DNA from: Glycomyces terrestris | GTDB lineage: Bacteria; Actinomycetota; Actinomycetes; Mycobacteriales; Micromonosporaceae | Direction: 5' to 3' | Assembly (NCBI RefSeq): GCF_003933745.1 | Contig: NZ_RSEB01000003.1 | Span: 434,001 to 498,000, forward strand | Length of the DNA: 64,000 bases | Part shown: one piece after another, positions 1-64,000 of the stretch | How positions within the stretch are numbered: the first letter of the stretch is position 1 | Layout: each line of letters begins with the position of its first letter | Program-made: the position numbers and the translations under genes | Notes under the pieces: model-generated | The model's database searches: none | The model's input: only the letters and a program-made list of their open reading frames with translations | What the model was told of the DNA's origin: nothing

Positions 1-94
1 CGGGCCCGGCGAGCGCCCGCTCGGCGACCGGGTTGACCCGCATGCCGACCCACAGCTGTCTGGCCCGGGCGGTCGTACGGCGGAATCGGCTCAC
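1..94 (-). CDS. Partial hypothetical protein (N-terminus only)
   Basis: A GTG-started frame runs off the left edge and gives 31 residues rich in arginine, beginning VSRFRRTTARARQLW. A GGGAGA Shine-Dalgarno-like sequence lies about 4 nt before the GTG, which supports this start. The basic N-terminus has no visible signal peptide. Too little is present to name a family. It is divergent from the GroES-like gene. Confidence 0.4.
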   Translation of the reverse strand, partial: MSRFRRTTARARQLWVGMRVNPVAERALAGP

Positions 95-486
95 GGTCTC
101 TCCCAAAGACGCGGGTGCAACGTCACCACGTACCGTACCGGTTCGGTGCGACCATCCCCATCCAGCCAGCACCACCGAGACCGGGCCCGCAGGCGGCACC
201 GACCTCACGTTGTCGCACCCGCCGGGCACCCTTGTGCCGGGGGCCCAGCGGCGCGACACACGAGCCCGCGGGGGGCGGACCGGCCCGGCCGCCTCATGTT
301 TCCTCCGGCTTACTCTCGCGCGCCGCTTCCGAATCTGCGGACACCGAAGTGTCGGCGGCCTCGGGCAGTCTTGAAGCGGGGTCCCCCGATGCCGACACAC
401 CCGGGCTCGGGGACGGGACGTTCCGGGCGTGAGTCCCGCCGCTCGCGGTGCGGGCCGGGCCCCGACTGGCGGTAGGGTGGGGCGCT
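95..486. other. Divergent intergenic region
   Basis: About 390 bp between the partial reverse-strand gene and the GroES-like gene. Frames across it are arginine/proline-rich, lack ribosome-binding sites and look non-coding. The only element I can point to is the -10 hexamer just before the GroES-like start. No RNA gene or terminator is visible. Confidence 0.5.
473..478 (+). promoter_or_regulatory. Probable -10 element, leaderless GroES-like gene
   Basis: TAGGGT fits the actinobacterial TAnnnT -10 pattern and ends 8 nt before the GTG, so transcription would start at or next to the start codon. No Shine-Dalgarno is present. No convincing -35 was seen. Confidence 0.45.
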
Positions 487-825
487 GTGACCGATACTCC
501 GTTGGACTCGACGACCGGCCTCCCCGTGCGCCTGCTGCACGACCGCCTCCTCGTCCGGGAGGACGCCGACTCCGAGCGCCGCTCGGCCGCCGGGATCGTC
601 ATCCCCGCCACCGCCCAGATGGGCCGGCGCCTGCACTGGGCCGAGGCCGTGGGCGTCGGACCGCTCGTCCGCTCCGTCGAGAACGGCGACCGCGTCCTCT
701 TCGACCCCGAGGACAAGGCCGAGGTCGAGATCCAGGGCCGCACCTACATCCTCCTGCGCGAACGCGACATCCATGCCGTCGCGGCCAAGCGCGTCGACAA
801 CGACGGCACGGGGCTCTACCTCTGA
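487..825 (+). CDS. GroES-like co-chaperonin family protein
   Basis: A 112-residue protein with the Cpn10 fold pattern: an N-terminal strand (LLHDRLLVRED), a short mobile-loop region around SAAGIVIPATAQ, and a C-terminal barrel strand containing VENGDRVLFDPEDKAEVEIQG. This is the divergent GroES-like paralogue that many actinobacteria carry immediately before prephenate dehydrogenase, not the main groES paired with groEL. The mobile loop lacks the usual GGI sequence, so classical GroEL binding is uncertain. The GTG was chosen because a TAGGGT -10 lies 8 nt upstream; an in-frame start 13 codons earlier would begin inside the promoter. Its stop overlaps the tyrA start by one base (TGATG), so the two are probably co-translated. 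Confidence 0.75.
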   Translation: MTDTPLDSTTGLPVRLLHDRLLVREDADSERRSAAGIVIPATAQMGRRLHWAEAVGVGPLVRSVENGDRVLFDPEDKAEVEIQGRTYILLRERDIHAVAAKRVDNDGTGLYL

Positions 826-1769
826 TGCGCGTCGCGGTCGCCGGGCTCGGCCTCATCGGCGGCTCCGCCGCGCTCGCCCTCGCCGAGGCCGGCCACGACG
901 TGATCGGCCACGACCCCGACCCCGCGACCCGCGCGGCCGCCGCCGCGCACGTGCCCGTCGCCGCCGACCCGGCCGACCTGCTCGACACTGACGTGGCGGT
1001 CGTCGCCGCGCCCATGGGACGCCTCGCCGCAGTCGCCGCCGAGACGTTCCCGGCCGGCCGCTACCGCGGCCTGGTCACCGACGTCGCCTCCGTCAAGGGC
1101 GCGGCCGCCGCGGCCTTCGCCGCGCATCCGCGCTTCGTCGGCGGACATCCCATGGCCGGCAAGGAGACCGCCGGGTTCTCCAGCGCCGAGCCGGGCCTGT
1201 TCCGCGACCGCGTCTGGGTCCTGTGCCTCGAGGACGGGACTGCGCTGGACGACTGGCTGCTGCTCGCGCGCCTGTGGACCTCGATCGGCGCGCGCGTCGT
1301 CCCGGCCACCGCCGCCGACCACGACCGCGCCGCGGCCCGGATCTCCCACCTCGAGCACCTGGTCGCCGCCGCGCTCGTCCTCACCGCCGACGACCCGCTG
1401 TCGCGGTCGCTCGCGGCCGGGTCGTTCCGGGACGGCACCCGCGTCGCGGCGAGCCCGACGCAGCTGTTCGCGGGGATGGTCGAGGGGAACCGCGAGATGC
1501 TCGCGGCGGCGCTCGACGACCTCGGCGCCGAGCTGGGCGCCGCCCGCCTCCACCTCGAGGAGCACGCCCGGCGCCCGGAGGCGGTCGCCGACTGGTTCGA
1601 CCGGGCCCGCGCGCTCCGCGCGGCCTGGCCGCCCGAGCCCGGGGAGACGGAGCGCGTGCCGCTCGCGCACGGCGCGCTGCTGGACCTGGGCAGGGCCGGA
1701 GGCTGGATCGAAGCGGTCGAAAGTGAGGTCGCGGTCGGCCGCTTGCCTCGCGTACAGTCCACTTCATGA
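825..1769 (+). CDS. tyrA: Prephenate dehydrogenase
   Basis: Prephenate dehydrogenase makes 4-hydroxyphenylpyruvate (NAD+-dependent oxidative decarboxylation) in tyrosine biosynthesis, in the cytoplasm. The 314-residue protein opens with the Rossmann signature GLGLIGGS (residues 8-15). It has VVAAPM at the end of the nucleotide fold, TDVASVKG, and the conserved HPMAGKE substrate-binding motif. The all-helical C-terminal dimerisation domain contains ISHLEHLVAAAL and SFRDGTRVAASP. There is no ACT domain or fused chorismate mutase, so it is the short monofunctional form. It overlaps the GroES-like gene upstream and the DUF885 gene downstream (ATGA), forming a three-gene operon. Confidence 0.93.
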   Translation: MRVAVAGLGLIGGSAALALAEAGHDVIGHDPDPATRAAAAAHVPVAADPADLLDTDVAVVAAPMGRLAAVAAETFPAGRYRGLVTDVASVKGAAAAAFAAHPRFVGGHPMAGKETAGFSSAEPGLFRDRVWVLCLEDGTALDDWLLLARLWTSIGARVVPATAADHDRAAARISHLEHLVAAALVLTADDPLSRSLAAGSFRDGTRVAASPTQLFAGMVEGNREMLAAALDDLGAELGAARLHLEEHARRPEAVADWFDRARALRAAWPPEPGETERVPLAHGALLDLGRAGGWIEAVESEVAVGRLPRVQSTS

Positions 1770-3463
1770 GAAGAATCGATCAGATCGCCGACAAGTACGT
1801 CGAGGACGCCATCGCCCTCAGTCCGCTGTTCGCCACCTCCATGGGCGTCTCCGGCCACGACCATGAGATCGACGACCTCTCGCCCGCGGGGCTCGAAGCG
1901 CAGGCCGCGCTCAACCGCCAGGCGATCGCCGACCTGGAGGCCGCCGAGCCGGCCGACGAGCGCGAGCGCGTCGCCAAGGACGCCATCCTGGAGCGGCTGC
2001 GCCTCCAGTTGGAGCGCCACGAGGCCGGCGACGCGTACCTGGACCTGAACGTGCTGGCGTCCCCCGTGCACGGCGTGCGCCAGATCTTCGACCTGATGCC
2101 GAAGGACGGGAAGGTCGCGGCCGAGAACATCGCGGCCCGCCTGGCCGCCGTCCCGGCCGCGTTCGAGCAGTTCACCGAGACGCTGCGCGCCGAGGCCGCC
2201 GCGGGCCGCGTGGCCGCGAAGCGGCAGGTGCTCGAGGTGGCCGTCCACTGCGACAACTGGAACGGCGCCAAGGGCAAGGACACCGACTTCTGGGCCGGTC
2301 TGGCGAACTCCGTGACGATCGACGGCGAGCCGATCAAGACCGGGCCGCTGCGCATCGCGTTGAGCAACGGCGCGAACTGGGCGCGGGCGGCGGCGACGAA
2401 GTTCGCGCTGTTCCTGCGCGAGGAGCTGGCCCCGCAGGCGCCCGAGAAGGACGCGGTCGGCCGCGACCGCTACTCGCGCGCGTCCCGCTACTTCATCGGC
2501 GCGGAGATCGACCTCGAGGAGACGTACGCGTGGGGCTGGCAGGAGCTGGCCCGCATCGAGGAGGACATGCGCGCGACCGCCGAGCGGATCAAGCCGGGCG
2601 CGTCGATCGACGAGGTCGTGGCCTTCCTCGACCAGGACCCGAACGAGAACTTCACGGACAAGGAGCTGTTCCGCGACTGGATGCAGGAGCTGGCCGACTC
2701 CACGATCGCCGACCTCGCGGACAAGCACTTCGACATCCCCGCGCAGATCCGCAAGATCGACTGCAAGATCGCGCCGACCGAGGACGGGGCGATCTACTAC
2801 ACCGGCCCGAGCGAGGACTTCTCGCGTCCGGGCGCGATGTGGTGGTCCGTGCCGGAGGGCCAGAAGCTGTTCGGCAAGTGGCGCGAGAAGTCCACGGTCT
2901 ACCACGAGGGAGTCCCCGGCCACCACCTCCAGGTCGGCCAGACCATGGCCCGCGTGGAGCTGCTCAACCGCTTCCAGCGCCAGATGATGTGGTGCTCGGG
3001 CCACGGCGAGGGCTGGGCGCTGTACTCCGAGCGGCTCATGGACGAGCTCGGCTACTACGAGGACGACCCGGGCGGCCGCCTCGGCATGCTCGACGCGCAG
3101 GCGTTTCGCGCCGCCCGCGTCATCGTCGACATCGGCCTCCACTGCGAGTTCGCGATCCCCGAGGACAACCCGTTCGGCTGGCGGCCGGGCGAGGAGTGGG
3201 ACGGCGAGAAGATGTTCGAGTTCATGAAGGCCCACACCCGCACCATCGAGGACGACATGCTGTCCTTCGAGCGCAACCGCTACCTCGGCTGGGCCGGCCA
3301 GGCCCCGTCGTACAAGGTCGGGGAGCGCCTGTGGATGCAGGCCCGCGAGGACTACAAGGCGCGCAAGGGCGCCGAGTTCAGCCTCAAGCAGTTCCACACC
3401 GACGCCCTGAACCTCGGTTCGATGGGCCTCACCCCGTTCGCCGAGGCGCTCGCGCGCCTCTAG
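1766..3463 (+). CDS. DUF885 family zincin-like protein
   Basis: A 565-residue cytoplasmic protein of the DUF885 family, a group with a metallopeptidase-like fold. The motif YHEGVPGHHLQ near residue 381 resembles the HExxH zinc site but has an insertion (HEGVPGHH). It is followed by the conserved GHGEGWALYSERLMDELGYY segment, whose Glu is the likely third ligand. The N-terminal half is helical and acidic. No signal peptide is visible. The start codon overlaps the tyrA stop (ATGA), so it is the last gene of that operon. The substrate is unknown; peptidase activity is inferred from the family. Confidence 0.85.
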   Translation: MRRIDQIADKYVEDAIALSPLFATSMGVSGHDHEIDDLSPAGLEAQAALNRQAIADLEAAEPADERERVAKDAILERLRLQLERHEAGDAYLDLNVLASPVHGVRQIFDLMPKDGKVAAENIAARLAAVPAAFEQFTETLRAEAAAGRVAAKRQVLEVAVHCDNWNGAKGKDTDFWAGLANSVTIDGEPIKTGPLRIALSNGANWARAAATKFALFLREELAPQAPEKDAVGRDRYSRASRYFIGAEIDLEETYAWGWQELARIEEDMRATAERIKPGASIDEVVAFLDQDPNENFTDKELFRDWMQELADSTIADLADKHFDIPAQIRKIDCKIAPTEDGAIYYTGPSEDFSRPGAMWWSVPEGQKLFGKWREKSTVYHEGVPGHHLQVGQTMARVELLNRFQRQMMWCSGHGEGWALYSERLMDELGYYEDDPGGRLGMLDAQAFRAARVIVDIGLHCEFAIPEDNPFGWRPGEEWDGEKMFEFMKAHTRTIEDDMLSFERNRYLGWAGQAPSYKVGERLWMQAREDYKARKGAEFSLKQFHTDALNLGSMGLTPFAEALARL

Positions 3464-3490
3464 GGACGACCCCGCTCGGCCTCGATCGCG

Positions 3491-4633
3491 CTAGGCGTGG
3501 TCGAGGCCGAGTTCCATCTCCGGCTTCCCGTACCAGGCCCGGAGCCGGTCGGCGCCGCGGCGCAGGGCCGCGATCTCGGCGGCGGTGAACCCGCGGACGC
3601 GCCAGGTCTCGATGACCACCTTGTCGCGCTTCGGGGTGGCCTTCCAGTTGCCGATGACCTGGCCGTCGAGGAGGATCGCGGAGTTGAACCGGGGCCGGTC
3701 GGGGAACAGGGACCGGGGCACCGAGTGGTGGAGGACCCAGTCCTTCGTGTCGGTGTAGGAGCACAGCATCTCGTCGAAGCCCTGCACGAAGTCGACCACC
3801 GGCCCGCCGTCGCGGGGCTCGGGGCGCTCGCCGGTGTGGTAGAGGACGCGGCCGTCGACGCGCAGCTCCTTCAGGCCGGTCCCGTCGGTCTTGAGCTCGT
3901 CGACCGCGGCCTTCGCGTCGGCGACCTTGAGCGTGCCCCAGCGGGTGAAGTCCTTGACGGTCGCGGGTCCGCGCGAGGTGAAGAAGCGGCGCGCGAGTTC
4001 GAGGACCGCGGCGTCGCGGTCGATCTCGCCGGCGGGGATGCGCTCGTCGAAGTTCGCGTACGTCTGCTTCCCGTCCCGCGGCACGCCCGAGCAGATGCGG
4101 CCTTCGAGCTCGGCGTGGAACAGCAGGTGGATGAGGCGCTGCCCGGTGGGCTCGGCGACCCCGCCGGCCGCGAGCGCCTCGCTGGCCTCCTCGCGCGTCA
4201 GGTGCTTCCCGCCTGCCGTGGCCGCTTCGAGGAGGTCGTCCCCGCGCCCGAGTTCGGCCTGGTCGAGGCCGAGGCTGCGGTACTGGGTGCCCGCGACCTG
4301 CTGGACGCGGTGGGTGGTGGCCGCGAGCATCATGCGCAGGTCCTCGACGGGCACGGTGTGCCAGGTGGTGCGCAGCACGTGGGTGCGTACGACCGCGCCC
4401 TGTTCGAGGAGCGCGTCGACGGCCCCCTGCCCGGCGAACGCGAGGCCGTCGCCGTCGGGGACGGCCCGCATGGCGGGCGTGAGCTTCGAGGGGTGGTACT
4501 CCTGCGACTGGACGGCGCCCAGGTGCCGGAACGCGTCGAGGGGCGTCGCGAGCCGCTCGCCCCAGAGCCGCTGGGAGTGGGCGCGCCAGTCGGCGATCTC
4601 GGTCGGCGTGAGGTCCCCGGTGGGTGTTGACAT
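3491..4633 (-). CDS. AlkZ-like winged-helix DNA glycosylase family protein
   Basis: A 380-residue member of the HTH_42 (winged-helix DNA-binding, AlkZ/YcaQ) family. Supporting motifs are VVRTHVLRTTWHTVP, SRGPATVKDFTRW and QGFDEML. Residues 42-44 read Q-S-Q within AVQSQEY, matching the catalytic QxQ motif described for AlkZ, the glycosylase that unhooks DNA crosslinks; YcaQ/AlkX-type paralogues have QxD. It may therefore act on bulky or crosslinked adducts, although most actinobacterial paralogues are uncharacterised. Ahead of the ATG there is no Shine-Dalgarno but a TAGCAT hexamer 6 nt away, suggesting a leaderless mRNA. It is convergent with the DUF885 gene. Confidence 0.8.
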   Translation of the reverse strand: MSTPTGDLTPTEIADWRAHSQRLWGERLATPLDAFRHLGAVQSQEYHPSKLTPAMRAVPDGDGLAFAGQGAVDALLEQGAVVRTHVLRTTWHTVPVEDLRMMLAATTHRVQQVAGTQYRSLGLDQAELGRGDDLLEAATAGGKHLTREEASEALAAGGVAEPTGQRLIHLLFHAELEGRICSGVPRDGKQTYANFDERIPAGEIDRDAAVLELARRFFTSRGPATVKDFTRWGTLKVADAKAAVDELKTDGTGLKELRVDGRVLYHTGERPEPRDGGPVVDFVQGFDEMLCSYTDTKDWVLHHSVPRSLFPDRPRFNSAILLDGQVIGNWKATPKRDKVVIETWRVRGFTAAEIAALRRGADRLRAWYGKPEMELGLDHA

Positions 4634-4762
4634 TCGCTCATGCTAGCGGCAGGAGGCGGCACGAGTGCTCCCCAGAACCGCCCGCCCCAATGGCCGGAAT
4701 CACGAGGCCGCGGCTTCGCGGACCGGGTGGACGCGGTTGCGAGGAACAGCCACAATTGCGGC

Positions 4763-5446
4763 ATGTCCCTTCCGAACGCGGTCCTCAGGCTCTCCACCGA
4801 CGTCCTCGCCGACATCAACGACGACGAGCGCCTCGCGTTCGCCTACGCGCACGGCCCGGCCCTCTCCGGTTTCGGCGAGGAGGCCGAGCTCGTGTGCGTC
4901 TGGGAGACCGCCGAGGTCCCCGCGGAGGCCAGCCCGGAGGCGACGCACCTCACGGTGGCGCGCTTCCAGGACCTGCTCGCCCAGCTCGACCGCGGCGAGG
5001 GCTGGGAGCACCCGTCGTCGGAGGCGCTCCGCGTCATCGGCGCGTTCTCCGAGGGCACCCTCCTCGCCGACGACTCCGAGCTCGGCTCGAAGGCCCGCGC
5101 CGAGGTGACCGAGTTCCCGCAGGCCCTCGCCGACGCCTCCCGCGAGGCCGTCGCCGCCGAGGCCGACGACCTCGCCAAGCGCCTGGGCGACGCCGCCGAC
5201 CCCTGGGACCTGGCCGAGACCCTCACCACCGGCCTCCACCGCGCCTACGTGGCCCTCTTCGCCGCCGGCGGCTACTTCTTCCCCGGCCGCGACAACCGCG
5301 CCGACTTCGTCGCCCGCTACCTGCTGGGCGACGAGGTCCCGGAGGCTGAGGCCGCGGTCTGGGCCGCCGCCCGCTCAGAGCACCGCAGCGAGGACCTGCC
5401 CGAGGCCTGGCGCCACCTGGCGAAGGTCGTCCTGGACAACTGCTGA
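4763..5446 (+). CDS. Hypothetical protein
   Basis: A 227-residue acidic, alanine-rich, probably cytoplasmic protein with no signal peptide or membrane segment. I do not recognise the family. It reads as a short alpha/beta N-terminal part (residues 1-60, VLADINDDERLAFAYAHGP) followed by helices; GYFFPGRDNRADFVARYLLG is the most distinctive stretch. The ATG was preferred over an upstream in-frame ATG because the longer version adds a low-complexity proline/arginine stretch overlapping the divergent gene's promoter. A CACAAT hexamer lies 6 nt before the ATG. Its stop codon abuts a degenerate tRNA-Asn copy. Confidence 0.6.
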   Translation: MSLPNAVLRLSTDVLADINDDERLAFAYAHGPALSGFGEEAELVCVWETAEVPAEASPEATHLTVARFQDLLAQLDRGEGWEHPSSEALRVIGAFSEGTLLADDSELGSKARAEVTEFPQALADASREAVAAEADDLAKRLGDAADPWDLAETLTTGLHRAYVALFAAGGYFFPGRDNRADFVARYLLGDEVPEAEAAVWAAARSEHRSEDLPEAWRHLAKVVLDNC

Positions 5447-5448
5447 CG

Positions 5449-5499
5449 GCTCGATTGGCAGACCAGCCGACTGTTAATCGGCGGCTCCTTGGTTCGAGT
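5449..5499 (+). pseudogene. Degenerate tRNA-Asn(GTT) remnant
   Basis: From the D-arm to the T-loop the sequence matches a tRNA-Asn closely: GCTC...ATTGGCAGA, the anticodon arm GCCGA-CTGTTAA-TCGGC with anticodon GTT, and the T-loop GGTTCGAGT. It cannot fold as a working tRNA. The D-stem has a C-C mismatch, the T-stem 3' strand (GGGAC) does not pair with CTTGG, and no acceptor stem can form because the 5' side is the tail of the preceding coding sequence. It is probably a broken copy, perhaps left by recombination near the tRNA-Arg. Confidence 0.5.
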
Positions 5500-5539
5500 G
5501 GGACGGGACGAATGACCCAGCACACACCATCGAACCCGG

Positions 5540-5569
5540 TTGCAGGAGCGATCCAGAGCCAGGTAAGGT
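5540..5569 (+). promoter_or_regulatory. Probable tRNA-Arg promoter
   Basis: TTGCAG and TAAGGT are separated by 18 bp, giving acceptable -35 and -10 elements. The -10 ends 37 nt before the mature 5' end of tRNA-Arg, which is reasonable for a processed precursor. Confidence 0.5.
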
Positions 5570-5606
5570 TATGCCCGGCCTGATCGAACAGATCAAAGCC
5601 AGGCAA

Positions 5607-5682
5607 GCGCCCCTAGCTCAACGGATAGAGCATCTGACTACGGATCAGAAGGTTGGGGGTTCGAATCCCTCGGGGCGCGCCA
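5607..5682 (+). tRNA. tRNA-Arg (anticodon ACG)
   Basis: A complete cloverleaf can be drawn. The acceptor stem GCGCCCC pairs with GGGGCGC, and the D-stem is GCTC/GAGC. The anticodon stem TCTGA/TCAGA holds the loop CTACGGA, so the anticodon is ACG at 5640-5642. The variable loop is AGGTT and the T-arm is GGGGG-TTCGAAT-CCCTC, with one mispair. The discriminator is G and the CCA end is encoded. A34 would be read as inosine after TadA deamination and decode CGU/CGC/CGA. The A/T-richer patch just downstream fits the common use of tRNA genes as integration sites, but no second copy of the tRNA 3' end was found in the window. Confidence 0.95.
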
Positions 5683-5685
5683 TAA

Positions 5686-5716
5686 AGAGAAGCCGGGTCT
5701 GAGACCCGGCTTCTCT
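5686..5716 (+). terminator. Strong hairpin terminator after tRNA-Arg
   Basis: A perfect 15-bp inverted repeat (AGAGAAGCCGGGTCT and its complement) centred on one G begins 3 nt after the encoded CCA. It has no long U-tract, only TGTGTATCT after the stem. As it is symmetrical it could also stop transcription arriving from the small reverse-strand gene. Confidence 0.8.
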
Positions 5717-5789
5717 GTGTATCTAGCTGTCCTTACCTACGTCGAACGCTGGGATTCAGATGCCTGACACCAGCTCGTCAAGCCTCCAG

Positions 5790-5939
5790 CTAGCGCAGGC
5801 CGAGCCAGCCGATCAGCAGGATCGACGGCAACGCAACGAAAGCGGCGACGCTTCCGGCAACGATCACGATCGCCGCGATTGCTGCGATCCGCTTGGCGTC
5901 CTCGCTTCGGGATGAGGTCAGCTGCTGATGTGACAGCAT
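5790..5939 (-). CDS. Small single-span membrane protein (49 aa)
   Basis: A short frame preceded by AGAAAGGA about 6 nt before the ATG, a good ribosome-binding site. Residues 1-17 are polar (MLSHQQLTSSRSEDAKR). Residues 18-47 are an uninterrupted hydrophobic stretch (IAAIAAIVIVAGSVAAFVAL and onward) that would span the membrane once. It ends WLGLR. No family is recognised. It lies between the tRNA-Arg terminator and the RAMA-domain gene, and its composition is A/T-richer than the surroundings, so it probably belongs to the same accessory patch. It could equally be a prophage-type or toxin-type small protein; nothing here decides. Confidence 0.5.
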   Translation of the reverse strand: MLSHQQLTSSRSEDAKRIAAIAAIVIVAGSVAAFVALPSILLIGWLGLR

Positions 5940-6062
5940 CTAGGATCCTTTCTGTCTACGTGTTATGGCTCGTAGGCAGGGTGCCGCGCCGCGACCGGAC
6001 TTCCAAGCTAGGCAGTGGCGCGGCATCCGGGCCTGAGGTCGTCGGAGGACCTCCCAGCCAAT

Positions 6063-6075
6063 TATCTGACAGATA
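6063..6075. repeat. Inverted repeat TATCTG-A-CAGATA
   Basis: A perfect 6-bp palindrome around a central A, in the A/T-rich intergenic region between the small membrane protein gene and the RAMA-domain gene. Its position between divergent genes fits an operator. The regulator is unknown; the ribbon-helix-helix protein encoded next door is a candidate. Confidence 0.4.
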
Positions 6076-6169
6076 GTAGCACCTCTCGAGGCGAGACCGT
6101 CAAGCCCCCTCGAGCCAGGTGCCGAGCCCAAGATCCTGAGCAGAGCAGCGATCTCGTGTAGCATGTAAC

Positions 6170-6195
6170 TATACAGTACTCCTATCACCTGATAG
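6170..6195 (+). promoter_or_regulatory. Possible promoter/operator of the RAMA gene
   Basis: A TATACA hexamer at 6170-6175 could be a -10 element, without a recognisable -35. Just downstream lies the perfect inverted repeat CTATCA-CC-TGATAG at 6182-6195, ending 15 nt before the ATG, where a bound repressor would block transcription. Both half-sites contain TATC/GATA as in the other palindrome 107 bp upstream. Confidence 0.4.
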
Positions 6196-6210
6196 TCTCT
6201 GCCAGATTGG

Positions 6211-6993
6211 ATGACCATGGTCTCAGTCGAAATCTCGGAGGACCTGTACCAATACATTCAAAAACATGCGGTCCCACTAGAAGACTCGGTGGACTCGGTG
6301 TTGAAACGTCTCCTTGGCTTGGACAAGGCCAAGGTTGCTGCCCTCGCTGCTGAGGCACCCGCCCAGCCCTCGGGCACAACCGAGCATGGGGCCCTTCAGC
6401 CCCTGGTTACGGCAGGGCTACTGAACGAAGGCGATGAACTTCGGTGGCACCGCGCCAAAAAAGGAGTGACCTTCGATGCCAAGGTCGGCCCTAACGGCAC
6501 CATCGAACTCGACGATGGGCAGCTCTTCGAATCGCCTTCCGGGGCGGCGGTCGCTGTGGCCGGCGGAAATCACCCTGGATGGGACGTCTGGTCCCACCTT
6601 CGCAGCGGTATGACCCTTTCGCAGCTCCGTTCGATGCTGAACTCCGCGAACGACCAACCGACCGATCTTTCAGACGACTGGAAGTCGCAGCTGAAGATGG
6701 TCCTCAGCCGCCTCCCGCATGGAGCTTGGACCTCCTACGGCGATCTGGGGCGCCTGCTTGGCCGGAACCCTCGCGAGTTGGGGCTCCATCTCAGCACCAC
6801 GGAGATCACCAATGCACACCGCGTGCTCCAGCACAACGGCCGCATCTCTCCGGGTTTCCATTGGGTAGGAACTGATCGGGGTGACGTCAGGGTCCTTCTC
6901 CGACGTGAAGGTGTGCTGCCTCAACGGGGATCGGTAGCCGACCCATCCCAGCGACTGAGCCTGGAAAGCCTCCGCAAACTGCTTCAGCATTAA
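6211..6993 (+). CDS. SeqA-like RHH + RAMA + alkyltransferase-like fusion protein
   Basis: A 260-residue protein with three recognisable parts. Residues 3-36 (VSVEISEDLYQYIQ... SVDSVLKRLLGL) resemble the N-terminal ribbon-helix-helix/oligomerisation segment of SeqA. Residues 61-131 look like a RAMA domain, found beside restriction and methylase domains and thought to sense modified DNA: GLLNEGDEL, a GTI-type turn, FESPSGAA, and the closing HPGWDVW. Residues 157-235 resemble the DNA-binding domain of O6-alkylguanine transferases (LPHGAWTSYGDLG, NAHRVLQHNGRIS), but the acceptor motif PCHR is replaced by NAHR, so it would bind rather than repair, as alkyltransferase-like proteins do. No Shine-Dalgarno is visible; the ATG six bases on is an alternative start. 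Base composition is A/T-richer than neighbouring genes. Domain names are my pattern matches; the cellular role is unknown. Confidence 0.75.
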   Translation: MTMVSVEISEDLYQYIQKHAVPLEDSVDSVLKRLLGLDKAKVAALAAEAPAQPSGTTEHGALQPLVTAGLLNEGDELRWHRAKKGVTFDAKVGPNGTIELDDGQLFESPSGAAVAVAGGNHPGWDVWSHLRSGMTLSQLRSMLNSANDQPTDLSDDWKSQLKMVLSRLPHGAWTSYGDLGRLLGRNPRELGLHLSTTEITNAHRVLQHNGRISPGFHWVGTDRGDVRVLLRREGVLPQRGSVADPSQRLSLESLRKLLQH

Positions 6994-7012
6994 TGCTGCA
7001 TTTTCGTGCCGG

Positions 7013-7144
7013 TCAAGGGTCCTGAATCAGGGTCCAGCTTGGGGACATCCTCCGCTTGCGCCTCGCCCGGTCGAGCGCCGCAGCGAGATCGCGCTTCAAC
7101 GCGTGCTCGCGAAGCCTGCGCCGGTCGGCTGGGGTGCTGGCCAT
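7013..7144 (-). CDS. Small basic protein (43 aa)
   Basis: The reading frame starts at an ATG with CAGGAG about 6 nt upstream, a strong ribosome-binding site, and a TACAAT -10 hexamer at 7173-7178. The product is highly basic (ADRRRLREHALKRDL ... RARRKRRMS) and could bind nucleic acid. It has no membrane segment. The frame stays open further upstream, but the ribosome-binding site favours this start. It converges on the RAMA-domain gene, and the two stops are about 20 bp apart. No family is recognised. Confidence 0.45.
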   Translation of the reverse strand: MASTPADRRRLREHALKRDLAAALDRARRKRRMSPSWTLIQDP

Positions 7145-7236
7145 GGGGACTCCTGGGGTCGGGAGGGGACCAATTGTATGGGCCGGGCGGCAGCGGGGCG
7201 TTCGGAGCGGTTGCGGCGGCCTGCCAGAATCGCTCC

Positions 7237-8370
7237 ATGGACCCCTACTCCGCCTACGACCCCAATGCAGGCACGCCCGCGAACCAGGGTCCCAACGCCG
7301 CGCCCGCCCCTCTGGGCTACACGCCCGGCCCCGAGACGACCCACAGCATCGGGTACCCGCCACCGGGGCCCCCGCTTCCGCCGGGGCCGTATCCGGCCGC
7401 GAACCCCTACGCGGGCAACGCCTACCCGCCCGGGTACCCCGGCATGCCGCCGCAGTACGCGCCCGTCCCTCCGCCGTCCTCGGGGATTCCCGCCGCCGGC
7501 TGGATCGGGATCGCCCTCGGCATCGTGCTGGTCATCGGCCTGGGCGTCACCGGCCTCGTGATCACGCTCGACCGCCCCGACGCGCCCGACGTCACCGCCT
7601 CGGACACCGACGGCGGCTCGGGCGGGGACTCGGGCGGGACCTCCGGCTCCGATCCGACCGACACCGCCACGGACACCGCCGTCGCGGACCCGGTCGCGGA
7701 TGCGGCGGTCGGGGACTGCTTCTCCAATTACGGCGACGAGACCACCCCGGACCTGGAGACGGCGGTCTGCGGGACCGGCGCCTTCGAGACGATCGAGATC
7801 GTCGAGGGCGCTTCCGACCTCACGGCGTGCGACGGCCTGCCCACCGCCGACCTCGCGGTCTCCTCCACCGGCGCCGCCCGCGTGCTGTGCTTGAGCTACA
7901 ACGTGATGGAGGGCGACGACGCGTACCACGCCCAGGTCGGCGACTGCGTCTACGGCTCCTCCACCCCCGGCACCGCGTGGAACGTCATCGACTGCCAGGA
8001 CGGCGCGTTCAAGGTCATCGAACGGCTCGAAGACCAGTCCAGCATCGACGCCTGCACCGACTCGACCTACTACATCTACGGCGTCGGCTACTCCACCGGA
8101 CAGACCTATCTGGACACCACACTGTGCCTCCAGATGATGTACGCCAGCGGCGACGCCGGCTACGCCGAGGTCGACAACTGCATGTCCATGAACTCCGACT
8201 ACACCTACTTCGAGTTCGTCTCCGACTGCGGCGACGGCAACGTCTACGTCACCGGCCGCGCCAACGAACTCGTCGACGGCGAGAGCTGGTGCAACGGCTG
8301 GGGCTGGGCCTACGAAGAGGTCCCCGACTTCCCGGAACTCTCCTTCACGATCTGCTGGGGCTGGCTGTAG
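7237..8370 (+). CDS. Membrane-anchored LppU-like protein, three tandem domains
   Basis: A 377-residue protein. Residues 1-85 are a cytoplasmic proline/glycine/tyrosine-rich tail. Residues 86-110 are one membrane span. A Gly/Ser/Thr/Asp linker follows to about 150, then three extracellular repeats begin near residues 153, 228 and 300. Each repeat opens with a V-G-D-C or V-D-N-C motif, has a second Cys about 20 residues on and ends with CLSY, CLQM or CWGW, as in the actinobacterial LppU/SCO3897 group. The eight or more paired cysteines suggest disulphides outside the membrane. There is no Shine-Dalgarno; CAGAAT lies 6 nt before the ATG. It is upstream of a T7SS unit but separated from it by a hairpin. 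Confidence 0.7.
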   Translation: MDPYSAYDPNAGTPANQGPNAAPAPLGYTPGPETTHSIGYPPPGPPLPPGPYPAANPYAGNAYPPGYPGMPPQYAPVPPPSSGIPAAGWIGIALGIVLVIGLGVTGLVITLDRPDAPDVTASDTDGGSGGDSGGTSGSDPTDTATDTAVADPVADAAVGDCFSNYGDETTPDLETAVCGTGAFETIEIVEGASDLTACDGLPTADLAVSSTGAARVLCLSYNVMEGDDAYHAQVGDCVYGSSTPGTAWNVIDCQDGAFKVIERLEDQSSIDACTDSTYYIYGVGYSTGQTYLDTTLCLQMMYASGDAGYAEVDNCMSMNSDYTYFEFVSDCGDGNVYVTGRANELVDGESWCNGWGWAYEEVPDFPELSFTICWGWL

Positions 8371-8376
8371 CCCAAC

Positions 8377-8419
8377 GGGGTCCACAGCCGCGGCCGCGGC
8401 GCCTGCGATCGTGGACCCC
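8377..8419 (+). terminator. Possible terminator hairpin
   Basis: GGGGTCCAC and GTGGACCCC pair across 25 nt that can itself fold (GCCGCGGCCGCGGC). It starts 6 nt after the LppU-like stop codon. No U-tract follows. Confidence 0.4.
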
Positions 8420-8438
8420 GCCGGTGGCTGCCGGGCGC

Positions 8439-8444
8439 TAGACT
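8439..8444 (+). promoter_or_regulatory. Possible -10 element of the T7SS effector operon
   Basis: TAGACT lies 62 nt before the YbaB-like ATG in an otherwise GC-rich spacer. No clear -35 at the right distance. Confidence 0.3.
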
Positions 8445-8506
8445 CTCGGATCGTGATCGGCACATGACCCCTTGTGCCGCTAAGTGAATGAGGAGCAGTG
8501 GTCACC

Positions 8507-8893
8507 ATGGGAATCCCCGACCCGGAAGCGTCCCGGCAGCACCTCGAAGCGTGGAAGGGCAGGATCGATCGGCTCGCCGCCGACACGCAGGAGATGAGCA
8601 CCCGGTTCGGCGAGCTGAAGGCGGTCGGAGCCGACCCGGACGGGCTCGTCCGGGTCACCGTCGACTCCAGCGGCAACATGGTCGACGTGCAGCTCAGCGA
8701 GCGCACCCGCCGGATCGACACCGAGTACACCGGCCGGGCGATCCTCGCGGCGGTCGCGGCCGCGCGGGCGCAGATGGCGGAGGCGTCGGCGCAGATCATC
8801 TCCGAGACGCTCGGGTCGGACTCGGCTGCCGGGCAGGCGATCGCGGATCGCGTGCGGTCGCAGCTCATGCCCCAGTCCGGCGAGGAGGGCTGA
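8507..8893 (+). CDS. YbaB/EbfC family protein of a T7SS effector operon
   Basis: A 128-residue YbaB/EbfC-type protein with an N-terminal helix (residues 8-40), a central strand pair (GLVRVTVDSSGNMVDVQLS) and C-terminal helices. Classical YbaB binds DNA as a dimer; in actinobacteria such proteins often head operons encoding WXG100 proteins, where their job is unclear. AGGAG is 11 nt before this ATG but only 2 nt before the in-frame GTG three codons upstream, so the ATG was chosen. The next gene follows 5 nt after the stop, so it is the first gene of a five-gene unit. Confidence 0.75.
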   Translation: MGIPDPEASRQHLEAWKGRIDRLAADTQEMSTRFGELKAVGADPDGLVRVTVDSSGNMVDVQLSERTRRIDTEYTGRAILAAVAAARAQMAEASAQIISETLGSDSAAGQAIADRVRSQLMPQSGEEG

Positions 8894-8898
8894 GCGCC

Positions 8899-9219
8899 AT
8901 GGGAACCGGATTCAACGTCGAGCCCGAGGAGCTGCGGCAGCACGCCCGCAACCTCGAGGCGCTCAAGGAGCGCTTCGACGCGGTCATGAACGCGAGTGCG
9001 TACATCGAGCAGGACGACGAGGCGTACGGGACGCTGTGCGGCTGGATCTCCGGCTGCCTCGAAGAGCGGCACCAGAAGCAGGACGAGATCACGGCGTACC
9101 TCGCCGAGAACTTCACCATCGCAGCCAACGCGCTCCGCGCCGCCGCCGACGACTACGAGGCGAGCGACTCGGAGTCCCAGTCGGCGTTCGCCGAACTCCA
9201 GGACCGGTTGGGAGGCTGA
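8899..9219 (+). CDS. EspC-like / WXG100-type secreted protein
   Basis: A 106-residue helical protein starting MGTGFNVEPEELRQHARNLE. It has the two-helix arrangement, the ...A..YI.QDDEAYGTLCGW turn and the C-terminal AADDYEASDSESQSAFAEL helix seen in EspC-type (ESX-1 secretion-associated, DUF2580) proteins. The Y-E-A-S-D-S-E segment resembles the YxxxD/E C-terminal T7SS export signal. It is in an operon with a YbaB-like protein, a WxG protein and a toxin, and probably serves as the small export partner. Confidence 0.7.
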   Translation: MGTGFNVEPEELRQHARNLEALKERFDAVMNASAYIEQDDEAYGTLCGWISGCLEERHQKQDEITAYLAENFTIAANALRAAADDYEASDSESQSAFAELQDRLGG

Positions 9220-9221
9220 GG

Positions 9222-9923
9222 ATGTCCGACGACTCCCTCATCGCGCCCGTCCAGTCGACCAACAAGTGGTACACCGGGGCCGGCCCGCTGGACTCCTATC
9301 ACGGGATGATCGACGCGTTCAAGTCCGAAGGCTGGGTGGACGACCTCCTCGCCGGCGGCGGCTTCGCGCTCGAGGTCGTCGGGTCGGTGCTCGACCCGTT
9401 CAGCGCGCTGCTGTCGGCGGGCTTGGGATGGGCGATGGAGTACTTCGAGCCGCTGCGCGAGATGCTGCAGGAGGTCACCGGCAAGGCCGACGTGGTCATG
9501 GCGCACGCGCAGACGTGGAGCAACATGTCCGGCGAGCTCCAGGCGATCGTCGAGCAGCTCACGGTGCACCTGGATTCGGACATGCCGACCTGGACCGGCG
9601 CGGCCGCCGACGCCTACAAGGCGCTCATGGCGCACAACGTCACCTCGGCCTCCGCGCTGGCGGCGACGGCCGAAGCGATGGCCGCCGCGACCGAGGGCGC
9701 CGGAAGCCTGGTCCAGATCACGCACGAGCTGGTGCGCGACCTGATCGCCGAACTGGTCGGTCACGTCATCGTGTGGGCGGTCGAGGCGATCTTCGTGGTC
9801 ACGATCCCGGTGATCGCGGCGCAGATCGTGGCGGCCGTGGTGAAGTGGGCGGGCATCATCATGGGCTACGGGATGGCGCTGGTGCAGTCGTTCGCCAATC
9901 TCAAGATCCTCCTGGGGGTGTGA
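9222..9923 (+). CDS. WxG-motif T7SS substrate / effector chaperone-like protein
   Basis: A 233-residue helical protein. W-T-G-A-A-A-D-A-Y (about residues 125-133) matches the WxG turn of the WXG100/PPE superfamily. The C-terminal region (residues 170-233) is strongly hydrophobic, with long runs such as VIVWAVEAIFVVTIPVIAAQ that could insert in a membrane. It follows the EspC-like gene by 2 nt and precedes the toxin gene by 5 nt. It may be the N-terminal half of what is one long polymorphic toxin elsewhere, carrying the export and membrane part while the next gene carries the toxic tip. That is inference. Confidence 0.65.
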   Translation: MSDDSLIAPVQSTNKWYTGAGPLDSYHGMIDAFKSEGWVDDLLAGGGFALEVVGSVLDPFSALLSAGLGWAMEYFEPLREMLQEVTGKADVVMAHAQTWSNMSGELQAIVEQLTVHLDSDMPTWTGAAADAYKALMAHNVTSASALAATAEAMAAATEGAGSLVQITHELVRDLIAELVGHVIVWAVEAIFVVTIPVIAAQIVAAVVKWAGIIMGYGMALVQSFANLKILLGV

Positions 9924-9928
9924 GCGCG

Positions 9929-10543
9929 ATGCGTCAGGCTTTGCGACTGCTCCTGCTCCTCGGCGCCGGCTTCCTGCTGGCGCGGAAGGGCGGTGACGGC
10001 CCCGACAGTCCCGACGGGAACGGCGGCGACATCGACCCGCTCACCGGCCGCCCCAAGGACTCCGAGGAACGACAGGAACGCCTGAACTTCCAGGGCAAGA
10101 ACGCCTCGTCCCAGATGGCCGAGGTCCACGACATCGCCGAGACGGAGGCCGAGACAGGTCGAGCCGACGGCTCACAGAGCTCCGGTGACAGCACCAGCCC
10201 CGACGACACCGACACCTCGACCACCACAGAGCGCGATCCGGATCTCGATCGACTCGAGAACCGAATCGACAACGTGAAGGAGCACCTCCAGTACAAGGAC
10301 CTCGACGCGGCCCGCAGAGAATTGAACGGCGAGATCGTCGCCACCAAGAGCGACGGCACTCCATGGGACCACGTCCACGAAGTCCGGGACGCGCAGAACG
10401 CACTGATGAACATCATCAACAAGGCGAAACGGAAGCTCGACGACCCGCGCACGAGCGACGAGGACAAAGCGGCCTATCAGGACCTGCTCTCACAGGCGAG
10501 TAACATGCTCGACTACTCGGAAGGTTTCGTACCCCGCTCCTGA
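9929..10543 (+). CDS. Probable polymorphic toxin, Ntox28-like C-terminus
   Basis: A 204-residue protein. Residues 3-18 are hydrophobic (QALRLLLLLGAGFLLA), a signal-anchor or insertion segment. Residues 20-105 are a charged low-complexity linker. Residues 106-204 (VKEHLQYKDLDAARRELNGE, DGTPWDHVHEVRDAQNALMN) resemble polymorphic toxin type 28, with His148 and His150 in WDHVHEV as possible catalytic residues of a nuclease or RNase. An immunity-type gene follows directly, as expected for a toxin. It sits in the T7SS unit, so export by T7SS is likely. The Ntox28 assignment is from remembered motifs and needs a profile search. Confidence 0.65.
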   Translation: MRQALRLLLLLGAGFLLARKGGDGPDSPDGNGGDIDPLTGRPKDSEERQERLNFQGKNASSQMAEVHDIAETEAETGRADGSQSSGDSTSPDDTDTSTTTERDPDLDRLENRIDNVKEHLQYKDLDAARRELNGEIVATKSDGTPWDHVHEVRDAQNALMNIINKAKRKLDDPRTSDEDKAAYQDLLSQASNMLDYSEGFVPRS

Positions 10544-10581
10544 CCGCGGCGACAGGCTATCCAGACTAGGAATGGAACGAC

Positions 10582-10980
10582 ATGAAGAGGGCGGACTACC
10601 GCGAATCGCTCGAAGAGCTCACCGGCGACCGGTGGCCGGAACCGGGTTCCGATGCGACCCGGCTGGTCCGCAACGCGTACGCGGCCTACACCAAGCCCGC
10701 CGAGGCGCTCACCGTCGAGGAGCTTCGTCTGCTCATCGGACAGCAGGTGGCTCTCGAATGGACTGTTCCTTTTGCCATCGACGAGCTCGAGCGCGATCCC
10801 TTGGCCGAGGGCGACATGTATCCGGGGGACCTCATGAACGCGTGCATGTCGCTTCCGGAGGCGTATTTCGCCGATCACCGCGATGAGAAGGACCGACTGC
10901 GCGAGATCGCCGTGCGGATAGACGCGGGCGACTGGGATCTGGCGTTCTCCGACCGGCATTCCGATTGGCGTTCAACCTGA
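10582..10980 (+). CDS. CdiI-type immunity protein
   Basis: A 132-residue acidic cytoplasmic protein. The segment LTVEELRLLIGQQVAL... VPFAIDELERDPL-EGD-YPGDLMNACM (residues 43-90) matches the contact-dependent growth inhibition immunity family CdiI_2. It lies 38 bp after the toxin gene on the same strand, the standard position for a cognate immunity protein. No signal peptide, consistent with cytoplasmic protection. GGAACGAC before the ATG is only a weak ribosome-binding site. Confidence 0.75.
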   Translation: MKRADYRESLEELTGDRWPEPGSDATRLVRNAYAAYTKPAEALTVEELRLLIGQQVALEWTVPFAIDELERDPLAEGDMYPGDLMNACMSLPEAYFADHRDEKDRLREIAVRIDAGDWDLAFSDRHSDWRST

Positions 10981-11017
10981 TTGACGGGCAATCCGCGGTG
11001 CGACCTCGAGTCCGCCG

Positions 11018-11434
11018 CTACTGCTGGAGTTGGGTGAGGGTTCGGGTGATTCGGGGGGCCTGGTCGGTGTGGAGGCGGAGTTCCACCTGGCCCTGCCATT
11101 CGGGGTTGGTGGTGCTCAGGTCGTATTCGGCGAGGAGCTGGTCGGGCTTGGGGGCGGAGATTCTGACGTCGTAGCGGGCGAGGTCGCGGACGGGGACGTC
11201 GATGTGCTTGAAGCGGCGGGCGGTGATGAGGAAGCGCTCGTCGGTGAGGGCGATGGCGGCGGCGGTGGGGTTGCGCTTCCAGTTGGCGCGGCGGCCGGGG
11301 GTCTTGAGGTTGCGGTAGGTGACCGAGCCCGGGGCGCCTTCGACGAGGATGAGGAGGCCTTCGGCGCGGAGGGTGTCGCGGAGGTCGTCGGGGAGGCGGC
11401 CGGTGCCGAAGAGGAGGCGCTGGAGAGCGTTCAT
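11018..11434 (-). CDS. Hypothetical protein
   Basis: A 138-residue basic protein without signal peptide or membrane spans. Alternating short strands (LLILVEGAPGSVTYRNLK, ALTDERFLITARRFKHIDV, YDVRISAPKPDQLLAEYDLS, VELRLHTD) suggest a small beta-rich fold, possibly PH-like. I do not recognise a named family. The start was placed at an internal ATG because a TACACT hexamer lies exactly 6 nt before it, typical of a leaderless promoter. It is transcribed toward the immunity gene and divergent from the secreted beta-propeller-like gene. Confidence 0.6.
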   Translation of the reverse strand: MNALQRLLFGTGRLPDDLRDTLRAEGLLILVEGAPGSVTYRNLKTPGRRANWKRNPTAAAIALTDERFLITARRFKHIDVPVRDLARYDVRISAPKPDQLLAEYDLSTTNPEWQGQVELRLHTDQAPRITRTLTQLQQ

Positions 11435-11440
11435 GGCCGC

Positions 11441-11446
11441 AGTGTA
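11441..11446 (-). promoter_or_regulatory. Leaderless-type -10 (TACACT)
   Basis: TACACT on the reverse strand, 6 nt before the ATG of the hypothetical gene. No Shine-Dalgarno intervenes. Confidence 0.45.
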
Positions 11447-11572
11447 GTGGGCCTGCGGCTCGGCGAGGGTGAACAACGGGTGCCGGGGGCTGGTGCCGGT
11501 GGGGCACACTGGGTTCGGTTCGGGACCCCGACCGGGCCCGGACGCTCCCTACCCCCCTTGAGGAGTCATGTC

Positions 11573-12511
11573 GTGAAGAGACGGAACGTGCTGCGGGCGA
11601 TCGCGATCGGGGCGCCGCTGGTCGGCGCCGGGGCGCTCGGCGCCGGGATCGCGGCGGCGGACACCGCGAACTTCAAGGTGATGGTGACCGAGCAGGTCGC
11701 GAACAAGGTGTTCGTGTTCGACAAGAACAAGGCGTTCACCGACGCGAACGCATACAAGACCTGGAGCCCCGGCACGGGCGGCTGGTCGAACCTGTCCGAC
11801 TGCCGCATCCGGGACACGGCGCAGTTCGGGGCGATCGGCCTCGCGGCCGCCTCGGGCGGCAGGGTCGGGGTCTGGAACATCACCGACGAGAAGCACCAGG
11901 AGCTCAACGACGTGCTGTGGAGCGCCACCCCCGGTGGCAATCCGCATGCGCTGGAGCGCATCCCGAACGTCGGCGCGTTCGTGGCGGCTTCGTCCGACGG
12001 ATACCTGACAGTGTACGGCCCCACCAAGGTCTCCGATCCGTCGACGCTCGCCAAGGTGCAGACCGTGTCGCTGCCCGGCGCGCACGGGGTCGTCTGGGAC
12101 CCGAACAACAATCTGCTGTGGGCCTGCGGGAACAAGGTCGTCCAGGCGTACACCGTGAGCGGGACGTACCGGAACGTCCGCCTCAAGGCGCACAGCAAGA
12201 AGGTCGCCCTCTCGGGCCTCGGCCACGACCTCCAGGCGGACTTCTCGAACTCGTCGCTGCTCCAGGTCTCGGACTCGTACGGGGTGTACTCGGTCAACAA
12301 GACGACCCTCGCGAAGACGACGCTGCACACCACGACGCGCATCAAGGCGTACGTGAAGATGGCGGGCGGCGAGCACTTCTACGTGCGCGGCGACAATGCC
12401 GGCTCGCGCGACTGGGGCAGCCCCACGGTCGTGTTCTCGCAGTCCACCGACCGGACCCGGACGGGCGCGGAGTTCTACAAGGCGCGGTACTACACCACCG
12501 CGTACAACTAG
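11573..12511 (+). CDS. Secreted beta-propeller-like protein (DUF6528-like)
   Basis: A 312-residue protein. GTG is the start because TTGAGGAG ends 7 nt upstream. The N-terminus VKRRNVLRAIAIGAPLVG is a Tat-like signal (RRNVL) with cleavage near AAADTANFK. The mature part has repeated strand motifs with W, D and N at turns (KVFVFDKNKAF, GRVGVWNITDEKHQEL, DGYLTVYGP, PGAHGVVWDPNNNLLWACGN, KVVQAY) typical of a seven-bladed propeller. It resembles the DUF6528 group as I recall it. No catalytic residues are known for that group; sugar or cell-wall binding outside the cell is a guess. Confidence 0.65.
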   Translation: MKRRNVLRAIAIGAPLVGAGALGAGIAAADTANFKVMVTEQVANKVFVFDKNKAFTDANAYKTWSPGTGGWSNLSDCRIRDTAQFGAIGLAAASGGRVGVWNITDEKHQELNDVLWSATPGGNPHALERIPNVGAFVAASSDGYLTVYGPTKVSDPSTLAKVQTVSLPGAHGVVWDPNNNLLWACGNKVVQAYTVSGTYRNVRLKAHSKKVALSGLGHDLQADFSNSSLLQVSDSYGVYSVNKTTLAKTTLHTTTRIKAYVKMAGGEHFYVRGDNAGSRDWGSPTVVFSQSTDRTRTGAEFYKARYYTTAYN

Positions 12512-12532
12512 AGCGGCGCCTCGCGGGCGGCG

Positions 12533-13357
12533 TCAGGAGAGCTCGACGCGGTCGCCGGTGCGCACGGTGCCGGTGGCGATGACGTCGGCGTAGAAGCCGA
12601 AGCAGGTGGCGCGGCCGTAGCCGGGGACGTCGATGCGGTGGTTCGCGGCGAGGGTCTTGAGCAGGCCCGGGTCCGCGGGAGCGTCGGGGCCGTGGGCGAT
12701 CGACGGGATGATGCAGCGCGGGGTCGGGAGCGCGGCCTCCAGGACCACGTCGTCGCCGATCGTGATCCGCTGCCCCGGTGCGGGGTCGGCGGGGAGGTCG
12801 AGGATCAGGTTGGGGCGGAAGCGGCTCGGGTCGACCGCCGCGCCGTGCTCGGCCGCGAGCCGCGCCAGGGCGCCGGTGGTGACGAGGTGGAGCGGCCCGA
12901 AGTCGAAGAAGCGGCCGTCGGCGGCGCCGCGGACCGGCTGGACGTCCTCGCCGCCGGGCTCGGCGTCGGCGGCCCACTCGGGGATCATGCCCGGCTCGTC
13001 GGGCCACCAGTGGTGGCGCTTGACCTGCGCCGGAGCGGTCCGGGTGAGGCGGACCGGGCGGCCGAGCCAGGCGGAGAGCGCCGCGTCGGCCTCCGGGGTG
13101 CCGGCGGTGACGGGCGCGCCGCCCGGCACGGTCAGCTGGACCTCCGATTCCCCTTGGCCCGCAAGGTAAACGGCCGTGACGTCGAGGAGCGCGCCCCACA
13201 GGCGCGGCTGCTTGCCGGTGCCGATCGTGCCGTCGGCGTCGAAGCACGCCCACGTGCGGTCGCCGTCCAGGCCACGCGTGCCGATCGCGGTCTCGGTCAG
13301 GTGCTCGGCGGCGGCGGACTTGAGGGGGTGGCGGCGGATCGCGGCGAGAGTGTTCAC
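12533..13357 (-). CDS. MOSC domain-containing protein
   Basis: A 274-residue protein with the MOSC N-terminal beta-barrel part (IRRHPLKSAAAEHL, GLDGDRTWACFDADG) and the C-terminal MOSC core (FRPNLILDLP, ITIGDDVVLEAALPTPRCIIPSIA). The Cys in TPRC occupies the molybdenum- or sulphur-binding position of mARC/YiiM-type proteins. Such proteins use molybdenum cofactor, which this genome can make (moaC-mogA-moeA-moaE lie 21 kb away). GTG was preferred to an ATG three codons upstream because that ATG overlaps the -10 hexamer TACGAT, which ends 7 nt before the GTG. The substrate is unknown. Confidence 0.8.
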   Translation of the reverse strand: MNTLAAIRRHPLKSAAAEHLTETAIGTRGLDGDRTWACFDADGTIGTGKQPRLWGALLDVTAVYLAGQGESEVQLTVPGGAPVTAGTPEADAALSAWLGRPVRLTRTAPAQVKRHHWWPDEPGMIPEWAADAEPGGEDVQPVRGAADGRFFDFGPLHLVTTGALARLAAEHGAAVDPSRFRPNLILDLPADPAPGQRITIGDDVVLEAALPTPRCIIPSIAHGPDAPADPGLLKTLAANHRIDVPGYGRATCFGFYADVIATGTVRTGDRVELS

Positions 13358-13364
13358 GGACTGC

Positions 13365-13370
13365 ATCGTA
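13365..13370 (-). promoter_or_regulatory. Leaderless-type -10 (TACGAT)
   Basis: TACGAT on the reverse strand, 7 nt before the GTG of the MOSC gene; it overlaps an alternative ATG and argues against that start. Confidence 0.45.
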
Positions 13371-13523
13371 TGCCGCGCTGCCGTGCGGCAGGCCAGGTCC
13401 CGCGGCGGCCGGGCGGCGGGGCCGGGCGGGCCGAGTGGACCGGGGCTGGAGGGCCCGGCCAGAGCGGGCCCGCGACGACGTACGGGCGAGCCCGCGGCGT
13501 GAACGGCGCGGGAGTGGTCCGCG

Positions 13524-14558
13524 TCAGCCCTGCTCCGCGAAGGCGAAGAGGACCGGCGACTCCTTGATCTGGTCCGGGAGTTCGAGGGACCACTCGACGC
13601 CGCCGTCGTAGTCGACGAAGGACGCGGTGCCGCCGTCGCGCGAGACGTACCCGTCGGCCTGGAGCGTCGTGCAGGACGACGTGGAGCCGGAGCTCGCGGC
13701 CTCGCCGGTGTGCAGGTCGATCACGCGCGTGCCCGCTTCGGCGTGGGGCGTGAAGCCGCCCTTGAAGGCGCCGTAGGGGCCGTAGTCGTCGACGACGCAC
13801 GCGTAGCGGCCGGTCGGGTCGACGCCGACCAGGCCGATCACGAGCGGCTCGGCGCCGGTGAGGCCGCCGACCCGGATGGTCTCCAGGACCGTGCCCTCGG
13901 CGTCGATCCGGTAGAGCTCCGAGACGTCGAGGTTGTGGTAGAGCGCCTGGGCCGTGCCGTCCTCGGCGGTGTACCAGCGCAGGCGGCATCCCACCGGTTG
14001 CAGGTCCACAGTGGTCGGCAGCTGGCCGGCCTCGGGCGAGAACCACTCGGCCTCGCCCCACGCCTGCACGGGCATCGGGGTGGTGTCGCCGATGGCCGCG
14101 CCGGACTCCGCGCCCCAGACGGCGCCGCGGTGGACGAGGAGCGCGGAGCCGTCGGCGAGCCAGGTCGGGTCGATGCAGGCGTGGTCGAGGGGGTACGCGG
14201 CGGCGGTGGTGATCTCGCCGGTCTCGAGGTCGCCGAACTTCAGGGACGCGTTCGGGGAGGCGCCCTCGATCCAGGCCGCGGTGCGCTGGCGGGGGTCGAT
14301 GGTGAGGGTGGCGCGCAGGACGGTGCCGACGTCGCCTTCGGCGTCCCACACGCCGGAGAGGTCGAGCACGGGTTCGGCGGCGGGCGCCTCGCCGGGGTCG
14401 GCGCCGGGCTCCCAGCGGTAGAGGCGGTGGTCGTCGCCGAGGCCGTAGAAGACGGCGTCGTCGGCCTCGTCGCGGTCGGCGGCGGGGTCGCAGGCGGCGG
14501 TGGCGAGCAGGGCCAGGGCGGCCCCGGCGACCGCGGCGCGGGTCCTGGTGCGCGTCAT
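13524..14558 (-). CDS. Secreted lipoprotein-like protein
   Basis: A 344-residue protein. The N-terminus has arginines, then VAGAALALLATAACDPAAD, a signal peptide ending in a lipobox-like TAAC, so Cys22 or thereabouts may be lipidated. The mature part has repeated strand-turn motifs (DDHRLYRWEPG, ACIDPTWLADGSALLVHRG, DPTGRYACVVDDYG) resembling a WD40/TolB-like propeller. GGAGG 5 nt before the ATG is a good ribosome-binding site. It follows the extensin-like gene by 14 bp on the same strand. No enzyme motif is seen. Confidence 0.7.
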   Translation of the reverse strand: MTRTRTRAAVAGAALALLATAACDPAADRDEADDAVFYGLGDDHRLYRWEPGADPGEAPAAEPVLDLSGVWDAEGDVGTVLRATLTIDPRQRTAAWIEGASPNASLKFGDLETGEITTAAAYPLDHACIDPTWLADGSALLVHRGAVWGAESGAAIGDTTPMPVQAWGEAEWFSPEAGQLPTTVDLQPVGCRLRWYTAEDGTAQALYHNLDVSELYRIDAEGTVLETIRVGGLTGAEPLVIGLVGVDPTGRYACVVDDYGPYGAFKGGFTPHAEAGTRVIDLHTGEAASSGSTSSCTTLQADGYVSRDGGTASFVDYDGGVEWSLELPDQIKESPVLFAFAEQG

Positions 14559-14572
14559 GTGGTCCTCCTTCG

Positions 14573-15352
14573 TCAGCCGGCCCGGTAGGTCCCGGCGTCC
14601 TTGTCGGCCATGCCGTGTCGGGCGATGAGGTCGAGCCAGGCGAGGTAGTTCGCCGAGGACGCGGTGGGGTCGATCCGCTCGGCGCCGAACGCCTCGCGCA
14701 GGGCCTGGAAGCCGCGCGTGGTCTGCGGGCCGAAGTCGCCGTCGATCGCCATGTCCGTGATGCCCGCGAGATCCCTTGCGGCCCACTGGATGATCGTGGT
14801 GTCGGTCTGGTAGTCCCAGTCGGCGGCGACGGCGCGGCGGCCGCGGTCGACGTGGATGTGGTTCCAGTGGGAGCCGTCCGGGTCGTTGTGGCAGTGGAGG
14901 ACGGTGCCGAAGTGCTTGCGGCAGACCGCAATCACGGCGAGGTAGCGGCGCCTGAGGTAGCGGCGGCGCTCGCGCCCGTGCTTGGCCGTGTCCACGTAAT
15001 GGCCTGAGCCCCAGTCGAACCGGGTGAAGTCGATGGCGGCGCCGTAGCGGTGGTAGCCGGGCTTGCAGACCTTCGCGCCGGCGACGCCGGTCCACTGGTA
15101 GCCCCACGGGCCGTCGCTGCGCGCGTGCGCCTGCCCGAGGGCGTGGAGGTCGCGCATGACGCGGCCGGCCTGGGTGTGCGTCTCCTCGTGCATCGTGAAG
15201 GAGGTGACCGAGGGGTGCACGCCGTACCCGGTGTCGCTGAAGGCGGTGCGGTAGCGCATCTTCCAGGAGGTGTCGTAGAGCCAGTCGCGGGTGATGTCGG
15301 GGAGCTCGCAGCTCGACCTGGCGAACGCCTTGCTGCTGCTGGGGAATGCCAT
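14573..15352 (-). CDS. M15/extensin-like peptidase with C-terminal peptidoglycan-binding domain
   Basis: A 259-residue protein. His101 and Asp108 in YHRYGAAIDF, with HWNHIHVD (His165, His167), give the H-x6-D...HxH pattern of zinc D-Ala-D-Ala carboxypeptidase/extensin-like C-terminal domains. Residues 185-230 (TIIQWAARDL, DGDFGPQTTRGFQAL) form a PG_binding_1 domain. There is no obvious N-terminal signal peptide, which is odd for a wall enzyme, and the first 20 residues are polar. Neighbours on the same strand are secreted proteins (15 bp before, 14 bp after), so an extracytoplasmic role is likely. Confidence 0.7.
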   Translation of the reverse strand: MAFPSSSKAFARSSCELPDITRDWLYDTSWKMRYRTAFSDTGYGVHPSVTSFTMHEETHTQAGRVMRDLHALGQAHARSDGPWGYQWTGVAGAKVCKPGYHRYGAAIDFTRFDWGSGHYVDTAKHGRERRRYLRRRYLAVIAVCRKHFGTVLHCHNDPDGSHWNHIHVDRGRRAVAADWDYQTDTTIIQWAARDLAGITDMAIDGDFGPQTTRGFQALREAFGAERIDPTASSANYLAWLDLIARHGMADKDAGTYRAG

Positions 15353-15367
15353 GGGTCCTCCTCCGCG

Positions 15368-16354
15368 CTACCGGTGCCCTCTGATGTGGATGGTGGTGCC
15401 GTCGGTCTCGAGTCGCAGCCCGGGCCGCCCGGGGACGGCGAGGACCTGGCCGAGGCAGGCGCAGTCGCGGGCCGCGCCGCCGGGCCCGGTCTCGGTCCCG
15501 CCGTCGGCGAAGCGGGTCTCGGTGATCGTGCCGTCCCGGTCGGAGTAGAGGCTGACGTGCGCGTCGCCGGCGACGGCGGCCATCGGTCGGCCCGCGCCCG
15601 CGACCGTCCCCGCGGGGGCGAGGACGAGCGCGGGGGACGCGGACTCGGTGAGGCGGCCGGTGTAGGCGAACTGGGTGCCGGCGCCGTCGGCGACGGCCGC
15701 GAAGAGGCCGCGGTCGGTCTCGGCGAGGACGGTGCCGTAGCCCTCGCCGAGGCCGGAGGCGAGCGGCTGCTCGGTCCAGGTGCGGCCGCCGTCGGCGCTG
15801 ACGGCGAGGTGGCTGCGGGAGAGGACGGCCAGGTGCTCGTCGGGGCCGCCTTCGATCGCGACGGCGAGGCCGTTGCCGAGCGGGGTGGCGGCGGTGGCGA
15901 TGCCGGAGCGGATGGCCTCGGGGACGGGCAGGTCGACGTACGCGCCGACGCCGTCCCGGACGCGCACGAGCGCGGGCCGGGCGCGGTCGGGCGCGAGTTC
16001 CCTCGCGCCGGTGACCCACAGGATCGCGCCGGCCGCGGCCATCGAGTGGGGCGTGAAGTCGGCGGGCAGCGGCAGCGGGAGCGGCGGCCCGAGGACGCCG
16101 GTGACGGTCTCCGCGCTCTCGACGGGTTCGAGGACGCGGAGGGCGTGGCCGGCGTCGGGTTCGGCGGTGAGCACGAGGAGCTCGCCGTCCCGGCCGGTCC
16201 AGCCGGCCGCGGCGGCGCAGACCTGCGGGTTCCCGGCGGCGCGGGCGGGCCGCGCCGGGACCCCCGCGGCTCCGGCGACGAGGGCGGCCGCTCCGGTGAG
16301 GACGGTGCGGCGGGTCAGGCGCGGAGTGGCGCCTGCGCTACCAGTGAAGGCCAT
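15368..16354 (-). CDS. Tat-signal secreted protein, probable beta-propeller
   Basis: A 328-residue protein. The N-terminus TPRLTRRTVLTGAAALVAGA is a twin-arginine signal, cleaved near RPARAAGNP. The mature part contains sialidase/BNR-type motifs: SADGGRTWTEQPLA is a clear Asp-box (S-x-D-x-G-x-x-W), and SDRDGTITETRF is similar. The neuraminidase catalytic Arg triad is not evident, so glycan binding rather than hydrolysis is likelier. It is the first gene of a three-gene run with the extensin-like peptidase and lipoprotein. CATAGT lies 6 nt before the ATG. Confidence 0.65.
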   Translation of the reverse strand: MAFTGSAGATPRLTRRTVLTGAAALVAGAAGVPARPARAAGNPQVCAAAAGWTGRDGELLVLTAEPDAGHALRVLEPVESAETVTGVLGPPLPLPLPADFTPHSMAAAGAILWVTGARELAPDRARPALVRVRDGVGAYVDLPVPEAIRSGIATAATPLGNGLAVAIEGGPDEHLAVLSRSHLAVSADGGRTWTEQPLASGLGEGYGTVLAETDRGLFAAVADGAGTQFAYTGRLTESASPALVLAPAGTVAGAGRPMAAVAGDAHVSLYSDRDGTITETRFADGGTETGPGGAARDCACLGQVLAVPGRPGLRLETDGTTIHIRGHR

Positions 16355-16443
16355 GGGAGCACTATGACCAATGATGCTGCCTTATACGGCCGAATCGCGA
16401 ACTTTCATTCCATAGTGGTATTGCAATCCGGATCGGTGCGTGA

Positions 16444-17673
16444 TCACAGCCAGACGAGGGCGGCCAGGCCCGCGGCCGTGGCGGTGACGGCGAGGACGGC
16501 GCCGGCGGCGGTGAACCGGCCGATCGGCACGCGGAGGCGCTGGTCGGCGGGCACCCCGGGGCGGCGGCCGGTGACGAGGTCGAACCAGAGCAGCGTCGCC
16601 ATGGAGGCCCACGGCAGGACCAGCGGGCCGACGTTGGTGCCGATGAGGGCGGCGAGGAGCGCGTCCTCGCGGCCCGGCGGGATCACCGATTCGACGGCGG
16701 CGTAGGCGGGCAGGTTGTTGACGAGGTTCGACAGGCCGGCACCGGTGAGGCCCGCGCGGAACACGCCCGCGTCCCCCGCGCCGGTGCCGGCGAGGGCCGA
16801 GACGAGGGCGTCGCCGCCGTGGCGCATGAGCGCGGGCACGACCAGGAACAGGCCGGCGGTGAGGACGAGGAGCCGCCACGGGATGAGGTCCCAGGACAGG
16901 AGGTCGCGGCGGCGGCGCAGGCAGTGGGCGACGAGGACGGCGGCCGCGGCGGTGGAGACGAGCTGGATCGGGACGTCCGCGACGACGGCGGCGACGAACC
17001 CGGCGCAGACCGCGGCGGCGGTCCAGAAGAGGCGGCGGTCGGCGATGCGCGGCGACCGGGCGGGGACGAGGTAGCGGTCGCGTTCGCGGTGGCGGCGCCG
17101 CCAGAACCCGAGCCAGAGGCAGAGGGCGGTGACGGCGAGGACGGCGAGCTGCGGGGCCCACATGCGGGCGGCGAACGCGAGGGGGTCGAGGCCGATGCGG
17201 TCGGCGGCGAGGAGGTTCGTCAGGTTCGAGACGGGCAGGAGGAGGCTCGCGGTGTTCGCGAGCCAGACGGTCGTCATGGCGAGCGCGAGCGCGGGGGCGC
17301 GGGTGGCGGCGGCGAGGGCGAGCATGACCGGGGTGAGCAGGACGATCGTGGTGTCGAGGTTGAGGAAGACGGTGGTCGCGGAGGCGAGGAGGACGCAGCA
17401 GGCGAACAGCGCGGCGTGGCTGCCGCGCCCGGCGCGGGCGAGGCCGAGCGCGGCCACGTCGAACAGCTGGGACGCCTGCACGATCGCGACCATGACCATG
17501 ACGGTGCCGAGGAACAGCACGAGCGGCGCGACGCGCCCGAGGCTCGCGAGGGCGTCGCCGTTCGGGAGCGCCCCGGTGGCCCAGCACAGCAGCCCGGCGG
17601 CGAGGACGCCTAGGCTGACGAGGTCGAGCCGGTCGAGGCGGAGGCGCCGCACGCGCGTCGGGGTTTCGGTCAC
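16444..17673 (-). CDS. SLC13/ArsB-NhaD-type membrane transporter
   Basis: A 409-residue integral membrane protein with about eleven hydrophobic segments. NLDTTIVLLTPVMLALA and the pseudo-symmetric second motif GLSNLVNNLPAYAAVESV are hallmarks of the ion-transporter superfamily that includes ArsB, NhaD and SLC13 permeases; the second also has LIGTNVGPLVLPWASMATLLW. It is likely a cation/proton antiporter or an anion (arsenite, citrate, sulphate) transporter; the substrate cannot be read from sequence. There is no arsR or arsC nearby. It starts at a GTG with TACCAT ending 7 nt upstream. Confidence 0.75.
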   Translation of the reverse strand: MTETPTRVRRLRLDRLDLVSLGVLAAGLLCWATGALPNGDALASLGRVAPLVLFLGTVMVMVAIVQASQLFDVAALGLARAGRGSHAALFACCVLLASATTVFLNLDTTIVLLTPVMLALAAATRAPALALAMTTVWLANTASLLLPVSNLTNLLAADRIGLDPLAFAARMWAPQLAVLAVTALCLWLGFWRRRHRERDRYLVPARSPRIADRRLFWTAAAVCAGFVAAVVADVPIQLVSTAAAAVLVAHCLRRRRDLLSWDLIPWRLLVLTAGLFLVVPALMRHGGDALVSALAGTGAGDAGVFRAGLTGAGLSNLVNNLPAYAAVESVIPPGREDALLAALIGTNVGPLVLPWASMATLLWFDLVTGRRPGVPADQRLRVPIGRFTAAGAVLAVTATAAGLAALVWL

Positions 17674-17748
17674 CGGGCCAATGGTAGGAACGCCGCGGCC
17701 CGGCGGCCACGGTCAGTGACCGGGTCGTCGGGCCGCGGGATGGCCGTG

Positions 17749-17781
17749 CCCCGGCGGCGAGAGCTCGTCTCGCCGCCGGGG
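17749..17781. terminator. Hairpin between clpB and the transporter gene
   Basis: A perfect 14-bp stem (CCCCGGCGGCGAGA and its complement) with a five-base loop GCTCG. It lies downstream of clpB and upstream of the transporter start, so it probably ends clpB transcription. No long U-tract. Confidence 0.6.
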
Positions 17782-17831
17782 CGTTCCAGCGCGGCGCCCG
17801 GGCTGGACACCGGCGGGCCGGTGGCGGTCGT

Positions 17832-17950
17832 CGCTTCGCAGGACTCAAGCCGATCGCGCAGCGCCAGGGCATGACCGTGGGCGAGCTCGCCGGGCACGTC
17901 AAGGGCGAGTTCCTCGGCGGTGCCGCGGACCTCGCGGAGGCGCGTGCGGC
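17832..17950 (+). pseudogene. Possible DUF1343 (NamZ-like) gene fragment
   Basis: The forward frame reads RFAGLKPIAQRQGMTVGELA followed by GHVKGEFL. This resembles the conserved P-x-P-x-x-H-G-M-T-x-G-E-L-A stretch of DUF1343 exo-N-acetylmuramidases. Only about 40 residues remain, without a start or flanking domain, squeezed between the hairpin and the clpB stop. The key His is Gln here. I read it as a decayed remnant; chance resemblance is possible because the match is short. Confidence 0.3.
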
Positions 17951-20554
<2,604 letters not shown>

Positions 20555-20645
20555 TGCGGTCTGCCTTCCTCTCGCTGGTTCGCTCGTGGGGGCGGCTCGG
20601 ATGCCGGGTCCGAGCGGCCTCGGCGGCCGGATGCCGGGCCGCCAA

Positions 20646-20679
20646 GTTGAGTCTAGACGGCTCAAGTTTTAACGGTGAA
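20646..20679 (-). promoter_or_regulatory. HAIR (HspR) operator and promoter of clpB
   Basis: On the reverse strand CTTGAGC-N7-ACTCAAC occupies 20646-20666 and matches the HAIR consensus CTTGAGT-N7-ACTCAAG at 12 of 14 positions. TTCACC (20674-20679) and TAGACT (20650-20655), 18 bp apart, are plausible -35 and -10 elements, so HspR bound at the box would cover the -10. HspR/HAIR control of clpB and dnaK is known in Streptomyces. Confidence 0.7.
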
Positions 20680-20729
20680 CTTACGGCGTTCGCCCTCAGC
20701 GAACCCGCGGGCGAATTCCGGGCAAGCGT

Positions 20730-20760
20730 AAAGCCCCGAGCCCGGCGGGCTCGGGGCTTT
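20730..20760 (-). terminator. Terminator of the BRCT gene
   Basis: AAAGCCCCGAGCCC pairs with GGGCTCGGGGCTTT around a GGC loop (14-bp stem). On the reverse strand the stem ends in CTTTACGC, a short U-run. It lies 13 bp past the BRCT-domain stop codon. Confidence 0.7.
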
Positions 20761-20773
20761 CCAGTTCCGGGCG

Positions 20774-21484
20774 CTACTTGCGGGCGCCGGTGAGGCCGAA
20801 GATCGACTTGATCTTGGCGAGGAGGCCGGGCTTGGCCTTCTCGGACCCGGCGTCGGTCGTCTCGATCGCGGGCGCCTCGGCCTGGGACGGGACGGCCTTC
20901 TCGGGGTCGGCCGCCGCCTCCTCGGGCTCGTCGATGGCCTCGGCCACCGGCGCGGTGGTCGCGGCGTCGGTGGGCGCCGCCTCCGAGGGCTTCTCGGACT
21001 CGGCGACCGGCTCGAGCTCCTCGACGGGCTCCTCGGCGGGCGCGGTGACCGGCTCGGGGTCGGCAGCGGCGGCGGGCTCGGGCTCGACGTCCGCGGTCGC
21101 GGCGGCGGTCTCGGCCTCGGGCTCGGCCGCGACCTCGACCGCGGGCTCCTCGACGGCCGCGGGGGTCTCGTCGGCCGCGGCCGCGGGGGCCTCGGCCTCC
21201 TCGGCGGCGGCCTCTTCGGCCGCGTCTTCGTCCTCGGCTCCGGCGACGAGTAGGGCGCGGAACTCGGCGACGGTGAGGACCGGGACGCCGGCCTCCTCGG
21301 CCTTCTTCAGGCGCGCCTCGGTGGGCTTGACGGTGTCGTCGACGACCAGGTGGGTCACCGTCTTGGTGAACTGTTTGGCGAGCGCGACATCGGCGTCGGA
21401 CTCGGCGATCGCGCGGGCGGTGTCGGCGTCGGGGCCGGTGCCCAAGACGATGATCCGGACCTTATCTCCCGTCTTCGTCGGCAC
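20774..21484 (-). CDS. BRCT domain protein with long acidic tail
   Basis: A 236-residue protein. Residues 8-82 (VRIIVLGTGPDADTARAIAE, VTHLVVDDTVKPTEARLKKA, GVPVLTVAEFRALL) fit a single BRCT domain, the fold used by NAD-dependent DNA ligase and by some replication and repair proteins to bind phosphopeptides or DNA ends. Residues 85-215 are a disordered Glu/Ala/Pro-rich tail. The C-terminus turns basic and hydrophobic (GLLAKIKSIFGLTGARK), possibly an amphipathic membrane- or DNA-contact helix. The start is a GTG with GGGAGG upstream. It is 114 bp downstream of the DUF3686 ATPase gene on the same strand, and might be linked to it. Confidence 0.75.
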   Translation of the reverse strand: MPTKTGDKVRIIVLGTGPDADTARAIAESDADVALAKQFTKTVTHLVVDDTVKPTEARLKKAEEAGVPVLTVAEFRALLVAGAEDEDAAEEAAAEEAEAPAAAADETPAAVEEPAVEVAAEPEAETAAATADVEPEPAAAADPEPVTAPAEEPVEELEPVAESEKPSEAAPTDAATTAPVAEAIDEPEEAAADPEKAVPSQAEAPAIETTDAGSEKAKPGLLAKIKSIFGLTGARK

Positions 21485-21598
21485 GGGGACCTCCCTTATT
21501 CGTGATTCTGCGGCTGCGGGGCACTGCGGGCCAGAGGGCCAGGCTCTTGTTCGAAAGCGTACCGGGTGTCCGGGTCGGCGCGGCCCAGCGGCGAGCCT

Positions 21599-24500
21599 TT
21601 ATTCCCCGCGGACGCCGCCTCTTCGCTGGAGGGCCGCCTCGATCCCGGCGACGCGGTCCGAGAGCAGCGTGATGGCGCCGACCGCCCTCGACATTGGATC
21701 GTCGCCGCCGCCGCCCAGGGTCTGCTCGCGCCGGAACGCGTCCTTGACGGCCGCCCAGCGCGCCTCGCGCTCGGGCGTGAGGCGCCCGCGCAGCTCGCCG
21801 AGTTTGAGCAGGTTCGACTCCGCGCCGGAGGCGAGCGTCTGCGCCTCGCCCGCGTAGTGGTCGTCGATCACCGCTTCCAGCTCCTCGTCGTTCATGACCG
21901 GGACGACGCGCTCGGCGAGCCGGTTCATGTTCCGGTACGAGCCCTGGAGCAGGAACGGCGGCTCGGTGCGCGCGGCGTCGTCGGTCGCCGCCGACGCGAT
22001 GTACGCGAGGTTGTTGCGCAGCACGGTCTCCTGGATGCGCAGGAGCTTGCGCAGGACCGACAGGACCTGGTCGAGCTCGCCCGCCGAGTACGGGTGCGCG
22101 AGGCCCTCGGGGGCTGCGGTCGGGTCCCCGGCGGCGAGGCGGAGGAGCAGCTGCACGTCGGCGCGGCCGCGCCCGGCGAGCGGGGCGGTCACCTGGTTCG
22201 AGGTGAGCGCGTTCTCGATGTACGACTGGGCGAAGACCTGGTCGCGTCCGGAGAGGACGTCGCCGAGGTTCCACACGTCGGCGCGGTTGGCGAGCATGTC
22301 GGGGATGCGGAACTTCTGGCCGGCCTCGGTGTACGGGTTGCCGGCCATGCACACCGCGAACCGCTTGCCGCGCAGGTCGTACGTGCGGGTGCGGCCGTTC
22401 CAGACGCCCTCCATCTTCCGCTGGGCGTCGCACAGCGAGATGAACTTCTGGAGCAGCTCGGGGTTGGTGTGCTGGATGTCGTCGAGGTAGAGCAGGACGT
22501 TGGAGCCGCATTCGAGCGCGAAGTTGATCTTCTGGACCTCGGCGCGGGCGGTCGCGTTCGGCGCGTCGGCCGGGTCGACCGAGACGGTCTCGTGCCCGAG
22601 CGCGGGGCCGTTGACCTTGACCAGGAGCATCCCGAGCCGGTCGGCGACGTACTCCATGAGGGTCGTCTTGCCGTAGCCGGGCGGGGAGATGAGCATGAGC
22701 ATGCCCGACTGGTCGGTGCGCCGGCCCTCGCCTGAGCCCGCGCCGACCTGCTTGGCGAGGTTCGCGCCGATGAGCGGCAGGTACACGTCGTCGATGAGCT
22801 GGTTGCGCACGAACCCGGCCATCGTCTTGGGCTTGAACTCCTCGATGCGGAGCGTGCGGCGGTGGCGCTCGATGAGGTCGGCGCGGCGGCGCTGGTAGGC
22901 GCGGTAGCCGGGGAGCACGGTGCGGCGGAAGCGCCCGGTGCGCGCCAGGAACTCGTCCAGGCGGAGGGTCAGGACGCGGTTCTCGATGCGCGCGTGGGTG
23001 CCGAGGAGCCCGGGGACGGCGGCGGTGAGCTCGGCGTCGAGGTCGGCGGCGTCGCCGGGGGCGGTCAGGAGCGCGAGGGCCTCGGGGAGGTCGGCGCGGT
23101 CGAAGCGGTCGGTGTCGGCTTGCGCGATGAACGCGTCGAGCCAGTTCCACGCCAGGCCCCACTTGAGGACGAGGTCGCCGAGGGCGGCGAGGTCGTCGTC
23201 CAGGGCAGCCCGGGCGGCGGGTCCGACGTGGTTCGCGAAGGCCGCGAGGAGGGCGCGGGCCCGGCCGGAGGCGGCGAAGGCGGTGCCGGAGGCGAGCTGC
23301 TCGGCGAGGTACTCGGCGGCGAGGCCGGTGTCGGGGGCGAACGCCTCGGTGCGCAGGGCGGGGGCGGCGGCGAGGAAGCCGCCGAGGGCGGCCTCCAGGT
23401 CGGCGACGAGTCCGGCCATGACGTCGGCGCGGCCGAAGGTGTCGCGGGCGCGCGCGAGCGAGCGGGCCTGGGCGCTCCAGGCCGCCTGGCGCTCCTTGCC
23501 TTCGGCGTCGCCGCCGGCCGCGTGCCAGAACAGGCGCGCGAGGGCCCGCTCGGCGGCGGGGTAGCGGAGCAGGCCGGCGCGCTGGTGGAGACGCAGCGCC
23601 TCGGCGAGGATCGCGGCGGCGTCGGCGTCGTGGACGCCGCGCTCGTAGCCCTCGTCGTAGCGTTCTGCGGCGGCCGCGGCGACGAACTTCGGCAGGTCCG
23701 CCTCGGCGAGGAGCTTCGCGGCGCCGTGCTCGGCGAGGAGGGCCGCGGCCAGGTGCTCGGACCGGTAGACGTCCGCGTTCTCCGAGGGCAGGAACTGCTG
23801 CCAGTACGGCTTGGTCTCGGCGAAGCCGGGGTCGTCCACGACGTGCCGGTAGTCGGTGCCGGTGAGGGAGAACGCGAGCGCGTCGCCGCTGGGGACGAGC
23901 GTCAGGTCCAGGGGCTGGGTGTTGACCGGGATGCGGTGCTCGCCGAACTTGACGGCGTCGCCGTCGAAGAGGTCGATGCGGTCGGTCAGGGCGCGGCCGG
24001 CCTCGGCGCGGGCGGCGGCGATGCGGCCCTCGATCTCCTCGGCGCGCACGGTGTCGTCGAGGCCGCGGAGCTCGCCGACGACCTTGCGGAGGCGCTCGAC
24101 CATCGGGTCGGTCGCGAAGTAGGTGTTGACCTCGTCCAGTGAGGACAGTGCCTGGGTGCGGCGGGCGACGGCTTCGAGGATGCGGTCGGCGGAGGCGGCG
24201 AGCTGCTCGGCGCGGCGGGCGGCCTCGTCGAGGAGGTGCTGCTTGCGGGAGGAGAACGCCTCGTAGACGTCGGTGCGCTTGTCGGCGAGCTGAGCGAGGA
24301 ACTCGTCGAAGTCGGCGAAGCGGGTCTCGAGGTTCTCGATGGCGAGCAGGAGGCGGCCGAGCTGCTCGTCGCAGGCGGCGGGGGTGTCGGCGGCGCTGAT
24401 CGCGGCGGTGACGGACTGGCCGAGGAGCGCGAACTCGGCGGCGAACTCGGCCCTGCCCTCGCCGACGGCGAGTTCGCGGCGGCGCGCGGCGAGGGCGGCG

Positions 24501-26545
24501 CGGGCGCGGTTGACGGCGGCGAGGACTTCGGAGACGCGCCCGAGGATCGCGGTGCGCACGACGGCGTCGCCGATGTCGAGGTTCGCGACGACCTCGGTGA
24601 GCGTCTCGAGGCCCTGCTGGCGGGCGTCGAGGTCGTCGAGGACGGGGTTCGCCTCGGCGACCGTGGCGATGGCCTCGGCCTTGCGTTCGAGGTCGGCGAT
24701 CTGCTCGTGGTAGGCGGTGAACGCGTCGTCTCGCTCCAGGAACGCGACGGCGCGGCGGCCGGTGGCAGCGAGCGACTCGGCGACGTCGGCGGCGAGGGCG
24801 TCGATGCCGCCGAGGTCGATGTAGCGGGTCTCGCGGAGGGTCACGAGGTGCCCGGAGGCGCCGCGGAGCTCGGTGAGGAGCCCGACCCACTCCTCCGCGG
24901 TCTTGGGGGTCTCGCCGCGGGCGCGGCGCAGGAGCTTGACCGTGTCGGTCCGGGCCTGTTCGAGGGCCTGCTCGGCTTCGGCGGTGAGCTCGGCGACCGT
25001 GGCGTACTCGTCGAGGACGGCCTCGGCGGTGTCCCTGACCTGCTTGAGGGTCTCGTCGAGGCCGTGGAGGCCCTCGTCGCCGAGCCAGGGGTAGTCGTCG
25101 AGGCAGCGGACGGCGGCGGCGATGAGCGCTTCGAAGACGGCCTGCGCGGGCTGCATCTCGCGGACCATGCGGGCCACCGAGAGCGCGTCGGAGACGGCGC
25201 GGACGGCCTCGGCGTTGCCGATGCGGTGGATCGGGGTGTCACCCGACTCGGTTTCGGCTGCATGGGACTCGGAGCAGAACGGGGTGGCCCACACCTGCAT
25301 GGGGTGGACGCGGGTGGCCTCGTCGCCGCTGGCGCGGAAGGCGACGAGGGTGCCGTCGTCGAAGACCGCGTAGCCGTGGACGCTCATGGGCGCCGCGACC
25401 TCCTTGCGGATCACGTTGTACGGCAGCAGGAGCGAGCGGCCCTCGGCCTGGTCGTAGAAGACGTAGAGGACGTCCTCGCCGTTGGGCGAGCGGATGACCT
25501 TCTTGAAGCGCAGGCCGGCGCTGTCGTGGTCGAAGGTCTTGAGCCTGCCCTCGTTGAGGTAGTAGCCGCCGGGGAAGATGAGGCCGTGGTCCTCGGGCAG
25601 GCGGCGGCAGGCGGCGCCGATCGCGTCGGCGCGCACCACCGTGGCGGTGCGGGTGTTGTAGACGAGGTGGCGGGCGACGGTCTCCTTGTACGGGAGGATG
25701 CGCAGGAGGATCAGGGGCCCGATGCGCGCGTAGGCGATCTCGGCGTCGGCGAGGGACTGGAGGGGCTCGGCCACGGGCTCGGAGTAGAGGCCCTCGCCGG
25801 AGTCGGTGTTGTCCTCGATCTTGACGGTGAGGTCGCCGTTGACGCACTCGACGAAGATCTCGTCCTCGATCGAGACGTGCGGGTGGCGGCCGGTGACGTG
25901 GTGCTCGCGGGTGGTCTGGATCCACTCGAAGTCGTACGGCTCGGGCCAGACCGCGTCGGCCTCGCCGCGGGCGTCGATGTAGTCGGCGGTGCCGTCGGGG
26001 CGGAGCTGCCAGCGCAGCACGCGCTGGTCGGCGAGCTGCTCGCCGATCTTGAAGACGGCGAGGAGGCGGGTGTCGACCTCGCGGACCTGGAGGAGCTCGG
26101 CGGAGCGGTAGTAGCGGTAGATCTCGGTGAAGTCCGCGGTGAACTTCGGGTCGTCGAGGAGGTGGCCGGGCTCGGCGACCTCGGTGAACTCGAAGTTCCC
26201 GCTCTCGCGCCCGAAGTCGTGGAGGGCGAAGACGTCGGCGACGCCGGTCTGCGACTTGAGTCCCATGTGGACGTTGTAGCCGAAGAGGAGCCGGTCGCCG
26301 ACGCGGGCGATGTCGCGGGGGACGCAGTTGTTCGCGGTGCGGATGCGCGTGGTGCCCAGGAGGGTGAGCTCGGTGGAGCCGAACGCGCCGGTGCGGGCGG
26401 CGTTCAGGGCCTCGGCGCGGTCGGCGAGTTCGGCGGCGTAGCCGGCGAGGCGGGAGGAGAGGACCTCGTAGGTGCCGCCGTCGAGGGAGGAGTCGAGCGG
26501 GGCGGCGGGGGCCTGCTCGGGCGCGGCGGTGGTCTCTTCGGCCAT
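21599..26545 (-). CDS. Giant DUF3686 - AAA+ ATPase ('DNA repair ATPase')
   Basis: A 1,648-residue protein. About residues 60-520 correspond to DUF3686 (TRIRTANNCVPRDIARVGDR, YNVHMGLKSQTGVADVFALH, VNGDLTVKIEDNTDSGEGLY). Residues 520-1,000 are long coiled coils rich in Ala, Glu and Arg. An AAA+ module near the C-terminus has Walker A SPPGYGKTT at about 1,286-1,294, Walker B LLYLDDIQHTNPE near 1,350 and sensor-like AVCMAGNPYTEAG. The common database name 'ATPase involved in DNA repair' rests on coiled-coil similarity and is not proven. It follows the flotillin gene (165 bp gap with a hairpin). DUF3686 ATPases often sit beside flotillin and YqiJ-type OB-fold genes, so a membrane-linked role is likelier than repair. 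Confidence 0.8.
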   Translation of the reverse strand: MAEETTAAPEQAPAAPLDSSLDGGTYEVLSSRLAGYAAELADRAEALNAARTGAFGSTELTLLGTTRIRTANNCVPRDIARVGDRLLFGYNVHMGLKSQTGVADVFALHDFGRESGNFEFTEVAEPGHLLDDPKFTADFTEIYRYYRSAELLQVREVDTRLLAVFKIGEQLADQRVLRWQLRPDGTADYIDARGEADAVWPEPYDFEWIQTTREHHVTGRHPHVSIEDEIFVECVNGDLTVKIEDNTDSGEGLYSEPVAEPLQSLADAEIAYARIGPLILLRILPYKETVARHLVYNTRTATVVRADAIGAACRRLPEDHGLIFPGGYYLNEGRLKTFDHDSAGLRFKKVIRSPNGEDVLYVFYDQAEGRSLLLPYNVIRKEVAAPMSVHGYAVFDDGTLVAFRASGDEATRVHPMQVWATPFCSESHAAETESGDTPIHRIGNAEAVRAVSDALSVARMVREMQPAQAVFEALIAAAVRCLDDYPWLGDEGLHGLDETLKQVRDTAEAVLDEYATVAELTAEAEQALEQARTDTVKLLRRARGETPKTAEEWVGLLTELRGASGHLVTLRETRYIDLGGIDALAADVAESLAATGRRAVAFLERDDAFTAYHEQIADLERKAEAIATVAEANPVLDDLDARQQGLETLTEVVANLDIGDAVVRTAILGRVSEVLAAVNRARAALAARRRELAVGEGRAEFAAEFALLGQSVTAAISAADTPAACDEQLGRLLLAIENLETRFADFDEFLAQLADKRTDVYEAFSSRKQHLLDEAARRAEQLAASADRILEAVARRTQALSSLDEVNTYFATDPMVERLRKVVGELRGLDDTVRAEEIEGRIAAARAEAGRALTDRIDLFDGDAVKFGEHRIPVNTQPLDLTLVPSGDALAFSLTGTDYRHVVDDPGFAETKPYWQQFLPSENADVYRSEHLAAALLAEHGAAKLLAEADLPKFVAAAAAERYDEGYERGVHDADAAAILAEALRLHQRAGLLRYPAAERALARLFWHAAGGDAEGKERQAAWSAQARSLARARDTFGRADVMAGLVADLEAALGGFLAAAPALRTEAFAPDTGLAAEYLAEQLASGTAFAASGRARALLAAFANHVGPAARAALDDDLAALGDLVLKWGLAWNWLDAFIAQADTDRFDRADLPEALALLTAPGDAADLDAELTAAVPGLLGTHARIENRVLTLRLDEFLARTGRFRRTVLPGYRAYQRRRADLIERHRRTLRIEEFKPKTMAGFVRNQLIDDVYLPLIGANLAKQVGAGSGEGRRTDQSGMLMLISPPGYGKTTLMEYVADRLGMLLVKVNGPALGHETVSVDPADAPNATARAEVQKINFALECGSNVLLYLDDIQHTNPELLQKFISLCDAQRKMEGVWNGRTRTYDLRGKRFAVCMAGNPYTEAGQKFRIPDMLANRADVWNLGDVLSGRDQVFAQSYIENALTSNQVTAPLAGRGRADVQLLLRLAAGDPTAAPEGLAHPYSAGELDQVLSVLRKLLRIQETVLRNNLAYIASAATDDAARTEPPFLLQGSYRNMNRLAERVVPVMNDEELEAVIDDHYAGEAQTLASGAESNLLKLGELRGRLTPEREARWAAVKDAFRREQTLGGGGDDPMSRAVGAITLLSDRVAGIEAALQRRGGVRGE

Positions 26546-26662
26546 GGGTTCCCCTGGGAGCGTTGGGATCGGATGCGGCGTTCCGGCGGAGCGGGACTCG
26601 GGTGCGGACGCGGGGGCGGCGTCGGCGGCGGGCTCGGGTGCGGCGGTCGGGCGGCCGCCGCG

Positions 26663-26703
26663 GCCCGCCGCGGGCCCCTGGGGTGGCGGGGCCCGCGGCG
26701 GGC
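26663..26703 (-). terminator. Long hairpin between flotillin and ATPase genes
   Basis: A 16-bp perfect inverted repeat (GCCCGCCGCGGGCCCC and complement) around nine bases, starting 6 bp after the flotillin stop. No U-tract. It may attenuate rather than end transcription into the ATPase gene or stabilise the upstream mRNA. Confidence 0.5.
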
Positions 26704-26709
26704 TGCGGA

Positions 26710-28776
26710 CTAACGGGCGGCGACCTCGACCGCGGGGCGCTCGGCGACGCCGAGTTCGCGGGCCTTGGTCAGGAGGCCGCTGAGGGAGCCTTCGTCGCCG
26801 CCGCCCTGGATGAGCTTGAGGAGCGCGGCGGAGACGGTGAGGTTCTTGACGTCCTCGGTGCCGATCCCGGCGAGGACGCCCTTGAGGTCCTCCGCGAACG
26901 ACGTGGAGCCGTTGCCCCAGGCCGCGACCGCGGTCTGGGCGACGTCGGAGTGGGCGACGAAGCCGTCGACGGCCTTGCCGTAGCCGATGGCGCCGACGAC
27001 CCGGTCGAAGAACTGGGTGTCGCCGCCGACCAGGGAGATGTCGGCGTTCGACAGGCCCGCGGAGATGACCCCGGCCTGCTGCTCGGCGATGGACCGGCGC
27101 GCTTCGATCTCCATGGCGCGCAGCTCCTTCTCGGCCTCCAGGCGGAGGCGGTACTCCTCGTGCTCGCGGGAGGCGTTCGAGAGCGCGTCCATCGCGACGG
27201 CCTTCTCGGTGAGGCCGGCGGACTCGGCGAGGAGCTTCTCGCGCAGGGCGTTCGCCTCGGCGGTGCCCTTCGCGGCGGTCGCGGACGCCTCGGCCCTGCC
27301 GATGGCGGCCTGGGCCTCGGCCTCGGCCTTGCCCTTCGCCTCGGCGGCCTTCGCCTCGGCGAGCCCGCCCTTCTCGATCGCGTCGGCCTCGGCCTCGCGG
27401 ACCTGGACCTCGGCGAGGCCCGGGGCGGCGGCGAGGGCCTGGTCGCCCTCGGCCTGGCGCATCTTGGCGCGGGCCTCGAGCTCGGCGGCCTGCTGGGCGG
27501 CCTCGGCCTCGGTGAGGCGCTGGCGGGCGAGGTGCTTGGCGGCGACCTCGGCAGCCTCGGCGGCCTTGATGTCCTTGACGAGGTTCTCCTGCGCCTCGGC
27601 CTCGGCGAGGATGATGACGCGCTGGCGCTCGCGCTCGGCCTCCTCGGTGGCGCGCAGGCGCTTGATGCCCTCCTCCTGCTCGGCGACGGTCTTCTCGACG
27701 GCGATGCGCTCGCGGATGACGTCGGCGATCTCGCGCTTCTGCGCCTCGAGCTCCTTGTTGGCGGCGATGCGGGCGAGCTCCTCCTCGCGCTCGCGGGCGA
27801 CGACCTCGAGGACGCGGTCCTTCTCGATGCGCTCGGTCTCGACGGCGAGGACGCGCTCGCGGTTCTTCTCGGCGACGGCGATCTCGCGGAGGCGGTTCTC
27901 GTGCTGGATGCCGGTGGCCTCCTCGGTCTTGATGCGCGCGGTCTCGCTCTTGAGGCGCTCCTCGGCCTGGACCTTCTGGACCTCGGCGGACTCGCGGGCG
28001 CGGAGGGTCTCGATCTCGCGCTGCTGGCGGATCTCGGCCTCGGTCTGGCGGCGCTCGAGTTCGAGGACGGCCTCGCGGGCCTCCACGTCCTGGCGCTTGA
28101 TCTCCTTCTCCTCGTTGCGGCGGTGCTCGTTCGTGGTCACCGACTCGCGGGCGGTCAGCTCGGTGATCTTGCGGATGCCCTGGGCGTCGAGGATGTTCTG
28201 CGGGTCGAGGTGCTCGACCGGGGTCTGCTCGAGGTAGTCGATCGCGGCGTCCTCGAGGGAGTAGCCGTTGAGGTCGGTGCCGATCACGTTGAGGATGCGG
28301 TCGCGGAACTCGTCGCGGTTCGTGTACAGGTCGGTGAAGTCGAGCTGCTTGCCGACGGTCTTGACGGCCTCGGAGAACTTGGCGTTGAACAGCTCCTGGA
28401 GGGTCTCCTGGTCGGAGGCGCGCTTGGTGCCGATGGCGCCGGCGACGTTGATGACGTCGTCGGCGGTCGCGTTGACGCGCACGAAGAACGTGATCGAGAT
28501 GTCGGCGCGGATGTTGTCCTGGCAGATCAGGCCGTCCTTGCCCGCGCGGTTGATCTCGATGGTCTTGACCGAGATGTCCATGTACTCGGCGCGGTGGATG
28601 ATCGGGAGGACCAGCGCGGAGGTGAACGAGACCTTGCGGGTGCGGAGCTTGGTGACGACGAGCGCCTGCCCGGGGGCGACCTTCCGGTAGAGCCGGATGA
28701 TCATGAGCAGCAGGCCCAGGAAGATGAGCGCGGCGACCACGAGCGTGATCAGGGTAGCCGAGTTGGAGGCGTCCAT
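26710..28776 (-). CDS. Flotillin family protein (YqiK-like)
   Basis: A 688-residue flotillin. Residues 7-26 form one N-terminal membrane segment (ATLITLVVAALIFLGLLLMI). Residues 30-200 are the Band-7/SPFH domain (VAPGQALVVTKLRTRKVSFT, IEINRAGKDGLICQDNIRAD). Residues 200-560 are an extended Glu/Ala/Arg coiled coil that drives oligomerisation. Residues 560-688 (LSNADISLVGGDTQFFDRVV) are the flotillin C-terminal domain. Flotillins form rings that organise ordered membrane patches. The upstream gene encodes an OB-fold membrane partner, as in the E. coli yqiJ-yqiK pair, and the downstream gene the DUF3686 ATPase, all on one strand. AGGA lies about 9 nt before the ATG. Confidence 0.88.
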   Translation of the reverse strand: MDASNSATLITLVVAALIFLGLLLMIIRLYRKVAPGQALVVTKLRTRKVSFTSALVLPIIHRAEYMDISVKTIEINRAGKDGLICQDNIRADISITFFVRVNATADDVINVAGAIGTKRASDQETLQELFNAKFSEAVKTVGKQLDFTDLYTNRDEFRDRILNVIGTDLNGYSLEDAAIDYLEQTPVEHLDPQNILDAQGIRKITELTARESVTTNEHRRNEEKEIKRQDVEAREAVLELERRQTEAEIRQQREIETLRARESAEVQKVQAEERLKSETARIKTEEATGIQHENRLREIAVAEKNRERVLAVETERIEKDRVLEVVAREREEELARIAANKELEAQKREIADVIRERIAVEKTVAEQEEGIKRLRATEEAERERQRVIILAEAEAQENLVKDIKAAEAAEVAAKHLARQRLTEAEAAQQAAELEARAKMRQAEGDQALAAAPGLAEVQVREAEADAIEKGGLAEAKAAEAKGKAEAEAQAAIGRAEASATAAKGTAEANALREKLLAESAGLTEKAVAMDALSNASREHEEYRLRLEAEKELRAMEIEARRSIAEQQAGVISAGLSNADISLVGGDTQFFDRVVGAIGYGKAVDGFVAHSDVAQTAVAAWGNGSTSFAEDLKGVLAGIGTEDVKNLTVSAALLKLIQGGGDEGSLSGLLTKARELGVAERPAVEVAAR

Positions 28777-28893
28777 TCGGTGGTTCCTAACGAGACTTCA
28801 GAGGGGGATCGTGAGTGACGGGCGTGAAAACACGATAACCAAGCCCTGCCGGTTGCGGGGTCCGCGGAATTCCCTCCGGCACGATCCGGGGGT

Positions 28894-29550
28894 CTAGGCC
28901 TCGACGACCTCGAGGCCCGGCGGGAGCGCGACGGGGACGACGAGGAACACCTGGTCGGCGGCGTCGTAGTCGAAGACGACGACCTTGGAGTGGCGCGCGA
29001 ACAGGCTGTCGTCGATGCCCTCGGGCTCGTGCGGGGAGCGGCGCACGTTGATGAGGATCACCGCGCCCTCCTCGTCGATGACCTCGGCCTGCCCGGAGTC
29101 GAGGGTGACGGTGCCGGTGCGCACGACGCCGATCTTCCCGACGAGGTCGGCGTGGCCGGTGGCGGGCGCGTCGTCGAACAGGCGCGAGAGCGGGCGGGTG
29201 AGGAGCTTCGCGCCGAGCATGCCGACGCCGAGGCCGGCGACGAGCACGGCGATGCCGGAGGCGGCCGCGGGGATGAACACGTCGGCGCTGCGCACCCAGG
29301 TGGTGCCGAGGACGGTGACGATCCAGCCGAGGGTGATCCACAGGGACAGGACGACGGTGACCGGGACGGCGCCGAAGCCGAACGCGCCCCAGAACCCGCC
29401 GGCCTCGACCTCGGGGTCGGCCCCGCCGTCCACCGCGTCCACGTCGAGGGCGCCGACGACCACGGCGAGCCAGTACAGGACCACGACGATGAGGCCGAAG
29501 GAGAACACGACCGGAGGGAAGGAGAGGGCGATGTCCAGGAACTCACTCAT
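28894..29550 (-). CDS. YqiJ/NfeD-like membrane protein with OB-fold
   Basis: A 218-residue protein with three membrane segments (about 11-34, 58-82 and 90-115). A cytoplasmic C-terminal OB-fold follows (LVGKIGVVRTGTVTLDSGQA, VILINVRR, KVVVFDYDAADQVFLVVPV). The FPPVVFS-x10-YWLAVVVGALDVD N-terminus resembles YqiJ of enterobacteria more than short NfeD proteins. YqiJ/NfeD partners bind or position flotillin rings. It is the first gene of the flotillin-ATPase operon, with AAGGA about 11 nt before the ATG and a 117-bp gap to the flotillin start. Confidence 0.78.
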   Translation of the reverse strand: MSEFLDIALSFPPVVFSFGLIVVVLYWLAVVVGALDVDAVDGGADPEVEAGGFWGAFGFGAVPVTVVLSLWITLGWIVTVLGTTWVRSADVFIPAAASGIAVLVAGLGVGMLGAKLLTRPLSRLFDDAPATGHADLVGKIGVVRTGTVTLDSGQAEVIDEEGAVILINVRRSPHEPEGIDDSLFARHSKVVVFDYDAADQVFLVVPVALPPGLEVVEA

Positions 29551-29915
29551 GGGGCATGGGTCCTTCTCGGCGAATCCGGGGACGGTCCGGGGGCGCCGCG
29601 GGGCGGCGCTCGGGTCGCGTCGACGGTTCGGTGGGCCGTGCGCGCGGGGCGATCCGCACGCGCGGGTGGCGGGTCAGGGCACTCGCGGGTCAGCGAGATC
29701 GGGCTTGCTTCTAGGGTAATGCACGCGTCCCAGCGGGGGAAGGCTGCGCAAAGCGGACGTTCGCGCCCCGCCGCGGGGGCGTTCGCGGCGGCGCCGGGCC
29801 GGGCCGCCGCGCGAGCGGCCGCGCCGCGCCGGTCCGCGATAAGGTGTGACCGGTTGTACAGCCGCCGTCCGGGCGCGCCCGGAGCGGTCCCGAACCCGCT
29901 TGAAGGGGAGGCCCG
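29551..29915. other. Divergent intergenic region of the flotillin and FtsK-like genes
   Basis: About 365 bp holding the divergent promoters. On the forward strand TAAGGT at 29840-29845 is a plausible -10 for the FtsK-like gene, with a 5' leader of about 65 nt ending in GGGGAGG. On the reverse strand TACCCT near 29715 could serve the YqiJ-like gene. No RNA gene or repeat was seen. Confidence 0.4.
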
Positions 29916-32339
29916 GTGCCCGGTTTCCAGACTGCGCTGGCGAACGCGGCCGCCGCCTGCGACGCGGCCGCCGCGCGGGCCGGCCTCGCGGCCCAGCGGC
30001 TCGGCGACGCCGCCTTCCAGACCCCTGTGGACCCCGCGCTGCTGGACGCCGAGCGCCAGGTCGCCGACGCCGCGGCCGCCTCCGCGCAGCAGCTGCGCAC
30101 CGATCCCGAACTGCTCCAAGCGGGCCGGATCGTCCTGCACGAGGGCCGCTCGATCCCGCTGCTGGTCCCGTTCGGCGCCCACGGGCACCTCGCGACCTCC
30201 GTGGACGCGCGCGTCGAAGGCGTCGCGGCGCTGGTGCGCACCGCGGTCCTGCACGCGGTCGCGACCCGCGAACCGAACGGCCTGCGCGTGGTCGGCATTG
30301 ACACCGCGACCCTCGGCGCCTCCTTCGCGCCGCTGCGGCCCCTCGCCGACGCGGGCGTCGTCGAGGCGGTCGCGACCGACGCGCGCGCCGCCGCCGACGC
30401 CGTCGCGCTCGCCGAATCCCAAGTGGCCGAGCACATCGCGGGGAAGCGCACCGACCGGATGCTCCTGGTCGTGGCGTCCCTCGGGGACGCGCCGCGCGCC
30501 CTCGTGGAGCGGATCGACGCGGTCGCCCGGTCCGGGCTCGCCCACGGCGTCACCGTCCTCGGCTGCGGGCTGCCCGAGCTCCCGCAGGCCGCCGTCATGC
30601 ACGCCGTCGGCGAGCACGTGGAGGTCACCAATCCGCCCGCGGCCCCGTTCGGCCGCGGCGACCGCCTCGCCGCGCCCGTGGCCTGGCCCGACGCCCCCGA
30701 CCCGTCCTTCGTGGCCGGTGAGGCCGCGCGGCTCGCCGAGCGCGCCCGGGCCGCCGCGACCCTCACGTTCGCCGACCTCATCCCGGCCGCCCCCGAGTCC
30801 GGGGACCCCGCCCGCGGCCTCGAAGTCCTCATCGGACGCGATGCGGCCGGGGAGGTGCGGCTGCGCTTCGACGACGCCACCCCGCACTGGCTCGTCGGCG
30901 GCCGCACCGGCGGCGGCAAGACCGTGTTCCTCCTCGACGTCCTCTACGGGCTCGCGTCCCGGTACGCCCCTTCGGACCTGGCGCTGTTCCTCCTCGACTT
31001 CAAGGAGGGGGTGTCGTTCACCGAGTTCATCCCGACCGAGCGCGACCCGAGCTTCATCCCGCACGCGCGCGCCGTCGGCGTCGAGTCCGACCGCGAGTAC
31101 GGCCTCGCGGTCCTCACCACCTTGAACGAGGAGATGACGCGCCGCTCGAACGTCATGAAGCGCTACGGCACCGCGTCCTTCTCGGGCCTGCGCCGGCACG
31201 AGGCGTACCCGCGGATCGTGTGCGTCGCCGACGAGTTCCAGGTCCTCCTCGCCGGGAACGACCGGGTCGCCTCCGAAGCCGTGGCGCTGCTGGAGAACCT
31301 CGCCCGCAAGGGCCGCTCCTACGGCGTCCACCTCGTGCTCGCGTCCCAGACGATCTCCGGCATCGAGGCGCTGTGGGCCAAGAAGGACTCGATCTTCGGG
31401 CAGTTCCCGATGCGCATCGCCCTCCCCGGCGCGCGCACCGTCCTGGAGCCCAACAACGACGCCGCCGCGCGGATCTCGCTCGGGCAGGTCGTCGTCAACC
31501 CCGAGGGCGGCACCGCCGGCGCCGACCGCGTCGCCCGCTTCCCCGACACCGACCCCGACGTCATGCTGCGGCTGCGCGAGCAGCTCGGCCGCGCCCACGC
31601 CGGCGTCGGCGCGCCCCGCGTCTTCTACGGCTACCGGCCCGTCCACCTCGCCGAGACCCTGCCCGGGGAGCGCCGGCCCGGCCGCGCGCTCCTCGGCCGC
31701 GAAGTGTCCCTCCACCTCGCCGCCGCGGGCGTCGACCTCGACCGGCGGCCCGGCCGCAACCTCGCCGTCCTCGGCTCCGACCACGCCGGCGGCGAAGCCC
31801 TCGAAGCGGCCGCCGAAGCCCTGGCGGGCAACGGCACCCAGGTGTGGGGCGCCGACTTCACCGGCCACGCCGACCTCCGGCACGCCGCCGCGCGGCTCGC
31901 GCCCGACGCGTTCGCCGCGGCGCTCGCCGAGATCCCCGACGGCACCGTCCTCGCCGCGTGGGGCCTCGACGCCGCCGCCCTCGACGCCAAGGGCCAGAAG
32001 GCCCTGCGCGACCTGCTGCGCACCGGGCCGGCCCGCGGCGTCCACGTCCTCGGCTGGTGGCGGAACTTCCGCCGCTTCACCGACGACATCGGCGGCACCG
32101 CCGGCCGCGAGGACGTCGCCTGCGCCCTCGTCCTCAACCTCCCCGGCAGCGAGATCATGGGCCACTTCGGACCCCAGTTCCAGCACTGGAGCCCCCGGCC
32201 CGGCCGCGCGCTCCTGGTCGACCGGCACGCCGACACCGCCGGCGGCCGCCTCGTCGTCCCCTTCACCCGCCCCGAAGGCCACGCGCCCGGCCCGCAGCGC
32301 AGCGGCGAGGGCCCCGCGATCGAGAGGACCCGCCAGTGA
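29916..32339 (+). CDS. FtsK/SpoIIIE-type ATPase
   Basis: An 807-residue protein starting at a GTG with GGGGAGG 5 nt upstream. Residues 1-120 are alanine-rich helices without membrane spans, unlike cell-division FtsK. The motor part has Walker A GGRTGGGKT (about 327-335), LALFLLDFKEGVSFTEF, Walker B IVCVADEFQVLLAG (about 430) and YGVHLVLASQTISG. There is no FtsK gamma DNA-reading domain; the C-terminus (600-780) looks like a second, degenerate RecA-like fold. It overlaps the next gene (GTGA) and is divergent from the YqiJ-flotillin-ATPase operon. It may pump DNA or protein; EccC-like use in secretion cannot be excluded, but it lacks EccC's three-ATPase layout. Confidence 0.78.
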   Translation: MPGFQTALANAAAACDAAAARAGLAAQRLGDAAFQTPVDPALLDAERQVADAAAASAQQLRTDPELLQAGRIVLHEGRSIPLLVPFGAHGHLATSVDARVEGVAALVRTAVLHAVATREPNGLRVVGIDTATLGASFAPLRPLADAGVVEAVATDARAAADAVALAESQVAEHIAGKRTDRMLLVVASLGDAPRALVERIDAVARSGLAHGVTVLGCGLPELPQAAVMHAVGEHVEVTNPPAAPFGRGDRLAAPVAWPDAPDPSFVAGEAARLAERARAAATLTFADLIPAAPESGDPARGLEVLIGRDAAGEVRLRFDDATPHWLVGGRTGGGKTVFLLDVLYGLASRYAPSDLALFLLDFKEGVSFTEFIPTERDPSFIPHARAVGVESDREYGLAVLTTLNEEMTRRSNVMKRYGTASFSGLRRHEAYPRIVCVADEFQVLLAGNDRVASEAVALLENLARKGRSYGVHLVLASQTISGIEALWAKKDSIFGQFPMRIALPGARTVLEPNNDAAARISLGQVVVNPEGGTAGADRVARFPDTDPDVMLRLREQLGRAHAGVGAPRVFYGYRPVHLAETLPGERRPGRALLGREVSLHLAAAGVDLDRRPGRNLAVLGSDHAGGEALEAAAEALAGNGTQVWGADFTGHADLRHAAARLAPDAFAAALAEIPDGTVLAAWGLDAAALDAKGQKALRDLLRTGPARGVHVLGWWRNFRRFTDDIGGTAGREDVACALVLNLPGSEIMGHFGPQFQHWSPRPGRALLVDRHADTAGGRLVVPFTRPEGHAPGPQRSGEGPAIERTRQ

Positions 32340-32962
32340 GCGCCTTCGACGACTACCTCGCCCAGCTCCGCCGCCTCGACGAGGCCCGCCGCACCGCCGA
32401 CGAGGCCGCCGCCCGCACCGCCACCGCCGCCGAGACCCTCGGCCAGCGGACGCAGCGGATCGCCGAGCAGGCCGCCGCCCAGCGCACCGCCGTCGACGAC
32501 CTCGCCCGCCAGGCCCGCACCGCGCCCCCGCAGCGCGCCGCGCCCCCCGCGCCCCTCGGCGACCCGCACGCCGAGCTCGCCGCCGCCGAGCACGACCTGG
32601 GCACCGCCGCCGCCGAACTCGAGGACGCCCGCTACCTCGCCCACCGGGCCCCGTGGCTGCCGCGCTGGCGCGCCGACGAGCGCAACGGCCTCGTCTACGG
32701 CGTGTTCGCGCTCGCGTGCGTGTTCGTGCAGCTCGCCGTCCTCCGGTTCGTGCGCGCCGACGGGCCCCTCGGGATCGCCGGTCTCGCCGCGATCCTCATC
32801 GCGGCCCCGCTCGCGGCGTTCTGCCTGGGCTGGCTCACGATCGGCGTCGCCTCCCGGCCCCGCATCGGCGACGAGCACGCGAAGCTCGAGCGGAACTTCC
32901 GCCTCGGCCTCGTCCTCTGCGGCTCGACGCTCGTCGTCGGCTGCCTCGGCTTCTTCAGCTGA
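32336..32962 (+). CDS. Coiled-coil membrane protein, FtsK-operon partner
   Basis: A 208-residue protein. Residues 1-110 form a polar coiled coil (LAQLRRLDEARRTADEAAAR, TLGQRTQRIAEQAAAQ). Three membrane segments follow (about 122-140, 146-170 and 187-206). The GTG start overlaps the FtsK-like stop by three bases, so translation is coupled and the two products very likely act together; this protein could tether the soluble FtsK-like ATPase to the membrane. Not recognised as a named family. Confidence 0.68.
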   Translation: MSAFDDYLAQLRRLDEARRTADEAAARTATAAETLGQRTQRIAEQAAAQRTAVDDLARQARTAPPQRAAPPAPLGDPHAELAAAEHDLGTAAAELEDARYLAHRAPWLPRWRADERNGLVYGVFALACVFVQLAVLRFVRADGPLGIAGLAAILIAAPLAAFCLGWLTIGVASRPRIGDEHAKLERNFRLGLVLCGSTLVVGCLGFFS

Positions 32963-32967
32963 GCGGG

Positions 32968-33378
32968 TCAGGCGTCCTTGCGGCGCTTGAGGAGGTAGAC
33001 CAGGCCCACGGCCGGGAGGACGAGCGGGACGTAGCCGTAGCCGGAGCCGAAGTGGGACCACACGGACGGCTCGGGGAACCAGGCGGGGTCCGCGAAGCTC
33101 AAGGCGCCCACGGCGAGCACGCCGGCGAGTTCGACGCCGACCGCCGCGAGGGCGGTGCGGGACGCGCCGCGGACGATCGCGACCGCCGCCACGAGGTAGA
33201 TGAGCGCGGCGACCGCGCTGAGGGAGAAGCTGAGCGGGGCCTCGCCGAACTTGGTCGCGACCTGGTAGCCCGCGCGGGCGCCGGCCGAGACCGCGAACAC
33301 GATGTACACGAGCACGATGAGGCGGCCGAAGCCGTCGGCGAGGGTCCGCGGCGGCGCCGCCTGGGGTTCAGCCGACAT
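32968..33378 (-). CDS. Integral membrane protein (136 aa)
   Basis: Four hydrophobic segments (about 20-38, 50-70, 76-93 and 112-128) and a C-terminal KRRKDA. No signal peptide or enzyme motif. It is translationally coupled to the upstream membrane protein gene (11-bp overlap), so they probably form one complex. Function unknown; this kind of small membrane protein pair is common in actinobacteria. Confidence 0.65.
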   Translation of the reverse strand: MSAEPQAAPPRTLADGFGRLIVLVYIVFAVSAGARAGYQVATKFGEAPLSFSLSAVAALIYLVAAVAIVRGASRTALAAVGVELAGVLAVGALSFADPAWFPEPSVWSHFGSGYGYVPLVLPAVGLVYLLKRRKDA

Positions 33379-33736
33379 GGATCTGGTACTCCCAGATCTG
33401 GTGGACGCGCAGCAGCAGCGCCGCGACGACGACCCCGGAGGCCGCCACCGTCCCGATCCCCCAGCGGCTGCGGTCGATCGACCCCCAGAACGCCGCCGCG
33501 ACCGGCACCAGCATCGCGGTGACCAGGTACGAGAAGAACAGGCCCTTGCCGCCGCCCGGTTCGCCCGGGACGATCGCGATCCCGGCGACGAGCTGCGCGA
33601 GCAGGAACGCCTCGAGGACCGCGACGCCCGCGAAGTGGCGGCGCGACACCTGCCGCGAGCGGGCCGTCTCCACGAAGAACCAGGCGCCCATCGCCAGCGC
33701 GGCGGCCTGCGCGGCCAGGTAGAGCCATTCGATCAC
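33368..33736 (-). CDS. Integral membrane protein (122 aa)
   Basis: A 122-residue protein with four hydrophobic segments (VIEWLYLAAQAAALAMGAWF; FAGVAVLEAFLLAQLVAGI; LVTAMLVPVAAAFW; GTVAASGVVVAALLLRV). GTG is chosen because TAGCGT ends 7 nt before it, a leaderless arrangement; the frame stays open further upstream but as arginine-rich sequence antisense to the next gene. It overlaps the following gene. Function unknown. Confidence 0.62.
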   Translation of the reverse strand: MIEWLYLAAQAAALAMGAWFFVETARSRQVSRRHFAGVAVLEAFLLAQLVAGIAIVPGEPGGGKGLFFSYLVTAMLVPVAAAFWGSIDRSRWGIGTVAASGVVVAALLLRVHQIWEYQIHVG

Positions 33737-33849
33737 GCACCCGACGCTAATACAGGCCCGCGGCGGGGCGTCCGCGGCCGGACCGGGGAGTGGCCGCGTA
33801 CGCTGACCCCCGCAACCCCGTGCGACCCTCTGACCCCCTTGGAGCCCCC

Positions 33850-34248
33850 GTGTCCCTCCCGCGCGCCGCCGCCGGCCTCGCCCTCCTCGCCTGGTTCGGC
33901 GTCTGCGCCGCCGTCGTCGTCTGGTGCGTCTCGTACCTGTTCTGGGGCGAGTACCGCACCGTGACCGTCCTCGACGACGGCGAGGCGCCGAACTGCGTCG
34001 GCACCTGGTGCACCGACGGGACCGCGATGCGGTCCCCCGCGACCGTCGAGACGGCATCGGGGACCGAGGAGATCACGGTCCTGGGCGACTACGAGGCCGG
34101 GACGGAGCTCCCGATGCTCATCGGCCCGCTCCCGGGCCTGGGCCTGACCTCCCGCTTCGAGGCGGTCTTCCCGCTCATCCTCGTCCTCGGGCCGCTCATC
34201 GCCTCCATCCTCGTCAACCTCGCGTTCTGGACGGGCGACCGGGACTGA
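33850..34248 (+). CDS. Two-span membrane protein (132 aa)
   Basis: The GTG has TTGGAG 6 nt upstream; an in-frame GTG 20 codons earlier lacks a ribosome-binding site. A first span covers about residues 7-29. An extracytoplasmic loop carries paired cysteines (NCVGTWC) and strand-like segments, and a second span lies near residues 103-124. The C-W-x-C type spacing (C-x4-C) may form a disulphide. Function unknown. Confidence 0.6.
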   Translation: MSLPRAAAGLALLAWFGVCAAVVVWCVSYLFWGEYRTVTVLDDGEAPNCVGTWCTDGTAMRSPATVETASGTEEITVLGDYEAGTELPMLIGPLPGLGLTSRFEAVFPLILVLGPLIASILVNLAFWTGDRD

Positions 34249-34292
34249 CCGCGCCGCCGTCTCAAGCAGCGGGCGGCGTCGGCCCGCGCGGC

Positions 34293-34298
34293 TAGACT
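34293..34298 (+). promoter_or_regulatory. Leaderless-type -10 of the moaC operon
   Basis: TAGACT ends 7 nt before the moaC ATG, and no Shine-Dalgarno lies between them. It would drive the four-gene molybdopterin operon. Confidence 0.45.
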
Positions 34299-34305
34299 TC
34301 GCTGC

Positions 34306-34773
34306 ATGGCAGACCTGACCCACGTGGACTCCACCGGCGCGGCCCGGATGGTCGACGTGTCCGGCAAGGACGTGTCCCAGCGCTCGGCCCTGGCCACCGG
34401 CCGCCTCGTCACCACGCCCGAGGTGGTCGCGGCGCTGCGCGCGAACTCCCTCGCCAAGGGCGACGCCCTCGCCACCGCCCGCATCGCCGGGATCATGGCC
34501 GCGAAGCGCACCCCGGACCTGGTGCCGCTGTGCCACCCGATCGCGATCAGCGGCGTGCAGGTCGAGCTCACCGTGACCGACGACGGCGTCGACATCGCCG
34601 CCCGCGTCACGACCGCCGACCGCACCGGCGTCGAGATGGAGGCCCTCACGGCCGTGTCCGTCGCGGCCCTGACCCTGGTCGACATGGTCAAGGCCGTCGA
34701 CCCCGCCGCCGTCATAGCCGACGTCAAGGTGGAGGAGAAGCTCGGAGGGAAGACCGGCACGTGGCACAGGTGA
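34306..34773 (+). CDS. moaC: Cyclic pyranopterin monophosphate synthase MoaC
   Basis: A 155-residue protein. With MoaA it converts GTP to cyclic pyranopterin monophosphate, the first step of molybdenum cofactor synthesis. Family motifs are clear: N-terminal THVDSTGAARMVDVSGKDVSQR, GIMAAKRTPDLVPLCHPI (the active-site Lys and His) and RTGVEMEALTAVSVAALTLVDMVK. Length is typical. First gene of moaC-mogA-moeA-moaE; moaA is not in the window. Confidence 0.95.
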   Translation: MADLTHVDSTGAARMVDVSGKDVSQRSALATGRLVTTPEVVAALRANSLAKGDALATARIAGIMAAKRTPDLVPLCHPIAISGVQVELTVTDDGVDIAARVTTADRTGVEMEALTAVSVAALTLVDMVKAVDPAAVIADVKVEEKLGGKTGTWHR

Positions 34774-35252
34774 AGGTCACCGTCGTCGTCGCCTCGAACC
34801 GGGCCGCCGACGGGGTTTACGAGGACGAGTCGGGGCCGATCCTCGCCGAGGGCTTCCGCTCGCACGGCTTCGACGTGACCGGACCGGTCGTCGTCCACGA
34901 CGGCGCCGAAGTGGGCCGGGCGCTCCGCGAGGCCATCGCCGCCGGCGCCGACCTCGTGGTCACCTCCGGCGGCACCGGCCTGACCACGCTCGACCTGACC
35001 CCGGAGCAGACCAGCCGGGTCGTCGACTTCGAGGTCCCCGGGATCGCCGAGGCGATCCGCGCGGCCGGCCTCGCGAAGACCCCGCACGCGGCCCTGTCGC
35101 GGGGCATCGCGGGGGTCGCGGCCCGGACCCTCATCGTGAACCTCGCCGGTTCGCGCGGCGCCGCGAAGGACGGCCTCGCCGTGCTGACGCCCGCGTTCGT
35201 CGAGCACGCGGTGTCGCAGCTCCACGACGGCGACCACGAGAGGAACGCATGA
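34761..35252 (+). CDS. mogA: MogA/MoaB-type molybdopterin adenylyltransferase
   Basis: A 163-residue MoCF_biosynth domain protein that would adenylylate molybdopterin before metal insertion. The motifs VASNRAADGVYEDESGPILAEG and DLVVTSGGTGLTTLDLTPEQT (TSGGTG binds the pterin phosphate) are diagnostic. NLAGSRGAAKDGL corresponds to the family's N-L-P-G-S-P loop. The GTG start has GGAGGGA 10 nt upstream and lies inside the end of moaC (13-bp overlap). The MoaB versus MogA name cannot be settled from sequence alone. Confidence 0.85.
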   Translation: MAQVKVTVVVASNRAADGVYEDESGPILAEGFRSHGFDVTGPVVVHDGAEVGRALREAIAAGADLVVTSGGTGLTTLDLTPEQTSRVVDFEVPGIAEAIRAAGLAKTPHAALSRGIAGVAARTLIVNLAGSRGAAKDGLAVLTPAFVEHAVSQLHDGDHERNA

Positions 35253-36412
35253 GCGACACGATCAGCTGGACCGAGGCCCGCGAGACCGCTTGGGCCGCAG
35301 GCTACGACGCGAAGCCGGCCCCCGCCGAGCTGCCGTTCGACGAGGCCGCCGGGTCGGCGCTGGCCGCGCCCCTGGTCGCCGTGTCGGACCTGCCGGCGTT
35401 CCCGACCTCCGCGGTCGACGGCTGGGCCGTGGCCGGGCCCGGCCCGTGGCGCACCGGCGGCGAGGTCCTCGCCGGGCACGTGCCCGGCCCCCTCGAACCG
35501 GGTGCGGCCGTGAAGATCGCGACCGGCGCGCAGGTGCCCGAGGGCGCCGACGGCGTCATCCGGCTCGAGCACGGCACCGTCGCGGACGGCTTCGTCACAG
35601 GCCCCCACGCGCGCGAATGGCGCGAGGCCGGCGAGGAGGCCCGCCGCGGCGAGGAGCTGCTGCCCGCCGGCACCCCCGTCACCCCGCCCGTGATCGGCCT
35701 CGCCGCCGCCGCGGGCCACCTGACGCTCCCGGCCCACGGCCGGCCGCGGGCCCGCGTCGTCGTCTTCGGCGACGAGCTCCTCACCAGCGGCGTCTCCGGA
35801 CAGGGCCGCATCCGCGACGCGCTCGGCCCGATGGTCCCGCACCTGCTGGCGGCCGCCGGCGCCGACGCCGGGCCGAGCATCGGCCCCGTCGAGGACACCC
35901 TGGAGGCGCACGTCGCGGCCCTGCGCGAAGCGCTCGCCGGCGCCGACCTGGTGTGCACCACCGGCGGCACCATGGTCGGGCCCGTCGACCACCTGCACGC
36001 CGCGCTCGCCGAGATCGGCGCCGAGTACGTGCTCAACACCGTGGCCGTTCGGCCCGGGTTCCCGATGCTGCTGGCGCGCACGGCCGACGGCAGGTTCGTC
36101 GCCGGGCTCCCCGGGAACCCGCAGTCGGCCGTGATCGCGGTCGTCACCGTCGTCGCGCCGCTCCTGGCGGGCCTGCGCGGCCTGCCGCTGCCGCCGCTGC
36201 GCTCGGTCGAGCTCGCCGAGGACGTGCCGGGCCGCGGCTCGTTCACGCACCTCGCGCTGGTCGACCCGGCCGGGCGGCGGCTCGCCCACCACGGTTCGGC
36301 GATGCTCCGCGGCCTCGCGGGCGCCGCCGGGTTCGCCGTGATCCCGCCCGACGACGAGGCGCCGGCCGGGCGCGTCGTCGACCTCGCCACCGTCCCAGGA
36401 GTCCAGCCGTGA
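35249..36412 (+). CDS. moeA: Molybdopterin molybdenumtransferase MoeA
   Basis: A 387-residue protein that inserts molybdate into adenylylated molybdopterin. Domains in order: MoeA_N with SAVDGWAVAG and IATGAQVPEGADGVI, the MoCF domain with VVFGDELL and DLVCTTGGTMVGPVDHL, and a C-terminal domain with GRFVAGLPGNPQSAVIAV. VVAFGDEL is slightly divergent from the usual sTGdEL. The start overlaps the mogA stop (ATGA), and the stop overlaps the moaE start. Confidence 0.93.
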   Translation: MSDTISWTEARETAWAAGYDAKPAPAELPFDEAAGSALAAPLVAVSDLPAFPTSAVDGWAVAGPGPWRTGGEVLAGHVPGPLEPGAAVKIATGAQVPEGADGVIRLEHGTVADGFVTGPHAREWREAGEEARRGEELLPAGTPVTPPVIGLAAAAGHLTLPAHGRPRARVVVFGDELLTSGVSGQGRIRDALGPMVPHLLAAAGADAGPSIGPVEDTLEAHVAALREALAGADLVCTTGGTMVGPVDHLHAALAEIGAEYVLNTVAVRPGFPMLLARTADGRFVAGLPGNPQSAVIAVVTVVAPLLAGLRGLPLPPLRSVELAEDVPGRGSFTHLALVDPAGRRLAHHGSAMLRGLAGAAGFAVIPPDDEAPAGRVVDLATVPGVQP

Positions 36413-36822
36413 TCCGCGCCCGCGTCCTCGACGCCCCGCTCGACGTCGCCGAGCACGAGCGGGCGGTCGCCGCCGCCGAAGCCGGCGCGGTCGTCTCCTT
36501 CGCGGGGGTGGTCCGCAACCACGACCACGGCCGCGGCGTCCTCTCGCTGTCCTACGAGGGGCACCCGTCCGCGGGCGAGGAGCTGCGGCGGATCGCCGAG
36601 GAGATCGCGGCCCGGCCCGGGGTGCGCGGCGTCGTCGTCTCGCACCGGGTCGGCGACCTCGCGATCGGCGACCCGGCGCTCGTGGCGGCCGTCGCCGCCG
36701 AGCACCGCAAGGAGGCGTTCGAGGCGTGCGCCGACCTGGTCGACGAGGTGAAGGCGCGCCTGCCGATCTGGAAGCACCAGCACTTCGACGACGGCACCGA
36801 CGAGTGGGTCAACTGCCCCTGA
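36409..36822 (+). CDS. moaE: Molybdopterin synthase catalytic subunit MoaE
   Basis: A 137-residue protein that transfers sulphur from MoaD thiocarboxylate to cyclic pyranopterin monophosphate. The motifs GAVVSFAGVVRNHDHGRGV, LSYEGHPSA, VSHRVGDLAIGDPALV, EHRKEAFEACADLVDEVKARLPIWKH (the last given in part; the Lys of IWKH is the conserved active-site residue) and DEWVNC are all present. GTGA overlap with moeA. moaD is not next to it. Confidence 0.94.
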   Translation: MIRARVLDAPLDVAEHERAVAAAEAGAVVSFAGVVRNHDHGRGVLSLSYEGHPSAGEELRRIAEEIAARPGVRGVVVSHRVGDLAIGDPALVAAVAAEHRKEAFEACADLVDEVKARLPIWKHQHFDDGTDEWVNCP

Positions 36823-36831
36823 GCGCCCCGG

Positions 36832-37461
36832 TCAGCGCTCGGCGGCGTCGCCCTTCTTGCGGCCCAGGGCCTTCACCAGGACCACGCCGCCGACGACGAC
36901 GATGAGCAGGCCGAGCAGGATCGCCGCGAGGGCGGCGCCGGCGTTCGAGTCCTCCTCCGCCGCAGCGACTGTGGATTCCTCAGTGGACGGTGCGGGGGCC
37001 TCGCTGGTCGCGGCGCCGCCCGTCGCGCCCGTGGGCTCGGCGGCCGGCCCGGAGCCGGGGGCGTAGAGCCCCTCGGGGATCGACTCGACGGTGAACGACA
37101 CGGCGTCGTCGACGCGGTGGCCGTCCTCGGAGATCACCCGGAACGCGACCGTGTAGGCGCCGGGCGCGGTGTACAGCATCGGCTGCGTGAACGTGTCGCC
37201 GTCGAACACCGGGTCGGCGACGTCGACGACCGCGCCGGTCGGGTCGGTCACGGCGATCTCGGTGGAGGGCCCGTCGAGGACCTCCGAGAACGTCGCCGAC
37301 ACCTCGGCGGGGGCCTCCGCGAGGATCGCGCCGTCCTCGGGGTCGGTCCCGGTGAGCGCGGCGTGCGCGGCGGCGGGGGCGGCGAGTCCGAGCGACAGGA
37401 CCCCGCCGGCCGCTGCGGCCAGCGCGATCGCGATGCCGCCTTTGATTCGGGTCGTCTGCAT
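36832..37461 (-). CDS. CopC/YcnJ-type copper-binding protein with C-terminal anchor
   Basis: A 209-residue protein. A signal peptide (AIALAAAAGGVLSLGLAAPA) is cleaved before AHAALTGTDPEDGAIL, so the mature N-terminus starts near a His, a Cu(II) ligand in CopC proteins. The CopC domain spans about 30-130, with VISEDGHRVDDAVSFTV holding the second conserved His. A Thr/Ser/Glu linker, one membrane span (AALAAILLGLLIVVVGGVVL) and a basic tail follow. No CopD partner is adjacent. A role in periplasmic-side copper handling is inferred from the family. Confidence 0.82.
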   Translation of the reverse strand: MQTTRIKGGIAIALAAAAGGVLSLGLAAPAAAHAALTGTDPEDGAILAEAPAEVSATFSEVLDGPSTEIAVTDPTGAVVDVADPVFDGDTFTQPMLYTAPGAYTVAFRVISEDGHRVDDAVSFTVESIPEGLYAPGSGPAAEPTGATGGAATSEAPAPSTEESTVAAAEEDSNAGAALAAILLGLLIVVVGGVVLVKALGRKKGDAAER

Positions 37462-37641
37462 TTCGCCATAGTGCCACGGCCCGGTCGGTTCCCCGGTGGG
37501 GGAATCGTCACACCCTCCACCGGTGCGCCGGGACGCGGTCACGGAGGGTCACCGACGGGCGGGAGAATGGCCCGGTTGACGCAGATAGTACCGCTCACCC
37601 TCGTGTTGACGATCGCCGGAAGTTGTGGTGTGCTTACGTCC

Positions 37642-38643
37642 ATGGTTGAACCGATCCGATGGGGAATCCTGGCGACCGGCGGAATCGCATCGACCTTTGT
37701 GGAAGATCTTGCCCTCCTCGACGATTGCCGCGTCACCGCTGTGGCCTCTCGATCGGCGGAGCGCGCCGCCGCGTTCGCCAAGAAGTACGACATCCCTCAC
37801 GCCCTGGACTCCGTCCAGGCGCTCGCGGCCAGCGACGAGGTGGACATCGTCTACGTCGCCACGCCGCACTCCCATCACTACCTGCCGACGCTCCAGCTGC
37901 TGGAGGCCGGCAAGCACGTGCTGTGCGAGAAGGCGTTCGCGTACAACGCCGCCCAGGCCCGGACCATGTTCGACGTCGCCCGCGAGCACCAGCGGTTCCT
38001 CATGGAGGCCATGTGGACCCGCTGCAACCCGGCGATCCGGGAGATGCGCCGGGCCATCAAGGAGGGCATGATCGGCGAGGTCGTGTCCGTGAACGGGAAC
38101 TTCTCGTTCGCCGGCGACATCCCCCCGTCGCACCGGCTGCGGAACCCGGAGCTCGCCGGCGGGGCCCTCCTCGACCTCGGCGTGTACCCGGTGACGTTGG
38201 CGCACTTGGCGCTCGGGGTCCCCGAGTCGGTGTCGGCCGTGGCCGTCATGGACGAGGTGACCGGCGTCGACGCGCAGACCGCGATCACGCTGAAGTACCC
38301 GAAGGCGGTCGCGCAGCTGTCGTGCTCCTATCGCGGCGGTCCCGCGAACGAGGTCGTGATCGCCGGGACCGAGGGCCGGATCGAGCTGCGCGAGTACGCG
38401 TACCGGCCGAGCGGGTACACGCTGGTGCGGTACGACGAGGCGCCGCGGGAGTTCGAGGCGCCGTACGTGGGCCACGGCTACGTGCACGAGGCCCTCGAGG
38501 TGCACCGCGCGCTGCGGCAGGGCCGGCTGGAGTCGACGCTGGTGCCGCCGCAGAGCACGATCGAGGTCATGGAGATCCTCGACGAGGTGCGGTCCGCGAT
38601 CGGGCTGCGCTACCCCGGCGAGACGCACCCGAAGCAGTCGTGA
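37642..38643 (+). CDS. Gfo/Idh/MocA family oxidoreductase
   Basis: A 333-residue NAD(P)-dependent oxidoreductase. The Rossmann motif is IRWGILATGGIASTFVEDL, followed by VTAVASRSAERAAAFA, VDIVYVATPHSHHY and HVLCEKAFAYNAAQA (the EK-x-x-A dyad carries the conserved Lys). The C-terminal GFO_IDH_MocA_C half contains GGALLDLGVYPVTLA. It is probably a sugar- or diol-type dehydrogenase (trans-1,2-dihydrobenzene-1,2-diol dehydrogenase-like); the substrate is unknown. The ATG was chosen to match family N-termini. An earlier in-frame ATG adds a hydrophobic stretch; TTGACG 17 bp before TGTGCT could be a promoter placing the start within a few bases of the chosen ATG. Confidence 0.85.
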   Translation: MVEPIRWGILATGGIASTFVEDLALLDDCRVTAVASRSAERAAAFAKKYDIPHALDSVQALAASDEVDIVYVATPHSHHYLPTLQLLEAGKHVLCEKAFAYNAAQARTMFDVAREHQRFLMEAMWTRCNPAIREMRRAIKEGMIGEVVSVNGNFSFAGDIPPSHRLRNPELAGGALLDLGVYPVTLAHLALGVPESVSAVAVMDEVTGVDAQTAITLKYPKAVAQLSCSYRGGPANEVVIAGTEGRIELREYAYRPSGYTLVRYDEAPREFEAPYVGHGYVHEALEVHRALRQGRLESTLVPPQSTIEVMEILDEVRSAIGLRYPGETHPKQS

Positions 38644-38677
38644 GCGGTGCGCGGGTCGCCCCGCGCACCGTCCCCTC

Positions 38678-39559
38678 CTAGTATTCGATCGCCTTCTGGG
38701 CCTCGGCGCGCCTGGCGGCGATCGCGGCGTGCTTCTCGCGCAGCCACGCCACGCGGGCCTCGGCGGTCTCGATCGCGGTGTCCTCGGCCTGCTCGACGAC
38801 GATGCCGCGGCTGGCGGCCTCCTCGCGGAAGATCCGGTCGAGGTTCGGCAGGAGCGCCATGACGGGGCCGGTGAAGTACCCGGTCGCGGCCTCCTTGGTG
38901 AAGATCCAGCCCTTGTACTCGATCTCGCACACGACCTGGCGGCGGCCGGCCTCGGGGTCGCGGATGGCGAGGTCGGCGACCATGGCCCACAGGGTGAAGA
39001 TCGCGGAGGTGGCCTTCTCGGAGACCCAGCCGCGGCCGGGGACGGGCGGCAGCAGGTTCTCGATCGTCTCGGTGAACGTGTCGGTCGAGAGCTTCTGGAG
39101 GATGCCGTCGAGGGAGCGGGTGCGGATCGCCTTCACCTTGTGCCACTTGGCGGTGCCGCCGTCGAAGCCGACCTCCTTGGGGCCGATGTCGATCGTCCCG
39201 AAGTTGTCGAGGAGCCCCAGGAGCATCCCGGTGCCGGTCGGGGGCTTGTTGCCGGCGGTGATGAGCTTCGCGAGGCTCCACTGCCATTCCTCCTGGACGG
39301 GCTGGGCGGGCAGCGGGAGGCGGGCGAGGAGCTCTTCGAAGTCGCCTTCCTTGAAGGCGGACTTGGTGTTGGCGGCCAGGTCGACGGCGGCGTCGCGCTT
39401 CTGGACGGCGAAGCCGGTGGCGGCGTCGACCTTGCCCTTGGCGAACCCGGTGGCGGCGTCGCGCTTCTCGCGGGCGCTCTCGACGCCGACGTCGACGACC
39501 ATCTTCCCGGCGTCCTGGGCGCGCTGCTTCATCTGCTCGAGGCGGTCTTTCATTCCCAT
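38678..39559 (-). CDS. Hypothetical protein with LEA-like N-terminal repeats
   Basis: A 293-residue protein. Residues 20-70 contain roughly eleven-residue repeats built on K-R-D-A-A-T-G-F-A and close variants (AREKRDAATGFAKGK, VDAATGFAVQKRDAAVDLA), an amphipathic pattern seen in LEA-type and lipid- or membrane-associated helices. The rest is an unrecognised globular part (TGTGMLLGLLDNFGTIDIGP, RTRSLDGILQKLSTDTFTE, VVCEIEYKGWIFTKEAATGY) ending in an Ala/Glu/Arg helix. No signal peptide. TATGTT ends 6 nt before the ATG, with no Shine-Dalgarno. Function unknown. Confidence 0.62.
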   Translation of the reverse strand: MGMKDRLEQMKQRAQDAGKMVVDVGVESAREKRDAATGFAKGKVDAATGFAVQKRDAAVDLAANTKSAFKEGDFEELLARLPLPAQPVQEEWQWSLAKLITAGNKPPTGTGMLLGLLDNFGTIDIGPKEVGFDGGTAKWHKVKAIRTRSLDGILQKLSTDTFTETIENLLPPVPGRGWVSEKATSAIFTLWAMVADLAIRDPEAGRRQVVCEIEYKGWIFTKEAATGYFTGPVMALLPNLDRIFREEAASRGIVVEQAEDTAIETAEARVAWLREKHAAIAARRAEAQKAIEY

Positions 39560-39629
39560 GCGAGCAACATACCGGTTTCCGGCAACCGGGCGGTGACCCT
39601 GCGGCGCCGGACCGCCGCAGGGCGCCGTC

Positions 39630-40025
39630 CTAGCGGTCGAGGTTGTCGCGGGCCCTGTCGCGCATGCCGTCGGGCATGTCGCGGGCGGCCAGGCCCATGA
39701 CGTCGATCTTGTCGCCGACGAGGGACTGGGCCATCTGCGCCATCTTCAGGGCGTGGGTGGCGGTGGCCTCCTGGACCAGCGCCATGATGGTGGGGGCGAG
39801 GGACTGGCGCATGCGCATCGCCTGCTCGTCGATCCCGATCTCGGCGACCTTGCCTTCGGCGTCGAGCTTGACGCGGATGCGGCCGTCCTCGGAGCGGACC
39901 TCGACGGCGTCGGCGCCGAGCTGCTCGCTGAGCTCGTTGAACTTGGCGAGCATCGACTCGGCCTCGGCCTGCATCCGCTCGAGGCGGCGCATCATCGCCT
40001 CGGGGTCCCTGGGGCGGTCGGTCAT
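39630..40025 (-). CDS. YbaB/EbfC family protein
   Basis: A 131-residue protein with an N-terminal coiled helix (MMRRLERMQAEAESMLAKFN), the EbfC strand pair (VEVRSEDGRIRVKLDAEGKV) and C-terminal helices ending in basic residues. The conserved pattern is that of nucleoid-associated YbaB proteins, but the location, downstream of another YbaB-like gene and a WxG protein gene, suggests a T7SS-linked subfamily. It overlaps the upstream YbaB-like gene by 4 bp (ATGA). Confidence 0.75.
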   Translation of the reverse strand: MTDRPRDPEAMMRRLERMQAEAESMLAKFNELSEQLGADAVEVRSEDGRIRVKLDAEGKVAEIGIDEQAMRMRQSLAPTIMALVQEATATHALKMAQMAQSLVGDKIDVMGLAARDMPDGMRDRARDNLDR

Positions 40026-40354
40026 CGGGGCTCCTCGGCGTCGACGGGGGCGAGGCCCGGATCGAGGTCCTCGGGGGACAGGGGGGTGCCCATGATCGCG
40101 CCGACGCGCTGCGCGAGCTCGGCCTGCGTGCGGCGGTCGGCGGCGCGGATGGTCTGGACGATGAGCTCGCCGAGCTCGACGCCGGACATCTGGTACGCGC
40201 TCATGCGCAGGTCCAGCTCCCTGATGTTGCCGGCCGCGCCGGTCACCACGCGGACCGCGCCGTCCTCGCTGACGGCCTCGCCTGCGAGCTCCACGGCGAG
40301 GCGCTCGATCTCCTTCGCCTTGCGCCGCATGTCCTCGGCCGGATCTTCCGGCAT
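40022..40354 (-). CDS. Second YbaB/EbfC-like protein
   Basis: A 110-residue acidic protein. MRRKAKEIERLAVELAGEAV and DGAVRVVTGAAGNIRELDLR correspond to the helix and strand pair of YbaB, and the adjoining gene encodes a second such protein, so the two may form a heterodimer. GGGAGGAG lies 7 nt before the ATG, which is why the longer frame was rejected. Probably one operon with the gene below it. Confidence 0.68.
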   Translation of the reverse strand: MPEDPAEDMRRKAKEIERLAVELAGEAVSEDGAVRVVTGAAGNIRELDLRMSAYQMSGVELGELIVQTIRAADRRTQAELAQRVGAIMGTPLSPEDLDPGLAPVDAEEPR

Positions 40355-40467
40355 AGCGCTCTCCTCCCGGGCGTGCGCGCCCGGTGGTTCCGGGCGGCGT
40401 CCCACGATGCTAGCGAGGGGCCGCTACCGGCGGTGACGGGCACGCCTCGGGTTCGACCGCGGCCGGC

Positions 40468-41115
40468 TCACTGGTGGCGGCGCCGGAAGTCGATCCCGGA
40501 GCCGTCGGCGAACCGCACCCGCTTGTACAGTCCGGCGGGCTTGCGCCGCCGCAGGATCCTGGTGTGCCGCACCCGGTCCACGTCGCCTTCGTACGTGTAG
40601 GCGGTGTCGCCGACCTCGACCACGGTCGCCACGGGCACCGGCCCGTCGAGTTCGGTCTCCGGCCCCGAGCCGCTCCAGAACTTCGCGTGGCTCGGCCCGG
40701 TCGGGGCCACGAACGCGACCCGCCGGTTGGTGAACACCCACCAGCCGCGCCGCCGCAGCGCCGGCGTGACGAGCCGCCCCGCGACCGACCCGGACCCCTT
40801 GCCGTGCAGGACGACCGCGGGCCCCTTGGTGCGGGTGCCCCCGCTCTCGCCTCCGCCGCCGCCGAGGCCGTCGGCGAGGAGCACCAGCACGATGAGCACG
40901 ACCACGGAGCCGACGATCCACAGCAGCGTCAGCCCCACGACCTTGAGCGTCCGCCTCCCGAGCTGGTCGCCCGTCAAGGGCGGCTTCGGGATGCCGTCCA
41001 GCGCGGGCAGGCCCCACACGGGGGCGGCCTCGATGAGCCGCTCGTCGGGGCGCAGCCAGTGCTGGAGGACGCGCGGGGCGTCGCGCGTGAGGTCGAGTCG
41101 CGGCCGGTTCGCCAT
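40468..41115 (-). CDS. Membrane protein of a T7SS locus
   Basis: A 215-residue protein. A soluble N-terminus of about 55 residues (LQHWLRPDERLIEAAPVWGL) is followed by one or two spans (LKVVGLTLLWIVGSVVVLIV). After a Gly-rich loop comes a beta-rich domain (RRGWWVFTNRRVAFVAPTGP, TVVEVGDTAYTYEG) that resembles PH-like or GRAM-like sequence. It follows the 430-residue WxG protein gene by 3 bp. Function unknown. Confidence 0.62.
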   Translation of the reverse strand: MANRPRLDLTRDAPRVLQHWLRPDERLIEAAPVWGLPALDGIPKPPLTGDQLGRRTLKVVGLTLLWIVGSVVVLIVLVLLADGLGGGGGESGGTRTKGPAVVLHGKGSGSVAGRLVTPALRRRGWWVFTNRRVAFVAPTGPSHAKFWSGSGPETELDGPVPVATVVEVGDTAYTYEGDVDRVRHTRILRRRKPAGLYKRVRFADGSGIDFRRRHQ

Positions 41116-41118
41116 GGG

Positions 41119-42411
41119 TCAGCGCTCGAGTCCCTGGAGGATCCGGTTGAGCTCGGCCGCGGCCTCGTCGTCGGACGCCTGGTAGTCGGCGGCGGTGCCG
41201 CGCAGCTGGATCGCCGAGCCGCCGAGCGCGCTCTCGACCGCGGTGATCGCCTCGGCGAGGCCCTCGGTGTTGTCGCGGTAGGCCTCCTCGAACCCGAACG
41301 CGCCGGTCAGGCCCCAGGTCATCTGGGCGACCGAGGCCTCCTGGGCGACGTTCTGGATGGCCCCGGCGTTCGTCGCGAGGCCGTCGAAGCTGCCCGCGGT
41401 CGTCTCCAGTTCGGCGAGGTCGACGGTGACGGGCGCGCCGGTGGTGCCGCCGGAGCCGTACATGGCGCTGGACAGCGCGTTCGACGCCGCGCCCTTCGCG
41501 GTGGCCTGGGCGGTGCCGCGGCCCTGGAGCAGGCCGGTGCCGGCCTTGACGCCGACGTTCTTGAGCACGCCGAGCCACAGGCCCTTGCCGGCGAGCTCGA
41601 ACCCGTTCGTGGGGTTGATGCCGCGGAAGGGGTTCTTGCCGAGGAACTTGAGCATGACCGTGGCGAGCCGGGAGAACACCTTGACGCTCTTCTGCACCCA
41701 CTGCATGGCGCGCATGAACATCGAGAAGCCCTTGGCGGCGGCGCCGAGGATGAACGTCGCCACGGACGCGCCGAACGTCCAGGCGCTGTTCGCCAGCGCG
41801 ATGAGGCCGCGGGTGACGAGCCACGACAGGAGCTCGGCGACGATCGAGCGGATGCAGCCCTCGATCGCCTCGGAGAGGGCCTGCGCCCAGCCGAGGAGCG
41901 TCTTGACGCTCAGGGCCTCCTGCGACGCGGCCATGATCGCGGCCTCGATGGCGGTGAGCTGGTTGTACGCGGCGTCGGCGGCCTGGCCGGACCAGCCGGT
42001 GAGGTTGGCGCGGACGGCGTCGCCGGTCTCGCCGCTGAGGGCGCCGAGCGCGTCGCCGACCTGGCCCCAGACCTCGCCTTGGCGGGCCATCTCGTCCTTG
42101 TCGCCCGCGACGGCGTCCATGAGCTCCTGGAGCGGGTCGATGAGCTCGATGAGGAAGCCGAGGCCGGCGTTGACGAGCGCGTAGATGGGGTCGCGGACGG
42201 CGAGCAGGCCCTGCATGGCGATGCCGGCGATGTCCGCGGGGATGCCGGCGGCGGAGGAGAGGCGGTCGTCGCCGGCGATGGTGCCGTAGATGTTCTCGGC
42301 GAGGCTAGTGGCGGAGCCGACGACCGGGGTCGAGTTGACGGCGCGCCGGAAGTCGCCGGGCGCTTCGGGGGTCCCGTACTGGGTGATGTCAGAGCCGTGC
42401 TGATCCGACAT
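41119..42411 (-). CDS. Large WxG-motif T7SS substrate (430 aa)
   Basis: A 430-residue all-helical protein. W-S-G-Q-A-A-D-A-A-Y (about residues 140-149) is the WxG turn followed by the D-A-(A/F)-Y pattern shared with other proteins in this window. The middle (200-290) is hydrophobic (SWTFGASVATFILGAAAKGF), like effectors that enter membranes. The C-terminal 100 residues (LAELETTAGSFDGLATNAGA, GTAADYQASDDEAAAELN) look like a fused EspC-type domain with a YxxSD export-like signal, so substrate and partner may be one chain here. GAGGAG precedes the ATG. It is divergent from a second T7SS set. Confidence 0.68.
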   Translation of the reverse strand: MSDQHGSDITQYGTPEAPGDFRRAVNSTPVVGSATSLAENIYGTIAGDDRLSSAAGIPADIAGIAMQGLLAVRDPIYALVNAGLGFLIELIDPLQELMDAVAGDKDEMARQGEVWGQVGDALGALSGETGDAVRANLTGWSGQAADAAYNQLTAIEAAIMAASQEALSVKTLLGWAQALSEAIEGCIRSIVAELLSWLVTRGLIALANSAWTFGASVATFILGAAAKGFSMFMRAMQWVQKSVKVFSRLATVMLKFLGKNPFRGINPTNGFELAGKGLWLGVLKNVGVKAGTGLLQGRGTAQATAKGAASNALSSAMYGSGGTTGAPVTVDLAELETTAGSFDGLATNAGAIQNVAQEASVAQMTWGLTGAFGFEEAYRDNTEGLAEAITAVESALGGSAIQLRGTAADYQASDDEAAAELNRILQGLER

Positions 42412-42547
42412 TCGCGCTCCTCTGGGCGTGTAGGGCGGGCGGCGCGGGGTGGGCGCCGTCGTTCCACGCTATCGCATCGCGGCCAGGGCGTCCCGGACGC
42501 GGCGCGGCCCGCGCACGCGGCGGGGCCGAGGGGTGGCGGGCTGTCAC

Positions 42548-42553
42548 TATGCT
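42548..42553 (+). promoter_or_regulatory. Possible -10 of the 42.6-45.4 kb operon
   Basis: TATGCT lies 83 nt before the first ATG of the operon in the divergent 225-bp spacer. No clear -35. The opposite gene may use TAGCGT near 42470. Confidence 0.3.
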
Positions 42554-42636
42554 GTGGATTCGGACGGTTCGGCCCCCGCCCGAGGCGCCGTCCCGCGAAG
42601 ACCGACCGGCACTGGTACCCCCCGGAGTGATGCCCC

Positions 42637-42957
42637 ATGCCATGGATCGACGTCGACCCCCAGCGGCTGCGCGACGCGGCCGCCCAGCTCAAGCCGACCG
42701 CGGACGAGGTGCAGGCGGTCGCCGACTACGCCCGCGAGTCCGACCCCGACTGGTGGACGTGGGGCCTGGGCGGCCTCCCGTTCGCCGGGCTCTACTTCGG
42801 CGTGTCGGAGCTGGTGTTCCACCCGTGCCTGGAGGACGCGAAGGCCGGGATCGAGGGCCTGTGCGCGCGACTCGAGGAGTGCGCCGACGCCCACCAGGAC
42901 GCCGACGACGGCATCGCCGCCGACCTCGCGCGGATCGCCGCGGAGCTCGGCCGATGA
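42637..42957 (+). CDS. EspC-like / WXG100-type small protein
   Basis: A 106-residue helical protein starting MPWIDVDPQRLRDAAAQLKP. It has two long helices joined by DPDWWTWGLGGLPFAG, a Trp/Gly-rich turn longer than the usual WxG. The C-terminal helix is acidic (CADAHQDADDGIAADLARIA). GGAG is about 9 nt before the ATG. Its stop overlaps the next gene (ATGA), so it is probably the small export partner of the 384-residue protein. Confidence 0.65.
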   Translation: MPWIDVDPQRLRDAAAQLKPTADEVQAVADYARESDPDWWTWGLGGLPFAGLYFGVSELVFHPCLEDAKAGIEGLCARLEECADAHQDADDGIAADLARIAAELGR

Positions 42958-44108
42958 GCGACGTGCGGGAGCCGACCTGGAACGACGGGCCGCTGCCGGA
43001 GCAGGCGGCGGTGAACGACTGGACGCCCGGCGTCACGGACGCGTACGACGCCTTGGCGGGCAAGGGGTCCCGCGGCGCGGGCGCCGACGAGGCGCACACC
43101 GGCCTGCACCAGTGGGCGAACGCGTTCCTGTCCGGCAGCGGCAACGACGTCCGCCGCAACCGGGCCGGCGACGCCGTCGGAGCCGACACGCGCGTGAGCG
43201 GCCGCGACTCGGACGGGAACCTGCTGTACAACGCCCGTGCGCAGCACTCGAACTCGGGCATGAACATGCTCCAGAGCGCGACCGCGCCGATCACGGCGGG
43301 CCTGAACACGGTCGGCAACGTGTTGAAGATCGAGGGCTGGAACGACTGGGACGGGATCGCGAATGCGGTCACCGGCCTCGCGGGCGACATCGGCGCGGTC
43401 ATGGACATGGCGAAGCAGTACGAGGCGTTCGTGGAGTGCGTGACCGATCCGAAGTTCGATCCCGTCCAGTGGCTCGCGGGGACCCTCATCGACTTCCTCA
43501 TCCAGCTGTTCCAGCCGCTGGAGGACCTGGTGGGCCTCGTGTCCGGCAACGAGTCGCGGATGCGGAAGTCGGCCGAGATGTGGGTGCGGGTCGCCGACGG
43601 CTGCCGGCAGGCCGGCGACTACATCACCGAGACCGGGGAGGCGGCGCTCGCCGACTGGGTCGGCGCCGACGGCGACGCGGCCCGCATGAGCGTCGGGGAG
43701 ATGGGGCAGACCGTCTCGGTCATGGGCTTCGCCGCGGTCGGCATGAACGCGCTGCTCACGGAGATGGCCGAGCTCGCGAAGATGCTGCGGCAGGACATCG
43801 TGGACCTCATCGCCAAGGGCGTCTCGTGGATGCTCTCGACGCTCCTCCCGCAGGTGGCCGCGAGCGTCGCGACGTTCGGGGCCACGATCGCCACGGCCGT
43901 CGCCACCGGGGTCGCACGGATCGCGTCGATGGTCATGAGCGCGTTGCGGTCCATCGCGCAGGTCCTGCGGATCTCGGCCGCCGCCGGGAAGGTCGTCTCG
44001 ACCGTCGCCGCGATCCTCCAGCGGATCCGGCCCTTCCTCGACTTCATCAAGGACCACCGCACGGAGATCGTCAACGGCACCCGCCTCGCCCAGCAGGCGC
44101 TCCAGTGA
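42954..44108 (+). CDS. WxG-motif T7SS substrate (384 aa)
   Basis: A 384-residue helical protein. W-V-G-A-D-G-D-A-A (about residues 237-245) is a WxG-like turn. Residues 60-100 are polar and asparagine-rich. Residues 285-350 are hydrophobic (LLPQVAASVATFGATIATAV). Overall architecture parallels the 430-residue protein transcribed in the opposite direction 540 bp away, although sequence identity is low by eye. The start overlaps the small EspC-like gene, the stop overlaps the next gene. No toxic domain is recognised. Confidence 0.63.
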   Translation: MSDVREPTWNDGPLPEQAAVNDWTPGVTDAYDALAGKGSRGAGADEAHTGLHQWANAFLSGSGNDVRRNRAGDAVGADTRVSGRDSDGNLLYNARAQHSNSGMNMLQSATAPITAGLNTVGNVLKIEGWNDWDGIANAVTGLAGDIGAVMDMAKQYEAFVECVTDPKFDPVQWLAGTLIDFLIQLFQPLEDLVGLVSGNESRMRKSAEMWVRVADGCRQAGDYITETGEAALADWVGADGDAARMSVGEMGQTVSVMGFAAVGMNALLTEMAELAKMLRQDIVDLIAKGVSWMLSTLLPQVAASVATFGATIATAVATGVARIASMVMSALRSIAQVLRISAAAGKVVSTVAAILQRIRPFLDFIKDHRTEIVNGTRLAQQALQ

Positions 44109-45442
44109 ATTGGGCGTGGCTGCGCGCCCTCGGCCCGGCCTACGCGGCCCCGTACGAGATCGCCCGCCACCCGCTCGCCGAGCACGCCCTCCACCCGCAC
44201 GAGTACTACGCCGCGGGCCGCAGCCTCCGCCGCGGCCGGCTCCGCCTCCGCGACGTGCCCTCGCTGTTCGCCTCCCCGCGACGGGGATCGGGCAGCGGCT
44301 TCCTCGTCTTCGAGTCGGACCTCTTGGGCCACATCGAGGACGTCCCCGGCACGCGGCCGTTCACGCCGGTCCTCCTCATCGACGGCGCGCCCGCGGCCAC
44401 CGGCTTCGGGACCGCCGACATCATGCTCGACCCCGGTCCTCACCTGGTCGAATACCAGTCCGGCGCCTCCGCGGGGTATTGGCCCGTCGACCTCGCGCCG
44501 GGCGGCACGGTCCGCCTCACCGCCTTCACGCGCCAGCGCCTCGGCCCCGCCGGTGTGCTCCGCGACCTGCACCTCATCCCCACGGGCGCCGCCCCGCTCC
44601 GGCTCGGCCGCCGCTTCACCATGTACGCCACCATGATCGGCGCGGTCGCCGGGTTCGGGGCCCTCGTGCTGCCCCTGGCCGACGCCCCGGTCGCCCGGAC
44701 CCCCGGGCTCCTCCTCGCGGCCGCCGCGGCCGCCGTCGGCGCCGCCGCCGGGCACTGGCTCGCCCGCGGCGCCGAACGCCTCGTCCTCGACCACGCCGAG
44801 CGCCGCCTCGCCGGCCGCACCCGCTTCGCCGTCCACCGCCCCACGGCGTTCCCGAACGGCTCCTGGCGCCCGATCGACCCGCGCGACCCCTCGCCCCCGC
44901 AGGCCGACGCCGACATGGCCGCGCTCCGCCTCATCCTCACGTACGTGCAGGTCCCGCACGCCGTCGACTTCGGCCGCGGTTCCCGCGCTCCGCTCCGCCG
45001 CCGCTGGCGACTCGGCGAACCCGTCCCGACCCGCCTCGTCGGCCCGCACCAGTACGACCCGAGGCGCCCGGTCGACGAGGCCGCGGAGACCGAGGCGGCG
45101 GCCAAGCGCCGCAATCGGTTCGGCGAGTCCTATCCCCCGGAGTCGCGGCCCTGGGTCCCGGCTCCGGTCGTCCGCATCGACGGCGAACCCGTCCCGGCGC
45201 TCTGGGGCGTGAACGAATACCGTCTCCAGCCCGGGGAGCACGAGATCCACCTGGCGATCCCGGGGCCGCCGGAGGTCCTGACCGGCGAGCACACCGAGAT
45301 CGACCTGGCCGAGACGAACCGCACCGTCCGACTCGCCGAGAACGCTACGGCCGCAATCGAAGCGGCGGCCGAGATCGAGATGACCCCGGACCCCGAAGGC
45401 TGGGAACTCGCCCACTACGCGGGCTCCTTCACCACGGATTGA
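44105..45442 (+). CDS. Hypothetical membrane protein of a T7SS locus
   Basis: A 445-residue protein starting with a GTG that overlaps the previous stop (GTGA). Residues 1-170 are soluble with strand-rich patterns (HYLV-type VLLIDGAPAATGFGTADIML; GPHLVEYQSGASAGYWPVDL). Two spans lie near 176-195 and 200-220. The second half has another beta-rich domain (VVRIDGEPVPALWGVNEYRL, GEHEIHLAIPGP) similar in style to the first, so it may be an internal duplication around the membrane hairpin. Function unknown; operon position links it to the T7SS substrates. Confidence 0.62.
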   Translation: MNWAWLRALGPAYAAPYEIARHPLAEHALHPHEYYAAGRSLRRGRLRLRDVPSLFASPRRGSGSGFLVFESDLLGHIEDVPGTRPFTPVLLIDGAPAATGFGTADIMLDPGPHLVEYQSGASAGYWPVDLAPGGTVRLTAFTRQRLGPAGVLRDLHLIPTGAAPLRLGRRFTMYATMIGAVAGFGALVLPLADAPVARTPGLLLAAAAAAVGAAAGHWLARGAERLVLDHAERRLAGRTRFAVHRPTAFPNGSWRPIDPRDPSPPQADADMAALRLILTYVQVPHAVDFGRGSRAPLRRRWRLGEPVPTRLVGPHQYDPRRPVDEAAETEAAAKRRNRFGESYPPESRPWVPAPVVRIDGEPVPALWGVNEYRLQPGEHEIHLAIPGPPEVLTGEHTEIDLAETNRTVRLAENATAAIEAAAEIEMTPDPEGWELAHYAGSFTTD

Positions 45443-45445
45443 GGA

Positions 45446-45570
45446 CCGGGCCGACTCGGCGCAATGAACCGGGCTGACTCGGCAGTGGACAACGGGTCAG
45501 ACTCCGCGCGATGAAGAGCCGGGCCAACTCCGCGCAATCTAGAACCGGGCCGACTCCGCGCATGGAAAAA
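45446..45570. repeat. Five degenerate 22-27 bp tandem repeats
   Basis: Five head-to-tail copies of a unit close to ACCGGGCCGACTCCGCGCAA plus 3-6 A-rich bases, each starting with (A)CCGGG or ACGGG. Copies begin near 45446, 45469, 45492, 45519 and 45545. They fill the space between the convergent genes and end at the terminator stem, which begins with the same CCGGGCCG. No reading frame crosses them convincingly. Confidence 0.7.
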
Positions 45571-45600
45571 CCGGGCCGGCGGCTCTCGCCGCCGGCCCGG
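45571..45600 (-). terminator. Intrinsic terminator of the 45.6-47.3 kb gene
   Basis: CCGGGCCGGCGGC pairs with GCCGCCGGCCCGG around TCTC (13-bp stem). On the reverse strand the stem is followed directly by TTTTTCC, a classic U-tract, which is rare in this window. It lies 11 bp past the stop of the Gly-rich WxG protein gene. Confidence 0.85.
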
Positions 45601-45611
45601 TTCAGCGTCCG

Positions 45612-47291
45612 CTACGCGTACGGGTCGTCGTTCTCGTTCCCGATGCCCCACACGTCGTCGTCCTCGGTGAGCCAGGTGCCGGTCTCCTGACCGTCCTCAC
45701 CCATGGCCCCGCCGGGACGACCGCCGCCGGCACCCATCATGCCGCCGGCCATGCCACCACCGCGGCCCATGCCGCCCGGCCCGCGCCCACCGGCACCGCG
45801 ACCACCCGCGCCGGCACCGGCGCCACCGCGCCCCATGCCGCCACCACCGGCCATCATGCCGCCGACACCGCCGGCTCCGAGGCCTCCGGGAACGCCGCCG
45901 CCGGCCCCCAGGCCGCCAGCACCGCCACCCATGCCACCACCGGGCCCGCCGCCGATACCGCCGCCTCCGAGGCCGCCTCCTCCGAGGCCACCGCCGCCAC
46001 CGCCGGCCAGACCACCCGAAGGCATGTCGTCCGGGTCAGGCGTGGTGGGAGACCACGGGTTGTCGTCCAACCCACCGGGGTCGTTCCCGCCGGGGAGGTT
46101 CGGGTCGCTCGGGTTCGGCGGGGGGTCGAACGAGGGCGTCGGGGGCTTGTCGGTGCCGGGCATCTCCGGCGGGTTCATGGAGTCCATGCCGCCGGGCGCC
46201 TTCGGCATGCTGCCGCCGCCACCGCCGCCGGGCGGGTCGTACCCGACCGGGGGCTGACCGCCGTCGCCGAGGTTCGTCTGCTGCGTGGCGGGCTTCTCCG
46301 GGTTGAAGCTCGCGACCTCGCCGTTGGCGTAGTCGCGGCGGCCGACAATGTCGTCGTTGACGTTGTTCAGGCGCTGCTGGTAGTTCTCGTTGATGTCGCC
46401 GACGTCTTGGTTGATCTGGCCCTCGGCGTCCGCCTGGGCCATCTGGCGGGCCTGCTCCTGGGAGAAGCTGCCAGGTTGGTAGCCGTTCGCTTCGCTGTTG
46501 TAGTACTGGTAGTAGTAGTTCGTGCGGTCTTCGACGAACGACTGGACCTCGTCCTGGTAGCCGGTTTCGAGGCCGGCCATCTCCATGATCTTGTTGCCGC
46601 TCTCGTTCGCGCAGACGTCGCCGACCTTCTCGCAGTCCCCGTCCCAGAACGCGGGCCGGATGTGGAACTCGGCGGAGTCGAACCAGCCGCCGTCGTCGAC
46701 CCAGATCAGGGGGGCGGGATAGGGGACCTCGCCCGAGTCGCCACCCTGGAGTTCGTAGATCGAGGACTGCGTGTTGCCGAGCAGCGGCAGGATCCCGTTC
46801 TCGCCGGTGATCTTCTCGGTGACTTCAGCGATGTTCCGCTTGACGATGTCGATCTGCTCGGAGAACGCGTCGAAGTCGTCGCCGGTCCACTCCATGCTGA
46901 GTGCCTCGACTGCTTCTTGCAGGCGTGCCTCAAAGTTGGAGAACTCGTTGTTGAAGGTCTGCCAACCGTCCTTCACCGCTCCGATGGCGTAGTTGTCGCC
47001 GTCCGCTCCACGAAGCTGTTGAACAATCGCGCTCACCTGCTGTCCACCTGGAGTGGACATTCCGGAAGGCTTTGGCTTGATGTTGGCGGTCTGCCCGGCT
47101 TGAGGGATCGCCGACATGAGTTCGATCCAGGGCTGCTCGCCCGGATTCTCCTTGTTCTGGCAGTCGCCGTTACCACAACCGCGGTTCCCGGTGAAGTTCT
47201 GCTGGAACCGGGTCGTGTCCATGGCATCGCCGGTGTCCATGTTGGTGTACGTATCGGCTTCGTACTCGCCGTAGTCGACGTTGTCGCCCAT
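45612..47291 (-). CDS. WxG-motif protein with Gly-rich region and DDPYA tail (module copy 1)
   Basis: A 559-residue protein. Near residue 40 is RGCGNGDCQN, a Cys pair that could bind metal or form a disulphide. The W-T-G-D-D-F-D-A-F turn near 134-142 marks a WXG100-like bundle. The block GEVPYPAPLIWVDDGGWF ... FHIRPAFWDGDC follows, then a helical part. From about 335 onward comes Pro/Gly low complexity with long GGGGLGG-type runs, and the acidic C-terminus VWGIGNENDDPYA. The protein at 48959-50242 shares the Cys pair, WxG, YPA...HIRPA(F/W)W and DDPYA elements, so these are paralogues. AGGAG about 9 nt upstream sets the ATG. It is likely a surface or exported T7SS protein; function unknown. 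Confidence 0.68.
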   Translation of the reverse strand: MGDNVDYGEYEADTYTNMDTGDAMDTTRFQQNFTGNRGCGNGDCQNKENPGEQPWIELMSAIPQAGQTANIKPKPSGMSTPGGQQVSAIVQQLRGADGDNYAIGAVKDGWQTFNNEFSNFEARLQEAVEALSMEWTGDDFDAFSEQIDIVKRNIAEVTEKITGENGILPLLGNTQSSIYELQGGDSGEVPYPAPLIWVDDGGWFDSAEFHIRPAFWDGDCEKVGDVCANESGNKIMEMAGLETGYQDEVQSFVEDRTNYYYQYYNSEANGYQPGSFSQEQARQMAQADAEGQINQDVGDINENYQQRLNNVNDDIVGRRDYANGEVASFNPEKPATQQTNLGDGGQPPVGYDPPGGGGGGSMPKAPGGMDSMNPPEMPGTDKPPTPSFDPPPNPSDPNLPGGNDPGGLDDNPWSPTTPDPDDMPSGGLAGGGGGGLGGGGLGGGGIGGGPGGGMGGGAGGLGAGGGVPGGLGAGGVGGMMAGGGGMGRGGAGAGAGGRGAGGRGPGGMGRGGGMAGGMMGAGGGRPGGAMGEDGQETGTWLTEDDDVWGIGNENDDPYA

Positions 47292-47295
47292 CTCG

Positions 47296-48051
47296 CTACT
47301 CCTGACCGATCCGGTCATTAATCATTTGGTTGACCGACGGGGCATATTCCTCGACCAACCATTGTTGAAGCGCCGCATCATCAAACGGATACGCATAGTC
47401 TTCTTCCGAACCGGGCAGGATGTCCGAGTTCTCGTTGTAGAGCTCTTCGCCGGTGTCGTGGTTGTAGTTCACCTCGGCGTAAAACAGCCACTGACCTTGA
47501 CGACCGATGAGGGTCAGGGCCCACTCGAACTCTCGGTCCATGACGATGAGCTTGCCTTCATCCCACTCGTCTCCCAGTGGAATCTCCTCGATGACCTGGA
47601 GAGTGGAGTCCTGCTCCTTCAAACCCTCGATGTCATCGACGGTGCGCTGTGTATAGCTGGCCTTGGCTTGATCCTCGTTCTCCCAGGGCACGATCCCGCC
47701 CCAGAGCTCGCCGTCATTCTCGCTGATGGTCCCGTCTGCGAGCTCGAAGCTCTTCACGGTGACGAGTCCGTTGCAGGTCAGCGCTTCGCCGTCCATGCCT
47801 TCGCCCCAGGCATTGTTATTGAGCGCGCCGCCGTCGATCTCCTGGATCTGCATGTAGTCGACGATCGGCTGAAGGTTGTCGAGAACGTCGCAGCCGCCGG
47901 GCCAGGATCGCATCTCCTCGGCGAGCGGATCGGTCGTTCCGCCGTCGGTGCCGTCGCCGCTGCTGTCGCCGCCGGAAAGGGCGTTGCAGCCGGATGCGAG
48001 GAGGAGCACCGCGCCGCCGAGGGCGACCAGGCGTCCGTTTGCAAACTTCAT
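47296..48051 (-). CDS. Lipoprotein
   Basis: A 251-residue protein with the signal LVALGGAVLLLASGC, a perfect lipobox (LASGC) that anchors the mature protein by Cys21 or 22. A Gly/Ser/Asp linker follows, then an acidic globular domain (CDVLDNLQPIVDYMQIQEID, ALTLIGRQGQWLFYAEVNYN). AAGGAAG lies about 10 nt before this ATG; a TTG three codons earlier is too close to it. It is 4 bp upstream of the Gly-rich WxG protein gene on the same strand, so it is probably part of the same surface complex. No counterpart is seen in the second module copy. Function unknown. Confidence 0.75.
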   Translation of the reverse strand: MKFANGRLVALGGAVLLLASGCNALSGGDSSGDGTDGGTTDPLAEEMRSWPGGCDVLDNLQPIVDYMQIQEIDGGALNNNAWGEGMDGEALTCNGLVTVKSFELADGTISENDGELWGGIVPWENEDQAKASYTQRTVDDIEGLKEQDSTLQVIEEIPLGDEWDEGKLIVMDREFEWALTLIGRQGQWLFYAEVNYNHDTGEELYNENSDILPGSEEDYAYPFDDAALQQWLVEEYAPSVNQMINDRIGQE

Positions 48052-48100
48052 GCGATTCAAACTTCCTTCTGCTGTTCAGCTCGGCCTGGAGGGGCAGGCG

Positions 48101-48433
48101 CTAGAGCTCACCCTCGTAGGACCGCATCTCGGAGACGTTCGCGTCTTCCGAGGCGTCGTTCGCCTCGATCGACTCGTCGAGCTTCTGGAGCATGCCGTAG
48201 GAGTTGCTGCGCAGCTGCTCGAGGGCCTGCCAGGTGGCGGAGTGGTATTCCGCGTACTTGGTCTTGGCCTGCTGAGCGGACTGCAGCTGGCCGAACCGGG
48301 GCTCGCGGTTGAGGATTTTCTCGTCCTTGAACATGGGCATGAGGGTGTCTTCGAGGGGGTCAAGGATCTGCTCGCGCACAGCCCTCTGGAATTCCCGTGC
48401 GGCTTCGGGATCGAACTTCCGTTGCTCGGCCAT
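48101..48433 (-). CDS. WXG100-like small protein (module copy 1)
   Basis: A 110-residue helical protein starting MAEQRKFDPEAAREFQRAVR. It matches the 108-residue protein encoded at 48615-48941 across its length: FDP-A, ILDPLEDTLMP versus LENDILPSLRD, (Y/F)GQ or FGTA, then K-Y-A-E-Y-H-S-A-T-W versus E-Y-A-D-F-H-A-T-T-W. So each module copy pairs a small helical protein with a large WxG/DDPYA protein. It is probably an export partner. It lies 50 bp upstream of the lipoprotein gene. Confidence 0.65.
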   Translation of the reverse strand: MAEQRKFDPEAAREFQRAVREQILDPLEDTLMPMFKDEKILNREPRFGQLQSAQQAKTKYAEYHSATWQALEQLRSNSYGMLQKLDESIEANDASEDANVSEMRSYEGEL

Positions 48434-48614
48434 CAGGGTTTCCTCCGGGAGACGGTAGATGTCTGGCTGGGTGGGTTATGGCTCGATTTCAGGTTAGCAG
48501 GAGCTCGCAACACGTACAGGTCCCGAGTTCAGGGCCCCGGTGCAGCTGAAATCGGCAGCACGACAAGCACTTTCTGATGGCTGGGAAAGACGTCGGCAAA
48601 CCGCTCCGGTTCGA

Positions 48615-48941
48615 TCAGGTGTAGAGGTCGTCTCCGTCGGTGAGGCGGAGGATTTCCGTGGCGGTGTCGGGGTCGATGGTGCCGTCGTTGTCGATGGCGG
48701 ACTGGAGGCGGGCGCGGAGGCCGTGGAGGGTGGCGCGGAGGTATTGGAGGTTGCGCCAGGTGGTGGCGTGGAAGTCGGCGTACTCAGCGGTGGCACCGGG
48801 AGCGGTGCCGAAAGCGGGGGCTTTCCTCAAGGCGCCGTCGCGGAGGGACGGGAGGATGTCGTTCTCGAGCTCGTCGATGAGGTCGCCGAGGAACTGGCGG
48901 TGGCGCTCGAGCGCGGCGGGGTCGAAGGCGCGGGCGGGCAT
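48615..48941 (-). CDS. WXG100-like small protein (module copy 2)
   Basis: A 108-residue helical protein (MPARAFDPAALERHRQFLGD ... EYADFHATTWRNLQYLRATL), paralogue of the protein at 48101-48433. It follows the large DDPYA protein gene by 17 bp, whereas in copy 1 the small gene lies upstream of the large one, so gene order differs between copies. GGAG about 9 nt before the ATG. The longer open frame in this register is antisense-like arginine-rich sequence and was not used. Confidence 0.65.
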   Translation of the reverse strand: MPARAFDPAALERHRQFLGDLIDELENDILPSLRDGALRKAPAFGTAPGATAEYADFHATTWRNLQYLRATLHGLRARLQSAIDNDGTIDPDTATEILRLTDGDDLYT

Positions 48942-48958
48942 GCGGGACTCCTTATCTC

Positions 48959-50242
48959 CTAGGCGTAAGGATCGTCGTCTTCGTCGACGACGCCCCACAG
49001 GTTCCCGTCCTCGGCCAGGTCGGCCTCGTCCGTCGACCGGGCGGCGCCGGTCGCCGCGGGCGCGGTCCACGGGTCGGCGATGATCGCGCTCGTGGCCGCG
49101 GCGGTGCCGACCGCTGCCGGCACCGCGCTGGGTGCGGCCGCGTCGCCGCTCGGTCGGTCCTCCTCGGCCGCGTCCTCGCTCAAGGTCGGCGGCTGGAGGG
49201 ACGGCTCGTCCGCGGCCCGGGGCGTCTCGGTGCCGGTGGGCTGGTCGAGGGGCGGGGGTTCGAGGTCCATGTACGCGGGGTCGGCGGCGGCCGGGTAGTC
49301 CTTGTCGCTGCGGACGGTGCGGAGCGAGCGGAGCTCGGCTTCGGTGTCGGCGTTGCGGCGGACGAGGTCGTCGTCGACGGCGGTGTGGCGGGCCGCGTAG
49401 GCGCCCCAGCTCTGCTCGACGAGGGTGGCGTAGTGCTCGGTGGCGTCGGCGACGGCGAGGTCCTTGGCCTCCTCGACGGTGAGGCCCTGTGCGGGGTCGA
49501 GGCCGTCGCGTTCGACGGCGTCGGGCCTGGCGTACCGGTCGATGTGGTGGAGGATGCGCTCGTCGATGTAGTCGATGATCTCGGTGGCGAGCGCGGGCTC
49601 GGCGCCGGCGAGGGCGAGGACGTGCTCGGCGTCCTGGCAGGTGTAGCGGATGCAGTCGCCGTGCCACCAGGCGGGCCGGATGTGGACGGACACCCAGCTG
49701 TGCCAGTCGCCGTCGATCCAGAACTGCGCCGCGGGGTAGGGGATCTCGCCGGCGCCGCCGCCCTGGATCAGGTGGAGGGCGTCCTCGGCGGCCTGGAGGC
49801 TCGCGGCGGTGGCGTCGACGTCGTCGATGAGGTCTTCGACGAGGCCGCGGGTCTGGTCGCAGGCGGCTTCGAAGGCGTCGAAGCCGGCGCCGGACCAGCC
49901 TTCGGCGAGGTCGGCGAGGTGGGAGCGGATGCGTTCGGGCCAGTCGGCGAGGCGGCCGGAGACCTCGTCGGTCCAGGCGGTGCGCAGGTGCTGGAGCGAG
50001 TGGGCGTCGGCGTCGTCGGGCCGGACGGCGGCGAGCGCGGCGCGGAAGTCGGCCCCGGTCGGGTACGACGTCGCCGTCGCCTTCGGGCGGTGCGACTGCC
50101 CCTCGACCGGGACGGCGGCCATGACCTGCTGCCAGTGCCGTTCGGCGGGGTGGGCGGTCGCGTTGCCGCAGTCGGGGTGGGAGCAGCCGGGCCGGCCGGC
50201 CCCCGCGGCGTCGAGTGCTGAGGTGGACTCGTTGTCGCTCAT
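48959..50242 (-). CDS. WxG-motif protein with DDPYA tail (module copy 2)
   Basis: A 427-residue paralogue of the 45612-47291 protein. Matching elements in the same order: the Cys pair GCSHPDCGN (about 19-27), H-W-Q-Q-V-M-A-A-V-P, W-S-G-A-G-F-D-A-F (about 115-123), GEIPYPAAQFWIDGD, HIRPAWWHGDC, then DYIDERILHHIDRY, and the acidic end NLWGVVDEDDDPYA. It lacks the Gly-rich region and has a shorter Pro/Ala linker. Conservation of both ends while the linker differs suggests the termini are functional, perhaps for export or docking. Function unknown. Confidence 0.68.
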   Translation of the reverse strand: MSDNESTSALDAAGAGRPGCSHPDCGNATAHPAERHWQQVMAAVPVEGQSHRPKATATSYPTGADFRAALAAVRPDDADAHSLQHLRTAWTDEVSGRLADWPERIRSHLADLAEGWSGAGFDAFEAACDQTRGLVEDLIDDVDATAASLQAAEDALHLIQGGGAGEIPYPAAQFWIDGDWHSWVSVHIRPAWWHGDCIRYTCQDAEHVLALAGAEPALATEIIDYIDERILHHIDRYARPDAVERDGLDPAQGLTVEEAKDLAVADATEHYATLVEQSWGAYAARHTAVDDDLVRRNADTEAELRSLRTVRSDKDYPAAADPAYMDLEPPPLDQPTGTETPRAADEPSLQPPTLSEDAAEEDRPSGDAAAPSAVPAAVGTAAATSAIIADPWTAPAATGAARSTDEADLAEDGNLWGVVDEDDDPYA

Positions 50243-50328
50243 CGGTCTTCACCTCGCGAGGGGAACGGGTGGCGTGACCTCTTCACCGTACCAACTGCGA
50301 GGGCTTCACGACAGCACCGCGAAGGCGC

Positions 50329-50772
50329 CTACCGGGGGCGGCGCCGGCGGAAGACCAGGGCGGCGAGCAGGACGGGGAGCACGAGGAAGACGAACACGAC
50401 GATCACCGGGGCGAGGTGCTCGCCCGTGCCGGTCCCGGCCGTCCACGCGGTCGGCCGGCCCCAGCCGGCGTACAGGGCGGCCGGTTCGACGAGGAACGCG
50501 TCGAGGCGCTCGCCTTCGGTGCAGGGGCCGTCGACCTCGATGTCGACCTCGGTCGCGGGGCCGCCGCCGTCGGGGGTGAAGGCGCCGGTGCAGACCTCGT
50601 CGCCGCCGCCGGAGACGTGCGCCCGCTCGACCACGGCGGTCCCGTGCGTTCCGGAGCCGTCGGCCGCGGCCCGGAACGCCGTATATCTGACGGCGGTGAT
50701 CGCGAGGGCGAGGAGCGGGACGGCGGCGAAGGCGGCGAGGACGAGCGCGCGGCGCCGGGGCGTCACCGCCAT
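50329..50772 (-). CDS. Two-span membrane protein (147 aa)
   Basis: An N-terminal span (ALVLAAFAAVPLLALAITAV) is followed by an extracytoplasmic beta-rich part with two Cys (GGDEVCTGAFTP, DGPCTEGERLDAF) that could pair. A C-terminal span (LAPVIVVFVFLVLPVLLAAL) and RRRRPR tail follow. It overlaps the upstream WxG protein gene by 10 bp, so it belongs to the 50.3-52.8 kb operon. Function unknown. Confidence 0.63.
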   Translation of the reverse strand: MAVTPRRRALVLAAFAAVPLLALAITAVRYTAFRAAADGSGTHGTAVVERAHVSGGGDEVCTGAFTPDGGGPATEVDIEVDGPCTEGERLDAFLVEPAALYAGWGRPTAWTAGTGTGEHLAPVIVVFVFLVLPVLLAALVFRRRRPR

Positions 50773-51710
50773 TCGACCGACTCGGGGTTCGTGAACCGGT
50801 CGGGGGCGTGGTCTTCCCACAGGTTGAGGAGCGAGTCGGGGATGCCGAGGGCGGGGCCGCCGCCGTCGAAGAGCGCGCCGGTCTCGCCGTCGCCCTTGTA
50901 CACCGGGAAGATCGAGGAGACGCCCTGGAAGACGTGCATGGCGTTGGCGACGCTGGCGTGGCGGCCGCCGGGGGTCATGGTGGCGACGTTGACGCCGTAC
51001 ACGAGGAGGCCTTCGAGCATGTTGGCGAGTCCGGCGCCGGCGATGTCGAGCGGGTCGACGGGGTTGCCCTGGACCTGCTGGAACCCGACGGTGAACGCGG
51101 TGAGGCCGCCGGTGAGGGTCGCGCAGCCGGTGGAGACGGCGATGAGGTAGGACTCGATGCTCTTCATGGACGCGACGAGGCTGGTGGCGACGGTCTGGGC
51201 GCTGGCCATGATCGCGGGCGCGCCGGGGGCGGTGAGGACGCCGGCGAGGGCGGCGAGGTAGGCGGCGAGGAACGCGTCCATGACGATCGTGCAGGCGGTG
51301 AGGAACAGCCAGTAGACGGTGAGCATGACCGAGAAGGCGAGGAGCTGGGCGCCGATGAGGAAGGCGGTGACGGCGAGCTGCTGGAGCTGGGCCTTGACGT
51401 TCCCGGCGGCCTCGCGGAAGGCGTCGGCGTCGTCGCCCTTCCAGTTCCCGTCGTTGACGGTGTCGACCTCGGCTTGGAGGGCGTCGGCGGCCTCGATGTT
51501 CTTCTCGGCGAGGGAGACCCAGGCGCCGGCGGCCTTGAGGATGTCGCCGGGGTTGCACTGGTTGAGGTAGATGCCGGTGGCCATGGCCTGGACGGCGAGG
51601 CCGAAGACGACGGCGGGCGGCGCGATGGCGACGGCGCAGGACTTGATGACGCCGTTGTAGTACGGCGACATCTCCTCCCCCGCGTCGTAGAGGCTCTTCC
51701 CGGTGGACAT
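50763..51710 (-). CDS. WxG-motif membrane-associated T7SS protein (315 aa)
   Basis: A 315-residue protein. W-K-G-D-D-A-D-A-F (about residues 90-98) gives the WxG turn with the D-A-F follow-up. Several long hydrophobic helices (VAIAPPAVVFGLAVQAMATG; LLAFSVMLTVYWLFLTACTI; LAALAGVLTAPGAPAIM) make it likely to enter membranes. The C-terminus (ALGIPDSLLNLWEDHAPDRF) is soluble. The small EspC-like gene lies 13 bp upstream and a YbaB-like gene before that, repeating the order YbaB - small helical - WxG seen at 8.5-9.9 kb. Confidence 0.65.
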   Translation of the reverse strand: MSTGKSLYDAGEEMSPYYNGVIKSCAVAIAPPAVVFGLAVQAMATGIYLNQCNPGDILKAAGAWVSLAEKNIEAADALQAEVDTVNDGNWKGDDADAFREAAGNVKAQLQQLAVTAFLIGAQLLAFSVMLTVYWLFLTACTIVMDAFLAAYLAALAGVLTAPGAPAIMASAQTVATSLVASMKSIESYLIAVSTGCATLTGGLTAFTVGFQQVQGNPVDPLDIAGAGLANMLEGLLVYGVNVATMTPGGRHASVANAMHVFQGVSSIFPVYKGDGETGALFDGGGPALGIPDSLLNLWEDHAPDRFTNPESVEWR

Positions 51711-51722
51711 GCGGCGGCTCCC

Positions 51723-52025
51723 TCAGTTGCCGCCGAACGCCTTGGCGCAGGCGTCGTCGGTGTCGGTCATGTCCTGGGCGCACGCGTCGAGGGCGTCCCG
51801 CAGCTGCCGGAAGCACTCGGCGGCGCCGGCCATGGACTCGGTGACGGTGGCGGTGGCGGCGGAGTACGCGGCGGCCATGGGGAGCGTGACGGTGGTGTAG
51901 AGGCTGCGGTCGATCTCGCTGAGGGCCGGGAGGTCCTCGTTGGTGGACTCGAGGACGGGGACGACCTTGCCGTCGATGCCCTCGCCGAGCCGGCGGACGA
52001 ACTCGGGGTCGAAGATCCGGGTCAT
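51723..52025 (-). CDS. WXG100/EspC-like small protein (100 aa)
   Basis: A 100-residue helical protein starting MTRIFDPEFVRRLGEGIDGK, with central ALSEIDRSLYTTVTLPMAAA and a C-terminal helix AECFRQLRDALDACAQDMTD. No WxG is visible, but size, helicity and position before a WxG protein gene fit an EspC/WXG100-type partner. The start overlaps the upstream YbaB-like gene by 4 bp (ATGA). Confidence 0.6.
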   Translation of the reverse strand: MTRIFDPEFVRRLGEGIDGKVVPVLESTNEDLPALSEIDRSLYTTVTLPMAAAYSAATATVTESMAGAAECFRQLRDALDACAQDMTDTDDACAKAFGGN

Positions 52026-52759
52026 GCGCGTCCTGCCTTCCTCTGGAGGGTCTCGTTGGCCTGGGCGATGCGGTCGACGATCCGGGTCGTGGCAGCGCCG
52101 GCGCGTTCGGCGTCGTCGGGGGCATTGTCGATCGTCTTCGCCACTTCGTCGGGGAGGCCGGCGCGGGCGCGCTCCTCGGCGAGTCGCCCGACCTCCTCGC
52201 GGGCGCGGGCGATGAGGGAGGTGAGGGCCGCGCTGAGGCCCTCGACGCCGCGGCCGCGCGCGTCGGGTCCGATCCAGACGGCGGCGACGGCGCGCTCGGA
52301 GGTGGAGGTGACGGTGAGGTCGCCCTCGTCGCTGGCGGCCTCGGCGGTGAGGACGTCGCGGGCGGGTTCGGCGCGGGCGGCCTGCGCGGCGCGCATCGAG
52401 TTGAGGACGCCGTCGAGCCGGTTGGCGATGGCGCGGTCGAACTCGGGGTCGCGGCTGAGGGTGTGCTGGGGGGCCTCGATGCCGAGGCGGCCGCGCATGA
52501 CGGCGGCGAAGTCCTCGAAGCCGCCGGTCGCGGCGGCCTGCTGGAGGCCGGTGACGGCGTCGATGCCGGCGGCGAGGGCCCGGTCGGACTCGGCGCCGGG
52601 GCGGGGCGTCCGCGCGGCGAGTTCGACGACGAGGTTCGCGATGGTGCTCGGGCTCTGGCGGAAGCCGGCGGGAGAGACCTCGACGGTGATGCGGCCTTCG
52701 CGCACGCGTAGCGTCACGTGCTCGTCGAGGTCGGTGAAGACCTGGTCGGCGTCGTTCAC
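52022..52759 (-). CDS. YbaB/EbfC-like protein, extended (245 aa)
   Basis: A 245-residue protein. The C-terminal half contains the YbaB-type strand pair and helix (GDLTVTSTSERAVAAVWIGP, LSAALTSLIARAREEVGRLA). The N-terminal 130 residues start with a similar strand pair (HVTLRVREGRITVEVSPAGF), so this may be two YbaB-like units fused. That would match the tandem separate YbaB genes at 39.6-40.4 kb. First gene of the 50.3-52.8 kb operon. The DNA-binding role of YbaB is not established for this type. Confidence 0.6.
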   Translation of the reverse strand: MNDADQVFTDLDEHVTLRVREGRITVEVSPAGFRQSPSTIANLVVELAARTPRPGAESDRALAAGIDAVTGLQQAAATGGFEDFAAVMRGRLGIEAPQHTLSRDPEFDRAIANRLDGVLNSMRAAQAARAEPARDVLTAEAASDEGDLTVTSTSERAVAAVWIGPDARGRGVEGLSAALTSLIARAREEVGRLAEERARAGLPDEVAKTIDNAPDDAERAGAATTRIVDRIAQANETLQRKAGRA

Positions 52760-52859
52760 AGTCGCGGCTCGCTTCGCTGGAGGTCACTCCGAGGATAGCG
52801 AACCGCGCGGTCGGTGACCGTGCCGTTTCGTGCCGGATCGGGCGGCGCCGGCCCTGCCG

Positions 52860-53648
52860 CTACTGCGTGTTCGCGCCGTTCTCGAGCGGCCACACGGTGG
52901 CCTCGACGGAGCCGACGAGTTCGAGCGGGCCGACGAGGGAGGCGGTGCGGGCGACGGTGAAGTCGTCGAGGGCGAGGAGGCTGATACCGCCGCGGCTCTG
53001 GGCGACGGCGGCGTAGAACGCGCCGGTGCCCTTGTCCTGGAAGACCCAGCCGGGCCGGGTGTCGGTGGGGATGGTGGGGACGTTCGGGCGGGAGGCGGGG
53101 AGGCTCCCGGTCGCGGACGTGTCGGGGGCGTAGGGGGCCTGCGGGTGGCGCGGTTCGGGCGCGTAGTGGTGCGGCTGGTCCTGCGGGTCGGGTTCCACGG
53201 GCGTCTCCGTGTAGTCGGGGATCTGGTAGCGGGTCGGGTCGCCGGAGACCGGGATCGGCGGCGGCGTCGCGTGGTGGTGGTCGGGCACGGCGATCAGGGT
53301 GCGCATCTCGACCTTGCCCGCAATGAAGCTGACGAGCCACAGTCCGGCGGCGAGGGCGAGGAGGTCCACGCCCACGGCGAGGAGTACCCGCAGGTTCGCG
53401 TTCGAACCGGTGGCGAACTGCGCCAGGGAGAGGAGTCCGGCGGCGAGCGCGAAGACGACGAGGCCGACGAGCGCGCCGGCCATGACGGCGGGCCGGCCGA
53501 GGCGCGGCACGGGCGCGGAGGGCCACTTCTCGGAGGCGCGGACGCCGCCGAGGGCGGCGGCCGAGAGCGCGGCGACGGCGAGACCGGCGACGGCGAAGGC
53601 GACGCCGGCGGCGGTGAGCCGGCCGGCGATGTCGTCGATGTAGTCCAT
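52860..53648 (-). CDS. Three- to four-span membrane protein with Pro/His-rich linker
   Basis: A 262-residue protein. Spans lie near 13-33, 54-75 and 85-110. A cytoplasmic or exposed linker rich in Pro, His, Tyr and Asp (PDHHHATPPPIPV) covers about 118-190, then a small beta-rich domain (RPGWVFQDKGTGAFYAAVAQ, LALDDFTVAR). It is divergent from the T4SS-like operon and lies 100 bp upstream of the YbaB-like gene in the same direction, so it may be the first gene of that operon. Not recognised. Confidence 0.6.
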   Translation of the reverse strand: MDYIDDIAGRLTAAGVAFAVAGLAVAALSAAALGGVRASEKWPSAPVPRLGRPAVMAGALVGLVVFALAAGLLSLAQFATGSNANLRVLLAVGVDLLALAAGLWLVSFIAGKVEMRTLIAVPDHHHATPPPIPVSGDPTRYQIPDYTETPVEPDPQDQPHHYAPEPRHPQAPYAPDTSATGSLPASRPNVPTIPTDTRPGWVFQDKGTGAFYAAVAQSRGGISLLALDDFTVARTASLVGPLELVGSVEATVWPLENGANTQ

Positions 53649-53990
53649 GGTGGTCTCCGCGTGGTCGGGCTGGCGCTGCGTGCGGCGGGCGGTGCAGGGC
53701 TGACGGGCTCTATTGTGCGGCTTGATCGTAGGTCACCGCGCGCTCCTAGTTTAGTGTCGGATTGCCGACACGCAGTGATCACGGCCATCGGATTGATATC
53801 GCCCGGCTTATCTGTTTCAGTTCTTCATGTCCGGCCTCACGGTCGCTCTTCGGCCCGACGAAGGTGCGTTCCGTCAGGGGTGCGGCATATGATGAGGGCA
53901 GACCCCGCAATGGGTTGGGAGACAAGAAACATGAGTGAAAATTGCGTTACGTGAGATTCTAGTGGCTCGTGTGACGGAAGGATGGGACTG
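53649..53990. other. Divergent intergenic region before the T4SS-like operon
   Basis: About 340 bp, noticeably A/T-richer from 53740 onward than the coding DNA around it, as expected for a promoter region. GGAAGG 7 nt before the ATG at 53991 is the ribosome-binding site. I see no convincing coding frame, repeat or RNA; no -35/-10 pair could be chosen with confidence. Confidence 0.4.
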
Positions 53991-54272
53991 ATGACTGTGA
54001 GAGAGACACTCTGGACGGTGGCCGCGCACGCCCAGGCCGGCGCCGAGATCAACACGCAGGGGATCATCGGGTTCTTCCTGTCGAAGATCGCCCCGATCCT
54101 CCTGGCGATCCTCGGCCTCATCTTCATCGCCCGCGCCAACAAGGGCGAGGTCAGCCGGGTCCTCACCTCGTCGACGATCGCCATCATCGGCATCGCCTTC
54201 ATCGCCGGCGCGGTGGTCCTGGTGGCCGTCGGCGGCGGCCTGGTCGACGTGCTGTTCAGCCAAGAGGACTAG
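53991..54272 (+). CDS. T4SS pilin-like small membrane protein (VirB2/TrbC type)
   Basis: A 93-residue protein. A short polar N-terminus (MTVRETLWTVAAHAQAG) is followed by two hydrophobic segments, IIGFFLSKIAPILLAILGLI (about 22-42) and IAIIGIAFIAGAVVLVAVGG (about 60-80), separated by a basic loop RANKGEVSR. That hairpin layout is typical of VirB2/TrbC or the small first protein of actinobacterial conjugation operons. GGAAGG favours this ATG over one three codons upstream. The VirB4 gene two genes on supports the assignment. Confidence 0.65.
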   Translation: MTVRETLWTVAAHAQAGAEINTQGIIGFFLSKIAPILLAILGLIFIARANKGEVSRVLTSSTIAIIGIAFIAGAVVLVAVGGGLVDVLFSQED

Positions 54273-54320
54273 CAAGCCCCCACATCGCCCCTGAGTAGTG
54301 AGGCCGGACGGAGGACGCCC

Positions 54321-54710
54321 ATGCGCTTGCGCACCGACGACGACATCTACCGTGCCCGCCTGCTGTACCTCGGCCCTCCCGGATACACGCTCCCCGTCCA
54401 CCTCCCGTACGGCCAGTACGGGGCGTTCGCCGCGCTCCTGGCCCTGTTCATGTTCGTGCGCTGGGCCTTCACCGGCGACGTCGACCTCTTCCCCGCCATC
54501 GAGATCTCCCTCGCCCTCGTCGCGACCTCGCTGATCTTCCGCTACGTCGACGCCGACCGGCCCGCGACCACCGTCATCCGCACGCTGCTCACCGACTGGA
54601 AGCACACGCGGGGCAACGGCCACGAGGTCCGGATCCCGGCGTTCACGACCCGTTCGATCCGCCTGCGGCCCACGCTCGTGGAGCCCGTCCGAACCGAGGA
54701 GCGCCTATGA
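54321..54710 (+). CDS. PrgI/TcpE-like conjugation membrane protein
   Basis: A 129-residue protein with a membrane hairpin (FAALLALFMFVRWAF; FPAIEISLALVATSLIF) between soluble ends. The small two-span protein immediately before a VirB4 gene is the usual place of PrgI/TcpE-type (VirB3-like) proteins in Gram-positive T4SS. The stop overlaps the VirB4 gene start (ATGA). Sequence similarity alone would not be enough; order is the main evidence. Confidence 0.6.
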   Translation: MRLRTDDDIYRARLLYLGPPGYTLPVHLPYGQYGAFAALLALFMFVRWAFTGDVDLFPAIEISLALVATSLIFRYVDADRPATTVIRTLLTDWKHTRGNGHEVRIPAFTTRSIRLRPTLVEPVRTEERL

Positions 54711-57700
54711 GCGGCGAGGACCGCCGTCAGCCAGTCGCCAAGTTCTCCGCCCCCCGCCCCCCCGCGCCCGTGCGGGACCGGGAGCGGTCGTCCGGCGACC
54801 TCGGCGACGACGCCACCGCCCTCGCGGACGCGGTGTTCCGCGCGGAGCCCGCGAGGGGGCCCGGCCGGGCGGAGCCGGCGGGCGGTCCCGTGCGGACGGA
54901 GTCCGCGCCGGCCCGGAGCGGGCCGTCGCAGCCGCTCCCGCAGGGCGAGCCGACCCGGCCGAGCCAGCCGTCCCCAGTGGAGTCACTGCGACACGCGTCG
55001 CCACCTGCGTCGATGACCCCTCCCTCCACCGCTCGTCCACAGGGTTATCCCCAGAGTTATCCACAGAATCAGCCGAGTTATCCACAGGGGTATCCACAGC
55101 GTTACCCACAGGCTCCCACCAGCGGGAATCCACAGGGTCATCCACAGCGCAACGGAAGTTATCCACAGCAGGGGCCGAGTTATCCACAGGCTCCTGACCA
55201 GGGTCGCGGGAGTGTTTCCACAGGTCGCCGTCAGGCGGCGCAAACCAGTACACAACGGCCTCCCGGGCAGGACCTCGTGCCGGTGCGGCAGTCGCGCGCC
55301 GAGGCGGTGCCGGTGCCGTCCGGCGACGCCAAGCCGGTCCGCGTCAAGCCGATCGGGGCGCAGAAGGAGCGCCAGCCGCTCCGGGAACTGAGCCTCACCG
55401 AGATCGCCGGGCACGTGACGTTCACGCCCGCGTCGGTCACCGCCTGGTACAAGCTGCCGGGCGTCCGCTGGTCCTTCCGGCCCGACCTCGAGCGCGAGGC
55501 GCTCATCATCGCGGTCGCCGAGCAGTACGCCGGCCTCGCGGGCATGCGCGTCCACCTGCGCCGCACCACCCGGCCGTTCCCGGCCGACCAGTGGGCTCGC
55601 ACCGTCGACCGCCACACCGCGCGGCCGCTGCGCACCGTCCCGGGCGGCACCAGCTGGGCCGACCACCTCGTGGCCGCGCAGCGCCACCTCCAGCAGCTCT
55701 CCCACGCCGAAGGGGAGACGTTCCTCGGCATCACGTTCTCGCGCCGCGGCGCGTTCGACCAGCTCGGCGAGAAGGTCGGCCGCATGTTCGGCCGCGGCAC
55801 CAAGCTCTCCGAGCGCGAGAAGATCGAGAAGCGCAGCCTCCAGTTCGACGAGGTCCTCGGCTCCTTCGGCGTGCGCGCCCGCCGCGCCACCACCGAGGAG
55901 CTCGAGTGGCTCGTCTACCGGTCGGTGGCCCTCGGCATGGAGCCGCCGCGCCTGCTCTCGGGCTCGAACCAGGACTGGGAGCCCGGCGACGTCCTCGCCC
56001 TGACCGAGTCGATCGAGCGCTATCGCAGCCCGTACGGGTCCACCGTCAAGCTCGTCAACCGGCTCACCGGCGAGGAGAAGCACACCGCGGTCCTCACCGT
56101 GGGGCGCATGGAGGAGCTCGAGATCCCGCAGCGCCACGAGCCGTGGCTGCACTTCCACGAGCGCTGCCCGTGGCCGGTCGAGCTGTCGAGCCGCATCGAC
56201 ATCCTCGGCGCCGGCGAGGCCTTCCGCGACCTCGACCACCGGCTCCGCCTCATCCGCTCCCAGCAGCGCGACTACGACGAGCACGCGATGGACGCCCCGC
56301 CGGAGCTCCAGCGCCTCGCCGAGCGCGCCCTCGGCGTCGGCGACGAGATGACCACCGGCCTGCCGATCGACGCGGCCCGCGCCCACGGCTGGCACCGCCT
56401 CGCCGTCACCGCGGACACGAAGGAGGAGTGCCTGGAGCGCGCCCGCACGCTCATGCAGATGTACCAGCGGGACATGCGGATCAGCCTCCAGCACCCAAAG
56501 AACCAGGACTGGCTCGCCCGCGAGTTCATCCCCGGCGAACCGGTCGCCCAAACCGGGTACGTGCGCCGCATGCCCGTCAAGCTCATGGCCGCGGCCCTGC
56601 CGCAGGCCGCCTCCGTCGTCGGCGACCGCCGCGGCGACCTCATCGGCCGCACCGCCGGCACCTCTCGCAGCCCGGTCTTCCTCGACCTGCACTTCGCCAC
56701 CGAGGTCCGCGAGAAGTCGGGCCTGTCGGTGTTCGTCGCCGAGCCCGGCGGCGGCAAGTCGACCCTGATGGGCGCCATCGGCTACCTCGCCGCCCGGCGC
56801 GGCGTCCAGGTCACGCTCCTCGACCCGTCGGGGCCGCTCGCGAAGCTCTGCGAGATGCCCGAGCTCAAGCCGTTCTCGCGCGTGCTCAACCTGACCGGCT
56901 CGGAGTACGGGACGCTCGCGCCGTACGCGCTCATCCCGTCCCCGCGCCGCGAGCACTACGCCGACACGCCTGACGGGCAGCGCGAGTACGACATCGCCGT
57001 CTCCAACGCCCGCTCCGAGCGGCGCATGCTCGTCCAGGACATCTGCGCGATGCTCCTGCCGCCGCAGGTCCAGCGCGAGGCGAGCACGGCCCGCCTGCTG
57101 CGCCACGCCGCCCGACACGTCCCGGCCGAGGAGGACTCCGCGCTGGAGGACCTCGTCGAGTCCCTCCAGGAAGCCGAGGACCACGTCACCGGCGACGGCG
57201 CCGAGCTCGCGGCGCTCCTGCTCGACACCGCGGAGATGCCGCTCGCGAAGCTGTTCTTCGGCAACCCCGACAAGGGGGTCCTGGAGGACGACACGGCGCT
57301 CACGGTGATCACCATGTCCGGGCTGCGCCTGCCTGACCTCGGCATCGAGCGCGAGTACTGGTCCGCGGAGGAGGCGCTCGCGCTGCCGATGCTCCACACC
57401 GCGCACCGGCTCGCCGTCCGCCGCGCCTATGGCGGCGACATGCACCGCCGCAAGCTCGTCGGCCTCGACGAGGCCCACTTCATGGAGGGCTGGAAGTCCG
57501 GGCGGTCGTTCCTGGTGCGGCTGGCCCGCGACTCGCGCAAGTGGAACCTGGCGGCGCTGGTGGCCTCGCAGAACCCGAAGGACATCCTCGGGCTCGACGT
57601 CCAGAACCTGGTCTCGACCGTGTTCGTGGGCCGCATCGCGGAGGACGCGCAGATCGCCGAGGAGGCGCTGAAGCTGCTGCGCGTGCCCACCGGCGTCGGC

Positions 57701-57877
57701 TACGAGTCCGTGCTCGCGTCCCTGTCCGAAGTGGACGCGTCCGAGACGCGGAAGCTCCCCTACCGCGAGTTCGTCATGCGCGACGTCGACGGCCGCGTCC
57801 AGCGCATCCGCGCCGACTTCAGCTGGGTCCGCGGCCTGCTCGACCACCTGAACACCACGCCCGGGGAGGACCAGTGA
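54707..57877 (+). CDS. VirB4/TraC-family T4SS ATPase with YPQ-repeat N-terminus
   Basis: A 1,056-residue protein. Residues 1-190 are disordered and rich in Pro, Gln, Tyr and Ser, with about ten repeats of YPQ or close variants (residues 108-162). Residues 215-600 form the VirB4 N-terminal domain, and 640-1,050 the motor: Walker A AEPGGGKST (about 678), Walker B KLVGLDEAHF (about 915), and LAALVASQNPKDILGLDVQN (a motif found after Walker B in VirB4). It energises substrate transfer and pilus or channel assembly at the membrane. The YPQ repeats are encoded by TAT-CCA-CAG, giving a run of DnaA-box-like sequences, while the rest of the gene prefers TAC and CCG/CCC. It overlaps both neighbours by 4 bp. 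Confidence 0.85.
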   Translation: MSGEDRRQPVAKFSAPRPPAPVRDRERSSGDLGDDATALADAVFRAEPARGPGRAEPAGGPVRTESAPARSGPSQPLPQGEPTRPSQPSPVESLRHASPPASMTPPSTARPQGYPQSYPQNQPSYPQGYPQRYPQAPTSGNPQGHPQRNGSYPQQGPSYPQAPDQGRGSVSTGRRQAAQTSTQRPPGQDLVPVRQSRAEAVPVPSGDAKPVRVKPIGAQKERQPLRELSLTEIAGHVTFTPASVTAWYKLPGVRWSFRPDLEREALIIAVAEQYAGLAGMRVHLRRTTRPFPADQWARTVDRHTARPLRTVPGGTSWADHLVAAQRHLQQLSHAEGETFLGITFSRRGAFDQLGEKVGRMFGRGTKLSEREKIEKRSLQFDEVLGSFGVRARRATTEELEWLVYRSVALGMEPPRLLSGSNQDWEPGDVLALTESIERYRSPYGSTVKLVNRLTGEEKHTAVLTVGRMEELEIPQRHEPWLHFHERCPWPVELSSRIDILGAGEAFRDLDHRLRLIRSQQRDYDEHAMDAPPELQRLAERALGVGDEMTTGLPIDAARAHGWHRLAVTADTKEECLERARTLMQMYQRDMRISLQHPKNQDWLAREFIPGEPVAQTGYVRRMPVKLMAAALPQAASVVGDRRGDLIGRTAGTSRSPVFLDLHFATEVREKSGLSVFVAEPGGGKSTLMGAIGYLAARRGVQVTLLDPSGPLAKLCEMPELKPFSRVLNLTGSEYGTLAPYALIPSPRREHYADTPDGQREYDIAVSNARSERRMLVQDICAMLLPPQVQREASTARLLRHAARHVPAEEDSALEDLVESLQEAEDHVTGDGAELAALLLDTAEMPLAKLFFGNPDKGVLEDDTALTVITMSGLRLPDLGIEREYWSAEEALALPMLHTAHRLAVRRAYGGDMHRRKLVGLDEAHFMEGWKSGRSFLVRLARDSRKWNLAALVASQNPKDILGLDVQNLVSTVFVGRIAEDAQIAEEALKLLRVPTGVGYESVLASLSEVDASETRKLPYREFVMRDVDGRVQRIRADFSWVRGLLDHLNTTPGEDQ
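55033..55188 (+). repeat. Ten DnaA-box-like direct repeats inside virB4
   Basis: Four perfect TTATCCACA boxes start at 55057, 55078, 55159 and 55180. Near matches start at 55033 (TCGTCCACA), 55045 (TTATCCCCA), 55090 (GTATCCACA), 55102 (TTACCCACA), 55126 (GAATCCACA) and 55138 (TCATCCACA). All face the same way, with spacings of 12, 12, 21, 12, 12, 24, 12, 21 and 21 bp. They encode the YPQ repeats. Whether they bind DnaA is unknown. Confidence 0.75.
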
Positions 57878-59793
57878 CCGACCCCTCCGCCCACGACCTC
57901 GCCCCTCCCGCCCCCCGCCACCTAGCCCGCCTGGGCGGCCGCGCCGCCCGGATGCTCCTGGTCCTGGCCGCGGCCCTGGGCGCGCTGGTCTTGACGCCGA
58001 GCGCGGCCGGGGCACAGGGAGACGAGGGCTGCTCGGACTACGAGTGGCACACGGCCTGGTCGCAATGCGTCGAGGAACTGCCCGAGGCGCAGGAGCTCCA
58101 GTGCGAGGCGGCACCCCAACCCGCCTCGCCCGACTCCGGCATGGCCGGCTGGTTCGCCGAACCGAGCCAGCTCGACCAGAGCGAGGGCATCGGCACCTAC
58201 AGCAGGTACGGCTACGCGGGCTACCAGCTGCCGATGTACGGCTCCCAGCAGATGAGCGTCGGCGGCCAGTGCGTGGACTCCGTCTCGATCCCGAACGGCG
58301 CCGACACCGCGAACGCCTTGGCGAACATGGAGTTCAACCTGTCGGTCGCCACGGTCGGGGCCGCGAACTCGATGCGGCAGGCCGCGTGGGAGCCGGACAC
58401 CATGTGGGGCTGGTCCAACCGCTTCATGGAGCAGGGCACCGAGGTGCTCTACCGCCAGATCTTCACGGTCTTCGGCGCGGTCACGGTCGGCCTCATCGGC
58501 CTGTACCTGCTGTGGCGCTCGCGCCAGGCCGACATGAACAACGCCGTCACCACCGTGGCGTGGGCGGTGCTCATCCTCGTGCTCGTCACGGCGGTGGTGC
58601 GCTGGCCGGTCAAGGCCGCCGAGTACACCGACCAGGCGCTGACGATCGGCATGGACTTGAGCACGGTGCTCATCAGCGACGACACCGCCGACGGCTGCGT
58701 GCGGATCGACGGCCTGACGCAGCAGGAGTACGAGGACCTCAAGGAGGACAACGAGGCCAACCCGGACTTCTGCATCGACACCCGCTCCGCCGCGGTCACC
58801 GCCTCCGACACTGTCTCCGGGCAGGTCCTGTACCAGAACTGGCTGCGCACCATGCTCGGCCAGAGTGAGGAGGTCACGTTCCAGGAGCGGAACGGCGAGG
58901 TCGTCGAGGACGGCGAGGGCAACCCGGTCGTCACCGAGTCGAACACGGCCTACAAGTACGGGCCGGCGCTCTTCGCCGCGCAGGCGATGTCCTGGCAGGA
59001 GAACGAGGAGGCCGAGGACTCCGCGACGGTCCGCAACCGGCTCATCGAGGAGAAGCAGGAGCTCTGGCAGAGCCTGGTCGCGCAGATCCAGACCGAGGAC
59101 CCGGAGGCGTACGCGAACATCAGCGGCCAGCGCGCCTGGGAGCGCACCGGCACCGGCCTGCTCGCGCTGCTGACGGCGATCTTCTTCTCGCTGTTCGACC
59201 TCACCGCGTCGATCCTCATCATCCTGGGCTTCATGATCGTGCGGTTCGCGATCGTGGCGCTGCCGATCATCGGCACCATCGCCCTGCTCCGCCCGGCGGG
59301 CGGCCCGTTCAAGCGCCTGGTGAACACCGTCCTGGGCGCGATCATCAACGTCGCGATCTTCTCGCTCGCGGCGGTCATCTACATCTGGGCGTCGAGCCGC
59401 ATCCTCCAGACGGCCATGCCCGTGTGGCTGCAGGTGGTCATGATCGGACTCCTGGGCGTCGCCGCCTGGCTGCTCCTCAGACCCGGCAGGCGGATCGCGG
59501 GCCTGGTCGGCGGCAGCGGCCCGGCGGACGCGTTCCTCGGCCGGCGCGGCGGCGACTCCGAGCGCAGCGCCGAGCGCGAACGCGAGCAGGAGCGGGCCCG
59601 GATGCGCCGCGACGACGCCCGCCCCGAGGAGTCCTCCGACACCGTGCGCCCCCTGCGCGCTGGGAAGGGCGACTCGCTGCCGGAGCAGCAGACGACACCG
59701 GACAAGCCCGTCGGCTCCACGAGCGGCGCGGGCTCCAGCACGTCCACCGGTTCCGGTGGTGGAGAGGTCTACCGGCCTTCGAGAAGGGAATGA
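57874..59793 (+). CDS. VirB6/TrbL-like T4SS membrane protein
   Basis: A 639-residue protein starting at a GTG that overlaps the VirB4 stop. A signal peptide (MLLVLAAALGALVLTPSAAG) is cleaved near AGAQGDEGC. An extracytoplasmic Cys-containing part runs to about 180. Spans follow near 200-217 and 229-247, then a large loop (250-420) and four more spans (425-540; FDLTASILIILGFMIV, VVMIGLLGVAAWLLL). The C-terminus is a charged cytoplasmic tail rich in Arg, Glu and Ser/Gly. This layout fits the polytopic VirB6/TrbL channel component following VirB4 in actinobacterial T4SS-like operons. Confidence 0.7.
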   Translation: MTDPSAHDLAPPAPRHLARLGGRAARMLLVLAAALGALVLTPSAAGAQGDEGCSDYEWHTAWSQCVEELPEAQELQCEAAPQPASPDSGMAGWFAEPSQLDQSEGIGTYSRYGYAGYQLPMYGSQQMSVGGQCVDSVSIPNGADTANALANMEFNLSVATVGAANSMRQAAWEPDTMWGWSNRFMEQGTEVLYRQIFTVFGAVTVGLIGLYLLWRSRQADMNNAVTTVAWAVLILVLVTAVVRWPVKAAEYTDQALTIGMDLSTVLISDDTADGCVRIDGLTQQEYEDLKEDNEANPDFCIDTRSAAVTASDTVSGQVLYQNWLRTMLGQSEEVTFQERNGEVVEDGEGNPVVTESNTAYKYGPALFAAQAMSWQENEEAEDSATVRNRLIEEKQELWQSLVAQIQTEDPEAYANISGQRAWERTGTGLLALLTAIFFSLFDLTASILIILGFMIVRFAIVALPIIGTIALLRPAGGPFKRLVNTVLGAIINVAIFSLAAVIYIWASSRILQTAMPVWLQVVMIGLLGVAAWLLLRPGRRIAGLVGGSGPADAFLGRRGGDSERSAEREREQERARMRRDDARPEESSDTVRPLRAGKGDSLPEQQTTPDKPVGSTSGAGSSTSTGSGGGEVYRPSRRE

Positions 59794-59796
59794 CGG

Positions 59797-60333
59797 ATGA
59801 ACCGCGCCCTCCGGATCATCTTCTCCCGCTACGGGATCGTCGTCATCATCCTCGTGCTGGTGCTGGGCGTGATCGCGCTCGCGAACCGGCGGCAGGAGAC
59901 CCCGCTCGACGGCACGAACGGCGTCGACGGCACGGACGGCGCCGCGTCCTCTGAGGCGTTCACCGAGGACGACGGGTTCGCGACCGAGGACTGCACCGGC
60001 GACGACTGCTACGCCGAGGAGGAGCTGCCGCAGGAGGCGGTCGACCGGGCGGTCGAGTTCACCGCGGCCTGGCTCAACCCGGGCGGCTCCGGGCAGGCGG
60101 CCTGGTTCGATTCGATCGAGCCGTACATGACCGCCGAGACGGCCGAGGCGATGACCGGCGTCGACCCCGAGACGGTGCCGGCCGAGGAGATCAGCGGCGA
60201 GCCCGCCGCCGACGGGTCAAAGGTGAGCATCCCGCTCGACACGGGGACGCTGACGCTGACGATGCTCGAGGGCGCCAACAACTGGACCGAGAACGGCTGG
60301 CTCGTTTCGGCGATCGACTGGGAGCAGTCATGA
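59797..60333 (+). CDS. VirB8/TcpC-like bitopic protein
   Basis: A 178-residue protein. One N-terminal span (YGIVVIILVLVLGVIALA, about 12-29) is followed by an acidic linker with a Cys pair (EDCTGDDCYAEE). The C-terminal domain (EAVDRAVEFTAAWLNPGGSG, LTLTMLEGANNWTENGWLVS) looks like the NTF2-like fold of VirB8/TcpC proteins outside the membrane. It starts 3 bp after the VirB6-like gene and overlaps the next gene by 4 bp. Confidence 0.62.
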   Translation: MNRALRIIFSRYGIVVIILVLVLGVIALANRRQETPLDGTNGVDGTDGAASSEAFTEDDGFATEDCTGDDCYAEEELPQEAVDRAVEFTAAWLNPGGSGQAAWFDSIEPYMTAETAEAMTGVDPETVPAEEISGEPAADGSKVSIPLDTGTLTLTMLEGANNWTENGWLVSAIDWEQS

Positions 60334-61493
60334 GCATCGTCAGCAGTGAAGCGGCGTCGAAGGAGCGCGCGGACGACCCCGCGGCGCCGCGGGTGCCGAA
60401 GCGGCTCAGGCCGCTGGTGTGGACGCTCGCGGTCCTGAGCGTCTGCTGCCTGGGCGCGGTCGTGTCGATCGTGCAGCTCCTGTCGGACCAGTCGGACGAG
60501 GAGGACGGCAACGTCGTGCTCGCGGGCTGCGGTACGAACGTGGTGATCGACCCGGACTCGGAGTTCCCCGAGATCGGCCCGTACAGCTCCGAGCAGATCG
60601 GGAACGCCGCGGTCATCATCGCGGTCGGGCAGGACCTCGAAGTACCGGTGCGCGGCTGGGTGATCGCGGTCGCCACCGCGATGCAGGAGTCGCGGCTGAC
60701 GAACCTCGGGCACTTGGGCGAGGACAACGACCACGACTCGCTGGGCCTGTTCCAGCAGCGGCCGTCTTCCGGTTGGGGGACGCCGGACCAGGTCACCGAC
60801 CCGGTGTACGCCTCCACGAAGTTCTACGAGAAGCTCGTCAAGATCGACGACTGGGAGACGCTGCCGCTGACCGTGGCGGCGCAGCGGGTGCAGATCTCGG
60901 CGTTCCCGGACGCGTACGCGAAGCACGAGCCGCTCGCGACGGAGATCGTGAACACGCTGACCGGCGGCGGCGCGAACGTGTCGGCGGTGAGCACTCAGCT
61001 GGGCACGTGTGCGCAGCCCGGTGAGCTGTCGGCGGCGGGCTGGATGTCCCCTGTGGCCGGGCCGGTGTGGTCGGGGTTCCAGACTCCGGAGCGCCCGACG
61101 CACAACGGCGTCGACATCGGCGCGCCGCGCGGCGCGACCGTGGTGGCGGCCTCGAGCGGGACCGTGATCACCTCGGAGTGCAACGCGAGCCTGCACGGGC
61201 AGCCGTACTCGTGCGACGTCGACGGCTCGCCGGAGGTGGCCGGCTGCGGATGGTACGTCAACATCCTCCACGCCGGCGACTACCTGACCCGCTACTGCCA
61301 CTTCGGGTCCGCGCCGCTGGTGAAGGAGGGCGACGTGGTCCAGGCGGGCCAGATCCTCGGCTACGTCGGCTCCTCGGGCCGCTCCAGCGGCCCCCACCTG
61401 CACTACGAGACCCACCTGAACGCCGACCGCAGCCCGGCGGGCGCGGTGGACCCGGTGGCGTTCATGCAGCAGATGGGCGCCCCGCTCGGCTGA
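60330..61493 (+). CDS. Bifunctional wall hydrolase: lysozyme-like domain + M23 peptidase
   Basis: A 387-residue protein. One span (LVWTLAVLSVCCLGAVVSIV, about 29-50) places the rest outside. Residues 80-200 are a lysozyme-like transglycosylase domain with VATAMQESRLTNL (catalytic Glu) and DSLGLFQQRPSSGWG. Residues 235-375 are a LytM/M23 domain with THNGVDIG, CHFG and HLHYETH, giving the H-x3-D ... HxH zinc ligands. Such two-domain enzymes open the peptidoglycan for T4SS assembly in Gram-positives. Last gene of the operon (4-bp overlap upstream), followed by a hairpin. Confidence 0.85.
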   Translation: MSIVSSEAASKERADDPAAPRVPKRLRPLVWTLAVLSVCCLGAVVSIVQLLSDQSDEEDGNVVLAGCGTNVVIDPDSEFPEIGPYSSEQIGNAAVIIAVGQDLEVPVRGWVIAVATAMQESRLTNLGHLGEDNDHDSLGLFQQRPSSGWGTPDQVTDPVYASTKFYEKLVKIDDWETLPLTVAAQRVQISAFPDAYAKHEPLATEIVNTLTGGGANVSAVSTQLGTCAQPGELSAAGWMSPVAGPVWSGFQTPERPTHNGVDIGAPRGATVVAASSGTVITSECNASLHGQPYSCDVDGSPEVAGCGWYVNILHAGDYLTRYCHFGSAPLVKEGDVVQAGQILGYVGSSGRSSGPHLHYETHLNADRSPAGAVDPVAFMQQMGAPLG

Positions 61494-61520
61494 CGGGCTT
61501 CGTTCGCCTCTGCGGTTCAC

Positions 61521-61562
61521 CACCGGTCCGGCCGACAGTGCGATGAGCCGGCCGGACCGGTG
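61521..61562. terminator. Bidirectional hairpin terminator
   Basis: CACCGGTCCGGCCG pairs perfectly with CGGCCGGACCGGTG across a 14-nt loop. It sits between the convergent T4SS operon and quinone reductase gene and could serve both. No U-tract on either strand. Confidence 0.65.
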
Positions 61563-61587
61563 AGCGTCCCTGGAAGGCGACCGCGGG

Positions 61588-62367
61588 TCAGCCGTCTACG
61601 TGCAGTCCGAATCCGCTGCGGCCGGCAGGTTCCAGCCCTTCCTTCAGGTGCAGCGAGGGGATCTCGTAGTCGCCGAAGTTCTGCCGCCGGTACGGGATCG
61701 GCTCGGTCGACTCGATGGTGAGGAGGCGCTGCTCCCATGCCTTGGCGACGTCCGCGTAGTCGTCCTCGGTCATGCGGTCGGTGCCGTACAGCACGAACGG
61801 CGGCAGGACCTCGATGCCCGGGTAGTAGAGGATGCCGTGCTGGATCGGGAACAGCAGGTCGTCGATGGGGCCGTTGATGCCGCGGGCGGCGTAGTGCGAC
61901 TCCGGTCCGCCCGCGGTCACCGACAGCAGCGCCTTCCTACCGGCGAGGGTGCCCTCACCGAAGCGCTCGCCGTACTTGACGTCGCTGTGCTCGCCGACGC
62001 CGTACGCGAAGTGGTAGGTGAACACCCGGTCCACCCAGCCTTTGAGGATCGCGGGCATCGCGTACCACCACAGCGGGAACTGGAAGACGATCGTGTCCGC
62101 CCACAGCAGCTTCTCCTGCTCGGCGCGGACGTCGAGGGTGAGCTCCCCGGCGTCGAACGCCCAGCCCGAGTTCAGGGCGACGTTCAGGGGACTCGAGGCG
62201 TGGGGACCGAAGTCCGCGGCGTCCACGACGGCCTTCCAGTTCATCGCGTACAGGTCGCTCACCCGGACGTCGTGCCCTGCGGACTCCAATACGGACACTG
62301 CGAGGTCTTTCAGGGAGCCGTTGAGGGACTTGGGCTCGGGGTGCGCGTAGACGATGAGCGTCTTCAT
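61588..62367 (-). CDS. NAD(P)H-dependent quinone reductase (flavodoxin-fold)
   Basis: A 259-residue flavoprotein of the NQO1/MdaB/KefF family. Motifs: KTLIVYAHPEPKSLNGSLKD (FMN/FAD phosphate loop), FQFPLWWYAMPAILKGWVDR (flavin and quinone site) and SVTAGGPESHY (flavin binding). It reduces quinones or similar electrophiles by two electrons, avoiding semiquinones. AAGGAG 6 nt before the ATG is a strong ribosome-binding site. It is divergent from an XRE regulator, a frequent pairing in which the regulator controls the reductase. Confidence 0.88.
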   Translation of the reverse strand: MKTLIVYAHPEPKSLNGSLKDLAVSVLESAGHDVRVSDLYAMNWKAVVDAADFGPHASSPLNVALNSGWAFDAGELTLDVRAEQEKLLWADTIVFQFPLWWYAMPAILKGWVDRVFTYHFAYGVGEHSDVKYGERFGEGTLAGRKALLSVTAGGPESHYAARGINGPIDDLLFPIQHGILYYPGIEVLPPFVLYGTDRMTEDDYADVAKAWEQRLLTIESTEPIPYRRQNFGDYEIPSLHLKEGLEPAGRSGFGLHVDG

Positions 62368-62505
62368 GTGAACTCCTTCTGATCGGGTGCCTTCCATACT
62401 GGGCACCGCAACCGCCGCTGTTCAGGGGCGCTGCTTCCGTCGGACGGGACTTCCTGGTAACGGCAGGACCACCCTCGCGGCCGCCGCCGCGGTCATACTT
62501 GGGGC

Positions 62506-63363
62506 ATGACTTCGGGCCTGGACGACCTCGCGAGCTTCCTGCGGACCCGGCGCTCCCGGATCGACCCGGCCAGCGCCGGCATCCCCACCGACCGGCGCCG
62601 CCGGGTCGAGGGCCTGCGCCGCGAGGAGGTCGCGCACCTGTCCGGGGTGAGTGTCGACTACTACGTGCGCTTGGAGCAGGGCCGCGCAACGCAGCCTTCC
62701 GAGCAGGTCCTCGACGCGCTCGCCCGCGTCCTCGGCCTCGACGAGACCGAGCGGGGACACCTGCACCGGCTCGCCCGGCAGCGCCGCCGCGCGAAGGCGC
62801 CGAACGGGCGGGTCCGGCCGGAGCTGCTGCGGGTCCTCGACCTGGTCGCCGACGCGCCCGCGCTGATCATGGACCACCGCTTGGACGTGCTCGCGGGGAA
62901 CCGCCTCGCCGGGCTGCTCTACAGTCGGCCGCTCCGGGGCCTGAACACCGCCCGGCACCTCTTCCTCGAGGAGTCCGAGCGGGGCCTGTACGCGGGTTGG
63001 GAGCAGTGCACGCTCGACGTGGTCGGGCATCTGCGCCTGGCCGCCGGGAGGTTTCCGGAGGATCCGCGGCTGGCTTCCCTCATCGGCGAGCTGGCGATGG
63101 GCAGTGAACGTTTCCGCCGCCTTTGGGCCCGTGCGGACGTGCGGGCGCGGACGCACGGGCGCAAGTCGTACCGGCACCCGCTGGTGGGAGCGCTGGACCT
63201 CCACCAGGAGAACTTCGCGCTCCCTGATGAGCCGAGCATGGAGCTGATCGTGCTCTCCGCGGCCCCTGGTAGCCCCGCCGAGGACGGGCTGCGTCTCCTC
63301 GCGGCCCTCGGCGCGGAGAGCGGCGACCCGCATCCCGTAGTGAACGCTCCGGTCCGCGAGTGA
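62506..63363 (+). CDS. XRE-family regulator (MmyB-like)
   Basis: A 285-residue regulator. A helix-turn-helix covers about 33-85 (RVEGLRREEVAHLSGVSVDY, YVRLEQGRATQPSEQVLDAL). The C-terminal MmyB-like ligand-binding domain (LRVLDLVADAPALIMDHRLD, LAGNRLAGLLYS, KSYRHPLVGALDLHQENFAL) is PAS-like and binds fatty-acid-type ligands in the one structure I know of. Proteins of this type usually control the adjacent divergent oxidoreductase. CATACT ends 6 nt before the ATG and there is no Shine-Dalgarno, so it is probably leaderless. Confidence 0.88.
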   Translation: MTSGLDDLASFLRTRRSRIDPASAGIPTDRRRRVEGLRREEVAHLSGVSVDYYVRLEQGRATQPSEQVLDALARVLGLDETERGHLHRLARQRRRAKAPNGRVRPELLRVLDLVADAPALIMDHRLDVLAGNRLAGLLYSRPLRGLNTARHLFLEESERGLYAGWEQCTLDVVGHLRLAAGRFPEDPRLASLIGELAMGSERFRRLWARADVRARTHGRKSYRHPLVGALDLHQENFALPDEPSMELIVLSAAPGSPAEDGLRLLAALGAESGDPHPVVNAPVRE

Positions 63364-63486
63364 CGCGACGACATCGCTGCCGGGAACGCGAAAGCGGCCC
63401 TCCCGCGGATCTGGCTGGAGTGGTGAGCGAACCGGTGGCCGGACCCGCAGTCACGCGAGTCTGGCCGGCGTCCGCGAGAACTCACA

Positions 63487-64000
63487 TCAGTCGTCAGCGT
63501 CCATGAGGCCGTCGCCGCCTCCGAGCGAGGCCACGCAGTCGTCCTCGACGGTGAGTTCGAACGAGAAGGTCTCCTGGTTCAGTTCCCCTTGGAGCGTCAC
63601 CTCGGCCGCGAACGCGGCGGTGGAGTCGTCGGCGGACTCGGCGGGGTCGACGCTGACCCATCCCGTGGTGGGGCCGTTGGTGGCGGCCCAGTCGTCGATG
63701 GCGGCGTCGAGTTCCTCCGGCGTGATGCCGGAGAACGGGTTGCATTGGATCTCGCTGGCGGCCTGCGGGTTCCGGGTGCCGACGATGTAGGTCAGGAACT
63801 CGGAGGCGAGGGACTCGGGGTCGATGATGTTGCCGGTGGAGCCTTCTGACCCGTCTGAGCCGGTGGAGCCGGGTTCTTCCTCTTCGGGCTGGGTGGCGTC
63901 GGAGACGCAGTAGGTGCCGTCGTTCTCCTGCACGGTGACGACGAATTCCTCGTGCCGCTGGGTGCCTTGGTAGATGTAGGAGACGGTGCCCGTGATGGAT
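63487..64000 (-). CDS. Partial secreted/lipoprotein-like protein (C-terminal part)
   Basis: The frame is open from the stop to the window edge, so the gene continues beyond it; an apparent GTG start at 63933 lies inside a continuous domain and is not real. The visible 170 residues have a strand-rich part (TGTVSYIYQGTQRHEEFVV, DGTYCVSD), an acidic Gly/Ser/Glu linker (PEEEEPGSTGSDGSEG), then a domain with a helix-strand pattern (LASEFLTYIVGTRNPQAASE, ITPEELDAAIDDW, TLQGELNQETFSFELTVEDD). The two halves look alike, with matching Cys (YCVSD and DDCVASL), suggesting a duplicated lumazine-binding/NTF2-like unit outside the cell. Not firmly recognised. Confidence 0.65.
   Translation of the reverse strand, partial: SITGTVSYIYQGTQRHEEFVVTVQENDGTYCVSDATQPEEEEPGSTGSDGSEGSTGNIIDPESLASEFLTYIVGTRNPQAASEIQCNPFSGITPEELDAAIDDWAATNGPTTGWVSVDPAESADDSTAAFAAEVTLQGELNQETFSFELTVEDDCVASLGGGDGLMDADD

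Follow-up and report, generated by a model that had tools for sequence, protein, structure and literature searches.

The window, a 64,000-nucleotide stretch of the Glycomyces terrestris genome, carries a cluster of ten DnaA-box-like sites (positions 55033 to 55188, forward strand) that is read mostly as Tyr-Pro-Gln (YPQ) repeats and is conserved in orthologues. The cluster lies in the DNA for the low-complexity N-terminus of a VirB4-like conjugation or secretion ATPase, and it looks selected as DNA rather than as protein, a view that comparison of related genes strongly supports. We consider it probable, at about two chances in three, that the cluster is an oriC-proximal site for the titration or regulation of DnaA, of the datA or DnaA-box-cluster kind, lodged within DNA for a low-complexity protein tail. 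We infer that DnaA is the protein that binds it and that binding affects the timing of initiation.

Four of the ten sites match TTATCCACA exactly (55057 to 55065, 55078 to 55086, 55159 to 55167 and 55180 to 55188), and the first two of these show no variation in their Tyr, Pro and Gln codons across 19 Glycomyces genes. Four sites carry one mismatch, namely TTATCCCCA (55045 to 55053), GTATCCACA (55090 to 55098), TTACCCACA (55102 to 55110) and TCATCCACA (55138 to 55146), the last of which is perfect in most orthologues read. Two carry two mismatches, TCGTCCACA (55033 to 55041) and GAATCCACA (55126 to 55134). All ten are on the forward strand and share a single frame of the open reading frame (ORF) at 54707-57877, with consecutive spacings of 12, 12, 21, 12, 12, 24, 12, 21 and 21. 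Our rescan therefore bears out the first-pass annotation, which had described four perfect and six near sites in one orientation, at 12/21/24 spacing over about 155 bp, and its remark that the near matches mostly have one mismatch is fair. An eleventh forward-strand site, GTTTCCACA (55214 to 55222), has two mismatches, falls in another frame and is a possible edge site.

Chance as the origin of the cluster is ruled out by shuffling of the window and by random placement of sites in the genome. With at most one mismatch allowed, the window contains nine sites, eight of them inside 144 bp of the cluster, whereas shuffled versions of the 64 kb contain 1.0 on average and reached nine in none of 100 shuffles. 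The whole genome (5.24 Mb) holds 31 perfect copies of TTATCCACA compared with two for a reversed-motif control; four of the 31 sit inside a 132-bp part of the cluster, an arrangement that random placement produced in none of 200000 trials. The locus is thus a short stretch outside oriC that holds several boxes of high similarity.

In the frame used by the gene, TTATCCACA is divided as T-TAT-CCA-CAG and gives Tyr-Pro-Gln, and in reverse it gives Val-Asp-Asn (VDN). Five of the seven YPQ units in the window gene are written TAT-CCA-CAG, whereas outside these units the gene uses TAT twice and TAC 15 times, and only seven of its 80 Pro codons are CCA. The codon contrast to which the first-pass annotation had drawn attention accordingly holds. 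That annotation had further proposed that the DNA sequence itself may be under selection, and this claim is now strongly supported by conservation, recoding, codon columns and reversed sites.

Within Glycomyces, 19 genes (L010-L028, the window gene counted) keep the cluster in register, with four to six perfect sites and six to eight when one mismatch is allowed. The cluster is present also in G020, among the 22 genomes of the genus. G017 has VirB4 as a C-terminal fragment only, and G012, a 100% complete Glycomyces genome, had no match for VirB4 and just one pair of closely spaced boxes, so the element is either dispensable or was lost there. Beyond the genus the cluster occurs in three further genera (G034, G033 and G025), in G369 and G370 and, in weaker form, in G372 (three exact sites and three of TTCTCCACA); in all six of these genomes a single open frame contains both it and the VirB4 core. 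The genera that keep the sites have VirB4 cores 77-84% identical to that of the window. In G371 the cluster sits on a separate contig (L284), apart from VirB4, to which it is probably linked, and locus L302 has no exact box.

When the codons of 22 box-bearing VirB4 genes were redrawn from each gene's own usage (200 trials per gene), no trial gave more than one box, compared with the four to six observed. Codon columns with a conserved residue tell the same story: 13 of 16 are invariant within boxes versus 255 of 766 elsewhere (p 0.00014), and for Pro alone the figures are four of five versus seven of 58 (p 0.0025), both by a test that ignores the tree. Within boxes Tyr is TAT in all four columns, Pro is invariant CCA in four of five and the Ser preceding the box is AGT in both of its columns, while Ser columns outside boxes are invariant in six of 38. 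Outside boxes, too, most Tyr and Gln columns do not vary; it is Pro and Ser that carry the synonymous signal, and for these two residues the alignment of orthologues indicates that synonymous sites in boxes are more conserved than those in the rest of the gene. Genes that retain YPQ with TAC and CCG codons and no boxes were looked for and are absent from those read. In G033, furthermore, two perfect boxes are reversed and read VDN instead of YPQ in the ORF that also encodes the VirB4 core, an arrangement that is not explicable by a need for the YPQ peptide. Taken as sequence comparison, these observations suggest that a need for DNA sites shaped the proteins.

When 354 genomes of the family were searched for triplets of exact boxes separated by 3-33 bases, 59 had the pattern and none had the reversed control pattern. 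The remaining 295 genomes have no match to this three-box pattern, the window genome (G000) being among them because its boxes are spaced otherwise. Some of the clusters read lie not in VirB4 but in the gene for DacB, a PBP4-type D-Ala-D-Ala carboxypeptidase, where they again encode YPQ in an N-terminal tail. Exact boxes and the DacB core share one open frame at all 14 box-bearing loci (G030, G163, G165, G166 and ten g16 genomes), a count that leaves aside an N-terminal dacB locus in G144. A truncated dacB copy in G164 has no box. Recoding of the 14 dacB genes gave at most one box, compared with two to four observed. Around the dacB-like genes of G346, G024, G162, G171, G027, G092, G029, G372, G000, G010, G033 and G025 there is no box at one mismatch or fewer; G031 and G034 each show a single site with one mismatch, and in G369 two sites lie past the gene. 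The dacB-like matches of the Glycomyces group lie elsewhere in the genome and may represent a gene other than the dacB of the second clade, where dacB and VirB4 are 22-47 kb apart (G036, G163, G030 and G165).

In a tree of VirB4 cores from 49 genomes, the 26 rows with a VirB4 cluster (G371 counted in) form one clade with support of 95/90, and the five with a DacB cluster form another with support of 100/99. Some of the 18 ungrouped rows adjoin both clades, G028 as sister to the VirB4-cluster clade and twelve rows as sister to the DacB-cluster clade, and the VirB4 tails of 12 of the 18 were read and have no cluster. On this phylogeny, two gains in two genes would be the simplest reading. In-frame YPQ box clusters occur also in two other open frames, one of 282 aa at G162:C1:284897-285016 (L254/L295), 283 kb from dnaA, and one of 240 aa at G025:C1:2724582-2724626 (L211), 292 kb from dnaA; these are perhaps additional coding-embedded clusters.

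The existence of two host genes bears on the main rival explanation, in which DnaA or another reader of TTATCCACA controls transcription of the host gene or operon and so ties expression of VirB4 or DacB to replication. Transcriptional control would allow the boxes to lie toward the gene start, as they do in both VirB4 and DacB, and DnaA-box arrays are found also upstream of dnaB and, in several genera, at the start of a ThiF/TOMM-like gene. However, VirB4 and dacB are not related, and the site switches between genes instead of following a single regulon; this change of host speaks against the explanation, as does the first perfect box of the window, which is 350 bp inside the VirB4 reading frame. 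We regard such control as unlikely, and the more specific proposal that the boxes control conjugation is disfavoured because the cluster of the other clade resides in dacB, a gene for a cell-wall enzyme.

The position of the clusters was measured relative to dnaA in genomes that carry both on one contig. The VirB4 cluster is about 234 kb from dnaA in the window genome and lies at 231 kb in G018, 243 kb in G008, 215 kb in G010, 248 kb in G033, 259 kb in G025, 186 kb in G034 and 208 kb in G369, which places it within 186-259 kb in eight of nine genomes. The exception is G372, at 502 kb, and this farthest cluster is also the most degraded. DacB clusters lie within 202-250 kb of dnaA in all seven genomes (G030, 250 kb; G163, 202 kb; G146, about 238 kb; G141, about 233 kb; G147, about 213 kb; G149, about 216 kb; G145, about 227 kb). 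A position near oriC is therefore conserved for both hosts. Nevertheless, VirB4 genes that have no cluster are found 243-893 kb from dnaA (G027 nearest, G334 farthest; most at 243-497 kb), so the position of the cluster is in part inherited synteny.

Just 3′ of dnaA in the window genome, where oriC is expected, are 13 sites at one mismatch or fewer, of which only one is perfect. The identity of dnaA was confirmed, and the box-rich stretch is followed by an ORF that by eye resembles dnaN. As the box family fills this stretch, the motif is that of the host's oriC, although the oriC boxes depart further from TTATCCACA than those of the VirB4 cluster do. This outcome answers the suggestion of the first-pass annotation to scan the genome for an oriC with the same box. 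Exact boxes are also concentrated on the contig that carries dnaA: it holds 21 of the 31 in the window genome and makes up 17% of that genome (p 6e-10), and the enrichment persists when the VirB4 cluster and three boxes near dnaA are removed (p 6e-6). With seven boxes, the VirB4 cluster of G033 exceeds every other cluster outside oriC; that of G025, with five, equals the largest exact-box group at oriC. Among sites outside oriC and VirB4, 10 of 29 in G025 lie within 400 kb of dnaA (p 0.005), whereas the five of 13 in G033 do not amount to a significant enrichment (p 0.15).

The use of the same motif at oriC also counts against the idea that the cluster serves a protein other than DnaA, such as a nucleoid or segregation factor with the same motif. 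Although similarly spaced pairs of the motif are scattered over several genomes, which speaks for it, we judge this explanation improbable.

Expansion of a coding repeat through slippage in the DNA for a low-complexity tail, in which TAT-CCA-CAG was duplicated with it and the DNA has no role, would account for the short tandem-like repeats that make up the cluster and for the YPQ-rich stretches seen in other ORFs of the family. This proposal, also raised in the first-pass annotation, is very improbable and was rejected. Synonymous sites of Pro and Ser are conserved within the boxes but the spacers vary, and the boxes persist across genera whose VirB4 cores have diverged to the extent given above; together with the recoding result, the conserved register, the tree, the two reversed sites of G033 and the separate cluster in another gene of a second clade, these data had already largely refuted it.

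The VirB4-like gene (54707 to 57877, forward strand) encodes 1056 aa, and its product matches Pfam AAA_10 (E 2e-22) and the NCBIfam TcpF ATPase (E 1.5e-22, yet far under that model's cut-off). On its 5′ side a small conserved gene (54321 to 54710, forward strand) adjoins VirB4 in 13 of 13 other genomes compared and serves as a marker of a stable chromosomal locus. On the 3′ side are two genes of the same strand (57808-59793 and 59797-60333, spanning 57808 to 60333) whose order is the same in relatives; the first has a weak match, under its cut-off, to a CD3337/EF1877 mobilome membrane protein. Comparison of the flanks in 13 other genomes of the family showed VirB4 and its neighbours in the same order, with G032 having no match for the fourth gene, and the VirB4 core is present in 35 of 37 same-family genomes (window genome counted). 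As this order does not vary among the genera compared, the locus is not a recent insertion, and an integrated conjugative element, understood as a sporadic and recently inserted locus, was rejected for the same reasons. Upstream of the VirB4 operon, on the minus strand at 48959-51710 of the window, are genes whose products weakly match WXG100/PPE-like proteins. A replication origin, whether a secondary chromosomal one or that of an excised element as first proposed, would share the feature of clustered DnaA boxes, but is the least credible reading and for an excised element is rejected, given the stable gene order across genera, the box-dense oriC candidate adjoining dnaA and the finding of no AT-rich unwinding element beside the cluster, where the lowest 50-bp GC is 48% compared with 36% beside oriC.

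Of the four roles suggested in the first-pass annotation, a datA-like DnaA site therefore fits best, as a putative assignment, and the other three are unlikely or disfavoured. Reviews that describe restraint of untimely initiation, together with the accumulation of boxes in E. coli, are the grounds on which we take the cluster to be a DnaA titration or regulation site. In the proposed mechanism, the cluster would regulate initiation of replication by holding (titrating) or processing DnaA. With about 234 kb between it and dnaA, the cluster would be replicated early after initiation, and its duplicated copies could then draw DnaA off oriC and discourage re-initiation. Both the YPQ and the reversed VDN readings are apparently tolerated in the low-complexity tail, and the requirement for DNA sites may thereby have shaped the peptide. 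The other clade would have acquired an analogous cluster in the dacB tail, in the same sector of the chromosome. We lean, by a little, towards a broader proposal in which selection for DnaA sites some 200-250 kb from oriC writes boxes into whatever low-complexity tail is available, with no non-coding home, and has done so independently in VirB4 (Glycomyces, Stackebrandtia and kin) and in dacB (another clade of the same GTDB family), such that the protein repeats exist for the DNA and not for the protein.

The datA locus of E. coli reduces the amount of active initiator, and the Glycomyces cluster is like it in being a box cluster outside oriC. It differs in being inside a reading frame, while datA is non-coding as described in passages of PMC12371093; datA also works with IHF, according to a passage of PMC5742627. 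Closer to Glycomyces in lineage is the cluster of S. coelicolor, likewise an actinobacterium with boxes clustered near oriC (Smulczyk-Krawczyszyn et al., 2006, 10.1128/JB.00528-06), which is summarized in parts of PMC4585315 and PMC5742627 as repressing untimely initiation. The same effect is ascribed there to the oriC-proximal clusters of B. subtilis (Okumura et al., 2012, 10.1093/nar/gkr716), which are called datA-like. The S. coelicolor likeness is one of description and not of a shared locus, and that to B. subtilis extends to proximity to oriC, as worded in those passages, but not to loci or coding status. Streptomyces moreover favours TTGTCCACA as its DnaA box, going by Table 1 of PMC4285127, whereas the Glycomyces cluster uses TTATCCACA. 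DnaA boxes also accumulate near oriC in E. coli, as would suit titration according to a passage of PMC12371093, and boxes are similarly enriched around the origin here; the E. coli accumulation, as presented in that passage, is a broad trend in density, whereas the Glycomyces cluster is dense, conserved and inside a reading frame.

What appears to differ from known DnaA-box clusters is the embedding in reading frames, built twice into different proteins. Among the matches listed, titles and the beginnings of abstracts describe no DnaA cluster inside coding sequence, a scope to which the primary papers on the B. subtilis and S. coelicolor clusters are external. If the cluster is a real counterpart of datA, elements that time replication can hide inside genes, where scans of intergenic regions only would miss them, and can dictate amino acid sequence in low-complexity tails. 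The two hosts at similar distances from oriC, with presence and absence in relatives, would also constitute a natural experiment on the old question of whether titration of DnaA by extra boxes sets the timing of initiation.

Several other box arrays were encountered in these genomes. Directly upstream of dnaB, the gene for the replicative helicase, the window genome has six TTGTCCACA or TTATCCACA sites at 11-22 bp spacing and one outlying site (G000:C9:832654-832786; about 4654-4786 of L225), and control of dnaB by DnaA through this array is possible. In several genera of the family, the ThiF/TOMM-like gene has a conserved three-box cluster (spacing 32-33 and 21) at its 5′ end (L236, L238-L247, L249-L253, L268, L272, L280, L289 and others). 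This cluster lies 0.78-1.11 Mb from dnaA in 10 of 11 genomes measured and 1.65 Mb away in G334, and it is a second candidate DnaA control site. Glycomyces genomes also contain scattered pairs of exact boxes, the two members about 45-47 bp apart (for example L006, L008, L126, L127, L133-L135, L137, L140 and L227), several of which share a middle that recurs (ACCTGC/ACCAG) and have similar tails; they may be a repeat element or a regulator site. A second motif, ACCAGC or ACCTGC, common to the dispersed pairs and the spacer of the cluster was considered, but in the loci collected no more than 15 of 425 distinct boxes are followed by it. Finally, G028 and G025 carry many pairs of exact boxes with 18 bp spacing and variable middles, scattered over the chromosome.
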